Source: Sphingopyxis sp. USTB-05 (GTDB taxonomy: Bacteria > Pseudomonadota > Alphaproteobacteria > Sphingomonadales > Sphingomonadaceae). From it: a stretch of DNA of 64,000 bases. The translations under genes and the position numbers were made by a program. Within the stretch, counting starts at the first letter, position 1. Each line of letters begins with the position of its first letter. Positions 1 through 64,000 of the stretch are shown here, one piece after another. The notes beneath the pieces are model-generated. The model was not told where the DNA came from and did not search any database. It saw nothing but the letters and a program-made list of their open reading frames with translations. Where the stretch lies: NCBI RefSeq assembly GCF_023822045.1, contig NZ_CP084712.1, positions 4,399,001 through 4,463,000 on the forward strand, given 5' to 3'.

Positions 1-2
1 CG

Positions 3-278
3 ACGATCGTCGCGAAAGAAAGCGCCTATAATATGGACACCGAAAAGGTCGCGGTGCCGGGGCTGGTGCAGGTGCGCAGCGCGAACGGATACCGGATCGA
101 TGCGAGCAATGTCGCGGTCGACCTAAAGACGCGCAGCCTTGTCGGGCAGGACGGTGTCAACGGCGCGTTGAACATCGGCCAGTTTTCCGCGAACCAACTG
201 TCTGCCGACCTCGACCAGCGGGTCGTGCGCCTGCAGGGCAATGCGCGGCTCAGGATCAATCAGGGAGTGCTCAAATGA
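3..278 (+). CDS. lptC: LptC-family LPS export protein, C-terminal part (cut by window edge)
   Basis: Only the last about 90 residues are present; the frame is open to the left edge, so the true start lies outside. The visible part has the LptC/OstA-like beta pattern (ends near NARLRINQGVLK) and its stop overlaps the start of lptA by four bases (ATGA), the usual lptC-lptA arrangement. In the family, LptC is a single-span inner-membrane protein of the LptBFGC complex that passes lipopolysaccharide to periplasmic LptA. Identity rests on partial sequence plus the lptA neighbour. Confidence 0.8.
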   Translation, partial: TIVAKESAYNMDTEKVAVPGLVQVRSANGYRIDASNVAVDLKTRSLVGQDGVNGALNIGQFSANQLSADLDQRVVRLQGNARLRINQGVLK

Positions 279-850
279 ACCGGCTTTGGACGATGAAGAG
301 CACGGCGCTTGCGGGCGCGGGCTTTGCGCTGACCAGCCTTGCGATCCTGTCGGCCGGCGGCGGCGATGCCGCGCAGGCGCAGGCGCTCGCCAATCACAAT
401 AGTAATGCGCCAGTCGATTTCGCGGCGGGCAGCATCGAGGTGCAGGATCGCGCCGACCGCGTCGTCCTTGCCGGTAATGTTCGCGTCACGCAGGCGGGGC
501 TGACAGTCACCGCGCCGCGGATGACGGTCGCCTACACGCGCAGCGGGGGCACCGACGTCAACCGGCTCGACGCGACCGGCGGCGTGACGGTGGTCAAGGG
601 CGACGAGACGGCGAAGGGCAATGTCGCGATCTATGATCTCGACCGGCGGCTGATCACGATGGTCGGCAATGTCGAACTGCGCCAGCGGGGCAATAATCTG
701 CGCGGCGGACGGCTGGTCATCGACTTGAGCAGCGGCCGCGCGACGGTCGACGGGCGCGGTGCTGCGCGCGGCCCCGATGGCAATCCGGTGCAGGGCGGCA
801 CGGGCGGGCGCGTCACCGGCACCTTCACGGTACCGGAAAGAAAGCAGTAA
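275..850 (+). CDS. lptA: LptA/OstA periplasmic LPS-binding bridge protein
   Basis: A 191-residue protein with an N-terminal signal sequence (hydrophobic run around residues 10-28, Ala-rich cleavage region near 35) followed by an OstA domain: vDFAAGSIEVQDRADRVV, then repeating N-x-x-I-Y-D and G-N-V-x-L strands. LptA forms the periplasmic filament carrying LPS from LptC to LptD. It is translationally coupled to lptC. In many alphaproteobacteria lptB and rpoN follow; here they do not, and the next large gene is an Atm1-type exporter. Length fits the family. Confidence 0.9.
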   Translation: MNRLWTMKSTALAGAGFALTSLAILSAGGGDAAQAQALANHNSNAPVDFAAGSIEVQDRADRVVLAGNVRVTQAGLTVTAPRMTVAYTRSGGTDVNRLDATGGVTVVKGDETAKGNVAIYDLDRRLITMVGNVELRQRGNNLRGGRLVIDLSSGRATVDGRGAARGPDGNPVQGGTGGRVTGTFTVPERKQ

Positions 851-954
851 CCAACTGCTTTAACCCGGTTGCAACCACGCGCCTGCACCTAGGATTTGGG
901 ACCAGATCACCAGCGGAGCCGGGGGGCGACGCCGCATAGTCGAAAGCCGTCCCC

Positions 955-1104
955 ATGCGCTTTTCCCCCATCGTCCCGCCCCGACGTCCGCTGTTCGGCC
1001 GCCGTCAGGAGCCCCCGGCCGCGATCGCGCCGACGCCGACATCCGAAGAACGCCGCCTGATCGACCGTATCATCCGTCACGCGGGGTATCGCGAGTCGCG
1101 GTAG
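955..1104 (+). CDS. Small basic protein of 49 residues (candidate)
   Basis: An ATG frame of 49 codons lies in the 358-base gap between lptA and the ABC exporter. The product begins MRFSPIVPPRRPLFGRR, is Arg/Pro rich in its first half, and ends in a probable short helix, EERRLIDRIIRHAGY. A GC-rich purine stretch (ggagccggggggcg) lies some distance upstream, so ribosome binding is not clear-cut. An 8-base dyad (1104-1111 with 1127-1134) starts on its stop codon. I recognise no family. The helix-like end and clean frame favour a real small gene, but chance is possible in GC-rich DNA. Confidence 0.4.
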   Translation: MRFSPIVPPRRPLFGRRQEPPAAIAPTPTSEERRLIDRIIRHAGYRESR

Positions 1105-1207
1105 TCGTCACCGAATTCACATCGCCGTGACGACGGATCAGTTGAAAAGCCCGTAAGCGCCAGGAGCCGCTTGGCGTTGCGGCGTCGCGCCCCTACATGG
1201 GGCGCGC

Positions 1208-3028
1208 ATGCCGCCTGACACCTCCACTTCCGCCGAAGCCTCGCGCGAACCGCCCGTCCTTGCGACGCTGCGGCGTTTCTTCCCCTATTTGTGGCCGGCG
1301 GGGCAGGCAGAAGCGAAGGTTCGCATCGTCATCGCGGGGCTTGTCGTGCTCGCGTCAAAGGGCGTGCAGCTATCGATGGGCTTCCTCTATGGCGCCGCGA
1401 TCGACCGGATGGCGCCGGGGATGGAAGAGGGCGTGGCGCTGGCGATCGGACTGGTGCTCGCCTATGCCGGTGCGCGCTTTGCAGGGGTGCTGTTCGACAA
1501 CCTTCGCAATGTCGTGTTCGAACGCGTCGGGCAGGATGCGACGCGCGAGCTTGCGATCGCGACTTTCAGCCATCTTCACGCGCTGAGCCTGCGCTTCCAC
1601 CTCGCGCGGCGGACGGGCGAGGTCACCAAGGTGATCGAAAGGGGCACGAAGAGCATCGACACGATGCTCTATTTCCTGTTGTTCAATATCGCGCCGACGA
1701 TCGTCGAACTCGCCGCGGTGCTGATCATCTTCTGGACCAAGTTCAGCTTTGGCCTTGCGAGCGCGACCGCGCTGATGGTCGTCGTCTACATCATCTTCAC
1801 GCGCAAGGTGACCGACTGGCGCAATGCGCTGCGTACGCGGATGAACGATCTCGACACGCTGACGATCGGGCGCAGCGTCGACAGCCTGCTCAATTACGAG
1901 ACGGTCAAATATTTCGGCGCCGAGGAGCGCGAGGAAGCGCGCTATCGCGACGTCGCGGATCAATATGCGCGCGCCGCGGTGAAGAGCGAAAACAGCCTTG
2001 CCTGGCTGAATATCGGGCAGAGCCTGATTACCAATGCCGCGCTCGCGGGCGCGATGGCTTATACCGTGTGGGGCTGGTCGATCGGCGAATATAAGGTCGG
2101 CGACGTCGTGCTGGTGAACACCTTGCTTGCCCAGCTCTTCCGCCCGCTCGACATGCTCGGCATGGTCTATCGCGTGATCCGTCAGGGGCTGATCGACATG
2201 GAGGCGATGTTCCGCCTGATCGATACGCCGCCCGAGATCGCCGACGCGCCCGATGCGTGGCCGCTCGTCGTGAACGGCGGAGCGGTGGCGTTCGAGAATG
2301 TCGTCTTTGGTTACGAGCCCGACCGGACGATCCTGAACGGCGTCAGCTTTGCCGTCGGCGCCGGCGAGACGCTGGCGATCGTCGGCCCCTCCGGCGCGGG
2401 CAAGTCCACGATCGCGCGGCTGCTCTTCCGCTTCTATGATCCGCAGGGCGGACGCGTGCTGATCGACGGGCAGGATATCGCCAAGGTCACACAGAAAAGC
2501 TTGCGCGCGGAGATTGGCATCGTCCCGCAGGACACGGTGCTGTTCAACGACAGCATCGGCTATAATATCGCCTATGGCCGGGAGGGCGCGAGCGCCGACG
2601 CCATCGCGGCGGCGGCGGAGGGAGCGGCGATCGACGGCTTTATCGCGCTGCTGCCACAGGGTTATGATACCGAGGTGGGCGAACGCGGCCTCAAGCTGTC
2701 GGGCGGAGAGAAGCAGCGGGTGGCGATTGCGCGTACTTTGCTCAAGAACCCGCCGGTGCTGATCCTCGACGAAGCAACCAGCGCGCTCGACAGCCGGACC
2801 GAGGCGGCGATCCAGGATACGCTCGAACGCATCGCGGCGCGGCGCACGACGCTGGTGATCGCGCATCGCCTGTCGACCGTGGTCAACGCCGACCGGATCA
2901 TCGTGCTGGAGCGCGGGCGCGTCGCCGAGACGGGGACGCACGACCAGTTGCTCGCGATGCACGGGCTTTATGCCGACATGTGGGCGCGGCAGCAGGCCGA
3001 GCGCGACGAGGGCACTGTCGACGCCTGA
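1208..3028 (+). CDS. Atm1/HMT1-type ABC exporter (fused permease-ATPase)
   Basis: A 606-residue half-transporter. Residues about 30-330 form the six-helix exporter domain, carrying the hallmark NYETVKYFGAE seen in Atm1/ABCB7 proteins. The C-terminal ATPase has Walker A GPSGAGKST (near 392), signature LSGGEKQR (near 496), Walker B LILDEATSALD (near 517) and the switch His in VIAHRLST. Family members export glutathione-bound sulfur or metal species from the cytoplasm and support cytosolic Fe-S assembly or metal tolerance; the substrate here is not shown. A small ORF candidate separates it from lptA. Confidence 0.92.
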   Translation: MPPDTSTSAEASREPPVLATLRRFFPYLWPAGQAEAKVRIVIAGLVVLASKGVQLSMGFLYGAAIDRMAPGMEEGVALAIGLVLAYAGARFAGVLFDNLRNVVFERVGQDATRELAIATFSHLHALSLRFHLARRTGEVTKVIERGTKSIDTMLYFLLFNIAPTIVELAAVLIIFWTKFSFGLASATALMVVVYIIFTRKVTDWRNALRTRMNDLDTLTIGRSVDSLLNYETVKYFGAEEREEARYRDVADQYARAAVKSENSLAWLNIGQSLITNAALAGAMAYTVWGWSIGEYKVGDVVLVNTLLAQLFRPLDMLGMVYRVIRQGLIDMEAMFRLIDTPPEIADAPDAWPLVVNGGAVAFENVVFGYEPDRTILNGVSFAVGAGETLAIVGPSGAGKSTIARLLFRFYDPQGGRVLIDGQDIAKVTQKSLRAEIGIVPQDTVLFNDSIGYNIAYGREGASADAIAAAAEGAAIDGFIALLPQGYDTEVGERGLKLSGGEKQRVAIARTLLKNPPVLILDEATSALDSRTEAAIQDTLERIAARRTTLVIAHRLSTVVNADRIIVLERGRVAETGTHDQLLAMHGLYADMWARQQAERDEGTVDA

Positions 3029-3133
3029 GTTTGCCGGTTACCGTCTTTACAATTTTGTAAGTGATTCCCGCCAATTGGCGCTTTTGGGGACCAGTCCGTC
3101 CCATGGGCGGACGTCAAGGCGAAAGGTGGGATT

Positions 3134-5179
3134 TTGATCAGGCTGGCGATGTGTATCGCGATCGACCACGATCCGTGGCTCGTTGCGCTGGCGGTCGCGA
3201 TCTGCTGCGTCGGCGCCTTTGCGATCGTCCAGATGTTCGAACGCGCGCGCGACGCCGAGCGAAAGCAGGGGATCGCCTGGGCTTTCCTGGTCGCGGTCGC
3301 CGCCAGCGCGACGATCTGGTGCACCCATTTCGTCGCCATGCTGGCGTTTGAAGCGAAGGCGCCGGTGACGCTCGATCCCGTCTTGACCATCACCTCGCTG
3401 ATGGTCGCGATGGTCGGCTCCTTCGTCGGGTTCGCGGTCGCGGCGTGGGGCAAGGACGAGGTTTATGGCACCATCGGCGGGGCGCTGTTCGGCGGGGCCA
3501 TCGCGGCGATGCATTTTACCGGCATGACCGCCTATCGCGTCGATGGCATCGTCGCTTGGGACGATGCCTATGTCGCCGCGGCGGTGATTTGCGGCATGAT
3601 CTTTGCTGCGGCCGCGCTGACGGTGCTCCGTACCAGCCGCGAGGTGCGATATCGTGTGCCGCTGGCCACGTTGCTGATCGTGCTCGCGATTGCCTCGCTT
3701 CATTTTCTGGCGATGACAGCGATGCGGATTACGCCAATGGCGCTCGATGAAACGCCCTTGCGTCCGGCGGAGTTCAGCGCGCTGGCGCTCGCGACGGTAC
3801 TCGTCGGCGGGATTGTGATCTCGGCAGGCGTCTTCGCCGCGATGCTCGATCGCCAGACGCGCTCCGACGCGATGCGCGAGCTGACCCATATGGCGATGAC
3901 CGACGCGTTGACCGGGCTTCCCAACCGTGTCGCTTTTCGCGCCGAACTGACGCGGCAGATCGGCGGGGCGATCGTGAAGGGAGAGCGCGTCGGATTATGC
4001 GCGATCGACCTCGACCGCTTCAAGGAAATCAATGACGTTCACGGCCACAAGGCGGGGGACGAGGTACTCGCGCGGATTGCGCAGCGGATGCGCGATACGC
4101 TGGGCCATAATGAATTTTTCGCGCGGCTCGGCGGCGACGAGTTCGTCGCGCTGACGCGCTTTACCGATCGCGCGCAGTTGGGGGCGTTCGCGGCCCGGCT
4201 CGACGCCGAGCTGAAGACGCCGATGATCTTTCCCGAATTCGAGGCGCGGCTGGGCGCAAGCATCGGCGTGGCAGTCTTTCCCGACGATGCGGCGACGGCC
4301 GAAATGCTCGCGAACAACGCCGACCTTGCGATGTATCGCGCCAAGGCCGACGCCGCGACCGCGCCGTGCCATTATGATTGGCAGCTCGACGAGGCGATCC
4401 GCGACCAGCGCGAGCTTGCCACCGATCTGCGCGGCGCGATCGATCGCAATCAGCTCGACGTCCATTATCAGGTCCAGACATCGGTCACGACGGGCGAGGT
4501 CACGGGTTACGAGGCGCTGCTGCGCTGGACGCACCCCGTGCGCGGGCCGATCCCGCCGACGGTGTTCATCCCGCTCGCCGAAGCGAACGGCTTTATCCTG
4601 ACCCTCGGCGAATGGGTGATGCGGCGCGCCTGCGCCGATGCGGCGGCGTGGCCGCACGCCTCGAAGGTCGCGGTCAATGTGTCGCCGCTGCAGCTTGCGC
4701 ATGTCGACCTGCCGCGGCTGTTCCACCAGATATTGCTCGACACCGGGCTTCCGCCGCGGCGGCTGGAGATCGAGTTGACCGAGACCGCGATCATCGCCGA
4801 TCGCGAGCGTGCGCTGCACGTTTTGCGTCAGATCAAGGCGCTGGGCGTCGGAGTGGCGCTCGACGATTTCGGCACCGGCTATTCGTCGCTGGAGACGCTG
4901 CGCGCCTTTCCGTTCGACAAGATCAAGCTCGACCGCTTCTTTGCCGCCGAGCTGGAGGGCAATATCCAGTCGACAGCGATTCTGCGTGCGGTGCTTGCGC
5001 TCGGCAAAAGCCTGTCGATCCCGATCCTGGCCGAGGGGATCGAGACGGCAGAACAGCTCGAAGCACTTCGCCGCGAAGGCTGCGACGAGGCGCAGGGCTT
5101 TCTGATCGGCCGTCCGGGGCGCTCGGTTCCGGCTGGCGCCGAACAGAGTGACGCGCCCGGCCGGGAGTGCGCAGCCTGA
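3134..5179 (+). CDS. MHYT-GGDEF-EAL cyclic-di-GMP signalling protein
   Basis: A 681-residue membrane protein. The N-terminal 250 residues hold seven probable helices with the three MHYT-type motifs THFVAM (near 64), MHFTGM (near 125) and LHFLAM (near 190), thought to bind copper and sense a gas or redox signal. Next come GGDEF (RLGGDEF near 332) and EAL (YEALLRW near 459, DDFGTGYSSL near 576, LAEGIET near 632). Both catalytic motifs look intact, so synthesis, hydrolysis or both are possible. No RxxD inhibitory site precedes GGDEF. I chose TTG 3134, preceded by AGGTGGG; ATG 3149 is the alternative. Confidence 0.9.
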   Translation: MIRLAMCIAIDHDPWLVALAVAICCVGAFAIVQMFERARDAERKQGIAWAFLVAVAASATIWCTHFVAMLAFEAKAPVTLDPVLTITSLMVAMVGSFVGFAVAAWGKDEVYGTIGGALFGGAIAAMHFTGMTAYRVDGIVAWDDAYVAAAVICGMIFAAAALTVLRTSREVRYRVPLATLLIVLAIASLHFLAMTAMRITPMALDETPLRPAEFSALALATVLVGGIVISAGVFAAMLDRQTRSDAMRELTHMAMTDALTGLPNRVAFRAELTRQIGGAIVKGERVGLCAIDLDRFKEINDVHGHKAGDEVLARIAQRMRDTLGHNEFFARLGGDEFVALTRFTDRAQLGAFAARLDAELKTPMIFPEFEARLGASIGVAVFPDDAATAEMLANNADLAMYRAKADAATAPCHYDWQLDEAIRDQRELATDLRGAIDRNQLDVHYQVQTSVTTGEVTGYEALLRWTHPVRGPIPPTVFIPLAEANGFILTLGEWVMRRACADAAAWPHASKVAVNVSPLQLAHVDLPRLFHQILLDTGLPPRRLEIELTETAIIADRERALHVLRQIKALGVGVALDDFGTGYSSLETLRAFPFDKIKLDRFFAAELEGNIQSTAILRAVLALGKSLSIPILAEGIETAEQLEALRREGCDEAQGFLIGRPGRSVPAGAEQSDAPGRECAA

Positions 5180-5221
5180 TTCGGACCACAAATCGTAACT
5201 AAATTACTTGCCTTGGGTTGA

Positions 5222-5252
5222 CCCCTTGCGCCCGCGCCCTTTACGCAAGGGG
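5222..5252 (+). promoter_or_regulatory. Hairpin over the ribosome-binding region of ybaL
   Basis: A perfect 9-base inverted repeat (CCCCTTGCG at 5222-5230, CGCAAGGGG at 5244-5252, 13-base loop) ends two bases before the ybaL ATG. The right arm contains AAGGGG, the only Shine-Dalgarno-like stretch. In RNA the stem would hide it, so it could act as a translational switch. It could equally be a DNA operator, or a coincidental end of a weak promoter (TTGACC at 5218-5223). Confidence 0.5.
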
Positions 5253-5254
5253 CT

Positions 5255-6892
5255 ATGCCGCATGACACCAGCCTGATCGGAACCATCGTCGCCGGTCTGG
5301 GCGTGGCGTTCCTGATGGGGGCGTTGGCGCACCGGCTGAAAATTTCGCCGATCGCGGGCTATTTGCTCGCGGGGGTGATGGTCGGGCCGTTCACCCCGGG
5401 GTTCGTCGCCGACACTGGGCTCGCGCTGCAGCTCGCCGAGATCGGCGTGATCCTGCTGATGTTCGGGGTCGGCCTCCATTTTTCGCTGAAAGACCTGCTA
5501 TCGGTACGCAGGATCGCGGTGCCGGGGGCGATCGCGCAGATTGCGGTCGCGACCGCGCTTGGCATGATGCTCGGACTGTGGCTCGGCTGGTCGGTCGAGG
5601 GCAGCGTGGTGTTCGGGCTGGCACTGTCGGTGGCATCGACCGTCGTGCTGCTGCGCGCGCTGCAGGCGCGCGATATGGTCGAGACCGAAAAGGGGCGGAT
5701 CGCGGTCGGCTGGCTGATCGTCGAGGATCTGGTGATGGTGCTCGCGCTCGTGCTGTTGCCCGCGATGTTCGGCGATCGCGGCGATGAGGGGGGCTCAGCT
5801 GGGCTGCTCCAGTCGGCGGGCATCGTGCTCGTCAAGGTCGTCGGCTTCGGCGCCTTCATGTTCGTGATCGCGCGGCGCGTGCTGCCGTGGGTGCTCCACT
5901 GGGTCGCGCATTCGGGGTCGCGCGAGCTGTTCCGGCTTGCGGTGCTGGCGATCGCGCTGGGAGTCGCATTTGGGGCGGCGGTGATCTTCGACGTGAGCTT
6001 CGCGCTCGGCGCCTTCTTTGCGGGCATGATCCTTGGCGAGACGCAATTGTCGCGACGCGCGGCCGAAGAAACGCTGCCGCTGCGCGATGCCTTCGCGGTG
6101 CTCTTCTTCGTTTCGGTCGGCATGTTGTTCGATCCCAAGGTGCTGATCGAGCAACCGGGACCGGTGCTCGCGACGGTCGCGATCATTGTCGTCGGCAAAT
6201 CGGTCGCCGCTTTCGCGCTCGTCCGTGCCTTCGGTCACAATTCGGGGACCGCGCTGACGGTGTCGGTCAGCCTCGCGCAGATCGGCGAATTTTCGTTCAT
6301 CCTCGCGGGGCTCGGCGTCGGACTGAAAGTGCTGCCCGAGACGGGGCGCGACCTGATCCTTGCGGGGTCGCTCTTGTCGATCCTGTTCAACCCGATCCTC
6401 TTTTCGCTCGCGGTAAAGCGCATGCGCTCCGAAGAGCCGGAGGAAGTCGAGGCAGAGGGCGAGGATGCGCCCGCGCCGTGCAACGCCGGGGTCGTGCTGA
6501 TCGGCTATGGCCGCGTCGGCAGCCATATCGGCAGCCTGATCTGCGGGCGCGGTGAGGGGCTGACGGTGATCGAGGACCAGAAGGACATGGCGGCTTCGGC
6601 GCGCGAGGCTGGGGCGACGGTGATCGTTGGCGATGCGACGAAGGAAAGCATATTGCGACAGGCGGGGCTCGACACCGCGGCGACGCTGTTGATCGCGATT
6701 CCCGAAGGGGTCGAGGCGGGCGCAATCGTACGGCGCGCGCGGGCGATCAATCCGAAGCTGGTGATCGTTGCGCGCGCGCATTCGGACGAGGAAGTCGAGG
6801 ATCTGGTGCGCCGCGGCGCCGACCATGTCGTGATGGCCGAGCGCGAGACCGCATCGCGAATGGCCGAGCGGGCGATGCTGACTTTGGCTTGA
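5255..6892 (+). CDS. ybaL: YbaL-type monovalent cation:proton antiporter (CPA2, TrkA-N)
   Basis: A 545-residue protein whose N-terminus (ISPIAGYLLAGVMVGPFTPG, then GVILLMFGVGLHFSLKDL) closely follows the E. coli YbaL pattern. About twelve membrane segments cover residues 5-385, followed by a cytoplasmic TrkA-N nucleotide-binding domain (VVLIGYGRVGSHIG near 412, then VIVGDATKESILRQAG). The family exchanges K+ or Na+ for protons, gated by a bound nucleotide. It stands alone between an MHYT protein and recQ; a perfect hairpin abuts its start codon. Confidence 0.92.
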   Translation: MPHDTSLIGTIVAGLGVAFLMGALAHRLKISPIAGYLLAGVMVGPFTPGFVADTGLALQLAEIGVILLMFGVGLHFSLKDLLSVRRIAVPGAIAQIAVATALGMMLGLWLGWSVEGSVVFGLALSVASTVVLLRALQARDMVETEKGRIAVGWLIVEDLVMVLALVLLPAMFGDRGDEGGSAGLLQSAGIVLVKVVGFGAFMFVIARRVLPWVLHWVAHSGSRELFRLAVLAIALGVAFGAAVIFDVSFALGAFFAGMILGETQLSRRAAEETLPLRDAFAVLFFVSVGMLFDPKVLIEQPGPVLATVAIIVVGKSVAAFALVRAFGHNSGTALTVSVSLAQIGEFSFILAGLGVGLKVLPETGRDLILAGSLLSILFNPILFSLAVKRMRSEEPEEVEAEGEDAPAPCNAGVVLIGYGRVGSHIGSLICGRGEGLTVIEDQKDMAASAREAGATVIVGDATKESILRQAGLDTAATLLIAIPEGVEAGAIVRRARAINPKLVIVARAHSDEEVEDLVRRGADHVVMAERETASRMAERAMLTLA

Positions 6893-6903
6893 TGCCTATT
6901 TTC

Positions 6904-6930
6904 GTCATTCCCGCTTTCGCGGGGATCGCG
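6904..6930. repeat. Short palindromic intergenic element (single hairpin)
   Basis: The gap between ybaL and recQ begins with gtcattCCCGC-TTTC-GCGGGgat, a small hairpin of the kind scattered through proteobacterial intergenic DNA. A better-preserved relative is at 21625-21652. It may help end ybaL transcription but has no U-tract. Confidence 0.5.
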
Positions 6931-7004
6931 AGCAGGGCGTTTGCCGCCACAATAGATGAGTCCGGGGCTTCCCCCGATCGTCCAAACTTCCTATCGCCAA
7001 CTTA

Positions 7005-8783
7005 ATGTCCGCCGGCGCTCTCCTCCCGCTTCTCAAATCCACATTCGGTTTCGATGCCTTTCGCGGGCGTCAGGGCGAGGTTGTCGATCGCGTGATGGCG
7101 GGCGCGCGCACGCTCGCGGTGATGCCGACCGGGGCGGGAAAGTCGTTGACCTATCAGCTTCCCGCAGTCGCGCTGAATGGTTGCGTCGTTGTCGTGTCGC
7201 CGCTGATCGCGCTGATGCATGATCAATTGCGCGGCGCGCGTGCGGCGGGGATCCGCGCGGCGAGCCTTACCAGCGTCGATGCCGACTGGGCCGATACGCG
7301 GCAGGCATATCGCGACGGACAGCTCGACCTCTTGTACGTCGCGCCAGAGCGCGCGACGGGCGAAGGGTTTCGCACCCTTCTCGAAGCGCAGACGCCGGCG
7401 CTGTTCGCGATCGACGAGGCGCATTGCGTTTCCGAATGGGGGCATGATTTCCGCCCCGATTACCGCTTGCTGCGCCCGCTGCTCGATGCCTTTCCCGCGG
7501 TGCCGCGGCTTGCGCTCACCGCGACGGCAGACAAGCACACGCGCGAGGATATTCTCGTCCAGCTCGGGATTCCGGCCGACGGGCTGATCCTCGCGGGCTT
7601 CGATCGGCCGAATATCCGTTATGCGGTTCGCCCGCGGATCAGCCCGGCGAAACAGCTCGTCGATTTCATCGCTGCCAATCCGGGGCCGGGGATCGTTTAC
7701 GCCCCGACGCGCAATGGTACCGAGCGGCTTGCCGAACAGATCGCGGCGGCGACGGGCCGCAGTGTCGCCGCTTATCACGCGGGGCTCGACCCCGAACGGC
7801 GCGCGCAGGTGCAGCATGATTTCGTCGCGTCGGAGGATGGTATCGTCACCGCGACGGTCGCCTTTGGCATGGGGATCGACAAGCCTGACGTCCGCTTCGT
7901 CGCGCACGCCGGCCTGCCGAAATCGATCGAAAGCTATTATCAGGAAACCGGCCGCGCGGGGCGCGACGGCGACCCTGCCGAGGCGATGATGCTATGGGGC
8001 GCCGACGATTTCGCGCGCGCGCGCATGCGGCTTTCTGAGTTGCCTGAGGTACGCGTTGCGGGCGAGCGAGTGCGATTGAATGCGCTCGCGGCGCTGGTCG
8101 AGACGGTCGAATGCCGCCGCGCGCTGCTGCTGCGGCATTTCGGCGAGAACCCGCCCGAACGCTGCGGCAATTGCGACAATTGCATCGAGCCCGGGCGCCA
8201 GGTCGATGCGACGGTGCTCGCGCAGAAATTGTTGAGCGCCGTCTATCGTACCGGGCAAAGCTTTGGCGCGGGGCATATCGAGGCGGTGCTGACCGGACGC
8301 AGCGACGAGCGGATCGCGAGCCGGGGACACGACAAATTATCGGTGTTCGGGATCGTCGCGGGCGAGGAGGCGCGGCTGATCAAGCCACTGGTGCGCAGCC
8401 TGATGGCGCGCGAGGCGCTCGATACGACCGAGCATGGCGGGCTGATGCTTGGCCCCGCGGCGCGCGCGATGATGAAGGGCGAGACCGCGGTGCTGATGGC
8501 CGAACCGCCGGTAAAGCGGACGCAGCGGGCGTCGCGCGGCGGTGCAAGCGCGACGCCTAATCCTGTCGGGGATCCCCTGTTCGACGCGCTTCGAGCCACG
8601 CGGCGCGAGCTCGCCGCCGAGGCGGGCGTCCCGCCCTATGTCATCTTCCACGACGCTGTGCTGCGCGCGATGGCGAGCGAACGTCCTGCGACGCGGAGCG
8701 CGCTCGCCGACATCCCGGGCGTGGGCGGCAAGAAGCTCGAGGCGTGGGGCGACGCGTTTCTGAACGTGATCCGGCAATATTGA
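7005..8783 (+). CDS. recQ: ATP-dependent DNA helicase RecQ
   Basis: A 592-residue RecQ. Motif I PTGAGKS is near residue 40, DEAH box IDEAHCVSEWGHDFRPDY near 135, and motif VI QETGRAGRDG near 308. The RecQ C-terminal zinc site shows as CRRALLLRHFGE followed by CGNCDNC, and an HRDC domain occupies roughly 515-592 (DPLFDALRATRRELA to the end). RecQ unwinds recombination intermediates and stalled forks with 3'-5' polarity. The full domain set is present. The ATG at 7005 has no strong ribosome-binding site, but the protein start aligns with the family. Confidence 0.95.
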   Translation: MSAGALLPLLKSTFGFDAFRGRQGEVVDRVMAGARTLAVMPTGAGKSLTYQLPAVALNGCVVVVSPLIALMHDQLRGARAAGIRAASLTSVDADWADTRQAYRDGQLDLLYVAPERATGEGFRTLLEAQTPALFAIDEAHCVSEWGHDFRPDYRLLRPLLDAFPAVPRLALTATADKHTREDILVQLGIPADGLILAGFDRPNIRYAVRPRISPAKQLVDFIAANPGPGIVYAPTRNGTERLAEQIAAATGRSVAAYHAGLDPERRAQVQHDFVASEDGIVTATVAFGMGIDKPDVRFVAHAGLPKSIESYYQETGRAGRDGDPAEAMMLWGADDFARARMRLSELPEVRVAGERVRLNALAALVETVECRRALLLRHFGENPPERCGNCDNCIEPGRQVDATVLAQKLLSAVYRTGQSFGAGHIEAVLTGRSDERIASRGHDKLSVFGIVAGEEARLIKPLVRSLMAREALDTTEHGGLMLGPAARAMMKGETAVLMAEPPVKRTQRASRGGASATPNPVGDPLFDALRATRRELAAEAGVPPYVIFHDAVLRAMASERPATRSALADIPGVGGKKLEAWGDAFLNVIRQY

Positions 8784-8809
8784 TGCCGGACCGGACCGGC
8801 GAGCATCGG

Positions 8810-9439
8810 TCAGGCGGGCGGCGAAATCACTGAAACGATGTCGCTGCGTAGCGTCCAGCCGAGCCGCTCGTAAAGCGCCTTGCCGTCTGCGGTGGCGACC
8901 AGCAGGCTTTCGGCGATGCCCCGGCGCGCGGCAAGGCGGCCTAGTTCCGCCATGATTGCCGAGCCGAGCCCGCGGCGGGCGAACTGCGGCTCGGTGACGA
9001 TCTGGTCATAGACGGCGGTGGCGCCGTGGATGCCGAGGACGCCGCGCGCGGCGAGCGAGCCGTCGGTGTGCCGCGCCACCGCCTCGAGACGGTGAGCGCC
9101 TTCATCGACCTCAATCATGAAATCAGGCGTGGGCCGCTCTGCGGGTATTTCGGTTCCGGCCGCCATCAGCCACATCGGATCGCGCGGCTGCCAGTGCGGC
9201 GGAACGTGCGGCAGGATCGCGTCACGCGGGGCCGCGATGTCGACATAGATGTGCGGCGCGTCCACCGCGGCGAAGGCTGCGGCTGCGGCTTTGCCCGACG
9301 CATTCCCGAGGATGAAGCGGCCGGTCTGGTCGGGCTTGCCGGCATCGAACCACAGCGCCGAGGGAAGAGTGGCGGCAACCGGCTCTACGTATCCACGAGC
9401 CGCGCAATAGCCGAAGGCCCATTCGAAATGTTTGTTCAT
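8810..9439 (-). CDS. GNAT-family N-acetyltransferase
   Basis: The C-terminal half carries the acetyl-CoA binding pattern of GNAT proteins (VTEPQFARRGLGSAIMAELGRLA) and a typical ALYERLGW motif close to the end. The N-terminal half (from MNKHFEWAFGYCAARGY) is less conserved. The acceptor cannot be predicted. The frame stays open upstream to ATG 9517, but that start would leave only 26 bases to the divergent gene at 9544; I prefer ATG 9439 (209 residues), with ATG 9451 possible. It converges with recQ. Confidence 0.78.
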   Translation of the reverse strand: MNKHFEWAFGYCAARGYVEPVAATLPSALWFDAGKPDQTGRFILGNASGKAAAAAFAAVDAPHIYVDIAAPRDAILPHVPPHWQPRDPMWLMAAGTEIPAERPTPDFMIEVDEGAHRLEAVARHTDGSLAARGVLGIHGATAVYDQIVTEPQFARRGLGSAIMAELGRLAARRGIAESLLVATADGKALYERLGWTLRSDIVSVISPPA

Positions 9440-9543
9440 GGTCGTGACCATAGGCAATGCGCGAGGCAAGGAAAGCGACAACGCAACTTCATGCTCCACC
9501 TTCATGCTTGTCAGCAAGCGGGCGGCGGGAGTAGATCGCTGGC

Positions 9544-9978
9544 ATGAGCGATTTTCGAACCCTGTCCGCCGACTTCAGCGTCGCCCCCCAAATCAGCATC
9601 GAGGATGTGGCCGAGGCCAAGGCCGCAGGCTTCGCAATGCTGATCAACAACCGCCCCGACGGCGAGGAGCCGTCGGCGCCGCAGGGTGACGAGATTGCGC
9701 ACGCCGCCGCAGCCGAGGGGCTCGCCTATGCGGCGATCCCGATTGGCCATGCGGGCTTCAGCCATGCGCAGATCGACGTGCTCGACAAATTGCTGACCGA
9801 TGCGACGGGGCCGATCCTCGCCTATTGCCGGTCGGGCACGCGTTCGACGCATTTGTGGGCGCTGACGCGCGCGCGCGCCGGCGACGATGTCGACGGCATC
9901 GTCGAGACCGCGGCGAAGGCGGGTTATGACCTGACGGCGTTGCGGCCGATGCTCGACGCACTTGCAGGCGAAAAATGA
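9544..9978 (+). CDS. TIGR01244-family phosphatase/sulfurtransferase-like protein
   Basis: A 144-residue protein matching the TIGR01244 / beta-lactamase-hydrolase-like phosphatase pattern: start SDFRTLSADFSVAPQI, then LINNRPDGEEP and the Cys-containing P-loop AYCRSGTRST. The C-x5-R(S/T) loop is the dual-specificity-phosphatase or rhodanese-type active site; Cys and Arg are both present. Members often sit beside metallo-beta-lactamase-fold sulfur dioxygenases; here the partners are a membrane-anchored unknown, overlapping by four bases, and a hydroxylase. The substrate is not predicted. Confidence 0.82.
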   Translation: MSDFRTLSADFSVAPQISIEDVAEAKAAGFAMLINNRPDGEEPSAPQGDEIAHAAAAEGLAYAAIPIGHAGFSHAQIDVLDKLLTDATGPILAYCRSGTRSTHLWALTRARAGDDVDGIVETAAKAGYDLTALRPMLDALAGEK

Positions 9979-10382
9979 ATCAGGCTGAGTTGATCCAGCT
10001 TGGCGCATCGCTCGCCGCCGTGCTTTTCGTTGCCTGGCTGGTCAGGAAAATAGGGCTCGGCGCCGATCCGCGGATCGAAGATGCCGACCATGCGATCCGC
10101 CTTGCCGAAGAGGCCGAAGCGGGGTTTCGCGGAACAGAAGTTGCGCGCGATCGCGCGGGCTTTGCCGCGATCGTGCGCAATGCCGAGGGGCGGATGATGC
10201 TGGTGCGCGCGCACGGCAATTTTTTCGCCGCGCGGCCGGTCGATGCCAGCGTGATCGGGCGGCTGGACAAGGATTTCCTGACACTGACGACGCCGGAGAA
10301 GACATTCGGCGCGGTGACGCTGCAATTGGGGAAGGAAGCGGGGATGTGGGCCAGCCGGATGCGCGAGTTCAGCCGTGGATAA
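9975..10382 (+). CDS. Membrane-anchored conserved hypothetical protein
   Basis: A 135-residue protein with one N-terminal membrane segment (LGASLAAVLFVAWLVRKIG) and a soluble remainder containing VARDRAGFAAIVRNAEGRMMLVRAHGNFFAARPVD. I recognise no named domain. It is sandwiched in a coupled operon: ATG overlaps the upstream stop (ATGA), and the downstream gene begins 8 bases before this stop. Tight coupling suggests all three products are needed together, perhaps with this protein as a membrane partner for the hydroxylase; that is inference. Confidence 0.72.
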   Translation: MNQAELIQLGASLAAVLFVAWLVRKIGLGADPRIEDADHAIRLAEEAEAGFRGTEVARDRAGFAAIVRNAEGRMMLVRAHGNFFAARPVDASVIGRLDKDFLTLTTPEKTFGAVTLQLGKEAGMWASRMREFSRG

Positions 10383-11289
10383 ATTGCCGGATCCCGTCGT
10401 CTATGCGGTGCCCGCCTTCATCCTGCTGCTGATCGCCGAGATGCTGATCTCGCTGCGTGCCGACAAGAGCAGGTATGAGGCGCGCGATACGCTGACCTCG
10501 CTGATGCTGGGGACCGTCAGCCAGGTTGCGGGTGCCCTCGTCGGCGCTGCGGTGATCGGCATGTCGGTGTGGGTCTATCAGTTTCGCCTGTTCGATATCG
10601 GTATCGAGTTCAAAAGCTGGTGGTGGGCGTGGATCCTCTGCTTCTTTCTCGACGACCTCGCTTATTACGCCTTTCACAGGAGCGCGCATCGCGTGCGCTG
10701 GTTCTGGGCGAGCCACGTCATTCACCATAGCTCGCAGCACTATAACCTCTCGACCGCGCTGCGGCAGACATGGACGGGCTTTTTCAGCCTGACCTTCCTG
10801 TTCCGCCTGCCGTTGTTCCTGATCGGCTTTCCGCCCGCGATGGTCTTTTTCTGCGCAGGGCTGAACCTGATCTACCAGTTCTGGATTCATACCGAGGCGA
10901 TCAAGCGGCTGCCCAAATGGTTCGAGGCGGTGATGAACACCCCGTCGCATCACCGTGTCCATCATGGCGTGAACCCCCGCTATCTCGATGCGAACTATGC
11001 GGGTGTCTTCATCATCTGGGACAAGATGTTCGGCAGCTTCGTCGCCGAACGCGACGACGAGCCGGTCCGTTACGGCATCGTCAAGCAGCTCGGCAGCTTC
11101 AACATCCTCTGGGCCGCCGTGCATGAATGGGTGGGGATTGCGAAGGACGTGTGGCACGCGCCGTGGCAACACAAGCTTGATTATATGTGGCGCGAGCCCG
11201 GCTGGAGCCACGACGGCAGCCGGCAGACGAGCGCGATGATCAAGGAGCGCTGGGCCGCGGGCCGGCCGGTGGAAGAGCCGGCGGAGTAG
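10375..11289 (+). CDS. Sterol desaturase / fatty acid hydroxylase family protein
   Basis: A 304-residue integral membrane protein starting at GTG 10375. It carries the three His clusters of the di-iron hydroxylase superfamily: HRSAHR (near 102), HVIHHS (near 115) and HHRVHHG (near 192), plus the family ending DANYAGVFIIWDKMFGSF. Such enzymes use O2 to hydroxylate or desaturate lipids or carotenoids. The substrate is unknown. It is the last gene of the three-gene coupled set starting at 9544. Confidence 0.9.
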   Translation: MDKLPDPVVYAVPAFILLLIAEMLISLRADKSRYEARDTLTSLMLGTVSQVAGALVGAAVIGMSVWVYQFRLFDIGIEFKSWWWAWILCFFLDDLAYYAFHRSAHRVRWFWASHVIHHSSQHYNLSTALRQTWTGFFSLTFLFRLPLFLIGFPPAMVFFCAGLNLIYQFWIHTEAIKRLPKWFEAVMNTPSHHRVHHGVNPRYLDANYAGVFIIWDKMFGSFVAERDDEPVRYGIVKQLGSFNILWAAVHEWVGIAKDVWHAPWQHKLDYMWREPGWSHDGSRQTSAMIKERWAAGRPVEEPAE

Positions 11290-11385
11290 AACTGGCCCAT
11301 CTGGTAGCTTGCTTCGCCCTTTAATGACATTCATGTAAGCACTCGAGGTGACCGCCAGCGGGCGGCGCGAGGGAGAGTCGCAAGC

Positions 11386-12972
11386 ATGGATCAGTTCGAC
11401 ATTATCGTTATCGGCGGCGGAAGCGCGGGGAGTGCGGCGGCGGGGCGGCTTGCAGAGGATGGCTTACGCACTGTCTGTCTGGTCGAGGCGGGCGGTCGCA
11501 ATGATAATGTGCGGGTCAAGACACCGGGATTCATGCCCTTCATCCCGAAATCGTCGAACTATCGATACGACACGGTGCCGCAGCCGGGCCTGGGTGGCCG
11601 CATCGGCTATCAGCCGCGCGGGCGCGGGCTCGGCGGATCGAGCGCGATCAACGCGATGGTTTATATCCGCGGCCATGCTTTCGACTATGACCAGTGGGCC
11701 GCGCTGGGCGCGACCGGATGGAGCTATGCCGACGTGCTGCCCTTCTTCAAGCGCAGCGAGGGCAATGAGCGTGGCGACGACGAGTTTCACGGCGCGGGCG
11801 GCCCGCTGAACGTCATGGACCAGCGCTGGCCCAATGTGACAAGCAAGCGCTTCATAGAGAGCGCGGCGGCGCTGCAGCTGCCGCGCACCGCCGATTTCAA
11901 CGGCGCGCAACAAGAGGGCTTCGGTCTCTATCAAGTAACGCAGAAGGGCGGCGAACGATGGTCGGCCGCGCGCGCTTATGTCGAGCCGCTGCGCGAACAT
12001 GGGAATTTTGCGGTGCGGACCGGCGCGCTGGTCGAAAAGATTATCGTCGAAAACGGCCGCGCGACAGGGGTCGTGATCCGTCGCGGTTCGAAACGCGAAA
12101 CGCTGCGCGCGCGCGGCGGGGTGATTCTGTCGGCAGGCGCCTTCAACAGCCCGCAGATATTGATGCTGTCGGGGATCGGGCCCGGCGCACACCTGAAGGA
12201 CAAGGGGATCGACGTCACCCTCGATCGCGCCGGCGTCGGCGAAAACCTGCAGGACCATATCGATTATGTGTCGAGCTGGGAGACGCGCTCGACCGAGCCG
12301 TTCGGCGACAGCCTTGGCGGCACCTGGCGAATGGTGAAGGCAATCTTTGAGCATCGGACAAAGCGCAGCGGGATCATGACGACCTGTTTCGCCGAGGCAG
12401 GCGGTTTCTGGAAATCGCGCCCCGACCTGCCCGCGCCCGACATCCAATATCATTTCGTCCCCGCGATGCTTGAGGATCACGGGCGGACGAAGGTGAAGGG
12501 GCACGGTTTTTCGTGCCATGCCTGCGTGCTCCGGCCCGAGAGTCGCGGGTCGGTTCGGCTCGCATCGGGCGATGCCGCGGCTGCGCCCGCAATCGACCCG
12601 GGTTTCCTGACTGACGAGCGCGACATGGCGACCCTGCGTGCGGGCGTTCGGATGATGCACCGCATCGCGGCGGCGCCGCCGCTGGCGGACTATGCCGGGA
12701 TCGACCGGCATCCCGTGAATCTGGAGGATGATGCCGCGCTCGACGCGCTGATCCGCGCTCGCGCCGATACCGTCTATCACCCCGTCGGTACGTGCCGGAT
12801 GGGGAATGACGCGGCTGCGGTGGTCGATCCGACGTTGAAGTTCAACGGCGTCGACGGGCTGTGGGTCGCCGATGCGAGCATCATGCCGCGGCTCGTTTCG
12901 GGGAACACCAATGCGCCGAGCATCATGATCGGCGAACGCGCAGCCGATTTCGTGAAGGCGGCGCTGAACTAA
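11386..12972 (+). CDS. GMC-family FAD-dependent oxidoreductase (choline dehydrogenase-like)
   Basis: A 528-residue GMC flavoenzyme. The FAD-binding motif IIVIGGGSAGSAAAGRLAE is at the N-terminus, GMC signature 1 appears as GLGGSSAINAMVYIRG, signature 2 as GAFNSPQILMLSGIGP, and the catalytic His region as YHPVGTCRMG with a later NTNAPSIMIGERAA. It resembles BetA and alcohol dehydrogenases acting on long-chain or terpenoid alcohols; without betB or betI nearby, choline is not favoured. It stands alone, followed by a paired-hairpin repeat. Confidence 0.9.
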   Translation: MDQFDIIVIGGGSAGSAAAGRLAEDGLRTVCLVEAGGRNDNVRVKTPGFMPFIPKSSNYRYDTVPQPGLGGRIGYQPRGRGLGGSSAINAMVYIRGHAFDYDQWAALGATGWSYADVLPFFKRSEGNERGDDEFHGAGGPLNVMDQRWPNVTSKRFIESAAALQLPRTADFNGAQQEGFGLYQVTQKGGERWSAARAYVEPLREHGNFAVRTGALVEKIIVENGRATGVVIRRGSKRETLRARGGVILSAGAFNSPQILMLSGIGPGAHLKDKGIDVTLDRAGVGENLQDHIDYVSSWETRSTEPFGDSLGGTWRMVKAIFEHRTKRSGIMTTCFAEAGGFWKSRPDLPAPDIQYHFVPAMLEDHGRTKVKGHGFSCHACVLRPESRGSVRLASGDAAAAPAIDPGFLTDERDMATLRAGVRMMHRIAAAPPLADYAGIDRHPVNLEDDAALDALIRARADTVYHPVGTCRMGNDAAAVVDPTLKFNGVDGLWVADASIMPRLVSGNTNAPSIMIGERAADFVKAALN

Positions 12973-12977
12973 GAACT

Positions 12978-13053
12978 CGTCATTGCGAGCGAAGCGAAGC
13001 AATCCAGGGTCGCGCAAACCGCTCTGGATTGCTTCGCTGCGCTCGCAATGACG
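12978..13053. repeat. Paired inverted repeat, CATTGCGAGC family, copy 1
   Basis: Two arms, cgtcattgcgagcgaagc... and its complement ...gctgcgctcgcaatgacg, flank a short centre and include complementary aatccag/ctggatt. The element lies between the convergent GMC and HxlR-like genes. A second copy is at 23488-23564. Its position suggests a non-autonomous repeat that may also end transcription. Confidence 0.85.
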
Positions 13054-13057
13054 AGGG

Positions 13058-13597
13058 TTAGAGGCATGCTTCGGCCAGCAACCGCCCGCTCCCCGTCAAA
13101 TCATAGCGGCTTGCCGGCGGGCGCATGTCGACGATTTCGCGCGTCACCAGCCCGTGTTTGCCGAGCGCGGTCAGTCCCTGCGACAACGCACGCGGCGTCG
13201 CGGGGACCAGCAGGCGCGCGAGCGCGTTGAAGCGGTCGTGGCCCGCGCCGATCCCGGCGACGAGCGGCAGGCCCCAGCGCGTCGCGGCGCCGGGGGGCAG
13301 GCCGATTGCCTGCTGTGCGTCGGCGATCGTTGCAGCGCGCGTGGCGGCGGCAGCGCCCGCTTCGGTCAGGATATATTCGGGCCGCAGCGGGTGGCCGTGG
13401 CCGGGGTTGCGCTGGACCCATCCGGTCGCCTGTGCGGCCTCCAGCGTGCGCGTGAGACTGTCGCGCGACAGCCCCAGACGATGGATCAGCTCAACGAACC
13501 GCGCCCCTTTATGCGCCGCAAGATCGGCGAGCAACGGCACGAGCCAGCGATGGCTGCCGAGTTGCGCAAGCAGTGGGTCGGGTGTGGTTGACCGCAT
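13058..13597 (-). CDS. Winged-helix regulator with two tandem HxlR-like domains
   Basis: About 179 residues from ATG 13597 (ATG 13603 possible). Residues 10-85 fit an HxlR-type winged helix (WLVPLLADLAAHKGARFVELIHRLGLSRDSL, then GWVQRNPG and EYILTEAG). A second, weaker one covers about 105-180 (LPLVAGIGAGHDRFNALARLL, then HGLVTREI and SRYDLTGSGRLLA). HxlR proteins normally dimerise through single domains; a tandem arrangement may act as a built-in dimer. It is divergent from a VOC gene, with an inverted repeat between them, so control of that gene is likely. Confidence 0.78.
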   Translation of the reverse strand: MRSTTPDPLLAQLGSHRWLVPLLADLAAHKGARFVELIHRLGLSRDSLTRTLEAAQATGWVQRNPGHGHPLRPEYILTEAGAAAATRAATIADAQQAIGLPPGAATRWGLPLVAGIGAGHDRFNALARLLVPATPRALSQGLTALGKHGLVTREIVDMRPPASRYDLTGSGRLLAEACL

Positions 13598-13633
13598 TTG
13601 CAACTAACTATACAAACCGGACTATAGGTGCAA
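13598..13633. promoter_or_regulatory. Inverted repeat between divergent genes, candidate HxlR-like operator
   Basis: TTGCAACTA (13598-13606) and TAGGTGCAA (13625-13633) form a 9-base inverted repeat with one mismatch across 18 bases. It lies in the 96-base space between the regulator and the VOC gene and overlaps weak promoter-like elements in both directions (TTGCAA, 17 bases, ACTATA on +; TATAGT just before the regulator ATG on -). An operator role is inferred. Confidence 0.45.
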
Positions 13634-13693
13634 GCGATATGGGCCGGGCGATTCTCGCTCGCGCTGGTCGTCTTGCGAAAAGGGAGACACGGC

Positions 13694-14068
13694 ATGGCGC
13701 TTCAGATCGGATCCGAACTCACCTGTTCGATGGGTGTCAGGGATATGACCGCGGCGATCGCCTGGTACGAACGGGTGATGCAGTGCGAACTGCTCTATCG
13801 TGCGGACGAGATCGGCTGGTGCGAAATGAAGACACCGATGGCGGGGGTGAATATCGGGCTCAGCCAAGTGGAGAGCGTCGTTCAGGGTGGCGGCGCAACC
13901 AATGTGTTCGAAGTTGCCGACATCGACGAGGCGAAGGCCCATCTCGATGCAGAGGGTGTACGGCAGGACGGTGATATCCAGCATATCCCGGGGCTGGTGA
14001 AGCTCATCACCTTCTACGATCCCGACGGCAACGCCTTTATGTTCTCGCAGTCCGAGAGCGCGGCGTGA
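13694..14068 (+). CDS. VOC-family (glyoxalase/bleomycin-resistance-like) protein
   Basis: A 124-residue single-domain VOC protein: GVRDMTAAIAWYERVMQCELLYR at the start and LVKLITFYDPDGNAFMFSQS at the end, the classic paired beta-alpha-beta-beta-beta layout. ATG 13694 is preceded by AAAAGGGAGA at good spacing, better than the upstream in-frame alternative. VOC proteins bind metals and act on methylglyoxal-type adducts, epoxides or antibiotics; the ligand here is unknown. It overlaps the next gene by GTGA and is probably controlled by the divergent regulator. Confidence 0.87.
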   Translation: MALQIGSELTCSMGVRDMTAAIAWYERVMQCELLYRADEIGWCEMKTPMAGVNIGLSQVESVVQGGGATNVFEVADIDEAKAHLDAEGVRQDGDIQHIPGLVKLITFYDPDGNAFMFSQSESAA

Positions 14069-14544
14069 CAGGCTTTTGGTGGGCGGTCGCGGCGCTGGTT
14101 GCGCCGGCCCCGCCCGCCACCCAGGCTCCGTCGCTTGCCGGCTGGCACGGGCGCTGGTCCGGCGAGGGCGAGGCTTTCGGCAAGCCCGCGACCGCGACGC
14201 TCGATATTACGGCGGGCGAAGGTGGGATGACGACGCTCGCCTATCGCCTCATTATCGGGGGAGCGCCGCCGGTCGCCTATTCGGCTGAGGCGGGTTACGC
14301 CCTCGACGCGAAGGGGCGCGTGCGCGGAAAATGGACCGATAGCTATGGCCGCACGCGCGCCCTTGTCGGCGGAGTGAATGCGACGAAATGGTGGACGCAT
14401 TGGGGCAGCGCCGACGTCGAGATCGGCCGGTCGACCTATGTCCTTGAAGAGGGCGGCAGACTCGTCGTCAGCGATTCGATTTTGCAGGATGACGGAAGCT
14501 GGCGCGTCTTTGCCATGCTGCGCTACACGCGCACAAGCCGCTGA
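14065..14544 (+). CDS. Exported hypothetical protein
   Basis: A 159-residue protein starting at GTG, overlapping the VOC stop (GTGA). The first 20 residues form a short signal-like sequence (FWWAVAALVAPAPPATQA). The rest is predicted beta-rich, with GWHGRWSGEGEAFG near the start and SDSILQDDGSWRVFAMLRYTR at the end, reminiscent of small lipocalin-like or DUF1579-type barrels, but I cannot assign a family. Coupling to the VOC gene suggests a shared condition of expression. Confidence 0.72.
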   Translation: MTGFWWAVAALVAPAPPATQAPSLAGWHGRWSGEGEAFGKPATATLDITAGEGGMTTLAYRLIIGGAPPVAYSAEAGYALDAKGRVRGKWTDSYGRTRALVGGVNATKWWTHWGSADVEIGRSTYVLEEGGRLVVSDSILQDDGSWRVFAMLRYTRTSR

Positions 14545-14580
14545 AAACTGCCGATTTTACGTTGGACTCGTGCTGCGCAC

Positions 14581-14613
14581 AAAAAAAGAGGGCCGGGACT
14601 TTCGTCCCGGCCC
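14581..14613 (-). terminator. Intrinsic terminator (minus strand)
   Basis: A perfect 10-base stem (GGGCCGGGAC at 14590-14599 with GTCCCGGCCC at 14604-14613, loop TTTC) is followed on the minus strand by a run of seven T. It would stop transcripts coming from the TonB receptor gene that pass the first terminator at 14733-14769. Confidence 0.75.
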
Positions 14614-14732
14614 AGCCTTTCAGGCTCTCCCCTCCTGAAACTGTTGACGCAATGAATGCCATATTAATGTCATGTTGGAAAGACTAAAATTGCGGCAATG
14701 CTGCGCAAATTTTGTGCAACATTTCAGCGCCT

Positions 14733-14769
14733 AAAAATGGGCCGGGCCGCGTTTGCGCCCGGCCCATTT
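14733..14769 (-). terminator. Intrinsic terminator of the TonB-dependent receptor gene
   Basis: A 13-base perfect stem (14735-14747 with 14757-14769, arms AAATGGGCCGGGC and its complement) begins just past the receptor stop and runs into a short T-tract on the minus strand. It is the nearer of two successive terminators. Confidence 0.85.
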
Positions 14770-14776
14770 CTCCCCC

Positions 14777-17215
14777 TCAGAAGCCCTTGCGAACCGTGAC
14801 GCCGAATGTGCGTGGCTGGTTCGTCGCAAAGCCAAGGCGCGCGCGCCCGCCGCGCTCGCGATCGAAGGCGAGCAGCGCATTTTCGTCGAGCAGATTGTTC
14901 ACATAGACCGAGATTTCGAGCTCATTGGGAAACTCGATTCCGGCGCCGATATTGACGAGCTGATAGTCGGGAAGCTTGAGGTCGAGTGTCGTGGTCGAGC
15001 CGATCGGCGCGCCGCCGAAAGTGAAGCCATGTTCGAACGTCCGCGGATTATTTTCCTGGTCGCCGGGCTGCGTGAATCGGCTGCCGACATGTTGGAAGGA
15101 TGCGGTGACGAAGGCATTGGTGTCCGACGATGCGTCGAGCGGGAAGCTGTAGGTCGCGTTCGCCGCCATCTGGAACTTCGGTACCGATGGCAGGCGGTTA
15201 CCGTTGCGGATTCCCTCGATCACCGTCCCGTTCGGGCGGGTGAGCGTCGAATCGAACTCGGCCTCGACATAACTGCCCGACAATCCCAGATCGAGCCCGG
15301 CGACGGGGCTGGCGGTGAGTTCGAATTCAAGCCCCATCGTGTGCGCGTCGGCGTTGAACACGATGCGCGACGAGCAACTGCCGGCGTCGGCGGTGACCTG
15401 CAGATTGTTGATCTTGGTGTAAAATCCCGCCGCGTTGAAGGTGATGCCACCGAACTGTGCCTTCACCCCACCCTCATAATTCCACAGCGTCTCGTCGTCG
15501 TAGCGCGGCCGCCCGCCGAAGGTTTCGGCATCGGGTCCCCCGGCATTGCCGCCGTCGCATAGCGGCAGGTTGAGCGGATCGTTGACCCCGCCGAGGCGGA
15601 AGCCCTTCGACGCCTGCGCGTTGAGCGTAATGCCGTCGGCGACGTCGTAACTCAGCAGCAGGCGCGGCGAGAAGCCGCTTGACGAAGTCTTGTCGCGCGC
15701 ATTGTCGCCATTGGGGAAAAGTCCGCCCGACACGAACCGCCGACTTTCGTCGAAGGCATAATAGCGTCCACCGACAGTTGCGGTTAGCCGATCGGTGAAG
15801 TCGTAGCTGACTTCGCCGAAGATCGCGATCTGCGACAGGTCATAGGGAATGTCTGCGTTATATGGAGAATCGGGACCGAAACCGTTGGCGATATCGGCGG
15901 CGGTGAGTGGTACGCCTCCGGGCCCGCAATCATCAGGGTCGGCGTTACAGGCATTGATGAAAAACTGGTTGGTGAAGGCGTCGTAACCTGGCGTCGGCAA
16001 GCGCTGGGTATAGTCGCGTTTGACGTTGGCATAATAGCCGCCGATCAACCATTGGAACGGACCGGTGCCGGTCGAATTCAAGCGTATCTCTTGCGTGAAC
16101 TGCTTGACCCCCGTCGTGTCGACAAGGTTCGACGGCAACAGGATGCCGGCGTCGGGAAAGCCGAGGTCGGACGATACGCTGCCGGTCAGCGCGCTCGCAT
16201 CGCGGCTGACGAGGATGTCGCGGTCGGTGTAGGTCGTGACGGAGGTGACGCCGACGACGTCGCCCGCGAAGTTCATCGTCAGGTCGGCAAGCTTGACTTC
16301 GTCCTTGAAAGCTTCGTCGAGCAGCAGATATTGCTCGCGTTCCTTGAAGGCGACCTGCGGCCGCGTCGTCGTGAATTGATTGGCGTAGAGGTTGTAGACT
16401 TCCTGACGGTTGAAGCCGTCGGTCGTGACCTTCTGATAGAGGAAGCGCGGCGTAATCGAGAAATTCTCGGTGGGTTCGAGCCGGATTGCGATGCGTCCGC
16501 CATAGCGTTCGCCGCTGTTGACGTCCTCGCTGACGCCGCCGCCTTCGCGCAGCGCGTTGATGAATCCACCGTAGCGTGTGTAGTAACCGACCGCACGAAC
16601 CGCGACGTTTTCGCTTATCGGCAGGTTGATCGCGCCCTTGAGGTGACCGCCGAAATCATCGCCGTCGACGAGGTTCACATTGCCTTCGACCTTGCCCTCG
16701 ACGCGGTCTGTATTCGGCTGGTTGGTGATGTAGCGGAGCGTCCCGCCGACCGACCCCGAACCGAACAGCGTGCCCTGCGGCCCGCGCAGCGTCTCGACAC
16801 GATTGAGGTCGAACAGGTCGAGATCGGGGGTGAAGAGCGACAGCGAGACGACCGATTCGTCGAGATAGACGCCGACCTGTTCCTTCACGCCCGGTTGGTC
16901 GCGCGCGATCTGGCCGGCCGACACGCCGCGCACGGATACCTGGCTCTGGCCCGGCCCGAGATTCTGGACGGTCAGGCCGGCGACGTTGCGCGACAGATCC
17001 TCGACCGTGCTCGCATTCGCGCGCTCGATCGCCCGCTCGGTTTGCGCGTTGATCGAAAAGGGAACGTCCTGAAGGCTCGCGTCGCGCTTTGTCGCGGTGA
17101 CGATAATCTCGTTGCCGTCGTAGCTGTCTTTGGGCGCGTCCTGCGCCGCGGCGGGGGCCGTTGTCGCAAGTGCAAGCAACGAAAGGCCCGCCAGCATCTG
17201 TGAACGTGCAAGCAT
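14777..17215 (-). CDS. TonB-dependent outer-membrane receptor
   Basis: An 812-residue receptor from ATG 17215, preceded by AGGAGGAGA; the frame is open further upstream but that part looks non-coding. A signal peptide (LAGLSLLALATTAPAAAQD) is followed by a TonB-box-like NEIIVTATKRDASLQDVP, a plug domain (VEDLSRNVAGLTVQN, VETLRGPQGTLFGSGSVGG) and a long beta barrel ending in GVTVRKGF with terminal Phe. It resembles sphingomonad receptors for siderophores or plant-derived carbohydrates and aromatics; no substrate gene lies next to it, so the ligand is unknown. Confidence 0.92.
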   Translation of the reverse strand: MLARSQMLAGLSLLALATTAPAAAQDAPKDSYDGNEIIVTATKRDASLQDVPFSINAQTERAIERANASTVEDLSRNVAGLTVQNLGPGQSQVSVRGVSAGQIARDQPGVKEQVGVYLDESVVSLSLFTPDLDLFDLNRVETLRGPQGTLFGSGSVGGTLRYITNQPNTDRVEGKVEGNVNLVDGDDFGGHLKGAINLPISENVAVRAVGYYTRYGGFINALREGGGVSEDVNSGERYGGRIAIRLEPTENFSITPRFLYQKVTTDGFNRQEVYNLYANQFTTTRPQVAFKEREQYLLLDEAFKDEVKLADLTMNFAGDVVGVTSVTTYTDRDILVSRDASALTGSVSSDLGFPDAGILLPSNLVDTTGVKQFTQEIRLNSTGTGPFQWLIGGYYANVKRDYTQRLPTPGYDAFTNQFFINACNADPDDCGPGGVPLTAADIANGFGPDSPYNADIPYDLSQIAIFGEVSYDFTDRLTATVGGRYYAFDESRRFVSGGLFPNGDNARDKTSSSGFSPRLLLSYDVADGITLNAQASKGFRLGGVNDPLNLPLCDGGNAGGPDAETFGGRPRYDDETLWNYEGGVKAQFGGITFNAAGFYTKINNLQVTADAGSCSSRIVFNADAHTMGLEFELTASPVAGLDLGLSGSYVEAEFDSTLTRPNGTVIEGIRNGNRLPSVPKFQMAANATYSFPLDASSDTNAFVTASFQHVGSRFTQPGDQENNPRTFEHGFTFGGAPIGSTTTLDLKLPDYQLVNIGAGIEFPNELEISVYVNNLLDENALLAFDRERGGRARLGFATNQPRTFGVTVRKGF

Positions 17216-17392
17216 CCTTATTCTCCTCCTGAAAGCCAGCTCTTTGACTGGTCCGGCAGAGGAGTGCGCGGGCGGCGCCAAGGTTGCATGAAACGGGCGG
17301 GCCGGAAAAATCGTCGCGCGCTGTTGCATCCAGGCCACAGTAGAAATGGGCCTCAAGCAAGCCCCGGGCCCGTGGCCTTCGGCCACAATTGC

Positions 17393-17419
17393 AAAAAAGG
17401 CCGGGGACAAGCCCCGGCC
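17393..17419 (-). terminator. Intrinsic terminator of glnK-amt
   Basis: Stem GGCCGGGG (17399-17406) with CCCCGGCC (17412-17419) is followed on the minus strand by TTTTTT. It lies about 90 bases after the amt stop. The rest of the 294-base gap holds a smaller GTGGCC-TTCG-GGCCAC hairpin near 17371 and a GC-rich dyad around 17448-17492, and no ORF I can support. Confidence 0.8.
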
Positions 17420-17509
17420 AGTGGTTCGCAGGAGGAACCTCAGTAGGATCCCGTCGCCGCCGTTTGAAAGGAGAGAGAGCGAACGGCGACGGGTATCCTG
17501 TCTCTTGGA

Positions 17510-18847
<1,338 letters not shown>

Positions 18848-18864
18848 AGTTTCCCCCTTCGTCA

Positions 18865-19275
<411 letters not shown>

Positions 19276-19395
19276 TTAACATTTTGTGACGGTTTTGAAG
19301 CGGCGACGCGAACAATCGTTCGTTCACTGGGCAGCCGAAGCAGTCGACTGCCTAATATTTGGGCAATGACGGTCGCCTTCGCGGGACGACGGTTT

Positions 19396-20094
19396 CTATT
19401 CGGCTGCCTTGAACCGGGCCCAGATCGGCAGATGGTCCGATGCGCGTGCGGCAAGGGCGCTGCGGTGAACCCCGGCGTCGACCGCTTCGAGGTCGGGGGT
19501 CGCGAAGATGCGGTCGAGCTTGGCGACCGGACGGCGGCTGTGGAAACTGTGGCCGGTGTCGACCAGCCGATGTTGTACCCCAAAATCGGTAAGGCAGCCG
19601 CCGGTCGCGCGCCATTCGTTGCAGTCGCCCATCAGGATCGTCGGCAGTTCCTCGCCCTCGGCGACATGATGGAGGATCGCGCGCGCCTGCTGGCGGCGGC
19701 GTAGCCCCGAAATATCGAGGTGCATGCCGACGACGCGGAGCCGTGTGTTGCCGATGCGCACCGTCGCCGCGACGGCGCCGCGCGGTTCGAGCGTCGGCAG
19801 GTGGAGCGCGTGGCTTTCCTCGACCTCGGCGCCCTTGCGCACGAGTAACGCATTGCCGTGCCAGCCGATCGCATAGGGTCGCCCGCTGAGCAGGTCGACG
19901 GGGACATAGTCGCTATGTTCTTCGAACATATGCGGCGGGATGGCGCTCGCCCGTGTGCCAAAGCGGCGGTCGGCCTCCTGCAGCGCGACGATATCGGCGT
20001 CGACTTCGCGCAGCACCGAAAGCACCCTCCCGGGGTCGCGGCGCCGGTCGAGCCCGATGCCCTTGCGCATATTGTAACTGGCGACCTTGATCAT
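19396..20094 (-). CDS. Endonuclease/exonuclease/phosphatase (EEP) family protein
   Basis: A 232-residue EEP-fold hydrolase: MIKVASYNMRKGIG, the metal-binding ADIVALQEADRR, MGDCNEW and the closing SDHLPIWARF with the catalytic Asp-His pair. EEP proteins cleave phosphodiesters in nucleic acids, phospholipids or small phosphates; the substrate is not predicted. No signal peptide is visible, so it should act in the cytoplasm. A second EEP protein, a lipoprotein, is at 27666-28490. Confidence 0.88.
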   Translation of the reverse strand: MIKVASYNMRKGIGLDRRRDPGRVLSVLREVDADIVALQEADRRFGTRASAIPPHMFEEHSDYVPVDLLSGRPYAIGWHGNALLVRKGAEVEESHALHLPTLEPRGAVAATVRIGNTRLRVVGMHLDISGLRRRQQARAILHHVAEGEELPTILMGDCNEWRATGGCLTDFGVQHRLVDTGHSFHSRRPVAKLDRIFATPDLEAVDAGVHRSALAARASDHLPIWARFKAAE

Positions 20095-20120
20095 GGGTGA
20101 GATTTGAACTGGCCTATCTT

Positions 20121-20201
20121 CCGTTCGTGCTGAGCTTGTCGAAGCACTGTCCTTCTTTCATTCAAGGAAAAACGGTCCTTCGACAAGCTTAGGACGAACG
20201 G
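20121..20201. repeat. Paired inverted repeat, TTGTCGAAGCAC family
   Basis: Arms ccgttcgtgctgagcttg... and ...caagcttaggacgaacgg are near-perfect complements, including the inner tcgaag/cttcga, around a 25-base centre. It fills the gap between the EEP gene and the DUF2007 gene. It is a single copy of a third repeat family. Confidence 0.8.
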
Positions 20202-20217
20202 AGGTGGGGTTGGGTTG

Positions 20218-20430
20218 CTAACCGGCCTCGAATTCTGCGATCAGCGCCTGCGCTTCGGCGAGGTCCTCGTCGAGCACCATCACGCGCACGGGGATCAGAA
20301 ATCCGACGCTTTCGGCGATGTTCATGCCGGCGTCGAAGCACACGGCATGTACGCCCGCGCTTTCCAATCGGCCGCGCAGCAACTCGGCCTCGGCCCCATT
20401 GGGAAGACGCACCAGCTCGACCAATGGCAT
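20218..20430 (-). CDS. DUF2007-type small protein
   Basis: A 70-residue protein, MPLVELVRLPNGAEAELLRGRLESAG, followed by an IPVRVMVLDEDLAEAQALIAEF ending. This matches the DUF2007 (putative signal-transducing, PII-like fold) pattern of small proteins with an ERLLLRSLLESAGI-like start. Function is unknown. The ATG shares one base with the stop of the upstream pyridoxamine-oxidase-like gene, so it is translationally coupled as the third gene of DUF924, PNPOx-like, DUF2007. Confidence 0.78.
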   Translation of the reverse strand: MPLVELVRLPNGAEAELLRGRLESAGVHAVCFDAGMNIAESVGFLIPVRVMVLDEDLAEAQALIAEFEAG

Positions 20431-20993
20431 CAGGCTTCGCCCGTAATGAAGCGGTCGGTCGGACGCGTCGGCAGGCCGTCGATGCTTTTCGTCCGGCCCT
20501 TGAACTTTTCGACCCACAGGTCGCGGTCGGCCTGGCGATGATATTTCTGCAGCGTGTCGCGCTCGTGCTGCAATTCCATCATCGGCACCCCCCAGCCACA
20601 ACTCGTCTGGACGCTTTCGACGTCGATCACGAAGATCTGGCGCGTGCCGGGTATCAGGTTGAAGTTCGCGGCGAGCGCGTCCCATTCGGCATCCTGCGGC
20701 AGCACGGGACGCCCGCGGCCATAGATGCGCAGGATCAATGCGGTGCGGTCGAAGGCGCAGAACATGATCGTGATGCGCCCGTCGGCGGCGAGATGCGCGT
20801 GCGTTTCGTTACCCGATCCGCCGAGGTCGAGGTAGGCGACCTGGGCGTTCGAAAGGACACGGAAGCTATCCGCATAGCCCTTGGGCGACAGGTTTATCCG
20901 CGCATCGGCGGCGGCGGTCGCGGTGAAATAGACCGGCTGCCTTTCGATAAAGGCGATATGCTTGTCGGTCAGCGTATCGGTGAATTCGGCCAT
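20430..20993 (-). CDS. Pyridoxamine 5'-phosphate oxidase-family FMN protein
   Basis: A 187-residue split-barrel flavoprotein: HIAFIERQPVYFTATAAADARINLSPKG, then AYLDLGGSGNETHAHL, and IYGRGRPV. This is the pattern of PNPOx-like proteins that bind FMN or F420 and reduce small substrates, not of true PdxH. CGWGVPMMEL near residue 130 is shared by bacterial homologues. It sits 28 bases after DUF924 and overlaps DUF2007 by one base. Confidence 0.85.
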   Translation of the reverse strand: MAEFTDTLTDKHIAFIERQPVYFTATAAADARINLSPKGYADSFRVLSNAQVAYLDLGGSGNETHAHLAADGRITIMFCAFDRTALILRIYGRGRPVLPQDAEWDALAANFNLIPGTRQIFVIDVESVQTSCGWGVPMMELQHERDTLQKYHRQADRDLWVEKFKGRTKSIDGLPTRPTDRFITGEA

Positions 20994-21021
20994 GGCTTTT
21001 CTCCGTATCGCGCGGTGCCTA

Positions 21022-21606
21022 TCACCAATTTCTGCCCTCTTCTATCGCCGCGTCCTCGTCGGGCCGGGTCGCGCGGCCAAGCGCTTCGTTGCGGTGCGGG
21101 AAGCGGCCAAACCGGTCGACCACATCGAAATGCTTTTGCGCATAATCCTGGAACATCGGGTCGTCGAACTGCGCGAACAGGCGCAGCGATTCGCGCTGGT
21201 CGTCCATATTTTCGCTGTGCTGGAAGGGAAGACAGGCGAATTGGCGCCGTTCGTCCGGCAGGTTTTCGTGCCAGCCGCGTTCGACAATGCCGCGCGCGAT
21301 CGCGCGCGCGAGATCGTCGGTCGCGAAGGCGTCGGCGTGGCCCCGATAGATGTTGCGTGGGACCTGATCGAACAGGATCGTCGCCGCAAGCGCAGTGTCG
21401 GGGTCGGTCAGGAAGGTCTCGGCAGGCTGCGAACGGAGCGCGTCGTGCCACCCTTCCGCCAGATTTCGCACGGCATCGTCGAAATCGGCACCGCCGCCAT
21501 ACCAATCGTCCATGCCATGGTCGTCAAACCAGAATGCGAGGAGTTGGCGGGGCCAGTCGGCGGGAGGCGGCATATTGTCGCGGACGTCTTGCAGATTATC
21601 GGTCAT
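21022..21606 (-). CDS. DUF924-family protein
   Basis: A 194-residue, probably all-helical protein with the DUF924 hallmarks: LLAFWFDDHGMDDWYGG, ILFDQVPRNIYRGHADAFATD and the ending DRFGRFPHRNEALGR. The family has a TPR-like fold and no proven function. ATG 21606 fits the family start. It is the first gene of a probable three-gene operon with the PNPOx-like and DUF2007 genes. Confidence 0.9.
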   Translation of the reverse strand: MTDNLQDVRDNMPPPADWPRQLLAFWFDDHGMDDWYGGGADFDDAVRNLAEGWHDALRSQPAETFLTDPDTALAATILFDQVPRNIYRGHADAFATDDLARAIARGIVERGWHENLPDERRQFACLPFQHSENMDDQRESLRLFAQFDDPMFQDYAQKHFDVVDRFGRFPHRNEALGRATRPDEDAAIEEGRNW

Positions 21607-21624
21607 TCGCGAACCATAGCGCAT

Positions 21625-21652
21625 TGTCATCCCGGCGAAAGCCGGGATGACA
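21625..21652. repeat. Palindromic element, GTCATCCCGGC family
   Basis: A perfect 12-base stem, TGTCATCCCGGC with GCCGGGATGACA around a GAAA loop, lies between the DUF924 gene and the exported unknown at 21671. It belongs to the common proteobacterial REP-like class; a shorter relative is at 6904-6930. Confidence 0.85.
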
Positions 21653-21670
21653 ACACAAGGTCAGCGCCCG

Positions 21671-22069
21671 CTATTCGCCCTTGGCGCGCCGATAGGGAAC
21701 GAATTCACCGAGCGACACGAAGCCGCTGTACATATGGCTCGTGCGGTCGTGCAGTTCGAGCGTATCGATGCTGCACAGCTGGCTTCCCGACGTTTTGAGG
21801 ACGAGGATATCGTCGTCGTCGAGCGATTCGGCTCCACCTTTGGGCCGGTTTACCCACAGCGTGCTGCCGACCCGATAGACGATCGCCGTCTTGTCGATGA
21901 TCTGCGAGCTTTGCGTCGTGGAAAGCGGGATGCAATTTTGCGGTTTGCCGGCGACGCGCCCTTCGAGCAGCTTGGCGAGCTGGTCCTCGGGCGCGAGCTT
22001 TTCGCGCGCGGTGGCGGGCACAGCGGCGAGCGCTGCGGCGACAAAAAGCGTCGGGATGAGGTGACGCAT
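21671..22069 (-). CDS. Exported hypothetical protein
   Basis: A 132-residue protein from ATG 22069 with a clear signal peptide (LIPTLFVAAALAAVPATA, cleavage near residue 21). The mature part includes two Cys that may pair, PQNCIPLS and SQLCSIDT, and VNRPKGGAESLDDDDILVLKTSGS. I recognise no named domain; similar small periplasmic proteins occur in sphingomonads. It stands alone between a palindromic repeat and another exported unknown. Confidence 0.72.
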   Translation of the reverse strand: MRHLIPTLFVAAALAAVPATAREKLAPEDQLAKLLEGRVAGKPQNCIPLSTTQSSQIIDKTAIVYRVGSTLWVNRPKGGAESLDDDDILVLKTSGSQLCSIDTLELHDRTSHMYSGFVSLGEFVPYRRAKGE

Positions 22070-22151
22070 GGTTCGACTCCTGTCTTCATCATACCCTACC
22101 CGCGGCCGCCATAGGCGCACGCGGGTGAACAGGGGCTGACTCACCGCCGAT

Positions 22152-23369
22152 TCAGCACGCCCCGTCGGGGAGGGGGATGCCAAGCGGACCCTTGCACTTC
22201 TTCTTTTTCGCCGGCTCGGCCGGGGTGCTGCCACCGGTCGACGCGCCTCCCATGCCGCCGAAATCGGCGCCGACCAGCAGCATCGTGTGCGAGCGGAAGC
22301 GGACTTTCGCGGTCCAGTCGATATTCCACACCGCATTGCCCGCGGGCTTGGGCGGATAGGAGAAATTCGCCTCGGGACCAAAGGCGTTCAAATTGCCGAG
22401 CAGCATCTCGCCCGATGCCTTTTTGACCTCGGCGGGGATCTGGCAGCTCGTCTGCGATGGCGGCATCACGATCTTCTTGGTGATCAGGTTCGCGACGACC
22501 GACGGAGGAAGCCAGTCCCAGAGCCCGCCGCCGAACTCCTTCGACGCGCTGCTCGTCCACCAGACGATATCGCCAAGGTCGTTCTTGCCGCCGCCATTGC
22601 CCATCCCGCCGATCGTCCAGGCAACATAGCCGGTGGCACCGGGCACCGAATTCCAGCGCACCATCACCGACTGATCGCCCTGGATCGCGGTCGAGGCGCT
22701 AAGCCCCTGCATATAGTCCTGCGCCAGCGTAAAGTTGATGTCGGGCCCAATATTGCTTGCGACACGGTGCGCGCCGAGCAGCGACGAGTCCGATCCGGGC
22801 TGCCGGCCGCCCTTCTTGTTCGGCCAGTCGATATAGGAACGGCTGTTCGCCTTGCTCACTTCGCGGATGACCGGCACCGCGCTCGAGAAGAGGTTCGGCG
22901 GGACCTGTCCCGCGGCGACCTTGGCGAAATCGATCACGACCGGCTGGCCGGGGCCCGCTTTCGCGCCGCAGCCCCAATAGAGGAGCAGGCGACCTTTCGG
23001 GCGTTCGAACGGCGTCGTGCCGGTTTCTTCCTTTCCTTCCTCCCAGAACAGGGGGACCGATTTGCCCATCTTGGCCTGCGGCTGGAAGAAATGATCGCCC
23101 TTCGGCGGCGGCGCGGTGGCTGCGTCGTTCGAGCCGAGGCGGAGGAGAAGCTGGTGCGCGACCTTGCTCGACGGATCGCCCCCGAACATCATCCCCATCG
23201 CGCCGCCGAGGCCGCCCTTGCCGCCCGCCATCGCAGCAAAGCCCGACATCGTGGCGACGTCCATCTCGTAACGCTCTTTGGGGCCGGTGGTCTTTTGCGC
23301 CGAGCCGGGAACGGCGGCGAGAATCGCGGCCACGGCGGCCACGGAAACGAAACGCAGACTCGAACGCAT
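22152..23369 (-). CDS. Exported hypothetical protein, 405 residues
   Basis: A signal peptide (SVAAVAAILAAVPGSAQ) is followed by a Gly/Met-rich stretch (residues about 40-65), a possible fibronectin-like central region around MVRWNSVPGATGYVAWTIGG (near 240), and a Lys-rich tail, AEPAKKKKCKGPLGIPLPDG. I recognise no enzyme motif. The repeated WxS/V-P-G-A-T-x-Y pattern is typical of beta-sandwich modules. Location is probably periplasm or cell surface. No operon partner is evident. Confidence 0.75.
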   Translation of the reverse strand: MRSSLRFVSVAAVAAILAAVPGSAQKTTGPKERYEMDVATMSGFAAMAGGKGGLGGAMGMMFGGDPSSKVAHQLLLRLGSNDAATAPPPKGDHFFQPQAKMGKSVPLFWEEGKEETGTTPFERPKGRLLLYWGCGAKAGPGQPVVIDFAKVAAGQVPPNLFSSAVPVIREVSKANSRSYIDWPNKKGGRQPGSDSSLLGAHRVASNIGPDINFTLAQDYMQGLSASTAIQGDQSVMVRWNSVPGATGYVAWTIGGMGNGGGKNDLGDIVWWTSSASKEFGGGLWDWLPPSVVANLITKKIVMPPSQTSCQIPAEVKKASGEMLLGNLNAFGPEANFSYPPKPAGNAVWNIDWTAKVRFRSHTMLLVGADFGGMGGASTGGSTPAEPAKKKKCKGPLGIPLPDGAC

Positions 23370-23487
23370 ATTATCCTCCCTGTTGCAGGGAGTGCCCCCG
23401 CGGATGATGCGACCCGATTCTTCTTTTGTTGGGGAGAGCTATATGCGCGCGAGGGGCGAACGCCAAGTGAGCAGGGTCACAGGCCTT

Positions 23488-23564
23488 CGTCATTGCGATC
23501 GTAGCGAAGCAATCCAGCGCCCGCGTAAACTGCTCTGGATTGTTTCGCTACGCTCGCAATGACG
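23488..23564. repeat. Paired inverted repeat, CATTGCGAGC family, copy 2
   Basis: Same organisation as 12978-13053: left arm cgtcattgcgatcgtagcg, right arm cgctacgctcgcaatgacg, with aatccag/ctggatt inside. The arms carry matched changes (gtagcg with cgctac) relative to copy 1, so pairing is preserved. It lies just downstream of the tldD stop. Confidence 0.85.
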
Positions 23565-23578
23565 AATTACTTGTGGAT

Positions 23579-25021
23579 TTAAGCCGTGCCGCCGACGGTC
23601 AGCCCGCTCACCAGCAAGGTCGGCTGGCCGACCCCGGCGGGGACGCTCTGGCCGCCCTTGCCGCAGATGCCGATACCTTCGTCGATGGCCATGTCGTTGC
23701 CGATCCCCGTGACTTTGGTCAGCACGCTCGGCCCGTCGCCGATCAGGGTCGCGCCCTTGATCGAGTCGCCCAGCTTGCCATTCTCGATCTTATACGCCTC
23801 GGTGCAGCTGAAAACGAACTTGCCCGACACGATATCGACTTGTCCGCCGCCAAAGCTTTTTGCGAAAATGCCATTCTTGACGCGGCTCAGCAGTTCGGCA
23901 GGGTCGTCATTGCCCCCGCGCATGAACGTGTTGGTCATCCGCGGCATCGGCGCGTGCGCAAAACTTTCTCGGCGGCCGTTGCCGGTCGGCTCGACGCCCA
24001 TCAGGCGCGCGTTGAGGCGGTCCTGCATATAGCCCTTCAAGATGCCGTCCTCGATCAGGATCGTCTCGCCTGTCGGAGTGCCTTCGTCGTCGATGCTGAG
24101 CGAGCCACGGCGGCCGCCCCCGATCGGGCTTTCCATCGCGCCATCGTCGACCACCGTGACGCCGGACGCGGCGACGCGTTCACCGATCCGGCCCGAAAAG
24201 GCGCTCGTGCCCTTGCGGTTGAAATCGCCTTCGAGCCCATGGCCGACGGCTTCATGCAACAGCACGCCGGGCCAGCCGGGGCCGAGCAGCACGGTGAATT
24301 CGCCCGCGGGCGCATCGACAGCGCGCAAATTGACGAGCGCCTGATTAAGCGCTTCGTCGATCGCACGGTTCCACTGCGCGGGTTCGAACAGATGATCGTA
24401 CATGTAGCGGCCGCCGAGGCCGAAATAGCCGCTTTCGCGCCGCCCATTCTCCTCGACCACGATTGAGACGTTGAGGCGGACCAGCGGGCGGATATCGGTC
24501 GCGAGGAAGCCGTCGGCGCGGACGATCTCGACCACCGACCAACTGCCCGCGAGTGCGACCGAAACCTGGACGATGCGCGGATCGCGCGCGCGCGCGGCGG
24601 CATCGATTTCCTGACAAAGCGCGACCTTCTTTGCGAAGGGGATGAGGTCGAGCGGGTTCGCCTCGTCATAGAGGTGACGGTTGGTGCGTGGCGGGGGCGC
24701 GGCATGGGCTTGGTTCGACGGATCGAGCAGCGCGAGCGTTTCGGCAGCGCGGCGGATCGCGCCCGCGCTGATATCGCTTGCATGCGCAAAGCCGGTCATC
24801 TCACCCGACACGGCGCGGAGGCCAAAGCCGGCGTCGGTCGAATAGTCGGCAGTCTTGAGCCGGCCGTCGTCGAAGCCGAAGCTCTCCGTCGCGCGATATT
24901 GCAGATAAAGTTCGCCGTCGTCGGCCTTTGCCAGCGCTTCGCGCGCCAGCTTTTGCGCCAGATCGGGGTCGAGCGCGTCGGCGCGATAGAGGAAGCGGCG
25001 GGGATCGGTCGGGCTTGTCAT
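23579..25021 (-). CDS. tldD: Metalloprotease TldD
   Basis: A 480-residue TldD/PmbA-family protease. The HExxxH zinc motif is HEAVGH at residues 256-261, followed by GLEGDFNRKGTSAFSGRIGE; the third-ligand Cys is in KFVFSCTEAY. TldD forms a heterodimer with TldE/PmbA and degrades small unfolded peptides or matures modified peptides. No tldE copy lies in this window, so its partner must be elsewhere. Length and all motifs are normal. Confidence 0.94.
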   Translation of the reverse strand: MTSPTDPRRFLYRADALDPDLAQKLAREALAKADDGELYLQYRATESFGFDDGRLKTADYSTDAGFGLRAVSGEMTGFAHASDISAGAIRRAAETLALLDPSNQAHAAPPPRTNRHLYDEANPLDLIPFAKKVALCQEIDAAARARDPRIVQVSVALAGSWSVVEIVRADGFLATDIRPLVRLNVSIVVEENGRRESGYFGLGGRYMYDHLFEPAQWNRAIDEALNQALVNLRAVDAPAGEFTVLLGPGWPGVLLHEAVGHGLEGDFNRKGTSAFSGRIGERVAASGVTVVDDGAMESPIGGGRRGSLSIDDEGTPTGETILIEDGILKGYMQDRLNARLMGVEPTGNGRRESFAHAPMPRMTNTFMRGGNDDPAELLSRVKNGIFAKSFGGGQVDIVSGKFVFSCTEAYKIENGKLGDSIKGATLIGDGPSVLTKVTGIGNDMAIDEGIGICGKGGQSVPAGVGQPTLLVSGLTVGGTA

Positions 25022-25063
25022 GGAAGCGATATAGGCGCGGCGCCCGCCGACCGCAAAGATTCC

Positions 25064-25618
25064 TCAGAGATAATTGACGGTGAGCGTAAAGGTGCCGCTG
25101 TAGTCGCCCTCGGGCTGGTTCGCCGGGAGGGTGAGTGTTCCGCCGATATAATAGGTTTGCACCCCGCTCGGCAGCAATGTCCCGCCAAGCAGCGCGATGC
25201 CGCCGCCGCTGGTGCTCGCGGCGCGGACAAGGCTTGCGGTCATTGGTGCCGCGCCGCCGCCGGCACGCGTTAGGGTGACCGTGGTGCTACCCGACACGGT
25301 GATGAGCAAGATGCCGCCGGTGCCCTGAAACACCGCGCGTTGCGCGGCCGAGCCGACGGGGGTGACGCCGCCGCCGGTCGTGCGCGCATTGGTGATTGGG
25401 TTGATCGTCACCGTGCCGCCCGTTGCGCCGCTGATCAGCGTACCGAAATCGAGATCGTCGGTCTTGATCAGCGTATTCGGCCGAACGACCGCCGCGTTGG
25501 CGGTCCCGGGCATATCGGCTGCTTGCGCGGGTAAGCACAGCGCCGCGCTCGCCGCTGTCGCGGCGATCGTCAGGGCGCGAGTCGCTCCCCGACAGTTTCT
25601 GGTCCCTCGAATCCCCAC
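25064..25618 (-). CDS. DUF4402-family exported protein 1
   Basis: About 184 residues. I chose GTG 25618 because AGGAG lies 8 bases before it; ATG 25642 is in frame upstream. After a signal sequence (IAATAASAALCLPAQA) comes LIKTDDLDFGTLISGATGGTV and the closing PEGDYSGTFTLTVNYL, both DUF4402 hallmarks. The domain is a secreted beta-sandwich, fimbrial-subunit-like, of unknown function. A paralogue sits at 26079-26639, with a zinc-finger gene between. Confidence 0.85.
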   Translation of the reverse strand: MGIRGTRNCRGATRALTIAATAASAALCLPAQAADMPGTANAAVVRPNTLIKTDDLDFGTLISGATGGTVTINPITNARTTGGGVTPVGSAAQRAVFQGTGGILLITVSGSTTVTLTRAGGGAAPMTASLVRAASTSGGGIALLGGTLLPSGVQTYYIGGTLTLPANQPEGDYSGTFTLTVNYL

Positions 25619-25744
25619 AGATTCTGCTCCTGTCTGGCACATCTTATGCCAGTGGGACCTTCATCATCGATGCATGGGGTTGGTGAATCGAGCGTTTACT
25701 TCCGGCCGCGGAAATTCTGCTCTGATCGGCGATTCCGCCAGCGC

Positions 25745-25942
25745 CTAACCTTTATCGGCGATCCCGCCGATGAGAATGAAGCGGCGATCGCAATAGCCGC
25801 AATCGGCGAAGCCTTCGTCGGTGTCGATTTCAAGCCATACGCGGGGGTGGCCGAGCGCCGCATTGGCGAGGCCGTCGCCGGTGCCGTCGCAGGCGATGCG
25901 GGTCTTGGGCGTGCGAATGGTTTCGGGTGCGGGCTGGGTCAT
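25745..25942 (-). CDS. Zinc-finger domain protein (zf-CHCC type)
   Basis: A 65-residue protein from ATG 25942. It carries the CHCC pattern: Cys in TRIACDGTGD, His in ALGHPRVWLEID, and the C-x2-C pair in FADCGYCDRRFIL. This matches the short bacterial relatives of the complex I accessory subunit NDUFS6, which bind zinc. All four ligands are present. It lies between two DUF4402 genes on the same strand; no functional link is known. Confidence 0.87.
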   Translation of the reverse strand: MTQPAPETIRTPKTRIACDGTGDGLANAALGHPRVWLEIDTDEGFADCGYCDRRFILIGGIADKG

Positions 25943-26078
25943 CGACCGCGCCCATAGCAAGGCCGCAAGGGCTCGGCAATCGGGTCCGCGCATGAGGGGA
26001 GGGCCGTGACGGCACCGGCGCATGCGCCCATCCGGGCGCAAGTGGTCCCCCGGTGCCGTCTTCCCCCCACAGGAAAGG

Positions 26079-26639
26079 CTAAAGATAGTTCAAGGTGATC
26101 GTGAATGTGCCGCTGTAGTCCCCGGGTACCTGGTTGGCGCCGACTTCGAGCGTCCCGCCGACCGGGAAGTTGTAATTGCCGAGCGCGCTGGCGATGCTGA
26201 AGCGCGTCGGCGTGGTCGAAAGGATCGCCGTCGGCGTGCTGCCGATCTCGAAGTCGCGCACGCGCATCCGCACTCCCGGGCCGGTGATCCAGATAGTGTT
26301 CGATCCGAGCGAGATGTTGACCTGACGGTTCGGGGTTCCGAGCCCCGCGAAGCGCGCGGGCTCGCCGCCGTTCCCTGCGAGCGTCACGCCGCCGGTCCGG
26401 GTGCGTGTGCCGTCGGGCGCAAGTCGCACGGTTCCCGACGTTCCCGACGCGATGATGCTGCCGAAATCGAGGTCGTTGACCTTGAAGAAGCTGAGTGGGC
26501 GAAGCACGATGGCTTCGGCTTCTCCTTGCGCGCTGTTCTGCGCCAGCGCCGGCGAAGCGGCAGTGGGCGCGATCAGGAGCGCAAAGATGGCTAGGCCGCG
26601 CTGCATCAGCAGCGGGCAAATGATGTGGCTGGTCCTCAC
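26079..26639 (-). CDS. DUF4402-family exported protein 2
   Basis: A 186-residue protein from GTG 26639 (ATG 26606 possible). The signal region (GLAIFALLIAPTAASPALAQ) is followed by FFKVNDLDFGSIIASGTSGTV and the closing PGDYSGTFTITLNYL, aligning throughout with the paralogue at 25064-25618. DUF4402 proteins are exported beta-sandwiches resembling pilin subunits, but no chaperone or usher gene is present here. Confidence 0.87.
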   Translation of the reverse strand: MRTSHIICPLLMQRGLAIFALLIAPTAASPALAQNSAQGEAEAIVLRPLSFFKVNDLDFGSIIASGTSGTVRLAPDGTRTRTGGVTLAGNGGEPARFAGLGTPNRQVNISLGSNTIWITGPGVRMRVRDFEIGSTPTAILSTTPTRFSIASALGNYNFPVGGTLEVGANQVPGDYSGTFTITLNYL

Positions 26640-26741
26640 AGATGTCGCTCTAGCGGCGAGTTTCCAATTTAGCGTTAACGCGGCGCAGAGGAAAAATTAG
26701 CAGGCTTTCGCACATCCGGGTGCGCGGCTATGGAGGCGGGC

Positions 26742-27662
26742 ATGAGTGAAGCCGCCATCCGCATCGACGCCGTCTCCAAACTTTATGCCGGCGGCAAGCA
26801 GGCGCTCGACAATGTCAGTTTCGACGTGCCGCGTGGCCAGATCTTCGGCCTGCTCGGCCCGAACGGCGCGGGCAAGTCGACGTTGATCAATATCCTCGCT
26901 GGGCTGGTCAACAAGACGAGCGGCCATGCGAGCATCTGGGGCTTCGATATCGACGCCGACCCGCGCAACGCCAAATATTCGATCGGCATCGTGCCGCAGG
27001 AAATCGTCTTCGACCCCTTTTTCACGCCATATGAGACGCTGGAGAATCAGGCGGGGCTTTACGGCGTACCAAAGGACAAGCGTATTTCGGACGAACTGCT
27101 CGCGGCGGTCCATCTGTCGGACAAGCGCGACGCCTATGCCCGCACGCTGTCCGGGGGCATGAAGCGCCGTCTGCTCGTCGCCAAGGCGATGGTGCATTCG
27201 CCGCCGATCATTGTCCTCGACGAACCGACCGCGGGGGTCGATATCGAGCTTCGGCAACAGCTTTGGGAATATGTGCAGAGCCTCAACGACCGCGGCGTTA
27301 CTGTCGTGCTCACGACGCACTATCTGGAGGAAGCCGAGGAGCTTTGCGATCGGATCGCGATCATCAACCATGGCAAGCTGATCGCGAACAAGCCGACGCG
27401 CGAGCTGGTCGATATGGCGCGCGAAAAAATCGTCGTCGTGACGCTCGATGCCGATGTCACGGTGCTGCCGACGCATCCGGCGTTCGAGAAGGTCGAGCGC
27501 GATGGGACACGCGGCCTTGCGATCAGCTACAACAAGGACCGGATGAACGCGGGAGAGGTTCTAGCCGCGGTCAATGCGATGGGGCATGGCATCGTCGACG
27601 TGTCGACGCGCGAGGCCGACCTGGAGGATGTGTTCCTTAACCTGACGCGCAGCGCAGCCTGA
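26742..27662 (+). CDS. ABC transporter ATP-binding protein (YadG-like), no permease nearby
   Basis: A 306-residue ABC ATPase: Walker A GPNGAGKST, signature LSGGMKRR, Walker B IIVLDEPTAGVD and switch His in VLTTHYLEEAEE, plus a C-terminal extension ending DLEDVFLNLTRSAA. It resembles YadG and DrrA-type ATPases of ABC-2 exporters. ATG 26742 is preferred over ATG 26730 because GGAGG lies five bases before it. The usual membrane partner is absent; the next gene runs in the opposite direction. Confidence 0.9.
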   Translation: MSEAAIRIDAVSKLYAGGKQALDNVSFDVPRGQIFGLLGPNGAGKSTLINILAGLVNKTSGHASIWGFDIDADPRNAKYSIGIVPQEIVFDPFFTPYETLENQAGLYGVPKDKRISDELLAAVHLSDKRDAYARTLSGGMKRRLLVAKAMVHSPPIIVLDEPTAGVDIELRQQLWEYVQSLNDRGVTVVLTTHYLEEAEELCDRIAIINHGKLIANKPTRELVDMAREKIVVVTLDADVTVLPTHPAFEKVERDGTRGLAISYNKDRMNAGEVLAAVNAMGHGIVDVSTREADLEDVFLNLTRSAA

Positions 27663-27665
27663 GCC

Positions 27666-28490
27666 TCAGCGGTGCGTCAGTTGCGCCGCAACTCCGAAAT
27701 GGTCCGACGGATATTCGCCGTCCACGGCCTCGCTACCGATGATTTTCGCGGCGGCGATGACGAAATGCGCTGATTCAGCGAAGATATGATCGATCACGCG
27801 CGGCGCATGGCCTCGGGCCGGGTTCAGCGTGGTAGGCGCCGCGCCCGGCGCGAGCGCGGAGGCGAAGCGTGGTGGACCCAGCGCTGCAAGGCCGGGATCG
27901 TCCAGCGGCGCGTTGAAGTCGCCCATCACGACGAGCGGGGTGCCGTCCTGCGGCAGCCAGGCGAGGAGGTCGGCGACCTGTTCGGCCCGGACGGCGGCCG
28001 CCTCGGGCTGCCAGGCGAGATGCGTTGCGACGACATCGACCGGCCCGCCGCCGGTCCGCACCCGCACGCGGATCGCGGTGCGATAATCGGATAGGGGCTC
28101 GAGCTTGCGCCGCGCGACCTCGATCACCGGAAGCCGCGTCAGGATGGCATTGCCGAAACGCCTTGGCGCGCTTTCGGGATCGGGCGAGACGAAATGGACT
28201 TCCGCATAGCCGAGATCGCGCGCGATCGTTGCCGCCTGGTTGGGCAGGCCCTTGGCTGTATCCTCAAGCACCTCCTCGAGCGCGATGATATCGGCGTCGG
28301 CGCCGCGCAGCGCAGCCGTCAGCAGCGATAGCCGTTTCGGCCACTGGCCGCCGGCATCGTGCCATATGTTGAACGTCGCGACACCAAGCCGGCCCGCAGC
28401 GCCCGTGTCGATGCGATGCGCACAGGCCGCGAGCGGAAGCCCCGCAATCCCGGCCAGCAGGGCGCGCCGGGCAAGTTCAGATTTGAGCAC
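27666..28490 (-). CDS. Endonuclease/exonuclease/phosphatase lipoprotein
   Basis: A 274-residue EEP-family protein with a lipoprotein-type leader, ARRALLAGIAGLPLAAC (lipobox LAAC near residue 23). The catalytic pattern is complete: VATFNIWHDAGG, ADIIALEEVLED, VMGDFNAPLDD and YPSDHFGVAAQL. Envelope-exposed EEP proteins often act on phospholipids, nucleic acids or phosphate esters. It ends four bases after the convergent ABC ATPase and diverges from nadB. Confidence 0.87.
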   Translation of the reverse strand: MLKSELARRALLAGIAGLPLAACAHRIDTGAAGRLGVATFNIWHDAGGQWPKRLSLLTAALRGADADIIALEEVLEDTAKGLPNQAATIARDLGYAEVHFVSPDPESAPRRFGNAILTRLPVIEVARRKLEPLSDYRTAIRVRVRTGGGPVDVVATHLAWQPEAAAVRAEQVADLLAWLPQDGTPLVVMGDFNAPLDDPGLAALGPPRFASALAPGAAPTTLNPARGHAPRVIDHIFAESAHFVIAAAKIIGSEAVDGEYPSDHFGVAAQLTHR

Positions 28491-28562
28491 GTCGACAAAT
28501 TCCCTTGGCCGGTGTCTTCGATCCCCCTGTCATGCGGCGCCTTGCTGTGCAACAGAGGCGCC

Positions 28563-30140
28563 ATGAGTGAATACGACGTCATCATCGTGGGATCGGGGGC
28601 GGCAGGTCTGACCGCTGCGATCGCGCTCGCCGACCATTGCCGCGTGCTTGTGCTGGCGAAAGGCGAACTCACCGGCGGGTCGACCGCGTGGGCGCAGGGC
28701 GGGATCGCCGCTGTGCTCGACGCCGGCGATACGTTCGAAAATCATATCGAGGATACGATGATCGCGGGCGGCGGCCTCAACCGGCGAGAGACGGTCGAGT
28801 TTGTCGTCGAGAATGCACCGCACGCGATCGAACGGCTTGTCGAGATGGGGGTGCCGTTCAACAAGGACGCCGAAGCGCTGCACCTGACGCGCGAGGGCGG
28901 TCATTCGCACCGCCGTATCGTCCATGTCGACGACGCGACCGGCTGGGCGGTGCAGGCCGCTCTGCTCAAGACGGCTGAAGCGCATCCGAACATCACTTTG
29001 CTACCAGGACAGGCGTGCATCGACCTCATCACTGGGCGGCATGAGGAACGTTACTCGGGATCAGGCCGTGTGTGGGGCGTCTATGCGCTCGATGAAAAGA
29101 GCGGCAAGGTTCACGCGCATGTCGGCCGCGCGACGATCCTCGCCAGCGGCGGCGCCGGGCGCGTGTACCAGTTCTCGACCGCGCCCAGAGGCGCGACCGG
29201 TGACGGCATCGCGATGGCCTGGCGCGCGGGCTGCCGCGTCTCGAACATGGAGATGATGCAGTTCCACCCGACCTGCCTCTACAATCTCGACGTCAAGAAT
29301 TTCCTGATTACCGAGGCCGTCCGCGGCGAGGGGGGCATATTGAAGCACCCCGTTACCGGTCACCGCTATATGCCCGACTATGACGCACGCGCCGAACTCG
29401 CCCCGCGCGACGTCGTCGCGCGCGCTAACGACGACCAGATCAAGCGCTCGGGGCTCGACTATGTCCACCTTGACATCAGTCATCTCGATCCCGATTTCGT
29501 CGCGGGGCATTTCCCGAACATCTATGAAAAGCTGCTGACGCTGGGCATCGACATGACAAAGCAGCCGATCCCGGTGGTGCCCGCGCAGCATTATACGTGC
29601 GGCGGCGTGCTGATCGACCTCGACGGCCGCACCGACCTGCCCGGGCTCTATGCGGCGGGCGAATGCACCGAGAGCGGACTGCACGGTGCCAATCGTCTCG
29701 CGTCGAACTCGCTGCTGGAATGCTTCGTCTTCGGCGAGGCGGCGGCGAAGCATATCATTCAATGCTGGGACCAGCTCGACACGCCGCCCGCGATCCGTCC
29801 GTGGGATGCCAGCCGCGTGACCGATTCCGACGAAGAGGTCGTCATCAAGCAGAATTGGACCGAAATCCGCCGCTTCATGTGGAATTATGTCGGCATCGTG
29901 CGCACTACCAAACGCCTCGAACGTGCCCGCCACCGCATCGACATGATGACGCACGAGGTCGAGGATTATTACGGCCACTTCCGCGTCACGACCGACCTGA
30001 TCGAGCTGCGCAACCTGCTGCAATGCGCCGAACTGATCGTGCGCAGCGCGCTCCACCGCAAGGAAAGCCGCGGGCTGCATTACACGCTCGACTATCCGGA
30101 TCTGCTGCCCGAAGCGGTCGATACGGTGCTGGTGCCGTGA
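28563..30140 (+). CDS. nadB: L-aspartate oxidase NadB
   Basis: A 525-residue flavoprotein from ATG 28563. The FAD motif VIIVGSGAAGLTAAIALAD leads, followed by GGSTAWAQGGIAAV and the NadB/SdhA catalytic region (EGGHSHRRIVH, YTCGGVLIDLDGRTDLPGLYAAGECTESGLHGANRLASN split by normal spacing). It oxidises L-aspartate to iminoaspartate, the first step of de novo NAD synthesis. The partners nadA and nadC are not in the window. Three bases separate it from the AAA ATPase gene, so the two are probably co-transcribed. Confidence 0.94.
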   Translation: MSEYDVIIVGSGAAGLTAAIALADHCRVLVLAKGELTGGSTAWAQGGIAAVLDAGDTFENHIEDTMIAGGGLNRRETVEFVVENAPHAIERLVEMGVPFNKDAEALHLTREGGHSHRRIVHVDDATGWAVQAALLKTAEAHPNITLLPGQACIDLITGRHEERYSGSGRVWGVYALDEKSGKVHAHVGRATILASGGAGRVYQFSTAPRGATGDGIAMAWRAGCRVSNMEMMQFHPTCLYNLDVKNFLITEAVRGEGGILKHPVTGHRYMPDYDARAELAPRDVVARANDDQIKRSGLDYVHLDISHLDPDFVAGHFPNIYEKLLTLGIDMTKQPIPVVPAQHYTCGGVLIDLDGRTDLPGLYAAGECTESGLHGANRLASNSLLECFVFGEAAAKHIIQCWDQLDTPPAIRPWDASRVTDSDEEVVIKQNWTEIRRFMWNYVGIVRTTKRLERARHRIDMMTHEVEDYYGHFRVTTDLIELRNLLQCAELIVRSALHRKESRGLHYTLDYPDLLPEAVDTVLVP

Positions 30141-30143
30141 TCG

Positions 30144-30923
30144 GTGGCTAAAGGGTCGCGGACGAAGCTTCCGCCGCCCTACCTGCGGCGCGTGTGGATG
30201 CGCGAACCCGCCCCGGATGCGGACACGCCCGCGATCGATCGAGATCAATATCCCTTCAACATCCCGCTGTTCGGCGACCCGGCATTCGAAATCCGGTTCG
30301 AGAAACCCGTCACGATATTGGTCGGCGAAAACGGATCGGGCAAATCGACGTTGCTCGAAGCCATCGCGGTGATCGCCGGTTTCAGCGAGGGCGGGGGCGG
30401 TTATGGCCATATGGCGGTCGAGCGGTCGGACATCTCGGGCAGCGACGGCGGCCTATTGGTCGATGCCCTGCGCGCAGCGTGGCTGCCCAAGGTCGGCAGA
30501 GGCTTCTTTTTTCGCGCCGAAACCTTCTTCACGCTGGCGCGCTACGTCGATCAGGCCGCCTTTGACTCGAACGCCGGGCGGCCCGATTATCTGTCCTGGT
30601 CGCACGGCGAAGGCTTTCTCCATTTTTTCGAGGAACGCGCCGATCAGCAGGGTATCTATATTTTCGACGAACCCGAATCGGCGCTCTCACCCTCGCGTCA
30701 GTTCGAATTCCTCAAGCTGCTCCGACGCATCCAGCGCGCGAACAACAGCCAGGTCATCATGGCGACGCACTCGCCGATCCTGATGGCGCTACCCGATGCG
30801 GATCTATGGCAGATCAGCCCGCTCGGGATCGAGCCTGTACAACTCGAAGACACGGCGCATTACCGGCTCTATCGCGAATTCATGCTCTACCCGCACGAAA
30901 CGGTCGAGGCGATGATCGAATAA
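30144..30923 (+). CDS. AAA-family ATPase
   Basis: A 259-residue protein from GTG 30144, three bases after nadB. It has an ABC/SMC-like ATP-binding core: Walker A VGENGSGKST, a Q-loop region, Walker B YIFDEPESAL and switch segment VIMATHSPILMAL. It is too short to carry transport or coiled-coil domains, and matches stand-alone AAA15/21-like ATPases of unknown role. The nadB link is positional only. Confidence 0.85.
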   Translation: MAKGSRTKLPPPYLRRVWMREPAPDADTPAIDRDQYPFNIPLFGDPAFEIRFEKPVTILVGENGSGKSTLLEAIAVIAGFSEGGGGYGHMAVERSDISGSDGGLLVDALRAAWLPKVGRGFFFRAETFFTLARYVDQAAFDSNAGRPDYLSWSHGEGFLHFFEERADQQGIYIFDEPESALSPSRQFEFLKLLRRIQRANNSQVIMATHSPILMALPDADLWQISPLGIEPVQLEDTAHYRLYREFMLYPHETVEAMIE

Positions 30924-30926
30924 GCG

Positions 30927-31172
30927 TCAGCCGCCGACGCCGAGCAGGCGCCCAGCAAGGATCAGCACAATCGCCCCGATCACCGACGCGAGACATCCGG
31001 CGCGGTGGAAGTCGCCGCGGCCGCGCGAGGTGGCGAGGCCGGCGAGGAGCGAGCCGCCGATGCCGAGCAGGATCGTCGCGATCCAGCCCATGTGTACGGC
31101 ACCCGGATAAAAGAAGCGCGCGAGCGCGCCGATGACCAGGCCCGAGATGATCGCGCCGACGATGTTGATCAT
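30927..31172 (-). CDS. GlsB/YeaQ/YmgE-family membrane protein
   Basis: An 81-residue protein, about three membrane helices: MINIVGAIISGLVIGALARFF, PGAVHMGWIATILLGIGGSLLAG and a final VIGAIVLILAGRLLG. This matches the transglycosylase-associated / GlsB stress family. Its ATG overlaps the stop of the M20 hydrolase by ATGA, making it the third gene of the acyl-CoA dehydrogenase operon. Confidence 0.88.
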   Translation of the reverse strand: MINIVGAIISGLVIGALARFFYPGAVHMGWIATILLGIGGSLLAGLATSRGRGDFHRAGCLASVIGAIVLILAGRLLGVGG

Positions 31173-32374
31173 GCGTTGAATCCTTCGTTGAGGAACCGTT
31201 CGGCAAGCGCCGCGTGCAGCGCGGCGCCGCGTGCCATCACGCTCTCGTCGAGCACCATATGGTTGCTGTGGAGCCCGCAGCATTGGCGCCAGTCGCTGCC
31301 TGCCTCGCTCGCACCGAGCCAGAACATCGCGCCGGGCACTTTTTCGAGGACGTAGGAGAAATCCTCGGCGCCCATCACGGGATTGTCCATCGTCAGCCAG
31401 GCTTGCTCGCCGAAGGTCTCCTCGACCACCGATTGGCCGAAGGCGACCGCGCGCGCATCGCAGATGGTGACTGGGAAGCCTTCCTCGATGGTCACCTCGG
31501 CCGTGCAGCCATGCGCCTCGGCGATTGCTGGGGCGAGGCGCTTCAACTCGCGCGCGACCATCGCGCGGCGTTCGGGCGACAGTGTGCGGATCGTGCCAAG
31601 CATTTCGGCGGTTTCGGGGATGATATTGTTCGTCGTGCCGGCGCTGATCTTGGCGATGGTGACGACCGCGGGGTCGAACACCGAGATGCGGCGCGTGACC
31701 ATCGTCTGGATCGCGGTGACGATCGAGCAGGCGACCGGGATCGGGTCGATCGCGTCCTGCGGCATCGAGGCGTGGCCGCCCGCACCCTTGACGGTGATCG
31801 AGAGGACGTCGGACGAGGCGAGCAAGGGCCCCGCGCGCCCGGCGAAAATGCCGTGCGGCGCGTTCGGCATGATGTGGAGCGCAAAGGCCGCGTCGGGCAA
31901 CGGGTCGATGATCCCGTCGTCGAGCATGAATCGCGCACCGTGATGGCCTTCCTCGCCCGGTTGGAACATGAACACCACGGTGCCGGGCAGCCGGTCGCGC
32001 GCGGCGCACAGCAGCTTTGCCGCACCGACGAGCATCGCGACATGCGTGTCATGCCCGCACGCATGCATTGCACCGGCGATCTCCGATGTGAAGTCGAGCC
32101 CGGTGTCCTCCAGCAAAGGCAGCGCATCCATGTCGCCGCGCAGCAGCACCGTGCGCCCGTTCGCCTGCCCACGCAGAACCGCGATCAGCCCGGTTGTCGA
32201 CGGCCCCTCGCGAAACTCGAGCGGCAAGCCGGCGAGCGCCGCCTTTATCTTCGCGAGCGTCTTCGGGTTCTGAAGTCCCAGCTCAGGCTCACGATGAATC
32301 GCGCGGCGAAGATCGACGAGATCGTCGAGGAGCGTTTCGGCCTCAGCGGGCCAGCTTCGGGTGATTTCGTTCAC
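31169..32374 (-). CDS. M20-family amidohydrolase (hippurate hydrolase-like)
   Basis: A 401-residue metallopeptidase: RRAIHREPELGLQNPKT, metal ligands in ACGHDTHVAML, the catalytic FQPGEEGHHGARFM and NPVMGAEDFSYVLEK. These are hallmarks of M20 subfamily D enzymes that hydrolyse N-acyl amino acids (hippurate, N-acetyl or IAA conjugates). It overlaps both neighbours by four bases, between an acyl-CoA dehydrogenase and a GlsB protein, suggesting it frees an acyl or amino acid product used by the dehydrogenase route. Confidence 0.9.
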   Translation of the reverse strand: MNEITRSWPAEAETLLDDLVDLRRAIHREPELGLQNPKTLAKIKAALAGLPLEFREGPSTTGLIAVLRGQANGRTVLLRGDMDALPLLEDTGLDFTSEIAGAMHACGHDTHVAMLVGAAKLLCAARDRLPGTVVFMFQPGEEGHHGARFMLDDGIIDPLPDAAFALHIMPNAPHGIFAGRAGPLLASSDVLSITVKGAGGHASMPQDAIDPIPVACSIVTAIQTMVTRRISVFDPAVVTIAKISAGTTNNIIPETAEMLGTIRTLSPERRAMVARELKRLAPAIAEAHGCTAEVTIEEGFPVTICDARAVAFGQSVVEETFGEQAWLTMDNPVMGAEDFSYVLEKVPGAMFWLGASEAGSDWRQCCGLHSNHMVLDESVMARGAALHAALAERFLNEGFNA

Positions 32375-33546
32375 TTCTTCCCTCCAAACAACTGCCGCCC
32401 CGCGAGGTCGAGCATGATTTCCTCGCTGCCGCCGCCAATGGCATTGACGCGGACTTCGCGGTAGATGCGTTCGACCTTGCTGCCGGTGATGTAGCTCGCG
32501 CCGCCGAGAACCTGCGCCGCCTCGCGCGCGACCGCCTCCAGCATTCGCGTGGCCTGCACCTTCAGCATCGCGAAGTCAGCGGGGCGGTCCTTGCCGGTCT
32601 TGACCTGCCAGGCGCAGAGGTCGACCCATGCCTGGGTTGCCTCGATCTGACGTTCCATGTCGGCGAGCTTGATGCGGATCGATTGGTGGCCGACGAGCGG
32701 CTTGCCGAAGGTCTCGCGGTTCTGCGCCCATTCGGCCGCTTCGGCCATCGCAACGCGGGCATAGGCGCAGCAGCCCATCGCCATGCCGAGCCGTTCGCTG
32801 TTGAAATTGCGCATGATCCCGATGAAGCCGCCATTTTCTGGGCCGATCAGATTTTCGGCGGGGACGCGGACATCGCTGAAATGGATCGCGGCGGTGTCGC
32901 TACAGCGCCAGCCCATCTTGTCGAGCCTTGTCCGTTCGACGCCGGGCGCGTCCATGTCGATCAGCAGCAGCGAGATGCCCGCCGCGCCCGGCCCGCCGGT
33001 GCGCACGGCACAGGTCAGCCAGTCGGCGCGCATACCGCTGGTGATGAACATCTTGCCGCCGTTGACGACGTAGGCATCGCCGTCCCTTGCCGCCGTGGTC
33101 TTTAGGTTCGCGACATCGCTGCCTCCGCCCGCTTCGGTGATGCCGAGCGCGATGATCTTCTCGCCCGCGAGGACGGGCGGCGCGACGCGCTGCTTCAACT
33201 CTTCGGAGCCGAGTGCGAGGATCGGGGGCAGGCCGATGCCGTGCGTCATCAGCGAGGCGCCGAGGCCCCCCGCGCCGACCGCGGCAAGTTCCTCGTTCAG
33301 CACGAGGCCGTGGAAATTGTCGAAGCCCTCAGAGTGCCCGCCATATTGTTCGGGGTAGCGCAGGCCCAGGATGCCCGCCTCGGCCGCCTTTTTGTGCAAC
33401 TCGCGCGGCAATTCGCCCTCAGCCTCCCAACGGTCGATGTGCGGCGCGATCTCGCGCGTGACGAAGCGGCGGACGCTTTGCGCCAGCGCTTCATGCGTTT
33501 CATCATAATATGGCGATCGTGCGCGCCAGTCGTCGAATGCTGTCAT
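32371..33546 (-). CDS. Acyl-CoA dehydrogenase family protein
   Basis: A 391-residue flavoprotein from ATG 33546. Signatures: LGITEAGGGSDVANLKTTA (FAD/substrate region) and the C-terminal VLGGASYITGSKVERIYREVRVNAIGGGSEEIMLDL. The catalytic Glu-type ending GGSEE is present. It resembles medium- or long-chain acyl-CoA dehydrogenases that introduce a C2-C3 double bond. It heads a coupled operon with the M20 hydrolase and GlsB protein. Chain-length preference cannot be told. Confidence 0.92.
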   Translation of the reverse strand: MTAFDDWRARSPYYDETHEALAQSVRRFVTREIAPHIDRWEAEGELPRELHKKAAEAGILGLRYPEQYGGHSEGFDNFHGLVLNEELAAVGAGGLGASLMTHGIGLPPILALGSEELKQRVAPPVLAGEKIIALGITEAGGGSDVANLKTTAARDGDAYVVNGGKMFITSGMRADWLTCAVRTGGPGAAGISLLLIDMDAPGVERTRLDKMGWRCSDTAAIHFSDVRVPAENLIGPENGGFIGIMRNFNSERLGMAMGCCAYARVAMAEAAEWAQNRETFGKPLVGHQSIRIKLADMERQIEATQAWVDLCAWQVKTGKDRPADFAMLKVQATRMLEAVAREAAQVLGGASYITGSKVERIYREVRVNAIGGGSEEIMLDLAGRQLFGGKK

Positions 33547-33624
33547 GGGGCGATGCTGCGCGGCGTTGACGGGAACGTCAAGTGAGGCTTGCGCTGCGGC
33601 AACAAGCACTTAAGGTCGCGCGCC

Positions 33625-34881
33625 ATGAACATGTCGCACCTGCTCGCCGGCTTCGCCGCTTTCGCCCTCATTTCCACCCCAGCCGTGGCACAGAAGTCGC
33701 CCGAAGCTGTTGCCGAAGCCGCGCTCAAGAAGGCGCCGGTGTTCGACGGGCATAATGACGTGCCGTGGGAACTCCGCGGGCAGGTCGGCAATGTGATCAA
33801 CGACTTCGATTTTCGCGACACCACCAAGCCCAAGGCCGACGGAACTGTGATGCACACCGATATCCAGCGCCTGCGCAAGGGGCATGTCGGGGCGCAATTC
33901 TGGTCGGTCTATGTGCCGTCGAACACGAATGAGCAGCAGGCAGTACAGCAGACGATCGAGCAGATCGACGTCGCGAAGCGGCTGATCGCCCGCTACCCGA
34001 ACGACCTTGGCTTCGCGTCGACCTCGGCCGAACTCGAAAGCCAAATGAAGGCGGGCAAGGTCGCCGGCATGCTGGGGATGGAGGGCGGCCAGTCGATCGG
34101 ATCGTCGCTTGCCGTGCTGCGCCAGCTCTATGGCATGGGCGCGCGTTACATGACGCTGACCCACAGCAAGACCACCCCATGGGCCGACAGCGCTACCGAC
34201 GCCCCGCAACATGACGGGCTTACCGATTTCGGCAAGCAGGTCGTTCGCGAAATGAACCGCATCGGCATGATCGTCGATTTGAGCCACGTAAGCGAAGCGA
34301 CGATGAAGGACGCGCTCGAGGTGTCGCACGCGCCGGTCATGTTCAGCCATTCGGGCGTTCGCGCGGTCAACGACCATCCGCGCAACGTGCCCGACAGCGT
34401 GCTGCCCGCGGTGAAGGCGAATGGCGGCGTTGTGATGGTCGTGCTCTATGCCGCCTTTCTCGACCCGAAGCTGCGCGCGCATGGTCTGACGCGGACGGCG
34501 GAAAAGGCGCGGCTCGAAGCGCTGTACGTCGGCAATCCCGATGCTGTCGCCCCCGCGCTGAAAGCGTGGGACGCGGCGAACCCGGCGCCGCAGACGCCGA
34601 TCGGGATTGCGGCGGACCATATCGACCACATCAAGGCGACGATCGGCGTCGATCATATCGGGATCGGTGGCGATTATGACGGGATGGACGCTACGCCAGT
34701 GGGGCTGGAGGATGTCACGGGCTATCCGCGGTTGTTCGCCGAACTCGCACGGCGCGGTTATACGCAGGCAGAGCTGGAGAAGATTTCGAGCGGCAATATG
34801 CTGCGCGTGCTGAAGGCGGTCGAGGCCTATGCTGCAAGCCAGAAGGGCCAGCCGCCGATCGAGACGCCAGTCGCGAAATAA
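33625..34881 (+). CDS. M19-family membrane dipeptidase
   Basis: A 418-residue exported protein from ATG 33625 (33631 also possible) with signal peptide (LLAGFAAFALISTPAVAQ). Zinc-ligand pattern of renal-type dipeptidases: VFDGHNDVPWEL, MEGGQSIG, LTHSKTTPWADS, IVDLSHVSEATM, and HSGVRAVNDHPRNVPD. It hydrolyses dipeptides or D-amino-acid-containing peptides in the periplasm. It is single, divergent from the acyl-CoA dehydrogenase operon. Confidence 0.93.
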   Translation: MNMSHLLAGFAAFALISTPAVAQKSPEAVAEAALKKAPVFDGHNDVPWELRGQVGNVINDFDFRDTTKPKADGTVMHTDIQRLRKGHVGAQFWSVYVPSNTNEQQAVQQTIEQIDVAKRLIARYPNDLGFASTSAELESQMKAGKVAGMLGMEGGQSIGSSLAVLRQLYGMGARYMTLTHSKTTPWADSATDAPQHDGLTDFGKQVVREMNRIGMIVDLSHVSEATMKDALEVSHAPVMFSHSGVRAVNDHPRNVPDSVLPAVKANGGVVMVVLYAAFLDPKLRAHGLTRTAEKARLEALYVGNPDAVAPALKAWDAANPAPQTPIGIAADHIDHIKATIGVDHIGIGGDYDGMDATPVGLEDVTGYPRLFAELARRGYTQAELEKISSGNMLRVLKAVEAYAASQKGQPPIETPVAK

Positions 34882-34884
34882 GGG

Positions 34885-35286
34885 CTAGGGGCGGCGGCGA
34901 AACGGCCAGTCGGTCGCGCCGCCCGCCCACAGCGCCCACCAGATGATCAGCGGCTGCGCGGCGAGGCGCGGGCCGTGATACCACCAGCCCAAGGTTTCAC
35001 CGCCGATCGCGACATTGGCAAACGCGTGGTGGAAGTTCGCCGGCCACACGCAGAGTGCATAGAGCGCAAGGCCCCAGCCCGCGGCCTTGCGCGTCGCGGG
35101 GATCATCAACCCGATCGCGCCTGCGATCTCGGCGATGCCTGTCGCTGCGACGACGGCTTCGGGTGCTGGCACCCACGGCGGCGTGATCGCCAGAAAGGGC
35201 GCCGGGGTGGCCAGATGGCGATAACCCGCATAGCCATAGGCAAGCACGAGCAACCAGCGCAGCGCGGTGCGGATGCGGGCCTTCAC
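34885..35286 (-). CDS. DoxX-family membrane protein
   Basis: A 133-residue protein with four probable membrane segments: LRWLLVLAYGYAGYRHL, VVAATGIAEIAGAIGLMIP, GWGLALYALCVWPANFHH and PLIIWWALWAGGATD. The pattern fits DoxX/SURF4-like proteins, often tied to thiol or oxidative stress. Its start overlaps the stop of the ferredoxin reductase by ATGA, pointing to a joint redox role. A different DoxX-like gene is at 58730-59146. Confidence 0.85.
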   Translation of the reverse strand: MKARIRTALRWLLVLAYGYAGYRHLATPAPFLAITPPWVPAPEAVVAATGIAEIAGAIGLMIPATRKAAGWGLALYALCVWPANFHHAFANVAIGGETLGWWYHGPRLAAQPLIIWWALWAGGATDWPFRRRP

Positions 35287-36575
35287 CGCCCGATGGCTTG
35301 GAGCATCGCCTCGATGCTGGTGAATTTCTCGCGCGGCCGGCCGTCGAGCGCGGCGGCGACCTCGGCCTCCTCGATACGGCGCCAGTCGCGGAAGGTGACG
35401 GGCACGATGTTGCGGCTCGCGAGCAGCGCGTCGAGTCCGGGGCGTCCCGCCTTGCCCGCCCCGCGCCCGATGTCCTCCAGCAGCATTTCGGCAATGCGCG
35501 CGCCGTCGGGCTTGTTCGTGCCGATGGTTCCCGACGGCCCGCGCCGTGCCCAGCCGACGGCGTAGAGGCCGGGCAGGACGCGCCCCTCGTCGCTCGCGAA
35601 GCGGCCGCGGCCATGTTCATAGGGGACGCCGGGGATCGGCGGGGTCTGATAGCCGATGCAGCTTACGACCAGCCCGGCATCGAGCGCGTAGGTTTCGCCC
35701 GTGCCGTGGCTCCTGAGGTCGGCGTCGAGCGTCGTGCGCTCGACGATCAAGCGTTGCACCCGGCCGTCTCCCTCGATGGCAATCGGCATGGCGAAAAAGT
35801 CGAAATCGATCGTCACCGGCTTGGCGACCGGGTTGGCGGAGAAGCTGCGCAGATGCGTTACCGACTTGCGCATGCCGGGTTCGAGCAATGCATCGTCGCC
35901 CTCGGGCGGCAGGTCTGCGGGGTCGACGCGTGGGCTCGCGCGTTCGAGATGGCTCAGTTCGCCCAGTTCCTTCGGCGTCATCGCGATCTGATGCGGGCCG
36001 CGGCGGCCGAGAATCTGGATGTGGCGTACCGCGCTTGCCGCCAGCGCGTCGCGGGCGTGCGCAACGATGTCGCTGCCCGCGAATTCCGCCGGCGTCTTGG
36101 CGAGGATGCGCGCCACGTCGAGCGCGACATTCCCGTTGCCGATCACCGCAACGCCGGGGGCGTCGAGCGGCGGGTTCAGGTCGGCGAAATCGGGATGGCC
36201 GTTATACCAGCCGACAAAGGCCGCGCTGCCGATCACCCCAGGCAGGTCGGCGCCCGGAATGTCGAGCGGCCGGTCGTTCGGCGCCCCCGTCGCCAGCACG
36301 ACCGCGTCATAGAGCCCGACAAGTTCGTCGATCGTCACGTCGGTCCCGACCGACACATGACCGACGAAGCGGACATTGTCGGTGAGGGCGACGCCTTCGT
36401 AACGGCGCGACACCGCCTTGATCGATTGATGGTCGGGGGCGACCCCGGTGCGAATCAACCCATAGGGGACGGGCAGCCGGTCGATGACGTCGACCGCGAT
36501 ATCGCCCGCCTTCTGCAATGTTTCGGCGGTATAATAGCCCGCGGGACCCGACCCGACGATCGCGACATGACGCAT
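35283..36575 (-). CDS. Ferredoxin-NADP+ reductase (FprA/adrenodoxin reductase-like)
   Basis: A 430-residue flavoenzyme from ATG 36575. FAD motif VAIVGSGPAGYYTAETL, then LPVPYGLIRTGVAPDHQ, NADP motif VIGNGNVALDVARILAKTP and the C-terminal YAVGWARRGPSGTIGTNKPD are all diagnostic of the adrenodoxin-reductase/FprA type. It transfers electrons from NADPH to ferredoxins serving P450s or Fe-S assembly. No ferredoxin or P450 gene is adjacent; its coupled partner is DoxX. Confidence 0.93.
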   Translation of the reverse strand: MRHVAIVGSGPAGYYTAETLQKAGDIAVDVIDRLPVPYGLIRTGVAPDHQSIKAVSRRYEGVALTDNVRFVGHVSVGTDVTIDELVGLYDAVVLATGAPNDRPLDIPGADLPGVIGSAAFVGWYNGHPDFADLNPPLDAPGVAVIGNGNVALDVARILAKTPAEFAGSDIVAHARDALAASAVRHIQILGRRGPHQIAMTPKELGELSHLERASPRVDPADLPPEGDDALLEPGMRKSVTHLRSFSANPVAKPVTIDFDFFAMPIAIEGDGRVQRLIVERTTLDADLRSHGTGETYALDAGLVVSCIGYQTPPIPGVPYEHGRGRFASDEGRVLPGLYAVGWARRGPSGTIGTNKPDGARIAEMLLEDIGRGAGKAGRPGLDALLASRNIVPVTFRDWRRIEEAEVAAALDGRPREKFTSIEAMLQAIGR

Positions 36576-36732
36576 CAACCCACTCCTTCGGGCCTCCGCG
36601 CGGGCGCGCGGCCCCCCTGTTTTGTTATGGGGGGATGCTAGCGGCGAATTGCGGCAGGGCAAGCGGGCTTGTACGACCCGCCGCTCCGGCCTTGACAGCC
36701 GGTCCCCGCAATCATATTGCGCGCGCCTCTGA

Positions 36733-36806
36733 TGCCCCGTCGTCTAATGGTAAGACTACGGATTCTGATTCCGTCTATTGAGGTTCGAATCCTCACGGGG
36801 CATCCA
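36733..36806 (+). tRNA. tRNA-Gln (anticodon CTG)
   Basis: A complete cloverleaf: acceptor stem TGCCCCG with CGGGGCA, anticodon loop TTCTGAT in stem ACGGA/TCCGT (anticodon CTG, reading CAG), T-loop GGTTCGAATCC, discriminator T and encoded CCA at 36804-36806. It is the only tRNA in the window. Confidence 0.95.
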
Positions 36807-36968
36807 AACTTCCGATATTGGTTGGCAAACGCGCCCAGGGCCCCGTGTCTTGGGCGGATGCTCTGCGATTCGATTATGGCCCCGGAATAACAATCGTCGG
36901 AGCCCGGCGGCGGCAACGCGCCTTCTGCTGGCAGTCTCTAGTCGAACGGCGGCCGGCCTATCCTTCAT

Positions 36969-37057
36969 CGTCACCCCGGACTTGATCCGGGGTCCCGCTT
37001 GATGCCGAAGCCAACGAGTGCGTCGAAAGCGGATCTCGGGCCCAGCGCGGAATGACG
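36969..37057. repeat. Paired-hairpin repeat, CCGGACTTGATCCGG family, copy 1
   Basis: Left arm cgtcaccccggacttgatcc..., itself a small hairpin with CTTGA loop, and a degenerate right arm ending ...gcgcggaatgacg. It fills much of the 345-base gap between the tRNA and the DUF4136 gene; the remaining bases (36807-36968) hold no ORF or RNA I can support. Better copies are at 45731, 49307 and 50766. Confidence 0.75.
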
Positions 37058-37093
37058 AACGGAGAGATATCCGACATCGCTCTCCCCCGTACA

Positions 37094-37136
37094 CAAAAAG
37101 GCCCGCCTTCCTTTCGGACGGCGAGCCTTTTGTTTT
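37094..37136 (-). terminator. Intrinsic terminator of the DUF4136 gene
   Basis: Outer arms AAAAGGC and GCCTTTT with an inner GC stem around a CTTTCG loop; on the minus strand the stem is followed by TTTTTG. It begins 15 bases after the DUF4136 stop. The flanking A and T runs make it plausible in both directions. Confidence 0.8.
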
Positions 37137-37151
37137 TCGGATTGTAGCCGT

Positions 37152-37853
37152 TCAGCCCTTTTCGGGCGGTGCCACCGTGATCCGCACCCGCTCGCCCGAA
37201 TTGCCGGGGAAGCCGGTGAACATCGCTTCGACCAGGTTCGGGACCAGTGCCTGCAGATTATTGTCGCGCGACTGCGCCTCTGCATGGCCCTCGAACAGGC
37301 GCGAGCCGTCGGCGGCGCGGTTGATCTGGAGGTTCAGGCCGCTGGTGTAGACGGTATAGCTCGACACGTCGTTATAGCCGCCCCAGCCGGGTCCGAAACC
37401 GCCCCACAGGAACGGATCGCGATAGCCATAGACGTAACGGCGTCCGCCGCGTCCGCTGACGATCACGGGACGATAGAATCCGCGGCCGTAAAAGCCGCCA
37501 TAGCTGCCGTACCAGGGGTCGCCGAAGCCGGGGCTCGACACGACGCGTTCGCGGCCCTTGTCGACGCCATAATCCATGCGGACGACCAGGTCGGCGCGTT
37601 CGCCGTTCGCCGCGGGGCGATAGCCGTAACGCGTCAGCTCGCCTGCGACGAGATTCGCATATTGGCCGAATTCGATACCGCCTTGCAGCGAGGGGTCGCT
37701 CGCCTCGACGACGAAGCTCTGGCCCTGCGGTGCGGGAAGCTGCGTCTGGAAACGCGCGACATCGGCCTTGAAAGGGGTCGCGCAGCCGGCCAGCGCCAGC
37801 GCCGCGCCGGTCATGGCGGCAAGGCTCAATCGCCGGAAATTCATCTTGCTCAT
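37152..37853 (-). CDS. DUF4136-domain lipoprotein
   Basis: A 233-residue protein from ATG 37853. A lipoprotein leader (AAMTGAALALAGC, lipobox LAGC) precedes a DUF4136 domain: KADVARFQTQLPAPQGQSFVVEASDP, ADLVVRMDYGVDKGRE and the closing NLVEAMFTGFPGNSGERV. An unusual Gly/Tyr/Trp-rich stretch (residues about 118-165, DPWYGSYGGFYGRGFY and FLWGGFGPGWGGY) interrupts it, as in several sphingomonad homologues. Function unknown; probably outer-membrane attached. Confidence 0.88.
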   Translation of the reverse strand: MSKMNFRRLSLAAMTGAALALAGCATPFKADVARFQTQLPAPQGQSFVVEASDPSLQGGIEFGQYANLVAGELTRYGYRPAANGERADLVVRMDYGVDKGRERVVSSPGFGDPWYGSYGGFYGRGFYRPVIVSGRGGRRYVYGYRDPFLWGGFGPGWGGYNDVSSYTVYTSGLNLQINRAADGSRLFEGHAEAQSRDNNLQALVPNLVEAMFTGFPGNSGERVRITVAPPEKG

Positions 37854-38019
37854 CGTCCTGGCTCCGTGATTCGGGCGCGCATAACCCGCGCTTTCATACC
37901 ATAGACTATACCGATGCGACTTAACCTTGGTTGAACTCGGTTCGTCGCAGGGCTGTTCCACCCCCTCAATATGGGGGGGCGGAAGCGCTTAACAAGATTT
38001 TTCGTACCAGGACGACGGT

Positions 38020-39018
38020 TTAACGGCAGAGCCCCAGCGCGGCATAGGCCGCGTCGAGCGTGGGCCGTGCAAGCGCCGATGCGCGCGCCGCACCGGCCTC
38101 CAGCGCGGCGTCGATCGCGGCGGGATCGGCCTTGAGCTCGGTCAGCCGCGTCGCGATCGGGCGCAGCGTTTCGACCAGCACCTCGCCGAGCGCGGGCTTG
38201 AACGCGCCGAATCCCTGTCCGGCAAAGCGTGCGAGCACCTGGTCGATGCTCTCGTCGGCCATCGCGGCATAGATGGAGACGAGATTCTTCGCCTCGGGCC
38301 GCCCTTCCAGCCCCGACGCTTCCGACGGCAGCGGCTCGGCGTCGGTCTTCGCCTTGCGGATCTTCGCCATGATCGTGTCGGCGTCGTCGACCAGGTTGAT
38401 GCGGCTCGCGTCGCTCGGGTCCGATTTCGACATTTTGGCGGAGCCGTTGCGAAGGCTCATGATCCGTGCTGCGGCAGCCGGGATCGTCGGCTCCGGCAAC
38501 GTGAAGGTTTCGGTCGCCGTATCGAGGTTGAACTTGGTCGCAATGTCGCGCGCGAGTTCAAGATGCTGTTTCTGGTCGTCGCCAACGGGGACGTGCGTCG
38601 TCTGGTAAAGCAGCACGTCGGCCGCCTGCAGCACCGGATAGGCAAAGAGGCCTACGCTTGCGCCCTCGCGGTTCTTGCCCGACTTTTCCTTGAACTGCGT
38701 CATGCGGTTCAGCCAGCCGATGCGCGCGGTGCAGAATAGCAACCAGGCGAGTTCGGCGTGCGCGGGGACGCGCGCCTGATTGAACAGGATCGCCTTTTCG
38801 GGGTCGATCCCCGCCGCCATCAACGCGGCCGCCATCTCCCGCGTGTTCGCGGTCAGCTCGGCGGGGTCGTTATAGACGGTGATCGCGTGCAGGTCGGCGA
38901 GGAAATAGAGCTTCTCGCCCGGCATCTCGTCCTGCATGCGCACCCAGTTGCGGATCGCGCCCAGATAATTGCCGAGATGCAAATTTCCGGTGGGCTGGAT
39001 GCCCGATAGCGTCCGCAT
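38020..39018 (-). CDS. trpS: Tryptophanyl-tRNA synthetase
   Basis: A 332-residue class I synthetase: the HIGH-type motif appears as [12 protein letters not shown], tryptophan pocket around [18 protein letters not shown], and KMSKS as KMSKSDPSD. It charges tRNA-Trp. Three bases separate it from murJ upstream, so it ends a probable secB-murJ-trpS transcription unit, a common alphaproteobacterial grouping. Length and motifs are normal. Confidence 0.96.
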
Positions 39019-39021
39019 GTC

Positions 39022-40614
39022 TTACTCCTGTTCAACCGCCGGTTTGGCGCGCCGCCGCGTGAGCATGCGAACCAGATCCTTGTCAAGCGCGCCAACGAGG
39101 AAGGCGACCGCGAAGAAGGCCGCGCCGCCGGCTGCGCAGAGCGCGGCGAGCGACCAGATGCGTTCGAACACGTCGCCGCCATAATAGGGCGCCATCATCG
39201 GCATCATCCACCAGAGCAGCGCCGACATCGCTGCGACCGCGATCAGTTGGCGCGCAATCCGCCCGGCAAGCTTCGCCGTGAAATGGAACCAGCCGCGGCG
39301 GTGGAGCATGGTATAGAGCAGGATGCAGTTGAGCGACGCCGACGCCGCGGTTGCGCCCGCGAGTCCGACGATGCCATAATGTTCGACGACATAAAGATTG
39401 ATCGCGATATTGACGATCAGCGCCGCGAGTGCGGTCCACACCGGAGTGCGCATATCCTCGCGCGCGAAAAAGCCCGGGTTCAAAATCTTGACGATGACAT
39501 AGGCGGGAAGACCCGCGACGAGAGCTGCCACGATTTGCGCCATGATCGCGCCATCGGCATCGGTGAACCGGCCGCCGACGAAAAAGGCGGTGACGAAGGC
39601 AGGGGCGCAGATCGCGAGCGCGGCGGCGGCGGGCAGGGTGAGCAAGGTCGCGATCTCGAACGCATTGCCTTGGAGCCGCTGCGCCTCGTCGGCGTCGCCG
39701 CTGTGGATATGGCGCGACAGCATCGGCAGGATCGCGGTGCCCAGCGCGATGCCGACGATGCCGAGCGGTAGCTGGTTGAGCCGGTCGGCGAGTTTCAGCA
39801 GCGTGAGCGAGCCCTGCGCCAGCGAGGTCGCGAAGAAGGTGTCGACGAACTGGCTGACCTGATAAATGCCGGCGCCGAAGGTCGCGGGCAGGATCAGCAT
39901 GCCGAGCTTTCTCACCTCGGGCGTGAATTTGGGCAGGTGCCAGTGGAGCTTCAGCCCGGCGCGGCGCACCGCCCACCACATATAGGCAAGCTGGACGACG
40001 CCCGCGAGACTCACCGCGACGCATAGCGCCTCTGCAACGATCCGGTCGTCGCCCCCCGGTCCGCGCAGCCACCAGCCGGTGATAATGCCGCCGATCAGCA
40101 CGATATTGAGCAACACCGGCGCAAAGGCGCCCGGCGCAAAGCGCGAGCGAGCATTGAGCAGGCCCGACAACATCGCGACAAGGCTGACCAGCGCAAGATA
40201 GGGAAAGGTCACGCGGCTCAGGAAGACCGCGAATTCGAACTTGCCCGGCACCTGTTGGAAATCGCGCGCGAGTAGCCAGACGATGCCCGGCATCGCAAAC
40301 ATCATCACCGCCGAGAAGGCGAGCAATATCCAGAGGAAGACCGAGAGCACATCGTCGGCGAACTTCGCCGCCGCCTTTTCGCCGTCCTCCCCATGCAGCA
40401 CGCGGCTGTATGTCGGGACAAAGGCGACCGAGAAGGCGCCCTCCGCGAACAGGCGGCGAAAGGTGTTGGGGAGAGTGAAGGCGAGCTGGAAGGCGTCGGC
40501 GGCGAGGCCCGCGCCGAGGACGCGGGCGAGCAGCATGTCACGCGCGAAGCCGAAAATGCGGCTGACCATCGTCAGGCCGCCGATCGTCCCCACGTTTTTG
40601 ACGAGGCTGCTCAA
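39022..40614 (-). CDS. murJ: Lipid II flippase MurJ (MviN)
   Basis: A 530-residue polytopic protein, about fourteen helices: SLVKNVGTIGGLTMVSRIFGFARD, FRRLFAEGAFSVAFVP and QLPLGIVGIALGTAILPMLSRH, all strongly typical of MurJ. It flips lipid II across the inner membrane for peptidoglycan synthesis. It sits 27 bases after secB and 3 before trpS. Confidence 0.95.
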   Translation of the reverse strand: MSSLVKNVGTIGGLTMVSRIFGFARDMLLARVLGAGLAADAFQLAFTLPNTFRRLFAEGAFSVAFVPTYSRVLHGEDGEKAAAKFADDVLSVFLWILLAFSAVMMFAMPGIVWLLARDFQQVPGKFEFAVFLSRVTFPYLALVSLVAMLSGLLNARSRFAPGAFAPVLLNIVLIGGIITGWWLRGPGGDDRIVAEALCVAVSLAGVVQLAYMWWAVRRAGLKLHWHLPKFTPEVRKLGMLILPATFGAGIYQVSQFVDTFFATSLAQGSLTLLKLADRLNQLPLGIVGIALGTAILPMLSRHIHSGDADEAQRLQGNAFEIATLLTLPAAAALAICAPAFVTAFFVGGRFTDADGAIMAQIVAALVAGLPAYVIVKILNPGFFAREDMRTPVWTALAALIVNIAINLYVVEHYGIVGLAGATAASASLNCILLYTMLHRRGWFHFTAKLAGRIARQLIAVAAMSALLWWMMPMMAPYYGGDVFERIWSLAALCAAGGAAFFAVAFLVGALDKDLVRMLTRRRAKPAVEQE

Positions 40615-40641
40615 GTCCTCAGCCCGCCCCCGTTAAGGTGC

Positions 40642-41157
40642 TCAGGCCTGGCCGACCGTGACTTCGCCGGCCGCTTCGGCCTGCGCGGCCTGAATCTGCT
40701 GCGCGAACAGGCCGTGGAAATCGATCGGTTCGAGCAGCAGCGACGGGAAGCCGCCGTCCTGGACGGCATCGGCGACGACGCGGCGGGCGAAGGGGAAGAG
40801 GATGCGCGGCGCTTCGGCCAGGAAGAAGGGCTGAAGCTGGTCGTCGGGGACGTTGCGCACGCCGAACAGACCGGCGTATTTCAGGTCGATGACGAAGCTC
40901 GTGCCCTGATCGGTTTTCGACGTGACGTCGATCTTCAGCAGCACTTCGTACAGATTCTCGCCCACGCTATCGGCGGCGATATTGAACTGCACATCGACCT
41001 GCGGGGCGTCCTGCCATTGATAGACGGCCGGTGCGTTCGGATTTTCGAACGACAGGTCCTTCACATATTGCGAAATCAGGCCGATCGCCGGGCTCGTGTC
41101 TTCGCCGTTCGGCTGCAGGGCGGGGTTGTTGAGGTCGGCGCTGGTCTCGTCAGCCAT
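40642..41157 (-). CDS. secB: Protein-export chaperone SecB
   Basis: A 171-residue chaperone from ATG 41157: ISQYVKDLSFENPNAP, VQFNIAADSVGENLYEVLLKI, then YAGLFGVRNVPDDQLQPFFLAEAPRILFPFARRVVADAV (broken normally) and FPSLLLEPIDF, all SecB signatures. It keeps preproteins unfolded and delivers them to SecA. It is divergent from the Tim44-like gene, an arrangement seen widely in alphaproteobacteria. The 253-base space between them holds no further ORF. Confidence 0.96.
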   Translation of the reverse strand: MADETSADLNNPALQPNGEDTSPAIGLISQYVKDLSFENPNAPAVYQWQDAPQVDVQFNIAADSVGENLYEVLLKIDVTSKTDQGTSFVIDLKYAGLFGVRNVPDDQLQPFFLAEAPRILFPFARRVVADAVQDGGFPSLLLEPIDFHGLFAQQIQAAQAEAAGEVTVGQA

Positions 41158-41410
41158 GATGATGAAGCTTTCACTGAAAAGATGGAAACAATATCCGCAT
41201 CCGCGCACCCGTGTCGGAACCGCGGCGGACGGTTGTCGCGGCGCTTAGCAGCGCCCGGCAGCGAGCACAATGGGCGCCCTGTGCGGTGCTATAGTTAAGG
41301 TCGAATCGTTGACCCGCCGCGCCGTAGCGGCCATGGTCATTTGAAACCGGGGCGCGTATCGCCTATGTATCGACCATTATGTTTCCATTGCCCGCATTGG
41401 ACTTTTGCCC

Positions 41411-42073
41411 GTGACCTCTTTTGCTATCGTCCTGCTCGCCATGATTGCCGCCTTCCTCGGCATGCGGCTCTACTCGGTGCTCGGCAAGCGCACGGGGCAT
41501 GAGCAGGAGCCCGTGTTGCCGCGCGAACGCGCCGCCGCATCGCCGGTCCGGCTTGACGAGAAGGACGGATCGCAGGCTGGCGTTGCCGCCCCCGCCGATA
41601 CGTCGGGCCTCGTTTACGAACCCGCTGCGGAGGCCGGCCTTCGCCAGCTTCTCGCGACCGACCGCAATTTCGACGCCGGCCGCTTCATGGAGGGGGCCGA
41701 GGCCGCCTACCGCATGATTCTCGAGGCCTATTGGAAGGGCGATCGCGATACGCTTCGTGATCTTTGCGACGACGACAGCTACGAAGCCTTTTCCGACGCC
41801 ATCGCCGCGCGCGAGGGCCGCGGGGAAACGCTCGACAATCGCCTGATGGGAATCGATTCGGCCAAGATCACCGCGGTCGAGCTGAATCGTAGCGAGGCGC
41901 GCGTCACGGTTCGTTACCATGCGGATATCAGCGCGGTCACCCGCGACGCCGAAGGCAAGCTGATCGCCGGGTCGATGAGCGACGCGTCGCAGACCGACGA
42001 CCTCTGGACCTTCCGCCGCCAGATCGGCAGCAACGACCCCAATTGGGTGCTCGACGAAGCCGAATCGGCCTGA
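41411..42073 (+). CDS. Tim44-like domain protein
   Basis: A 220-residue protein; GTG 41411 is chosen (TTG 41405 is in frame). An N-terminal membrane anchor (SFAIVLLAMIAAFLGMRLYSVLG) is followed by a charged linker and a Tim44/MRPL45-like domain (AEAAYRMILEAYWKGDRDTL to LWTFRRQIGSNDPNWVLDE). Bacterial homologues (TimA) are membrane-attached and linked to protein export or envelope function. Its position opposite secB and before mltA is conserved in the class. Confidence 0.9.
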   Translation: MTSFAIVLLAMIAAFLGMRLYSVLGKRTGHEQEPVLPRERAAASPVRLDEKDGSQAGVAAPADTSGLVYEPAAEAGLRQLLATDRNFDAGRFMEGAEAAYRMILEAYWKGDRDTLRDLCDDDSYEAFSDAIAAREGRGETLDNRLMGIDSAKITAVELNRSEARVTVRYHADISAVTRDAEGKLIAGSMSDASQTDDLWTFRRQIGSNDPNWVLDEAESA

Positions 42074-42077
42074 CCCC

Positions 42078-43403
42078 ATGATCCTGACGGTGGGGGCGCC
42101 GCGCGCGCGGACTTTCGGATTCGCGCTGCTCGCTGCCCTGCCGCTGCTTTCGGGCTGCGCGTCAGTCATTCCCGCGGCGGATAGTGGCCGCCCTGCAACC
42201 ACTACTCCTGCACCGACGCGGCCAGCAGGCACGCCGCGGCCCTATACGCCGCGCCCGTCAGAGGGCACCGATGCAGCTGCGCAGCCGATTCCCGCGACGC
42301 CGCGCGCGCCGCTCGCCGCGGCCGCCGTTCCGGCCGACGCGACGACGGCTGCCGCCAGCGGCGTTGTCGCGGGTCCCGATTTCTCGACGCTTGGCGTTAC
42401 CGCCCAGCAGGCCGCCGCCGCGCTCGCGGCGTTCCGCATCAGTTGTCCGTCGGTCCAGCGCCGCACCGACACGAGCGGCCTGACGCAGGGCACCGACTGG
42501 ACCGAAAGCTGCAACGCGGCGAAAAGCTGGAAGGACAGCGATGCGGCGGCCTTCTTTGCCCGTTATTTCGGCACCGTGCAGGTCGGCACCGGCACGACCT
42601 TTGTCACCGGCTATTACGAACCCGAAATCGCTGGCTCGCGCACGAAGCAGCCGGGTTATGACGTCCCCATCTATCGCCGCCCCGCCGACCTGGTCGAAGT
42701 CGACCTTGGCCAGTTCGCCGACGATCTGAAGGGCCGCAAGATCCGTGGCCGCGTCGATGGCGGCAATTTCACCCGCTATTACGACCGCGCGGCGATCGAA
42801 AGCGGCGCGCTCGACGGGCGCGGGCTCGAAATCGCTTATGCCGCCGACGCCGCCGAATTCTTCTTCCTGCAGGTACAGGGTTCGGGTCGCCTGCGCCTCC
42901 CCGACGGCGGCATCATGCGCATCGGCTACGACACGCAAAACGGTCGCGGCTATGTCGGTATCGGCAAGCTGCTGCTCGATCGCGGCGAATTGCAGCGCGG
43001 GCAGGCGTCGATGCAGGGCATCCTTGATTATCTTCGCGCCGACCCCGTGCGCGGCGCTGCGGTGATGAACGAGAATCCCAGTTGGGTCTTTTTCCGTGAA
43101 CTCACGGGCCCCGGCCCGCTCGGCGCGCTCGGGGTTCCCGTCACCGGCCGCGCGAGCGTCGCTGCTGATCCCCAATATGTGCCGCTCGGTGCTCCGGTCT
43201 TTCTTTCGCTCGACCGCGCTGAACCGAACGGGCTCTGGATAGCGCAGGACACCGGCGGCGCGATCAAGGGCGCCAACCGCTTCGACAGCTTCTGGGGCGC
43301 GGGCGACGCGGCGCGCGCGATTGCGGGCGGCATGTCGGGACGCGGTTCGGCGCTGCTGCTGCTCCCGCGCGCCAGCATCGCGCGGCTGATCCCGGCGCCC
43401 TGA
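42078..43403 (+). CDS. mltA: Membrane-bound lytic murein transglycosylase A
   Basis: A 441-residue lipoprotein (LLSGC lipobox near residue 27) with a Pro/Ala/Thr-rich linker to about residue 95, then the MltA double-psi barrel (FVTGYYEPEIAGSRTK, FFLQVQGSGRLRLPDG) and a 3D domain ending with three Asp: WIAQDTGGAIKGANRFDSFWGAGDAA. It cleaves peptidoglycan glycan strands to 1,6-anhydro ends. It starts four bases after the Tim44-like gene and ends one base before smr. Confidence 0.94.
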   Translation: MILTVGAPRARTFGFALLAALPLLSGCASVIPAADSGRPATTTPAPTRPAGTPRPYTPRPSEGTDAAAQPIPATPRAPLAAAAVPADATTAAASGVVAGPDFSTLGVTAQQAAAALAAFRISCPSVQRRTDTSGLTQGTDWTESCNAAKSWKDSDAAAFFARYFGTVQVGTGTTFVTGYYEPEIAGSRTKQPGYDVPIYRRPADLVEVDLGQFADDLKGRKIRGRVDGGNFTRYYDRAAIESGALDGRGLEIAYAADAAEFFFLQVQGSGRLRLPDGGIMRIGYDTQNGRGYVGIGKLLLDRGELQRGQASMQGILDYLRADPVRGAAVMNENPSWVFFRELTGPGPLGALGVPVTGRASVAADPQYVPLGAPVFLSLDRAEPNGLWIAQDTGGAIKGANRFDSFWGAGDAARAIAGGMSGRGSALLLLPRASIARLIPAP

Positions 43404-43404
43404 C

Positions 43405-43980
43405 ATGCCCCGGCGCCTCGCCCCCGAGGAAACGGCGCTGTGGAAAAAGGTCGCAGCGACCGTAAAGCCGCTGCCCCAGGCGAAAGCGCCGCTCGCGCCC
43501 ACCGCGCCGCCGACCGTCAGTCCGCCAAAGCCGACGCCGCGCAACATTGCGGCTCCCGCTGCCGCACCGCGACCCGCGACGAAACTTCCGCCCCCGCGCC
43601 GCACTCATCAGGCTGCAACGCTCGACGGCCATTGGGACCGCCGCCTGCGCAAGGGACTTGTTCGCCCCGATCTCAGCATCGACCTTCACGGTCACACGCT
43701 CGCTTCTGCGCAGGTTTTGCTCGATGAAGCGATCGGGCGCGGGCTGATGCGCGGCGCGCGCGTGTTGCTTGTGGTGGCGGGGCGCCTCCGCCCCGGTGCC
43801 GACCGTCTGCCCCAGATGCATGGCGATCCGCGCCCGCGCGGCGCGATCCGCGCTTCGCTGCCCGACTGGCTCGCCTATTCGCCCTACGCCGACCAGATCG
43901 TCGCGCTCCGTCCCGCGCATGTCAGCCACGGCGGCGCGGGGGCGGTCTATGTGATCCTGCGCCGTAGCCGCGAGGATTAG
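43405..43980 (+). CDS. Smr/MutS2-type domain protein
   Basis: A 191-residue protein, Pro/Ala-rich to about residue 70, then a Smr domain: SIDLHGHTLASAQVLLDEAI (the conserved LHG), then RLPQMHGDPRPRGAIRASLPDWL and AYVILRR-like GAVYVILRRSRED. Smr domains nick or bind nucleic acids. It is the third gene after Tim44-like and mltA, and converges with dapE by a four-base overlap. Confidence 0.92.
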   Translation: MPRRLAPEETALWKKVAATVKPLPQAKAPLAPTAPPTVSPPKPTPRNIAAPAAAPRPATKLPPPRRTHQAATLDGHWDRRLRKGLVRPDLSIDLHGHTLASAQVLLDEAIGRGLMRGARVLLVVAGRLRPGADRLPQMHGDPRPRGAIRASLPDWLAYSPYADQIVALRPAHVSHGGAGAVYVILRRSRED

Positions 43981-45110
43981 ACGAAGGCGCGCACCAATAT
44001 GCCGCGATAGATGGCGGTCAGCGTGTGCAGATCGTCGACCGCCACGGCCTCGTCCAGCTTGTGCATCGTCGCATTGGTCAGCCCGAATTCGACCACCGGG
44101 CAGAGCGCGTGAAGAAAGCGTGCGTCCGATGTGCCGCCGGTGGTCGACATTTCGGGGGTCAGGTCGGTTTCGGCGTGGATCGCCTCGGCGACCAGCCCTG
44201 ACAGATCGCCCGGCGGGGTGAGGAAGGCTTCGCCCGAAATCTTTCCCAGTATTTTCGCATTTGGTTCGACGTCGTGCGCGAGGCGCTCGATAAGCGCGAC
44301 AAGGTCGGCGCCCCTGTGCTGGTCGTTGAAGCGGATCGACAGCCGCGCCCGCGCTGAGGCGGGGATGACGTTGGTCGCGCCATTGCCGACCTCGATATCG
44401 GTGAACTCGATGTTCGACGGCTGAAACCAATCATTGCCCTCGTCGAGCGCCACCGCATCGATCGCCGCCATGATCCGCACCAGTTTCGGGATCGGATTGT
44501 CGGCAAGGTGCGGGTAGGCGACATGCCCCTGCGTCCCCGGCACGTCGATCCAGATATTGACCGATCCGCGCCGCCCGATCTTCACCATGTCGCCGAGCCG
44601 GTTCACCGATGTCGGCTCGCCGACGACGATCATGTCGGGCTTCACCCCGCGCGCATCCATATGCTCCATCAGCGCGCGCGTCCCAAAGATCGCGGGCCCC
44701 TCCTCGTCGCCGGTGATGATCAGGCTGATCGTGCCGGCCTCAGTGGGCGTGGCTGACGCGGCGGCGACAAAGGCCGCGATCGAACCTTTCATGTCGACTG
44801 CCCCGCGCCCATAAAGCAGGTCGCCGCGTACCTCGGGGGCAAAGGCATCGCCGGTCCAGCCGACGCCCGGCGGCACCACATCGAGATGCCCGGCAAAGCC
44901 GAAATGCCTCGGCCCCTTGCCCGTGCGCACGGCGAGCAAATTTTCAACGGGGCCATCGGGTTCGATCCCGTCGATGAATCGCTCGACGGCAAAGCCGAGC
45001 GGCGTTAGCGCCGCTTCCAGCACGTCGAACACGGCGCCCATGGCCGGGGTGATGCTCGGCGCGGCGATCAACGCCTTTGCCAGTTCTACGGGATCGACGG
45101 TGATGCTCAT
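43977..45110 (-). CDS. dapE: Succinyl-diaminopimelate desuccinylase
   Basis: A 377-residue M20-type deacylase: LIAAPSITPAMG, metal ligands in FGFAGHLDVVPPGVGWTGDAF and LIITGDEEGPAIFGT, and the ending VEFGLTNATMHKLDEAVAVDD with catalytic His. The ITGDEEGPA stretch is diagnostic of DapE. It hydrolyses N-succinyl-LL-diaminopimelate in lysine and peptidoglycan synthesis. It is alone on its strand. Confidence 0.94.
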   Translation of the reverse strand: MSITVDPVELAKALIAAPSITPAMGAVFDVLEAALTPLGFAVERFIDGIEPDGPVENLLAVRTGKGPRHFGFAGHLDVVPPGVGWTGDAFAPEVRGDLLYGRGAVDMKGSIAAFVAAASATPTEAGTISLIITGDEEGPAIFGTRALMEHMDARGVKPDMIVVGEPTSVNRLGDMVKIGRRGSVNIWIDVPGTQGHVAYPHLADNPIPKLVRIMAAIDAVALDEGNDWFQPSNIEFTDIEVGNGATNVIPASARARLSIRFNDQHRGADLVALIERLAHDVEPNAKILGKISGEAFLTPPGDLSGLVAEAIHAETDLTPEMSTTGGTSDARFLHALCPVVEFGLTNATMHKLDEAVAVDDLHTLTAIYRGILVRAFV

Positions 45111-45207
45111 GCCGCTCCCTTACCCCCTTGCGCGGCAGCAAGTCGAGGCTTTGCATCAAGGCGCCTTTGTGCGAAACAAAGGAGGAACAAACTCCACGAG
45201 GACTGCC

Positions 45208-45675
45208 ATGCCCAAGCTCGATCTTGATGCGATCCCGCAAACCAATGCCACCGGCTATCCCGCGCCCTATGACGCACCCGTGCAGGGGCGCTGGTACCGC
45301 CGCCTCGCCCCCGTCACGGGGCTCAGCGATTTCGCCGCGAGCCATGTCGTGCTGAGGCCCGGCGCCTGGTCGTCGCAGCGTCATTGGCACGACGGCGAGG
45401 ACGAGATGCTGGTGATGATCGCGGGCGAAGCGGTGTTGATCGAGGATAGCGGGCGCTGGCCGATGCGACCCGGCGATATCGCGGTGTGGCCGAAGGGCAG
45501 CACGAACGGCCACCATCTCGTCAACGAATCGGATGTCGATTGCATCTTCGTCGCGCTCGGCGGCGGCAAGAAATACGATACCGGCGGCGGCTATTCGGAC
45601 ATCGATATGCTCTTCACGCCCGACGGCTATTTCCACAAGGACGGCACGCCCTATCCAACGACGCGGATTCCGTGA
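45208..45675 (+). CDS. Cupin-domain protein
   Basis: A 155-residue protein from ATG 45208. Cupin motif 1 reads HWHDGEDEMLVMIAGEAVL and motif 2 DIAVWPKGSTNGHHLVNES, followed by a GGGKKYDTGGGYSDIDML segment. The fold usually binds a metal through these His/Glu; the reaction is unknown. It diverges from dapE and has no operon partner. Confidence 0.87.
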   Translation: MPKLDLDAIPQTNATGYPAPYDAPVQGRWYRRLAPVTGLSDFAASHVVLRPGAWSSQRHWHDGEDEMLVMIAGEAVLIEDSGRWPMRPGDIAVWPKGSTNGHHLVNESDVDCIFVALGGGKKYDTGGGYSDIDMLFTPDGYFHKDGTPYPTTRIP

Positions 45676-45730
45676 TCCGTTGACGGGGAAGGCTAGCTAC
45701 GGGGTGGGGAGCGGCGTTGGCCCCCATCAT

Positions 45731-45823
45731 CGTCATCCCGGGCTTGACCCGGGATCCCGCTTCTTTGACGCAACCGCTGGCCCCGGCAGCAAGCGGGACC
45801 CCGGATCAAGTCCGGGGTGATGA
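45731..45823. repeat. Paired-hairpin repeat, CCGGACTTGATCCGG family, copy 2
   Basis: Left arm CATCCCGGGCTTGACCCGGGA, right arm the complement type TCCGGGGT after accccggatcaag. Each arm is itself a hairpin around CTTGA/TCAAG; the two arms differ but each keeps its own pairing. It lies between the cupin and glutathione transferase genes. Confidence 0.85.
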
Positions 45824-45875
45824 TGATGTAGGGTCCGCTATCGGTCGAAACCGGCTGGTCAGGCAAATATTGCCC

Positions 45876-46547
45876 TTATCCCTCGACCGGCCCCTCGAAC
45901 TTCTCGATGATCCAATCCTCGGCCTGCGCGCCGCCGATCCATTCCTGCATGCATGGATGGCTGATGACCGCCTGTGCATAAGCGGCGGCGAAACGCGGCA
46001 GCGGGATCGAGTAAGTGATGAAGCGCGTCACGACGGGCGCGAACATGATGTCGGCGGCCGACCAGCTGCCAAAGAGGAAATCGCCTTCGCCGCCGAACCG
46101 CGCGCGTGCCTCGGCCCAGATCTGGAAGATGCGGACGACATCGGCCTGCACTTCGGGAAGCAGCTCGGCCGGTGGGTAGATGCGGCGGATATTCATGCTG
46201 TGGTTGCGGCGAAGAGCGGCAAAGCTCGAATGCATTTCCGCCGCCATCGACCGCGCCATCGCGCGCGCTGCCATATCTTCGGGCCAGAATCCTTTGGTCC
46301 CGCCGGTCTTTTCGTTGAGATAATCGATGATCGCCAGGCTGTCCCACACGACGATATCGTCGCCGTCCCAAAGGATCGGCACCTTGCCGCCCGACGGCGC
46401 GAACTCGTCGCCCTCGCGGCGGTTCGACCAATCTTCGTCGTAAAGCGGGACGGTGACTTCCTCGAACGGCAGGCCGCTATGCTTGACCGCCAGCCAGCCG
46501 CGCAGGCTCCAACTCGAATACGCCTTGTTACCGAGAAACAGTTTCAT
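45876..46547 (-). CDS. Glutathione S-transferase family protein
   Basis: A 223-residue GST: the start KLFLGNKAYSSWSLRGWLAVK is typical of this subgroup with Ser as likely catalytic residue; thioredoxin-like domain to about 80 (GGKVPILWDGDDIVVWDSLAIIDYL, the Pro and Asp-Ser glutathione site), then the helical domain. It probably detoxifies electrophiles or isomerises a small substrate. It sits 42 bases downstream of engB. Confidence 0.9.
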   Translation of the reverse strand: MKLFLGNKAYSSWSLRGWLAVKHSGLPFEEVTVPLYDEDWSNRREGDEFAPSGGKVPILWDGDDIVVWDSLAIIDYLNEKTGGTKGFWPEDMAARAMARSMAAEMHSSFAALRRNHSMNIRRIYPPAELLPEVQADVVRIFQIWAEARARFGGEGDFLFGSWSAADIMFAPVVTRFITYSIPLPRFAAAYAQAVISHPCMQEWIGGAQAEDWIIEKFEGPVEG

Positions 46548-46589
46548 AGGGTCTCCTTGGCCCCACCCTCAAGGGGAGGGAGGAAAAGG

Positions 46590-47255
46590 TCAACTCTCGA
46601 CCGCCTCCAGCACCGCGGTGCGAAGTTCGGCGATGCCCATGCCCTTTTCGCTGCTCGTCGCGATCACCTGCGGATGCGCGGCGGGATGCTTGCGTGCTTC
46701 GGCTTCGGTCGCGGCCTGCACCGCTTCCAGCTCAGTCGCTTTGATCTTGTCGGCCTTGGTCAGCACGATGCGATAGCTGACCGCCGCGGTGTCGAGCATT
46801 TCGAGCACGTCGCGGTCGACATCCTTGATCCCGTGGCGGCTGTCGATCAGCACCAGGGTGCGTTTCAGCACCGCGCGGCCGCGGAGGTAATCGTTGATCA
46901 GGAAGCGCCATTTCTTGACGACATCCTTCGGCGCCTTGGCAAAGCCATAGCCGGGCATGTCGACGAGCCGGAAGATCAGCGGATCCTGGCCGACATCGAA
47001 ATAGTTGAGTTCCTGCGTCCGCCCCGGCGTCACCGACGTGCGCGCGAGCCCGTTGCGGTTCGTCAGCGCGTTGAGCAGCGACGATTTGCCGACGTTCGAG
47101 CGGCCCGCGAACGCGATCTCGGGCACGCTTGGGCTTGGCAGGTGCTGGAGCGCGGGCGCCGATTTCAGGAACGTGATCGGTCCCGAAAACAGCTTGCGTG
47201 CGCGCTCCGCCCGTTCGGGGTCGGCCCCCGGATCGATGTCTTCGTTGTCGCTCAC
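46590..47255 (-). CDS. engB: Ribosome-biogenesis GTPase EngB (YsxC/YihA)
   Basis: A 221-residue GTPase from GTG 47255, overlapping the yidC stop by four bases. G1 is GRSNVGKSSLLN, G2 region RTSVTPGRTQELNYF, G3 DMPGYG and G4 LTKADK. It helps late large-subunit assembly. In many alphaproteobacteria argB follows; here a glutathione transferase does. Confidence 0.94.
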   Translation of the reverse strand: MSDNEDIDPGADPERAERARKLFSGPITFLKSAPALQHLPSPSVPEIAFAGRSNVGKSSLLNALTNRNGLARTSVTPGRTQELNYFDVGQDPLIFRLVDMPGYGFAKAPKDVVKKWRFLINDYLRGRAVLKRTLVLIDSRHGIKDVDRDVLEMLDTAAVSYRIVLTKADKIKATELEAVQAATEAEARKHPAAHPQVIATSSEKGMGIAELRTAVLEAVES

Positions 47256-48994
47256 TTCGCCGGTGCCGCCTTGAGCTGCGGGAACTTGCGATACATCCAC
47301 TGCTGCTGCGCGATCGACAGCAGGTTGTTGGTGATCCAGTAGAGCAGCAGGCCGGCCGCGAACGGCGCCATGATGAACATGAACAGCCACGGCATGATCT
47401 TGAATACCTGCTGCTGCACGGGGTCGGTCGCCTGCGGGTTCAGGCGGAACTGCAGGAACATCGTGATGCCCAGGATCACCGCGAGGATGCCGATCGACAG
47501 GATCGACGGCGGGGTGAAGGGTAGCAGGCCGAACAGGTTGAGGATGTGCAGCGGGTCGGGCGCCGACAGATCCTTGATCCACAGGATGAACGGCTGGTGC
47601 CGCATTTCGATCGTCAGCATCAGCACCTTGTACAGTGCATAGAAGATCGGGATCTGGATGACGATCGGCAGACAGCCGGCGAGCGGATTGATCTTCTCGT
47701 CCTTATAGAGCTTCATCAGCTCCTGCTGCTGCTTCGGCTTGTCGTCCTTATAACGTTCCTGCAGCGCCTTCATCTTCGGCTGCACAAGACGCATCTGCGC
47801 CATCGATCCGAACTGGCGCTGCGCGATCGGGAACATCAGCGCGCGGATGATCAAGGTCAGCACCATGATCGCGACGCCGAAATTGCCGACCTGCTTGAAC
47901 AGCCAGTCGAGCAGCTTGAAGATCGGCACCTCGAAAAATTCGAACCAGCCCCAATCGATCGCGTTCGACAGGCGCGTGATGCCCTGGTCGTCCTGATAGT
48001 GCGAGAGCGTGCTGACTTCCTTGGCGCCCGCGAAGACGCGGCTGGTGGTCGTGACCTGCTTGCCCGGCGCCACTTCGACGAGGTCGCGGGCGAAAGCGGC
48101 GCGATAGGCACCGCCCGGCAGGGCGTTGAACGCGGCCGAGACTTTTTCGCCCTTGGCGGGGACGACCGCGGCGAGCCAATATTTGTCGGTGAAACCGAGC
48201 CAGCCGGCCGCCGTGTAGGAGACGGTACCGTTCGAGGCCTCTTCGACCTCGTCATAATTGGTGAAGTTCGATTTGCCGTCGAGATAGCCGGTCGGCCCGA
48301 CATGGATCGTCCAGCTATCCTGCTCGTGCGGGTCGGTCGGTTTGCCGGTGCGGTCGATATAGGTGCCGCTGCGCACTGCGACGGGCGTGGCGCCCGTGTT
48401 GGCGATCGTCTGTTTCGCGGTGATCAGATAATCATCGTCGATGCTGTATTCGATACGGAAGGTCTGGCCGGTCGTGTTCGACCAGCTCAGGGTCACGGGG
48501 GTCGATGGGGTCAGCTTGGTGCCGCTCGCGGTCCAGACCGTGCTGGCGCCGGGAACCACGATGCCCTGCGCCGACCAGCCGATGCTCGCGAAATAGGCGG
48601 CTTTGGTGCCGGCGGGCGCGAACAGGCGGACGGCGGGCGAATCCTTCTTGATCGTCTGACGATATTTGCTGAGCGTGATGTCGTCGACGCGCGCGCCGAC
48701 GAGGTTGATCGACCCCTTGATCGCCGGAGTGTCGATCGGAATGCGGTTGCCTTCGCCCAGCACGGCCTCGACCGGGCGGATCGCCTGCGGCGCGGTGGCG
48801 GGCACGCCGGGGGCGGGCAGCGCGGCGGGCTGGCCCGGCGTTGCCGCGGGCGCTGCGCCATCCGGACCCGCGACCGTCCTGGTCACATCGGGCTTGTCGG
48901 GCGTGGGAAAGAATTTCTCGGAGACGAAATTCCAGCCGATCAGGATTGCCACCGACAGCAGGATGGCCGTGATCATGTTACGCTTGTCGTCCAC
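47252..48994 (-). CDS. yidC: Membrane protein insertase YidC
   Basis: A 580-residue insertase of the long Gram-negative type: N-terminal membrane anchor (AILLSVAILIGWNFVSEKFFP), an Ala/Pro linker, a periplasmic beta-sandwich (about 90-350) and the C-terminal Oxa1 core of five helices (FGVAIMVLTLIIRALMFP, QRYKDDKPKQQQELMKLYKDE, GCLPIVIQIPIFYALYKV). It inserts and folds inner-membrane proteins. Upstream is yidD, 44 bases away; engB overlaps downstream. Confidence 0.95.
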   Translation of the reverse strand: MDDKRNMITAILLSVAILIGWNFVSEKFFPTPDKPDVTRTVAGPDGAAPAATPGQPAALPAPGVPATAPQAIRPVEAVLGEGNRIPIDTPAIKGSINLVGARVDDITLSKYRQTIKKDSPAVRLFAPAGTKAAYFASIGWSAQGIVVPGASTVWTASGTKLTPSTPVTLSWSNTTGQTFRIEYSIDDDYLITAKQTIANTGATPVAVRSGTYIDRTGKPTDPHEQDSWTIHVGPTGYLDGKSNFTNYDEVEEASNGTVSYTAAGWLGFTDKYWLAAVVPAKGEKVSAAFNALPGGAYRAAFARDLVEVAPGKQVTTTSRVFAGAKEVSTLSHYQDDQGITRLSNAIDWGWFEFFEVPIFKLLDWLFKQVGNFGVAIMVLTLIIRALMFPIAQRQFGSMAQMRLVQPKMKALQERYKDDKPKQQQELMKLYKDEKINPLAGCLPIVIQIPIFYALYKVLMLTIEMRHQPFILWIKDLSAPDPLHILNLFGLLPFTPPSILSIGILAVILGITMFLQFRLNPQATDPVQQQVFKIMPWLFMFIMAPFAAGLLLYWITNNLLSIAQQQWMYRKFPQLKAAPAK

Positions 48995-49038
48995 GCTCGT
49001 TGGTCTCTCTTCGTATCAAATGTCGGGAAGTGCCGCGC

Positions 49039-49251
49039 CTAAGGCACGGGGTCGTAGCCGTGACCGCCCCAAGGATGGCAGCGCAATAGCCGCTTTGTCG
49101 CCAGCCAGCCACCCTTGATCGCACCATGACGCTGGAGCGCGGTGATCGCGTAGCTGCTGCATGACGGCGAGTAACGGCAGGTGGGCGGAAGGATGCGCGA
49201 GGGGCCGATTTGCCACCCGCGGGCGATCAGGATGAGCAATTTTGCAATCAT
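49039..49251 (-). CDS. yidD: Membrane insertion efficiency factor YidD
   Basis: A 70-residue protein with the three conserved Cys of the family: [19 protein letters not shown] and [17 protein letters not shown] short amphipathic N-terminus ([12 protein letters not shown]) precedes. YidD assists YidC-dependent insertion. It lies between rnpA and yidC as expected, though a 76-base repeat separates it from rnpA. Confidence 0.95.
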
Positions 49252-49306
49252 GCAAAAAGCCCGAAAAACTGCGCAACTTCACGCGCGATTGATGCTTTTT
49301 CCTCTT

Positions 49307-49382
49307 CGTCACCCCGGACTTGATCCGGGGTCCCGCTCAGCGACGTTGAAAAGCGGGACCCCGGATCAAGTCCGGGGTGACG
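49307..49382. repeat. Paired-hairpin repeat, CCGGACTTGATCCGG family, copy 3
   Basis: The most symmetrical copy: cgtcaccccggacttgatcc... and its exact complement ...ggatcaagtccggggtgacg, joined by a 20-base centre. It is inserted between rnpA and yidD, two genes normally nearly adjacent, so it probably sits inside the transcript of the rpmH-engB block. Confidence 0.9.
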
Positions 49383-49402
49383 AGAAAGGGGAAGGGCGAC
49401 GC

Positions 49403-49750
49403 TCATGACGGCTTTGCTGCCAGCTTCTTCGCTGCGCGCTTCAGCGCCGAATCGAGATGCTCGCCAAGCTCGGCAAAGACGATGTCGTTGCCGCCCGGCC
49501 GGCCGATCAGCACATGGTCGGCGCCGACGATCCCCGATTCGGGCAGCGCGGCGCGGCACAGTTCACGCAGCCGGCGCTTCATCCGGTTGCGGGTGACGGC
49601 GTTGCCGACCTTCTTGCTGACGGTATAGCCGATGCCCAGCGAATCGTCGCCGTCGCCGCGCTGGCGGACGAGCAGGACAAAGCCGGGCATGGGAAAGCGA
49701 AGGCCGCGGTTGGCGGCCAAAAATTCGCTACGTTTTGAAAGCGTTCGCAC
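49403..49750 (-). CDS. rnpA: Ribonuclease P protein component
   Basis: About 115 residues: RTLSKRSEFLAANRGLRF, then the RNR-type signature VGNAVTRNRMKRRLREL typical of RnpA, and the C-terminal helix. It assists the RNase P RNA in tRNA 5' processing. The start is uncertain: I use GTG 49750, which matches family starts; the frame continues upstream without ATG until it overlaps rpmH. It follows rpmH closely, as in nearly all bacteria. Confidence 0.92.
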   Translation of the reverse strand: MRTLSKRSEFLAANRGLRFPMPGFVLLVRQRGDGDDSLGIGYTVSKKVGNAVTRNRMKRRLRELCRAALPESGIVGADHVLIGRPGGNDIVFAELGEHLDSALKRAAKKLAAKPS

Positions 49751-49779
49751 CAGACGGGCTGGCGCAGAAGCGTCAGCGA

Positions 49780-49914
49780 TCAGGCCGACAGCTTCTTGCG
49801 GCCCTGGGCGCGGCGGTTGGCGAGAACCTTGCGGCCGCCGACAGTCGCCTTGCGGGCGCGGAAACCGTGGCGACGCTTGCGAACGAGGCGGCTCGGTTGA
49901 TAGGTACGCTTCAT
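49780..49914 (-). CDS. rpmH: 50S ribosomal protein L34
   Basis: A 44-residue protein, [20 protein letters not shown] at the start and [13 protein letters not shown] at the end, a textbook L34. ATG 49914. It heads the rpmH-rnpA-yidD-yidC-engB block on the minus strand. Its promoter should lie in the 101 bases up to the neighbour at 50016, which also contain that neighbour's terminator. Confidence 0.97.
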
Positions 49915-49950
49915 CGCGGTATCCCCAAATTCTCTCTAAAGGCTCTAACA

Positions 49951-49977
49951 GAAAAGGGCCGCCAAACGTGGGCGGCC
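49951..49977 (-). terminator. Intrinsic terminator upstream of rpmH
   Basis: Stem GGCCGCC (49957-49963) with GGCGGCC (49971-49977), seven-base loop, then CTTTTC on the minus strand. It follows the PGPGW-like gene at 50016-50366 and would isolate rpmH from it. Confidence 0.75.
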
Positions 49978-50015
49978 ACTGATGGGGGCGCGGATAAGCG
50001 AGAGTCGGCGCAAAG

Positions 50016-50366
50016 TCAATTCCCATCGCGGCGGTTTTCCGGTGCCTTGCCGTGGAATGCGGCCTTTTTGATCGTTTCCAGTGCTGCCCGCTCGCGCTTT
50101 CGCGCTGCGCTTGCGCGGCGCATCACGCGGTCGGTCCATGCCGCATAGCGCGGGTGGCGCCATTTGAAGCGGACATAGATGCGCTTCGCCCACGCGCTGT
50201 TCTGCAGGCACAGCATCAGCCCGAGCGGGAAAAGAATGATGAAGCCGGGGCCCGGCAAGATGCCGACGATCGGGGCGATCGCCATCATCACCACGCCGAG
50301 GATGAACAGCGCCAGCCGGACCTGCGCGGTCGATCGCAATCGCTGATAAAGGCTCCGCTTCGCCAT
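50016..50366 (-). CDS. Small membrane protein with PGPG motif (PGPGW-like)
   Basis: A 116-residue protein: basic start MAKRSLYQRLRSTAQVR, two membrane segments around residues 17-58 (LALFILGVVMMAIAPIVGIL and FIILFPLGLMLCLQNSAW) joined by the PGPG turn, and a basic tail. This fits the putative transmembrane PGPGW family. Function unknown. It is a single gene just upstream of the rpmH block. Confidence 0.82.
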   Translation of the reverse strand: MAKRSLYQRLRSTAQVRLALFILGVVMMAIAPIVGILPGPGFIILFPLGLMLCLQNSAWAKRIYVRFKWRHPRYAAWTDRVMRRASAARKRERAALETIKKAAFHGKAPENRRDGN

Positions 50367-50765
50367 GGGGGCGATGTGGGGGAGGCGGCGGCGTGTTACA
50401 AGGATAAAGCAGCTTGGCGCGCGAGGATTGATGATCGCGAGCAGCGGTTTTTGGGTGGAGAGCTGTCGTTACCCTCTTTGGACATCGCCCGCTGAATCCG
50501 GGATCGGGTCGGCGCAAGGGCTGCGCAATATTCCAAAGTTCAGGAAAGTTCAGCCCTATGAGCGCGCCGATTTGCCAGTCGCGGAGCGCTGGATGTGCGC
50601 GGCACGTCCGATCATGGTCGCACCCCAAGCCAGGCAGCGACCGCCTTTTTGTTCACCGAATGAAAGAGCCGGATGAAGGCTTGCACAGCCGGATAATGTA
50701 GGAAAGACCTATTTGGAGGTGATGTCTGTTTTGGGGTGGGAAGCGGACATCCCGTCCCCCACGTC
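50367..50765. other. Gene-poor intergenic stretch
   Basis: About 400 bases between the PGPGW-like gene and a paired-hairpin repeat. Six-frame reading gives only short, arginine-rich or stop-interrupted frames without family features. I see no tRNA, rRNA or clear terminator. A tcaggaaagttcag-like direct repeat of aaagttcag occurs near 50536-50555. It may be decayed coding DNA or a regulatory region. Confidence 0.5.
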
Positions 50766-50856
50766 CGTCATCCCGGGCTTGACCCGGGATCCCGCTTTTT
50801 GACGCGCCCAATGGCTTCGACCTCAAGCGGGACCCCGGATCAAGTCCGGGGTGACG
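50766..50856. repeat. Paired-hairpin repeat, CCGGACTTGATCCGG family, copy 4
   Basis: Left arm cgtcatcccgggcttgaccc, right arm ccggatcaagtccgggg plus tgacg, almost the same pair of arm variants as copy 2. It lies between the gene-poor stretch and the exported ClpP-like gene. Confidence 0.87.
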
Positions 50857-50915
50857 ATGATGGGGAGGTCTGCAACCGGTCGAAAGCGCCTTCTCGAGCG
50901 CAGCGGTCGCGACAG

Positions 50916-51689
50916 TCAGTTGAGCGTGACGAAGCGTGCCATGTCGTCGCGCGTCAGATAGCGGACATCGTCGAACGATGTGCTGTTGGTGAGCGTGTAA
51001 AAAGCGCGGGCCTTGGCGGCATCCATACCCATTTCGCGGTAGTAGCCGAGATATTCGGCATGGACCGGATCGTTCGCCGGATAGTCGTTCGCCTCGCGGC
51101 CATATTCGTCCGCCCAGCTATGGACGCCGAATTCCGCGTCGGGCGCGGCACGGCGGGTGACACCGGCGAGCCAGAGTTCCACCGCGCCCGAGCGGATCGA
51201 GCCGCCCGCGGGAACGACCGTTTCCATGCCCTGCCGGCGGACTGCGCGCGCCAGGATCAGGTTTGCTTCTTCATCCAGGCTGCCGGGGCAATCGACCATC
51301 TCGAGCCGCTTGAGCCCGGGGTATGCCGCCAGCATCGCCGCGAACTGGCGCGGCGTGGCGGAGGTGACGTCGCCGGCCATGCGCACGGTCGTGCTGTCGA
51401 TCACCGAAAAGGGGCCATAGGCCGCTTTCGCATGGCCGAGCGTCGCGAGCGTGGCGGCAGGCGCATAGCGGCGCGTGGAGGCGAAATCGGCGTCTTCGGC
51501 GAGCGCCTCGTCGCCCAGGAGTGCGGCGTCCTCGTCGATAAATTCAGCGCCGTCGTCTTCGCCTGCATCGTCATAGGTCCAGGTCACCGTCGTCGTGGTG
51601 ATCGTCATGACCTGCTGCGCATGCGCCGGCGCGAACGCCAGCACCGCCGCGAGTGCGGCGATGATGAGCGTACGGACGAAGGCGTGCAT
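50916..51689 (-). CDS. Exported COG3904-like (ClpP/crotonase-fold) hypothetical protein
   Basis: About 257 residues from ATG 51689 (ATG 51710 possible). A signal peptide (IIAALAAVLAFAPAHAQ) is followed by an acidic stretch (DDAGEDDGAEFIDEDAAL), then a ClpP-like core: LKRLEMVDCPGSLDEEANLI, VPAGGSIRSGAVELWLAG and a GVHSW motif. The pattern parallels periplasmic COG3904 proteins, with a Ser at the nucleophile position but without the flanking Cys usual there. Protease activity is possible, unproven. Confidence 0.65.
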   Translation of the reverse strand: MHAFVRTLIIAALAAVLAFAPAHAQQVMTITTTTVTWTYDDAGEDDGAEFIDEDAALLGDEALAEDADFASTRRYAPAATLATLGHAKAAYGPFSVIDSTTVRMAGDVTSATPRQFAAMLAAYPGLKRLEMVDCPGSLDEEANLILARAVRRQGMETVVPAGGSIRSGAVELWLAGVTRRAAPDAEFGVHSWADEYGREANDYPANDPVHAEYLGYYREMGMDAAKARAFYTLTNSTSFDDVRYLTRDDMARFVTLN

Positions 51690-51795
51690 GGAGGCGGACG
51701 GCGAAACCATGCGTCCGCCTTCGCGCGTGCGCGCCTATCAAATGGCGAACAGGCAACGTCAGCGCGCCGTTAACCCCGATATGGGACGGCCTGGA

Positions 51796-52452
51796 TCAAT
51801 CGCGGTCGGGCGCGCCAAGCGGGAAGTAGGGACGGTATGGCCGCGCCTCCTCGACGCACCGCGAAACGGTCGGATGCGCGAGCAGGCGAGCGCGATAGGC
51901 GCGCAAATTCTCGTACTTCTCCGGGATTTGATAGACCCAGTCGGCATAGAAAAGCGACGGCGCCGCGGCGCAATCGGCGAGCGTGAATCCATAGGGCGTC
52001 GCCCAGCCGCCGCCCGCCAGCTCCTTGTCGAGCCAGGCATAGATGGTATCGAGCCGCGCATGCGTTTGTTCGACGATGATCGGCAGATGATTTTCGGGCC
52101 CGCGCAACGCGTCGTTCACCACCTCCTGCATCCGGTTCATCACATGATGATCGAAGATGCGGTCGAACAGCCGGACCTTTAGCGCCGCGTCAAAATCCTG
52201 CGGGATCAGGCGCGGTTCGGGCACCAGATGGTCGAGATATTCGATGATGATCGACGATTCGAACCAGGGCACGCCGTCGTGGACGAGCAGCGGGAACTGT
52301 CCGACCGGCCAATGCGCCCGCAATTCGGGCATATGGTCGGGGAACGCCGGATCGACCGAGCGATAGTCGAATTCGATGCCCTTTTCGTAGAGCGCGATCA
52401 GCACCTTCCATGTGTAGGACGAAAAGGGGTGGCCATAATAGATCAGCATCAA
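51796..52452 (-). CDS. Glutathione S-transferase family protein
   Basis: A 218-residue GST: thioredoxin-like N-domain (IYYGHPFSSYTWKVLIALYEKG, then GQFPLLVHDGVPWFESSIIIEYLD with the Pro and Glu-Ser glutathione site) and an all-helical C-domain (TLADCAAAPSLFYADW). Probably conjugates or isomerises xenobiotics. It is the last gene of the TetR-headed cluster, overlapping the upstream membrane gene by four bases. Confidence 0.9.
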   Translation of the reverse strand: MMLIYYGHPFSSYTWKVLIALYEKGIEFDYRSVDPAFPDHMPELRAHWPVGQFPLLVHDGVPWFESSIIIEYLDHLVPEPRLIPQDFDAALKVRLFDRIFDHHVMNRMQEVVNDALRGPENHLPIIVEQTHARLDTIYAWLDKELAGGGWATPYGFTLADCAAAPSLFYADWVYQIPEKYENLRAYRARLLAHPTVSRCVEEARPYRPYFPLGAPDRD

Positions 52453-52910
52453 TTGCTATCCTTGCGCGTCAGCCAGGCGAGCGGCCAGCCGACGAAGAAG
52501 ATGTGCGGGAAAAGCGCGATCGCGCCCTTCGCAAGGTCGGTCGGCGGGAAGGGCAAGCCGAAGCGCAGCGGCAGCACGATCCCGTTCATGATGACATAGA
52601 GCAGCAGCCCGTAAAGCGTTCCGGTCAGCCACCAGGGCCACGCCGTCAGCGCGCTCCAGCGCCGCGCAACGAAAAACCATGTCGCGACCATCGCGCCCAT
52701 GATCGTATAATGGGTCGCGAGGCCCGCGATATCGCCGCCGATGCCCCAGCCGCGCGCGGCGTCGCCGAACGGCCCGCTCGCCACCGCATGGAGCATCGAA
52801 GAGACGGTACCGCCCTGCAACAGGCTCGACACCGACGCATAGACGATGTCGAGCGTGCCGCAGAGCACCCATGCGAAGAGCGCCGGGTTACGCCGCGCCA
52901 ACGGCTTCAC
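52449..52910 (-). CDS. Hypothetical membrane protein
   Basis: A 153-residue protein with four probable helices: PALFAWVLCGTLDIVYASVSS, THYTIMGAMVATWFFVARRW, WWLTGTLYGLLLYVIMNGIV and GAIALFPHIFFVGWPLAWLT. I cannot name the family; the layout resembles the YagU-type integral proteins. It overlaps the PhnB-like gene upstream by about 23 bases and the GST downstream by four, so it is inside the operon. Confidence 0.78.
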   Translation of the reverse strand: MKPLARRNPALFAWVLCGTLDIVYASVSSLLQGGTVSSMLHAVASGPFGDAARGWGIGGDIAGLATHYTIMGAMVATWFFVARRWSALTAWPWWLTGTLYGLLLYVIMNGIVLPLRFGLPFPPTDLAKGAIALFPHIFFVGWPLAWLTRKDSN

Positions 52911-53400
52911 CCCGCACCGCGGCCTCGATCTTCGCGATATCGATCTTCTGCATCGTCATCATCGCGTCGAACGCGCGCTTGGCGACCTCGGGATCGCCGC
53001 CCATCGTCGCGTCGGTCAGCACGCGCGGGGTGATCTGCCAGTTCAGGCCCCATTTGTCCTTGCACCAGCCGCACGCACTTTCCTTGCCGCCGTTGCCGAC
53101 GATCGCGTTCCAATAACGGTCGGTTTCCTCCTGCGTGTCGGTATGGACCTGGAAGGAAAAGGCCTCGCTGTGCGGAAAGATCGGGCCGCCGTTGAGCCCG
53201 ACGCACGCTATGCCCAGCACGGTAAAGTCGACCGTCAGCGCGTCGCCCTTTTTGCCGCCGGGAAAATCGCCGGGTGCTTTGTGAACGGCGCCCACGCTGC
53301 TGTTCGGGAAGGTCGCGGCATAGAAATTCGCCGCTTCCTCGGCATCCTTGTCGTACCAGAGGCAGAGGCTCACGGGTTGGCTCGTCGGTTGGTTCGTCAT
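52888..53400 (-). CDS. PhnB-like VOC protein
   Basis: A 170-residue protein from ATG 53400 (ribosome site AAAGGAGAG). LCLWYDKDAEEAANFYAATFPNS at the start and SACGWCKDKWGLNWQITPRVL near 110 are diagnostic of the PhnB/3-demethylubiquinone-methyltransferase-like VOC group, which despite the name are not methyltransferases. Ligand unknown. Belongs to the TetR-headed cluster. Confidence 0.9.
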   Translation of the reverse strand: MTNQPTSQPVSLCLWYDKDAEEAANFYAATFPNSSVGAVHKAPGDFPGGKKGDALTVDFTVLGIACVGLNGGPIFPHSEAFSFQVHTDTQEETDRYWNAIVGNGGKESACGWCKDKWGLNWQITPRVLTDATMGGDPEVAKRAFDAMMTMQKIDIAKIEAAVRGEAVGAA

Positions 53401-53402
53401 TT

Positions 53403-53813
53403 TCACTCTCCTTTGATGGGCCCGCCGATCGACCATTGATGGCCGAACGGATCCTTTATCTGGGCATAGCGGTCCCCCCAGAACATATTGTCGAGTGGCA
53501 TCACGACGCTTGCGCCCGCGGCAACCGCGCGTTCGAACCACGCGTCGGCATCGTCGACCTGCAGGTGCAGTGTCACGCCATCGGGCTTGCCCGACGGTTC
53601 GCTGACATATTCGGGAAATTCGTCGTGCATCATCAGCGACGCGCCGTTGATCGTCAGATGCGCGTGCATCAACCGCACGCCGTCGTCGGCGGGCACGCGC
53701 ACATTTTCAGTCGCGCCGAACGCCTTGATGTAAAAGTCGATGGCCTCACTCGCGCGCTTGTCGGCGATCGCGATATGCGGGGTGAGGCCGGTGGTCGGGC
53801 CCTGATTGTCCAT
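53403..53813 (-). CDS. VOC-family protein (YhcK/PhnB-type)
   Basis: A 136-residue protein from ATG 53813. It starts TPHIAIADKRASEAIDFYIKAFGATE and ends AQIKDPFGHQWSIGGPI, the form of single-chain glyoxalase-like proteins with two VOC half-sites. Metal ligands are plausible at His in TPHIAI and the acidic residue near MHAHL. Only two bases separate it from the next VOC gene. Confidence 0.9.
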   Translation of the reverse strand: MDNQGPTTGLTPHIAIADKRASEAIDFYIKAFGATENVRVPADDGVRLMHAHLTINGASLMMHDEFPEYVSEPSGKPDGVTLHLQVDDADAWFERAVAAGASVVMPLDNMFWGDRYAQIKDPFGHQWSIGGPIKGE

Positions 53814-53829
53814 CGTCGCTCTCCTTCGA

Positions 53830-54624
53830 TTATTTGCGCGGCCCGACGAAGCCGACCGGCGCACCCTGCGGATCGATGGCGTTCATCGCATATTCGCCGC
53901 CGGGGATTTCCATCGGTTCGTTGGTGATCGTGCCGCCGTTCGCGGTCACGGCGGCATGCGCGCGGTCGATATCGTCGACGCCGATATAGAAATTCCACAC
54001 CGGGACCGGATAACCTTCCATCAACGGCATCACCGCGCCCAGCCCGACCTCGCCGCGCTGGATGAAGCGGTACGCGCCAAGCTCGCCCATCGGCATCTCG
54101 CCTTCCTGCCCCCAGCCGAAATGCTCTTTATAGAAAGCGATCGCGGCGTCGGAATCGCTCGTCGCCAGCTCGTTCCAGCGCACATGCTGTGCCTCGGTCA
54201 CCGAAAAGACGTCGCTCTCCATGCCTTCCATTCCCTCGGGCGGCTTGGGGTCCATGACATAGAAGACTGCGCCCTGCGGGTCGGCGACCATTGCGATACG
54301 CCCGACCGGAATGTCCATCGCCGGCATATGCACGCTGCCGCCGTCGGCCTTGATCGCCGCAACCGCGGCATCGACATCGGCAACGTGGAGATAGCCGATC
54401 CAGATCGGGCGGGCGCCGCCCGCAATCATGTCGGCATTAAGAGCCAGCACGCCGCCGGCATTGCCGCCATCGCTGCGCCCGATCATGCGGTAATCGACGC
54501 CGCCCGCGGTCTGTTCGCCGGTGTCGGCGATCGTCCAGCCGACCACCGCGCCATAGAAGCGCGCCGCACCCGCAGGATCGGGAGTCATCAGCTCGTACCA
54601 GATGAAGTTGCTCGGCTCGCTCAT
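53830..54624 (-). CDS. Two-domain VOC-family protein
   Basis: A 264-residue protein from ATG 54624 (GAGGAGAGAGACG before it). Two VOC repeats: residues 1-125 (FIWYELMTPDPAGAARFYGAVVGW to AVFYVMDPKPP) and 140-264 (VRWNELATSDSDAAIAFYKEHFGW to APVGFVGPRK). It resembles CFP-30B-like and hydroxylase-associated VOC proteins. Both domains keep the VOC pattern; ligand unknown. Confidence 0.92.
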   Translation of the reverse strand: MSEPSNFIWYELMTPDPAGAARFYGAVVGWTIADTGEQTAGGVDYRMIGRSDGGNAGGVLALNADMIAGGARPIWIGYLHVADVDAAVAAIKADGGSVHMPAMDIPVGRIAMVADPQGAVFYVMDPKPPEGMEGMESDVFSVTEAQHVRWNELATSDSDAAIAFYKEHFGWGQEGEMPMGELGAYRFIQRGEVGLGAVMPLMEGYPVPVWNFYIGVDDIDRAHAAVTANGGTITNEPMEIPGGEYAMNAIDPQGAPVGFVGPRK

Positions 54625-54647
54625 CGTCTCTCTCCTCGATTTTTCTG

Positions 54648-55364
54648 TCAGTAAGTCAGGCTGGGGAACCAGTCGCCGCGCCCCTCGGGCGTCATGTCGA
54701 GCAGGCCCCAGAGCGGATCGACAAGGTCGCCCGCGCGGTGGTGCTGGCCGGGGTCTTCGGGTGCATAGGCCATCTCGCTCGCCCAGACGTGGCGGATCGC
54801 GTTGCCGTCCTTGCGGAAGACGTTGAAGATCGTCTCGTCCCAATTCTCGCCCGGCTTCATGCCATGCTCGGTGCGCTTGGCGTCGGACAGTTTCGACGTG
54901 TCGCCGAAATAATCCGCTGAATAACGTCCGTCGACGTCGGACAGAAAGGTCAGGTGCGGCCAGCGCCGGTCCTTCGCCCACGCCTCCAGCCGCGCGATCG
55001 GCGACTTGGCGACGACATAGAAGGGCGCGCGCTGCCCGATATGGCGTGCGCTGCCGTCGATCGCGTCGAGCATATGGGTGCAGCCGTTGCACGGCTTGTC
55101 GCGCTCGGCCCCGAACATGAAGCTTTGCATGATGATGCTTGGCTTACTCTCGAACAGCTCGGACAGCTTGATGCGCTCGGGACGCTGATATGCGCCGATC
55201 CGCTCGAATTCATAATCCTCGGGCACCTCGCCGCCCGGCGGCAGCGCGCGGCGCTTGGCGGCGACCGCCTCGATCTGACGGCGCAATGCGATTTCGTCGT
55301 CGAGCAGCGCGGCGCGCGCGGCGCGATAGGCGGGGCTTTCGTTCGGGAAGGACAGATGTTCCAT
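54648..55364 (-). CDS. DUF899-family thioredoxin-like protein
   Basis: A 238-residue protein from ATG 55364: LSFPNESPAYRAARAALLDDEIALRR, KLSELFESKPSIIMQSFMFG with a CNGC dithiol just after, and the ending HRAGDLVDPLWGLLDMTPEGRGDWFPSL. These are DUF899 hallmarks; the fold is thioredoxin-like and the CxxC may be redox active. It frequently accompanies stress or detoxification genes. Confidence 0.92.
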   Translation of the reverse strand: MEHLSFPNESPAYRAARAALLDDEIALRRQIEAVAAKRRALPPGGEVPEDYEFERIGAYQRPERIKLSELFESKPSIIMQSFMFGAERDKPCNGCTHMLDAIDGSARHIGQRAPFYVVAKSPIARLEAWAKDRRWPHLTFLSDVDGRYSADYFGDTSKLSDAKRTEHGMKPGENWDETIFNVFRKDGNAIRHVWASEMAYAPEDPGQHHRAGDLVDPLWGLLDMTPEGRGDWFPSLTY

Positions 55365-55387
55365 GGCCTGCTTCCTTCTGGTCGGGC

Positions 55388-55687
55388 TTATAGCCGGTGC
55401 AGCCGCAGCGGCTTTACATTTTCGCGCGCGATCAGCCCGCGCGCCTCGAGATCGAGCTGAACGCCCTTCAGCCACCAGCCCGCTTTCGCGCCGCCGGGAA
55501 ACAAATCCTCGGGCAGCAAAGGCAGCACGCGCGCCTTGACCTCGGCGACGGTGAGGCCGGGCTGAGCGCTGGGCACGGCCGCGAGCAGCGCGTCCTTCAT
55601 CGCGTCATATTTCGCCTTCTCGACGCGCACGACATGGCCGGGGCTCGTGAAATTGAGCATTTCGACGCGTTCGAGGCTTTTGCTCAT
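55388..55687 (-). CDS. Small hypothetical protein (DUF6958-like)
   Basis: A 99-residue protein, ERVEMLNFTSPGHVVRVEKAKYDAMKDALL (split by helix), then LPEDLFPGGAKAGWWLKGVQLDLEARGLI and a basic end. The AGWWxKxVQLDLEA pattern suggests a winged-helix-like family I associate tentatively with DUF6958. Its ATG overlaps the GFA stop by four bases. Confidence 0.75.
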   Translation of the reverse strand: MSKSLERVEMLNFTSPGHVVRVEKAKYDAMKDALLAAVPSAQPGLTVAEVKARVLPLLPEDLFPGGAKAGWWLKGVQLDLEARGLIARENVKPLRLHRL

Positions 55688-56235
55688 CGCGCATATCCCT
55701 TCGTCGCTTCGATCGGCGGGGCGCGAAAGCCCATCGCGATCCATGCGGTGAGCAAGCGCCACATGAACTTGCCCGAAGGCGATTTGTAATTGGGGATGTC
55801 GTCGGGCAACTCGACGCCTGCGGGCCGGTCGCCGACGATCGTCCGCATCTCGGCCGCCGGACGCTCGCCTTCGGGGATGCGGCCGGAATAGACGCTCAGC
55901 CAATGCCCCTTGGTAAATTCGAGCGCGATCGGCGCGTTGCAGCACCGCGCGACGAACCGCCGCGTCGGCGATTCGGGGGTCAGCCGGTGTTCGTCCAATT
56001 TGTCCGACCCCGACAGCCAGGCGAGGCGATCCTTGCGGACGAGCAGATAGGGTGTGCCCCCGTCGGCGCCGACCACCGCCGGCGCGCCGGGAAGCGCCGC
56101 GAAGGCGCGTCCCGCCGTCTGACAGCTCTGGCAATAACAGGTCGCCGCGACGATCGGCTTGCCGGTGAGTTCGAGCGTCACTGCGCCGCATTGGCAGGAC
56201 GCGGTGCGATGTTCGGGTGTTTGTGTATCGGCCAT
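55684..56235 (-). CDS. GFA-family (glutathione-dependent formaldehyde-activating-like) protein
   Basis: A 183-residue protein from ATG 56235. Zinc-binding Cys pattern of the Mss4-like fold: TASCQCGAVTLELTG, TCYCQSCQTAGRAF and FVARCCNAPIALEF. GFA proteins bind zinc and are proposed to aid S-hydroxymethylglutathione formation, although many members are of unknown role. It lies in the TetR-headed cluster with three GSTs. Confidence 0.88.
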   Translation of the reverse strand: MADTQTPEHRTASCQCGAVTLELTGKPIVAATCYCQSCQTAGRAFAALPGAPAVVGADGGTPYLLVRKDRLAWLSGSDKLDEHRLTPESPTRRFVARCCNAPIALEFTKGHWLSVYSGRIPEGERPAAEMRTIVGDRPAGVELPDDIPNYKSPSGKFMWRLLTAWIAMGFRAPPIEATKGYAR

Positions 56236-56248
56236 CGGTTCTCTTCCC

Positions 56249-56386
56249 AGCGATCCTCCCTGCCGCGAAGCGATGGGGAGGGGGACCATCCGAAGGATGG
56301 TGGAGGGGCGGCGACGTCGCGCCATCGCCCCTCCGTCAGCCATGCGGGCTGCCACCTCCCCATCGCTTCGCGACAAGGAGGAGCAA
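56249..56386. repeat. Inverted repeat, CTCCCCATCGCTTCGCG family
   Basis: Left arm tcctccctgccgcgaagcga, continuing tggggagg, and right arm cctccccatcgcttcgcgac with aaggagga, are complements around an 80-base centre that holds accatcc/ggatggt hairpin. It is the largest break (about 150 bases) in the minus-strand cluster, between DUF1428 and GFA genes. Confidence 0.82.
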
Positions 56387-56388
56387 AG

Positions 56389-57108
56389 TCAGGCCTCGAC
56401 GATCGGTGCGAAACCGCCGTAGATCATGCGCGCACCGTCGAACGGATTATTCTCCGGATCATGCTTCATCCGCTCGTCGGTCATCATCTTTTCCCAACCC
56501 GTCGTGCGCGCTTCCTTGTTGGGCCACTCGACCCAGCTATAGACGACGGTCTCGCCGTCCTTCTTGTGCGCGGCGCGGGCATAATCGGTGACCTTGCCGT
56601 CGGGAACATCGTCGCCCCACGCCTCGACGACGCGCGTCGCGCCATAGTCGCGGAACACTTCGGACGCCTTTTGCGCCAGCGCGCGATAGGCTTCCTTGTT
56701 GCCGTCGGGCACGGGGACGACATAGCCGTCGACATAGGAGGTCGAGCCTGCGGCCCGATCGTCGACGATCGAGTCGAAGCCGCCGATGATCATCCGCTTC
56801 GCGTCGAACGGCATCTCGCCGCCCATCGCTTCCATACGCGGGTCGCTCATCATCTTTTGGTTTGCGGCGTCGCGCGTCGCCCTGTCGGGATATTCGAACC
56901 AGCTGAACACGACGGTTTCGTCGGGCTTCGCCTGCACGGCGCCCTTGAAATCGTTGACCTTGCCGTCGGGCACGTCGTCGCCCCAGCATTCGACCATGCG
57001 CGCGACGCCGAATTCCTTGAACAGCGGCGCGGCGTCGGCGGCGTGCTTGCGATAGGCTTCCTTGTTGGCGGTCGGCACCGCGACCACAAATCCTTCTACA
57101 TAGGTCAT
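56389..57108 (-). CDS. Double DUF1428 protein
   Basis: A 239-residue protein from ATG 57108 (AAGGAGAGACAAG). It is two DUF1428 domains end to end: residues 1-115 (YVEGFVVAVPTANKEAYRKHA, ECWGDDVPDGKVNDF, MPFDAKRMIIGGF) and 125-239 (YVDGYVVPVPDGNKEAYRAL, EAWGDDVPDGKVTDY, NPFDGARMIYGGF). DUF1428 proteins such as YbaA are normally single-domain, about 117 residues, dimeric ferredoxin-like folds; this one is probably a covalent dimer. Confidence 0.9.
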   Translation of the reverse strand: MTYVEGFVVAVPTANKEAYRKHAADAAPLFKEFGVARMVECWGDDVPDGKVNDFKGAVQAKPDETVVFSWFEYPDRATRDAANQKMMSDPRMEAMGGEMPFDAKRMIIGGFDSIVDDRAAGSTSYVDGYVVPVPDGNKEAYRALAQKASEVFRDYGATRVVEAWGDDVPDGKVTDYARAAHKKDGETVVYSWVEWPNKEARTTGWEKMMTDERMKHDPENNPFDGARMIYGGFAPIVEA

Positions 57109-57137
57109 CTTGTCTCTCCTTGGGGGGTGGGAGGGTT

Positions 57138-57812
57138 TCAGGCGGCGGGCGGTCCCGCTTCTTCGCTGAAGGCGGCCAGCTGCGCGTCCATCGCGCGTTG
57201 AAAGGCGGGGCGGGCGAGGCAGCGATCGAGATAGGCCTGCAATCGCGGTTGCTCGGCGATCAAGCCCGCCTCGACGGCTTCGCGCAGCACCGTTGCCATC
57301 GCGATGTCGGCGACGGTGAATTCGCCTGTCAGATAGTGTTTGTCGCCGATCGCGTCGTTCAAGCGGCCGAGCCGACCCTGAATGAATTCGATCAGGCTCG
57401 GACGGCGCAGCTTCGCCCATTCCTCTTCGGTCGAGAAAATGTCGACATTGCCAAGCTCGAACAGCATCGGCTCGACGCTGTTATAGGCCGCGAACAGCCA
57501 GGCGAGTGTGTTGGCGCGCGCCTGCGGGTCGCGGGGCATCAGCCGCGCGTCCTTTTCGGCGAGGTGAAGCAGGATCGCGCCGCTCTCGAACAGGCGGATA
57601 CCGCCATCGTTGAGCACCGGGACCTGGCCCCACGGCTGGAACAGGAAATGGTCGGCGGGGCGGTTGATCGCGCTGATCAGATGTTCGGCATAGTCGAGTC
57701 CGATTTCCTCGCAGGCCCAGCGCGGGCGGAGGTCGCGGACATAACCGCGCGCGAAATCGGGGACCCAGTCAAAGGCAGTGACTTCGATCTTGCTGTCGGG
57801 GTTCACAGGCAT
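57138..57812 (-). CDS. Glutathione S-transferase family protein (paralogue A)
   Basis: A 224-residue GST from ATG 57812: VPDFARGYVRDLRPRWACEEIG, GQVPVLNDGGIRLFESGAILLHL (glutathione site Pro, Glu-Ser) and a helical C-domain with FTVADIAMATVLRE. Its neighbour at 57838 is a paralogue with the same order of motifs, so the pair arose by duplication. A GAGGAGAGA ribosome site is shared with other genes of the cluster. Confidence 0.9.
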   Translation of the reverse strand: MPVNPDSKIEVTAFDWVPDFARGYVRDLRPRWACEEIGLDYAEHLISAINRPADHFLFQPWGQVPVLNDGGIRLFESGAILLHLAEKDARLMPRDPQARANTLAWLFAAYNSVEPMLFELGNVDIFSTEEEWAKLRRPSLIEFIQGRLGRLNDAIGDKHYLTGEFTVADIAMATVLREAVEAGLIAEQPRLQAYLDRCLARPAFQRAMDAQLAAFSEEAGPPAA

Positions 57813-57837
57813 GGCGATCTCTCCTCGTTTGTGGGGT

Positions 57838-58512
57838 TCAGGCGGGTAGGGGTTCGCCGACTGCGCAGTCGGCCAGATGCGCCGCCATCGCGCTCTGAAA
57901 GGCCGGGCGGGCTTTTCCGCGCGCGACATAGGCGGTCAGATTGGGATGCGGCGCCAGCAATTCCGGATTTGCGTTGCGGAGCACATCGACCATCACGATG
58001 TCGCCGATCGAAAAATGATCTTCCAGCCAGTCGCGGTCGCCCAGCGCCTGCGACAATCGGGACAGCCGCTGCTCGGCAAAGGGCTTCGCCGCTTCGATCG
58101 CACCGGCGAGCCAGTCGGTGCCCTGTCCCTTGACGGTCAGCACGACCAGGGTCTGGATCATCGGTTCGACGCTGTTGAGCGCGGCGATCATCCAGCTGAT
58201 GGCGCGCCCGCGCCCTTTCGCGTCGCGTGGCAACAGACGCTCGTCGGCTTCGCCGATGTGGATCAGGATCGACCCCGTTTCGAACAGGGTCAGGTCGCCT
58301 TCCTTGTAAACCGGAACTTGCCCGAACGGCTGATCGGAAAGATAGGCCGGCGCCTTGTCCTCGAAAATGCCGCCGATCAGCCGCGTGCGATAGGGTTGGC
58401 CGATTTCGTCGAGCGCCCAGCGGACGCGGACGTCCTTGATACGGCCGTAAGCGAAATCCGGCACCGATCGGTAGGCAGTGATTTCGGGCATGGCCTCGGT
58501 TCGGGCGGACAT
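57838..58512 (-). CDS. Glutathione S-transferase family protein (paralogue B)
   Basis: A 224-residue GST from ATG 58512, preceded by GAGGAG. VPDFAYGRIKDVRVRWALDEIG and GQVPVYKEGDLTLFETGSILIHI align with paralogue A at 57138, including LNSVEPM in the middle. Ser/Thr difference at the glutathione site (ETGS versus ESGA) hints at diverged specificity. It lies two bases before the DUF4287 gene. Confidence 0.9.
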   Translation of the reverse strand: MSARTEAMPEITAYRSVPDFAYGRIKDVRVRWALDEIGQPYRTRLIGGIFEDKAPAYLSDQPFGQVPVYKEGDLTLFETGSILIHIGEADERLLPRDAKGRGRAISWMIAALNSVEPMIQTLVVLTVKGQGTDWLAGAIEAAKPFAEQRLSRLSQALGDRDWLEDHFSIGDIVMVDVLRNANPELLAPHPNLTAYVARGKARPAFQSAMAAHLADCAVGEPLPA

Positions 58513-58514
58513 GA

Positions 58515-58733
58515 TCAGCTCCTCTTCCCTTTGATATAGGCGACGATCGACATCGCGTGGCCGTGGCCCAGGTCGAAGTCGCTTTTCAGCCAGTCGACGA
58601 TCGCGGTTGCCTTGACGCCGGGGGCGAGGCCGCTTTCGTCGGCCAGGCCCTTGTCGATCGCGAAGCTTTTCAGTTCGTCGGCCGATTTGCCGGTCTTGGC
58701 TTCGACATTGTCGAGATAGGCCTGAAAGCTCAT
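58515..58733 (-). CDS. DUF4287-domain protein
   Basis: A 72-residue protein, MSFQAYLDNVEAKTGKSADE at the start and LGHGHAMSIVAYIKGKRS at the end, the standard DUF4287 pattern; predicted helical. Function unknown. It overlaps the DoxX-like gene by four bases. Many homologues are fused to or followed by DUF5655, absent here. Confidence 0.9.
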   Translation of the reverse strand: MSFQAYLDNVEAKTGKSADELKSFAIDKGLADESGLAPGVKATAIVDWLKSDFDLGHGHAMSIVAYIKGKRS

Positions 58734-59146
58734 GCGCTTGCTCCTGTCCGCAGCGGGATCAGCGCGCGGAGGCGCGGGTCGCGCAGCCACAGGCCGCCCC
58801 ACAGCATGATGCCCAGGTAAACGCCGAACAGGCTGTGGCTGAACAGCGGGCTGTTGATGCGCACATGCGTGCCGATCGCGCCGCCGAGATAGCCGGTTAT
58901 CAAGATCGCACCGAGGATCGCGGTGCGCGGCCAGATATAGAGCAGGGTCGGGATCAGTAGCAGTATGCCGAGCATCGTCATCGTCGGGACGTCGAGCGGC
59001 CATCCGAGATCGGGCGGGCTATATTTGATTGCGGTTTCGGGTGAGACCAGCTTGAGCCCCGCATCGAAGAGAAGGAAGAGGATCACCAGGCCACTCAAGA
59101 CATAGCCTGCGATCAACTGACCCTTGCCGGTTTGTTGGTCTGTCAT
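58730..59146 (-). CDS. DoxX-like membrane protein
   Basis: A 138-residue protein with four helices: IAGYVLSGLVILFLLFDAGLK, MTMLGILLLIPTLLYIW, AILGAILITGYLGGAIGTHV and SLFGVYLGIMLWGGLWLRD. The GYLGGAIGTHVR segment is typical of DoxX-like proteins in detoxification-type operons. It overlaps DUF4287 and follows the first VOC gene of the cluster. Confidence 0.87.
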   Translation of the reverse strand: MTDQQTGKGQLIAGYVLSGLVILFLLFDAGLKLVSPETAIKYSPPDLGWPLDVPTMTMLGILLLIPTLLYIWPRTAILGAILITGYLGGAIGTHVRINSPLFSHSLFGVYLGIMLWGGLWLRDPRLRALIPLRTGASA

Positions 59147-59170
59147 CCTCTTCCTCCTCCCTTTTTCATT

Positions 59171-59605
59171 TTATGCGTTGGCTTCGGCGGGTTCGCCGGC
59201 GGGGATCGCGGTGGGGTCCATCCACATCACTTCCCAGATATGGCCGTCGGGATCTTCGAAGCTGCGGCCGTACATGAAGCCATAATCCTGTGTCGGGGTC
59301 GGGTCGGCCTTGCCGCCCGCCTTGACTGCCTTGTCGACCTGTCCGTCGACGGCTTCGCGGCTGTCGGCTGAAACGCAGATCAGGACCTGCGCGGTGCTGT
59401 GTGCGTCGGGGATCGTCTTCGACGTGAAGGTCGCCCATTTTTCATGCGTCAGCAGCATGACGTGGATCGATCCTTCCTCGACCACCATGCAGGCCGCGGT
59501 GTCGTCGGTGAAGGCGGGGTTGTTCGCCGCGCCGACCGCCTCGTAAAAGGCCTTCGACTTTTCAAGGTCGGTGACCGGCAGGTTCACGAAAATCATCTGG
59601 GGCAT
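59171..59605 (-). CDS. VOC-family (glyoxalase-like) protein
   Basis: A 144-residue protein from ATG 59605 (AAGGAGAGAGTAG). IFVNLPVTDLEKSKAFYEAVGAAN at the start and FEDPDGHIWEVMWMDPTAIP at the end; this subgroup (glyoxalase superfamily, lactoylglutathione-lyase-like) is common in alphaproteobacteria. It is the first structural gene after the TetR repressor, 71 bases away, so probably its closest target. Confidence 0.9.
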   Translation of the reverse strand: MPQMIFVNLPVTDLEKSKAFYEAVGAANNPAFTDDTAACMVVEEGSIHVMLLTHEKWATFTSKTIPDAHSTAQVLICVSADSREAVDGQVDKAVKAGGKADPTPTQDYGFMYGRSFEDPDGHIWEVMWMDPTAIPAGEPAEANA

Positions 59606-59676
59606 CTACTCTCTCCTTGGGGGTGGTGATTATTGAAGTCAGCGCGCGCGGCGCGCGGCGGCAATTACGCGCCGCG

Positions 59677-60366
59677 TCATGACGCGCCTCCGCTGCCGAA
59701 CAGCATCCGCACATAACGCTTCAAATGGGTGACGGTGCCGCGCGCAATCGCCGGATCGTTCGTCGTTTTCGCCAGGACGAAGGCGCCCTGCAGCACCGAC
59801 TGGACATGTTGGGCAAGGCCAAGTGCGGTGATATCCTCGGGCACCCCGTAAACATCCATCGCGGCCTGAATGTCGGGGGCGAGCGCCTGGCAATAGGCGT
59901 TGATGCTCGCTTCGCACGCGGCGCGGATGCGGTCGTTGGTCGCATAGGCTTCCTGCACCATCGTGCCGACGAAGCAGGTATAATCCTCAGTCGGTCCGTC
60001 GAGCATCGACAGGCGGAAATCGATATGGCCGAGCAGGCGGTCGAGCGGATCGTCCAGCTTCACATGCGGCGCCAGTTCGAACATCGGTCGCGCACGCTCG
60101 GTCCAGCCCTCTGCCGCCGCGATCGCCAGTTCTTCCTTCGAAGCGAAGTGATGGAAAAAGGCGCCCTTGGTCACGCCCGCGGCGGCGCAGATCTGGTCGA
60201 CCGTCGTCGCCGAATAGCCCTGCTTGCGTACGGTGGCATGCGCCGCCGCGATCAGCCGCGCCCGCGCGCTGCCCCGCGGGGCGCGCACTCCCGCAGTACC
60301 GCCGCCCGCCGGGGGGACATCGCGGGCGGCGGCTGCGGGGATCGAGGGGGGCTGATTCGTCGTCAT
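59677..60366 (-). CDS. TetR-family transcriptional repressor
   Basis: A 229-residue TetR protein. After a Pro/Ala-rich lead, the HTH reads ARARLIAAAHATVRKQGYSA, TTVDQICAAAGVTKGAFFHHFASKEELA; the ligand domain is variable, with ACEASINAYCQALAP. I use ATG 60366; ATG 60378 is in frame but falls inside the operator. Such regulators release DNA on binding a small toxic or signalling compound. It heads the minus-strand cluster that follows. Confidence 0.9.
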   Translation of the reverse strand: MTTNQPPSIPAAAARDVPPAGGGTAGVRAPRGSARARLIAAAHATVRKQGYSATTVDQICAAAGVTKGAFFHHFASKEELAIAAAEGWTERARPMFELAPHVKLDDPLDRLLGHIDFRLSMLDGPTEDYTCFVGTMVQEAYATNDRIRAACEASINAYCQALAPDIQAAMDVYGVPEDITALGLAQHVQSVLQGAFVLAKTTNDPAIARGTVTHLKRYVRMLFGSGGAS

Positions 60367-60374
60367 GCGAATCG

Positions 60375-60396
60375 ACATACCGACTAGTTGGTATGT
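60375..60396. promoter_or_regulatory. TetR operator (22-base near-perfect palindrome)
   Basis: ACATACC and GGTATGT flank a GACTAGTT centre; only one base pair of the 22 breaks symmetry. It lies 9 bases upstream of the preferred TetR start, the normal site for autoregulation, and would control every gene co-transcribed with tetR. Confidence 0.85.
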
Positions 60397-60433
60397 TGTC
60401 AAATATGCAATCGGGGTTACGCTCCGCGGCACC

Positions 60434-60451
60434 CCCGCCTTCGCGGGGGCA
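60434..60451. repeat. Short GC hairpin upstream of comM
   Basis: CCCCCGC-CTTC-GCGGGGG, a perfect 7-base stem between the divergent tetR and comM genes. It is of the same small REP-like class as 6904-6930. Confidence 0.55.
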
Positions 60452-60551
60452 GGCTTTTCGCCAACTTCCGAAAAAGACTCGACCTTCCCGTCACTTCGCC
60501 TAAAGAGGGGATGGAACAAAGGGGGCACAACGGTGCGGTTCCGGGGGAAAG

Positions 60552-62060
60552 ATGGTCGCAGTCGTTTCCACTGTCGCGTATCTCGGCATCGAAGCCCGCG
60601 GGGTTGAGGTGCAGTGCCAGGTCACGCCCGGCGTTCCGCGATTCGTCGTCGTCGGCCTTCCCGACAAGGCGGTGGGCGAAAGCCGCGAACGCGTCCGCGC
60701 CGCCATCGCCGCGATCGGCCTCTCGCTCCCGCCCAAGGTCATCACGGTCAACCTGTCACCCGCCGACCTGCCCAAGGAAGGTTCCCACTACGACCTTCCG
60801 ATCGCATTGGCCTTGCTCGGTGCGATGGGGGTGATCGATGCGGAAACGCTGGCTTCCTATGTGGTCGTCGGCGAACTCGGGCTCGATGGACGCGTCGCGG
60901 CGTCGCCCGGCGTCTTGCTAGCCGCGATCCACGCCGGCAGCGCCGAGCGCGGGCTGATCTGCCCCGCGGTCCAGGGCCCCGAAGCGGCGTGGGCGGGCAA
61001 TGTCGAGGTGCTTGGCGCGCCCGACCTCCTGTCGCTGCTCAACCATTTCAGGGGTAATGCCCTGCTAGCACCGCCGGTGCCTGGAGAGGTGGAGATTCCG
61101 GCGCGCGCGGCTGACCTCCGTCAGGTAAAGGGGCAGGAGACCGCAAAGCGCGCGCTCGAGATCGCCGCGGCGGGCGCGCATAATCTGATGATGTCGGGAC
61201 CGCCGGGCGCGGGCAAGTCGCTGATGGCGGCGTGCATGCCGGGCATCCTTCCCGACCTCTCGCCCGCCGAGGCACTCGAAGTGTCCATGATTGCGTCGGT
61301 TGCCGGCGGGCTTGAAGGCGGTGGCCTGATCCGCGCGCGGCCGTTTCGTAGCCCCCATCATTCGGCATCGATGCCCGCGCTCATCGGCGGCGGGCTGCGC
61401 GTGCGGCCGGGTGAGGTCAGCCTCGCGCACCTGGGTGTGCTGTTCCTCGACGAACTGCCGGAATTCCAGCGCGGCGTCCTCGATTCGCTGCGCCAACCGC
61501 TCGAAACGGGCGAGGTCAGCGTTGCGCGCGCGAACGCGCATGTGACCTTTCCCGCGCGCGTTCAGTTAGTGGCGGCGATGAACCCCTGCCGGTGCGGTCA
61601 TCTGGGCGACCCGGCGCTTGCGTGCAGCCGCGCACCGCGCTGCGCCGCCGATTATCAGGCAAAGCTGTCGGGCCCCCTGCTCGATCGCATCGACCTGCAC
61701 GTCGAAGTGCAGACGGTGAGCGCCGCCGACCTGGTCCTGCCGCCGCCCGCCGAGGGCAGCGCCGAAGTCGCGGCTCGCGTCGCGGCGGCGCGAGCGGTGC
61801 AGACCGCACGCTATGCGGAGCACAAGGCGCGGACTAACGCCGAGATCGACGGCGAACTGCTCGAAGCGGTTGCGACCCCTGACGAGGCAGGGCGCAAGCT
61901 GCTCGCACAGGCGGCCGAAGCGATGCGGCTGTCGGCGCGCGGCTATACGCGAATCCTGCGCGTGGCGCGCACCATCGCTGATCTGGCGGGCAGTCAGGAT
62001 ATCGGGCGCATCCATATCGCCGAGGCGCTCAGCTATCGCCGGCAGGCACCGAGGAACTGA
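60552..62060 (+). CDS. comM: YifB/ComM-family Mg-chelatase-like AAA ATPase
   Basis: A 502-residue ATPase: VAVVSTVAYLGIEARGVEVQ, VVVGLPDKAVGESRERVRAA, Walker A GPPGAGKS (near 216), Walker B VLFLDELPEF and the C-terminal helical domain LSARGYTRILRVARTIADLAG. ComM promotes branch migration in recombination, notably during natural transformation. Full family length. It is coupled to the DUF1905 gene by one base. Confidence 0.93.
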   Translation: MVAVVSTVAYLGIEARGVEVQCQVTPGVPRFVVVGLPDKAVGESRERVRAAIAAIGLSLPPKVITVNLSPADLPKEGSHYDLPIALALLGAMGVIDAETLASYVVVGELGLDGRVAASPGVLLAAIHAGSAERGLICPAVQGPEAAWAGNVEVLGAPDLLSLLNHFRGNALLAPPVPGEVEIPARAADLRQVKGQETAKRALEIAAAGAHNLMMSGPPGAGKSLMAACMPGILPDLSPAEALEVSMIASVAGGLEGGGLIRARPFRSPHHSASMPALIGGGLRVRPGEVSLAHLGVLFLDELPEFQRGVLDSLRQPLETGEVSVARANAHVTFPARVQLVAAMNPCRCGHLGDPALACSRAPRCAADYQAKLSGPLLDRIDLHVEVQTVSAADLVLPPPAEGSAEVAARVAAARAVQTARYAEHKARTNAEIDGELLEAVATPDEAGRKLLAQAAEAMRLSARGYTRILRVARTIADLAGSQDIGRIHIAEALSYRRQAPRN

Positions 62061-62353
62061 TGGAAGAAATCGTCTTTGAAACCGTCATCATCGAATGGCA
62101 CGGGCCGGCACCCTTCCTCTTCGCGCCGGTGCCCGACGAACATGTCGGCGCCCTCCGCTACGCGGCGATGACCGAAAGCTATGGCTGGGGTGTCGTGCCC
62201 GTTGTGGCGACGATCGGCGACACGCTGTTCGCGACGTCGCTCTTCCCGCGCGATGGAGGCTATCTGTTACCCGTCAAGGTCGCGGTCCAGAGGTCGGAGC
62301 AGGTCGGCGTCGGCGACCGGATCGCGGTCAGGATGCGCGTGGGCCGCGCCTAG
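62060..62353 (+). CDS. DUF1905-domain protein
   Basis: A 97-residue protein: FETVIIEWHGPAPFLFAPVPDE, SYGWGVVPVVATIGDTLFATSLFPRDGGYLLPVK (long but normal), then VGDRIAVRMRV, matching DUF1905, a small beta-barrel often fused to YdeI-like domains. Function unknown. Its ATG shares a base with the comM stop. Confidence 0.88.
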   Translation: MEEIVFETVIIEWHGPAPFLFAPVPDEHVGALRYAAMTESYGWGVVPVVATIGDTLFATSLFPRDGGYLLPVKVAVQRSEQVGVGDRIAVRMRVGRA

Positions 62354-62415
62354 GCTCGCGCGAATCTCGCCATGGTGGTAAAGATTTTCGAACATATTGA
62401 TGCGATGGGGTAGGG

Positions 62416-64000
62416 ATGATCGCAGGGGGCAATCTTCTGGCGCACATGTGCGGCCGGCTCGGGCTGGGTTTCGTCCTGCTCGCGCTTGCGTTGTGGGGTC
62501 CGCCGGCAGCCGCCGCGATACTCGACGTCGACCGCGACCTTTGTCACGCGCAAAGCGAACTCGCCACGCCCGACCGCGGGCTCGCCGCGCTTCGCTTTTC
62601 GTGCAGCGGAGCGCCCACGGGATATCAGCAGGAAAGCCTGTGGCTTCGCGCTCCGCTCGAAGGCGGCGGCGCGCGGCGCGGCGATGTCGCGCTGATGGTC
62701 CACCAGTCGCGCTTCGACCGGCTCGCCGTAGCCTTTTCCTACGCCGACGGCGCGACGCGCTGGCAGCAAGTGCGGGCGGGCGACTATGGCTCCTATTGGC
62801 GTGCGGGCGGGCAGATATTGTTCGAAGCGCCCGAACGCGGCGCTGCGTTGACCGCGGTGACCATGCGCTTCGACCGCCTGTCGGGCCATCAATTCCTCCA
62901 CGCGCGGACCGTATCGAAGGCCGAGGCGGGGATGCAGTCGGCGGGCATGGCGGCCGCGGTCGGCGCCGCGCTGACGCTGCTGCTTGTGAGCTGCATTTAC
63001 AGCCTCTCGCTCGCCTTTGCCGTGCGCCGGCAATATCTGGCATGGCAGGCGGCCTGGGCAGGGACGATGCTGCTCTGGGGTACGCTCTGGTCGCAAATCC
63101 ATCTGGCGCTGGTGCCGGGCTTGGCCGGGACGGTGACGACGCAGATCTGCACCTTTCTTTCCTGCCTCGCCATTGCGCTCGCGACGATCAGCGCGGCGAC
63201 CTCGGTCGATCGCGGCAGTGCGCCGAAAGCGCTCCGGACCGCGGCGCTCATCTGCGGTTTGGGTGTCGGGCTGGCGGGGATTCCGCTGGCGATGATCCGC
63301 GGCGAGAGCCTGGGTTCGCTCGCCGATATCCTGGGACTCGTGATTATCGCCGACCTTCTGGCGGTGACGATCTATGTCGGCTGGGCATGGCGGCGCGGTT
63401 CGGTCGAGGCGCGCGACTTTCTCGCGGCGTGGGGGCTGCCGATGGCGGTGCTCGCGATCATCCACGTCGTCGACGTCGAAGACGGGTTCTGGGGTGGCGG
63501 ATCGAAGCTGCTGGTCCTTGCCGCCGCGACTTGGCAAGCGCTGTGGCTGGCCGCTGCGGCGACGCGCCGGCTTGGGCATCTCCGCATCGAACGCGACCAT
63601 GCGCGCAGCGCCGAGGCGCAGGCGCAACAACTCGCGCGCCGCGACCCGCTCACCGGACTGCCCAACCGCCGCGGCTTCGTCGAGAGCGTGACGCCGCTGC
63701 TCGAACGCGCGCGGGCGGACAATCTGCCCGCCGCCCTGTTGCTGGTCGACATCGATCGCTTCAAGTCGATCAATGACATCTACGGCCATGACGCAGGCGA
63801 TGTCGTGCTGTGCGGCATCGCGCGGCGGATCGAGCGCTGGGAAGGGGCGATGTGTACCGTCGCTCGGCTGGGCGGCGAGGAATTCGGCCTGCTGACGATC
63901 GGGATGGAAGGCATCATTCTCGGCCGTTTCGCCGAGAGTATTCGGCGCGGGATCGCGGCGTGCGATCATAGCGAGACGGTCGGCGACCGGCTGGTAACCG
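62416..64000 (+). CDS. Membrane-bound diguanylate cyclase (7TM-DISM-like plus GGDEF), cut by window edge
   Basis: An ATG frame open through the right edge (528 codons visible). A signal peptide (GLGFVLLALALWGPPAAAA) leads a periplasmic domain to about residue 170, then roughly seven membrane helices (about 175-385; AAVGAALTLLLVSCIYSLSL first), and a GGDEF domain from about 405 (RRDPLTGLPNRRGF, LLVDIDRFKSINDIYGHDAGD, RLGGEEFG near 483). The layout resembles 7TMR-DISM receptors. No RxxD inhibitory site is present five residues before GGEEF. The C-terminus is missing. Confidence 0.88.
   Translation, partial: MIAGGNLLAHMCGRLGLGFVLLALALWGPPAAAAILDVDRDLCHAQSELATPDRGLAALRFSCSGAPTGYQQESLWLRAPLEGGGARRGDVALMVHQSRFDRLAVAFSYADGATRWQQVRAGDYGSYWRAGGQILFEAPERGAALTAVTMRFDRLSGHQFLHARTVSKAEAGMQSAGMAAAVGAALTLLLVSCIYSLSLAFAVRRQYLAWQAAWAGTMLLWGTLWSQIHLALVPGLAGTVTTQICTFLSCLAIALATISAATSVDRGSAPKALRTAALICGLGVGLAGIPLAMIRGESLGSLADILGLVIIADLLAVTIYVGWAWRRGSVEARDFLAAWGLPMAVLAIIHVVDVEDGFWGGGSKLLVLAAATWQALWLAAAATRRLGHLRIERDHARSAEAQAQQLARRDPLTGLPNRRGFVESVTPLLERARADNLPAALLLVDIDRFKSINDIYGHDAGDVVLCGIARRIERWEGAMCTVARLGGEEFGLLTIGMEGIILGRFAESIRRGIAACDHSETVGDRLVT

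Follow-up and report, generated by a model that had tools for sequence, protein, structure and literature searches.

A conserved TetR-headed gene cluster and its predicted operator in Sphingopyxis

Sphingopyxis is a soil and water bacterium. In a 64,000-nucleotide stretch of the Sphingopyxis sp. USTB-05 genome (the window; contig NZ_CP084712.1), a TetR-family regulator gene is followed by fourteen genes that include several glutathione transferases (GSTs), VOC proteins and DUF families. A preliminary description of this DNA read the row as one inducible operon that handles a reactive electrophile. Do these genes form one unit under one switch, and what would such a switch respond to?

A modular gene row behind tetR

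The row is real: tetR and the 14 genes after it follow one another in the same orientation, on the minus strand, from 60366 to 51796, with every open reading frame of the preliminary description present. Its family names are upheld by Pfam, the membrane protein alone having no match, and the CxxC of the DUF899 protein is visible in the translation. From tetR onward, neighbouring genes are separated by 71, 24, -4, 2, 25, 29, 153, -4, 23, 23, 16, 2, -23 and -1 bp. A codon-usage gene finder predicts 15 genes here, all on the minus strand; the agreement is a weak check, since the training set consisted of the same genes and ComM.

Gene presence was scored, at bit thresholds that we set, in the fully spanned clusters of the Sphingopyxis set, which are 25 of its 30 loci (L032-L059, L070, L071); five were dropped with the downstream marker gene out of reach. 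The NemR-like TetR regulator (59677-60366, 229 aa, PF00440 and PF16925) is followed by VOC1, with a single glyoxalase/bleomycin-resistance domain (59171-59605, PF00903, PDB 4gym; 24/25 clusters), a DoxX-like membrane protein (58730-59146, PF13564, DoxX_2; 14/25) and a 72-residue DUF4287 protein (58515-58733, PF14117; 20/25). GSTa (57838-58512, PF02798; 4/25) and GSTb (57138-57812, PF02798 and PF00043, best PDB matches 2ycd and 3lq7) come next, then a double DUF1428 protein (56389-57108, two PF07237 domains), which matches E. coli YbaA (PDB 2okq). Behind a 153-bp gap lie the genes for a GFA-family protein (55684-56235, PF04828; 11/25), a DUF6958 protein (55388-55687, PF22278; 10/25), the DUF899 protein (54648-55364, PF05988; 9/25), a two-domain VOC protein (53830-54624, PF00903 twice) that matches Rv0577 (PDB 3oxh), the single-domain glyoxalase protein VOC3 (53403-53813, PF00903; 18/25), a PhnB-like protein (52888-53400, PF06983, 3-dmu-9_3-mt), the membrane protein (52449-52910; 16/25) and, last in the cluster, GSTc (51796-52449, PF13417 and PF13410; 23/25). 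The DUF4287 and DUF899 proteins found no PDB match by sequence.

GSTb, DUF1428, the double VOC protein and PhnB are each present in 25 of the 25 clusters, and each remaining gene in between 4 and 24 of them. Of 1213 gene pairs, 2 break the common order. PhnB lies within 9041 bp of tetR, on the same contig and strand, in 67 of the 72 genomes that have both. More distant loci carry the same families directly behind tetR; the gene-run count leaves aside six of the 80 loci (L081, L097, L098, L106, L109, L110), where the gene finder called no tetR. The conserved neighbourhood that had been predicted is thus found, and the row is more than a chance arrangement, because relatives retain its families in identical order. 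A conserved unit headed by TetR is well supported by these comparisons. The exact set of 14 genes is not constant: at our thresholds, all 14 are found together in none of the 25 spanned relatives, and the set seen here is one variant of a modular cluster. Across the Sphingomonadaceae the regulator is patchy, occurring in 29 of 298 genomes.

A tetR match is absent from seven of 80 Sphingopyxis genomes. Two of these (G012, G074) are without tetR, DUF1428 and PhnB alike, and in two others (G041, G050) the contig stops at DUF1428, so that tetR may have been lost to assembly. One (G065) holds a DUF1428 fragment and PhnB. The last two truly retain parts of the cluster in the absence of tetR: G066 keeps VOC3-PhnB-GSTc adjoining ComM, and G079 keeps DUF1428-GST-PhnB. 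Distal genes can therefore persist without the cluster head, which rules out tight co-loss of tetR and the cluster. Conversely, G051 has tetR and lacks DUF1428.

Such natural deletions (G051, G066), together with the strong presence/absence variation among clusters, would fit a loose genomic island in which unrelated small stress or resistance genes come together through gain and loss and share no function. We regard this as quite improbable, as order and strand are fixed, four genes occur in all 25 clusters, one operator is conserved, and the same few families stand behind the same regulator in the more distant loci.

The presumed tetR promoter, its predicted operator and the internal repeat

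A 22-bp palindrome, ACATACCAACTAGTCGGTATGT (60375-60396, minus strand), fills the spacer of the presumed tetR promoter. It abuts a presumed -35 hexamer, TTGACA (60397-60402, minus strand), and overlaps a presumed -10 hexamer, TATGTC (60374-60379, minus strand), which matches TATAAT at only three of six positions; the spacer between the two hexamers is 17 nt. Among the loci fetched, 80 of at least 565 relatives, the palindrome is found upstream of tetR in 79 with at most four mismatches, and no control window has fewer than five. In these 79 loci the -35, searched within 2 nt of its place, matches at 6/6 positions in 52 and at 5/6 or more in 68. That the operator is shared among relatives is well supported by these matches. 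A generic promoter scan did not report the presumed tetR promoter, whose -10 fails the rule of the scan.

The exact operator core occurs once per genome in 69 of 80 Sphingopyxis genomes, always adjoining tetR, and in the USTB-05 genome the site is unique at up to three mismatches. A regulon beyond the cluster was considered and is unsupported, since at these stringencies (three mismatches in the own genome, the exact core in the 80 genomes) no second operator appears. The tetR ATG lies 7 nt past the presumed -10, so the tetR mRNA may be leaderless, judging by the position of the start codon; an alternative in-frame ATG at 60378 falls inside the operator.

The largest gap of the row, put at about 150 bases in the preliminary description, measures 153 bp and is no plain spacer. 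It consists of a dispersed palindromic repeat between the DUF1428 and GFA genes (56236-56388, minus strand); four other copies in the USTB-05 genome match it at 82-85% across 128 bp or more, and weaker ones exist as well. Its predicted folding is strong (-108.5 kcal/mol, z -9.7), and it could interrupt the transcript. TetR might then control the promoter-proximal genes only, with GFA to GSTc served by promoters of their own and the shared order a matter of common ancestry. The position of this hairpin repeat in the largest gap and the survival of distal genes without the head in G066 and G079 speak for such a split. We nevertheless think it unlikely: the gaps behind the repeat are just -23 to 23 bp, DUF1428 on one side of it and PhnB and the double VOC gene on the other are all found in every spanned cluster, and distant loci have the same families directly after tetR. 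The generic scan of the region returned two promoter-like sites (1.4 expected) and ten terminator-like sites (7.3 expected), counts not above chance that give a signal neither way on internal promoters or terminators. Spacing, gene order and the single operator agree with one transcript, which would start at the tetR promoter.

The regulator compared with NemR and AcuR

NemR is the bleach and electrophile sensor of E. coli, and NieR of Agrobacterium is a chlorine-sensing TetR protein. The Sphingopyxis regulator has a TetR_N DNA-binding domain and the TetR fold, and aligns with NemR (4yze) over its full-length profile (positions 4-191, E 4.3e-14). The structures 3qbm, 3dpj and 3bru outscore 4yze as matches, and by fold NemR ties in rank with many TetR proteins. 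The protein search scored 7999 candidates, and among the best 120 of 5989 matches are relatives that public sources name "repressor of nem operon".

With residues numbered by counting from the alignment, Cys106 and Lys175 of NemR correspond to Cys131 and Lys200, which are invariant in 50 of 50 distant rows. Unlike in NemR, there is no counterpart to Cys21 and Cys116, which fall on Val46 and Tyr141. PMC5297802 reports these two cysteines as needed for the response of NemR to electrophiles and glyoxals. The Cys-Lys bond in NemR is itself disputed, a NemR-based probe having responded without the Lys. The Cys131 position is also a Cys in the other three PDB relatives of the alignment, and two of those three have no Lys, so the conserved Cys may be structural.

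In the E. coli nemRA-gloA operon, the gene for a Cys-containing TetR repressor comes first, followed by electrophile-detoxifying genes that include a glyoxalase (PMC5297802). The Sphingopyxis row resembles this order, with detoxification-type genes, glyoxalase-family members included, behind its Cys-containing regulator. It differs in having 14 genes, with no NemA-type flavin reductase among them.

In NCBIfam the regulator is nearer to AcuR and ScbR, both below cut-off. AcuR is the second-best full-length match (E 1.4e-12), at 47.4 bits against a cut-off of 247. The protein might thus be a ligand sensor of the AcuR kind, induced non-covalently by a small metabolite or pollutant, in an operon that serves one particular compound. 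According to PMC3017554, the R. sphaeroides acuR-acuI-dddL operon is likewise headed by its TetR-family regulator gene, with the operator over the promoter, and its mRNA is leaderless by RACE, the AcuR start codon being the transcript start; the Sphingopyxis start codon has the comparable place given above. The AcuR operator, however, is given there as TAATAGAC-n6-GTCTATTA, unlike the ACATACC-n8-GGTATGT (ACATACCNACNNGTNGGTATGT) found here. Moreover, acuI and the lyase gene dddL are missing from the cluster, and the TetR effector domain is conserved while gene content varies widely, which counts against a sensor for one compound. We consider an AcuR-type sensor doubtful.

Predicted working and significance

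The row is probably an operon under a NemR-like repressor that also shuts off its own gene; thiol-reactive stress would induce it to make glutathione- and VOC-type enzymes. TetR would bind the lone 22-bp palindrome, which fills the spacer and the -10 region of the tetR promoter, and would thereby silence tetR together with the genes that follow. Modification of Cys131 by a thiol-reactive compound (a quinone, reactive chlorine, an electrophilic carbonyl or similar), or binding of a ligand nearby, would make TetR release the operator. Glutathione transferases, VOC/glyoxalase-fold, PhnB-like, DUF1428 and accessory proteins would then be produced, disarm the compound and repair its damage. Of the earlier proposal of one operon against a reactive electrophile, the unit headed by TetR stands, and each genome with the operator has it once, beside tetR; handling of an electrophile is suggested by likeness, because the regulator is NemR-like and has relatives named after the nem operon.

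Similar small-protein families are found in VOC/DoxX/DGPF stress loci linked to ECF sigma factors; unlike these, the cluster contains no sigma factor. Among published systems, the AltR-linked cluster (alt) for allicin and thiosulfinate tolerance is comparable, with a TetR-family regulator and a multi-gene, order-variable cluster acting against a thiol-reactive compound (PMC12306174). Its genes (altA, B, C, E, I, J and gor) are likened here by description only, and the main text of that paper does not contain the word "glyoxalase". Literature searches, with subscription journals largely outside their scope, found nothing joining DUF1428 with DUF899 or with TetR and glyoxalase, and no paper on DUF1428 that, by title or abstract, concerned such an operon. 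Searches on Sphingopyxis with TetR, glyoxalase, GST and operon, and on DUF899, TetR, glyoxalase and DoxX, returned nothing related; those on "repressor of nem operon" and on YbaA with nemA returned none, and that on NieR of Agrobacterium nothing useful.

More tentatively, and with somewhat less than even confidence, we propose that a distinct subfamily of NemR-like sensors, with the Cys106-Lys175 pair, without Cys21 and Cys116 and with its own operator, runs a widespread plug-in detoxification operon. Switch, operator and order would be fixed, and modules (VOC, GST, AHSA1, DUF1428, DUF899, DUF4287, DUF6958, GFA) would come and go. If this is true, five DUF families gain a shared, testable role against thiol-reactive compounds. 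In this cluster, DUF1428, DUF899, DUF4287 and DUF6958 proteins come under a single predicted switch, along with VOC and PhnB-like proteins that are uncharacterised. As the operator of this switch is defined exactly, a single deletion of tetR, or a single screen for inducers, could test whether they have a common role. The regulators also form a natural series in which the NemR Cys-Lys pair is kept and the other NemR cysteines are absent, a series of use in the dispute over the sensing mechanism of NemR.

Composition of the gene row

The preliminary description had claimed a TetR-headed, fourteen-gene detoxification operon on the minus strand. The row itself is real: between ComM (60552-62060, plus strand), which flanks it on the tetR side, and the gene of a 264-residue protein at the far end (50916-51710, minus strand; family not recognised, no Pfam or NCBIfam match), the minus strand carries tetR followed by 14 further genes, 15 in all. 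Neighbours overlap by at most 23 bp or are separated by at most 153 bp. The source genome is assembled as one contig, 4,679,489 bases long. Pfam agrees with the gene families first assigned; for the membrane protein (Mem), the Pfam scan matched no family. The 264-residue protein gene is downstream of the cluster in the close Sphingopyxis set, and between ComM and tetR in L060, L062, L063, L064 and L101.

The nearest PDB entries, which are no certain guide to substrates, are 3oxh (Rv0577) for the double VOC protein, 2okq (YbaA) for DUF1428, 2ycd and 3lq7 for GSTb, and 4gym for VOC1. GFA and the glutathione transferases point to glutathione chemistry, judged from family membership only.

The 153-bp gap ahead of GFA (56236-56388) contains a dispersed palindromic repeat of about 130 bp. 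Four further copies in the same genome match it at 82-85% across 128 bp or more, and there are weaker ones; one strong copy (C1:4396704-4396836) is located just outside the window. The predicted fold is very stable, at -108.5 kcal/mol where shuffled sequences average -66.8 (z -9.7). The repeat may have no effect, or it may reduce or stop transcription toward GFA.

Predicted operator and promoter of tetR

A palindrome upstream of tetR, ACATACCAACTAGTCGGTATGT (60375-60396), is the predicted operator. Among the loci listed, the pattern ACATACCNACNNGTNGGTATGT is found upstream of tetR with at most one mismatch in 29 of the 30 Sphingopyxis loci, the exception (L046) being cut off by a contig end, and with at most four in all 50 distant loci. 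None of 1518 control windows matches it with fewer than five mismatches. The operator core occurs exactly once in 69 of 80 Sphingopyxis genomes, always offset from the tetR match by -23 to 73 bp, and is missing from 11, while the reversed core, used as a control, occurs in 0 of 80. Of the genomes that carry tetR, four (G031, G044, G073 and G075) have no exact copy of the core.

TTGACA adjoins the operator, with a 17-nt spacer to TATGTC, the presumed -10. An in-frame start codon is located 5-9 nt beyond the operator in 68 of 79 listed loci. Because the tetR ATG in the window follows the presumed -10 by only 7 nt, the tetR message is likely leaderless. The acuR mRNA is leaderless as demonstrated by RACE, according to PMC3017554. 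An in-frame ATG in the last half of the operator, a possible alternative tetR start at 60378 (stretch 60375-60378), is present in most Sphingopyxis loci.

Conservation within Sphingopyxis

A tetR match occurs in 73 of 80 genomes of the genus. Named-record loci cover 80 of 565 relatives listed, 30 of them forming the close Sphingopyxis set; 25 of these 30 are spanned as far as the downstream marker gene, and presence was scored in them by bit thresholds that we set. Among these 25 clusters, GSTb, DUF1428, double VOC and PhnB each occur in all, followed by VOC1 (24), GSTc (23), DUF4287 (20), VOC3 (18), Mem (16), DoxX (14), GFA (11), DUF6958 (10), DUF899 (9) and GSTa (4). Only 2 of 1213 gene pairs show the opposite order (in L042 and L047). 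The row thus consists of optional slots in a fixed order, and the window holds a rich version of this modular row. An alpha/beta-hydrolase gene (cluster c9), absent from the window, is found in 17 loci; in L032 (5756-6685) it is inserted behind DUF4287.

DUF1428 shares the contig and strand of tetR, at most 4748 bp away, in 69 of 72 genomes having both, and PhnB, at most 9041 bp away, in 67 of 72; the remainder are on separate contigs. Partial rows also occur. In G066 (L116), a natural deletion extends from tetR through double VOC, and ComM adjoins VOC3-PhnB-GSTc. G079 (L114, 5951-7777) retains a three-gene remnant, DUF1428-GST-PhnB, also without tetR, and in G051 the middle part of the row is missing. 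These cases show that parts of the row can persist on their own.

Distant relatives and likely role

The other 50 of the 80 listed loci are more distant, L064 and L073 among them being Sphingopyxis by title; the gene run was obtained for 44. Up to five genes behind each tetR were scanned with Pfam (67 + 90 proteins, one protein possibly counting in several families), giving PF00903 (20 + 16), PF06983 (10 + 23), DUF1428 (14 + 8), AHSA1 (6 + 21) and GST_N (10 + 6). Further families include transporter parts, aminotransferases and hydrolases, some of which are probably past the end of the unit. DUF1428, a tandem double in the window (56389-57108), has a single-domain form of about 115-130 residues in many distant relatives. 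The regulator is patchy across Sphingomonadaceae, occurring in 29 of 298 genomes and in 20 of 96 genera.

Comparison with relatives lends good support to the core of the preliminary description, that the row would act as one TetR-headed unit. With moderate confidence, its likeliest role is defence against electrophiles or reactive chlorine. The gene families and the regulator class are already known. No account of this conserved, modular operon and its operator turned up in the literature searched, which lay largely outside subscription journals.
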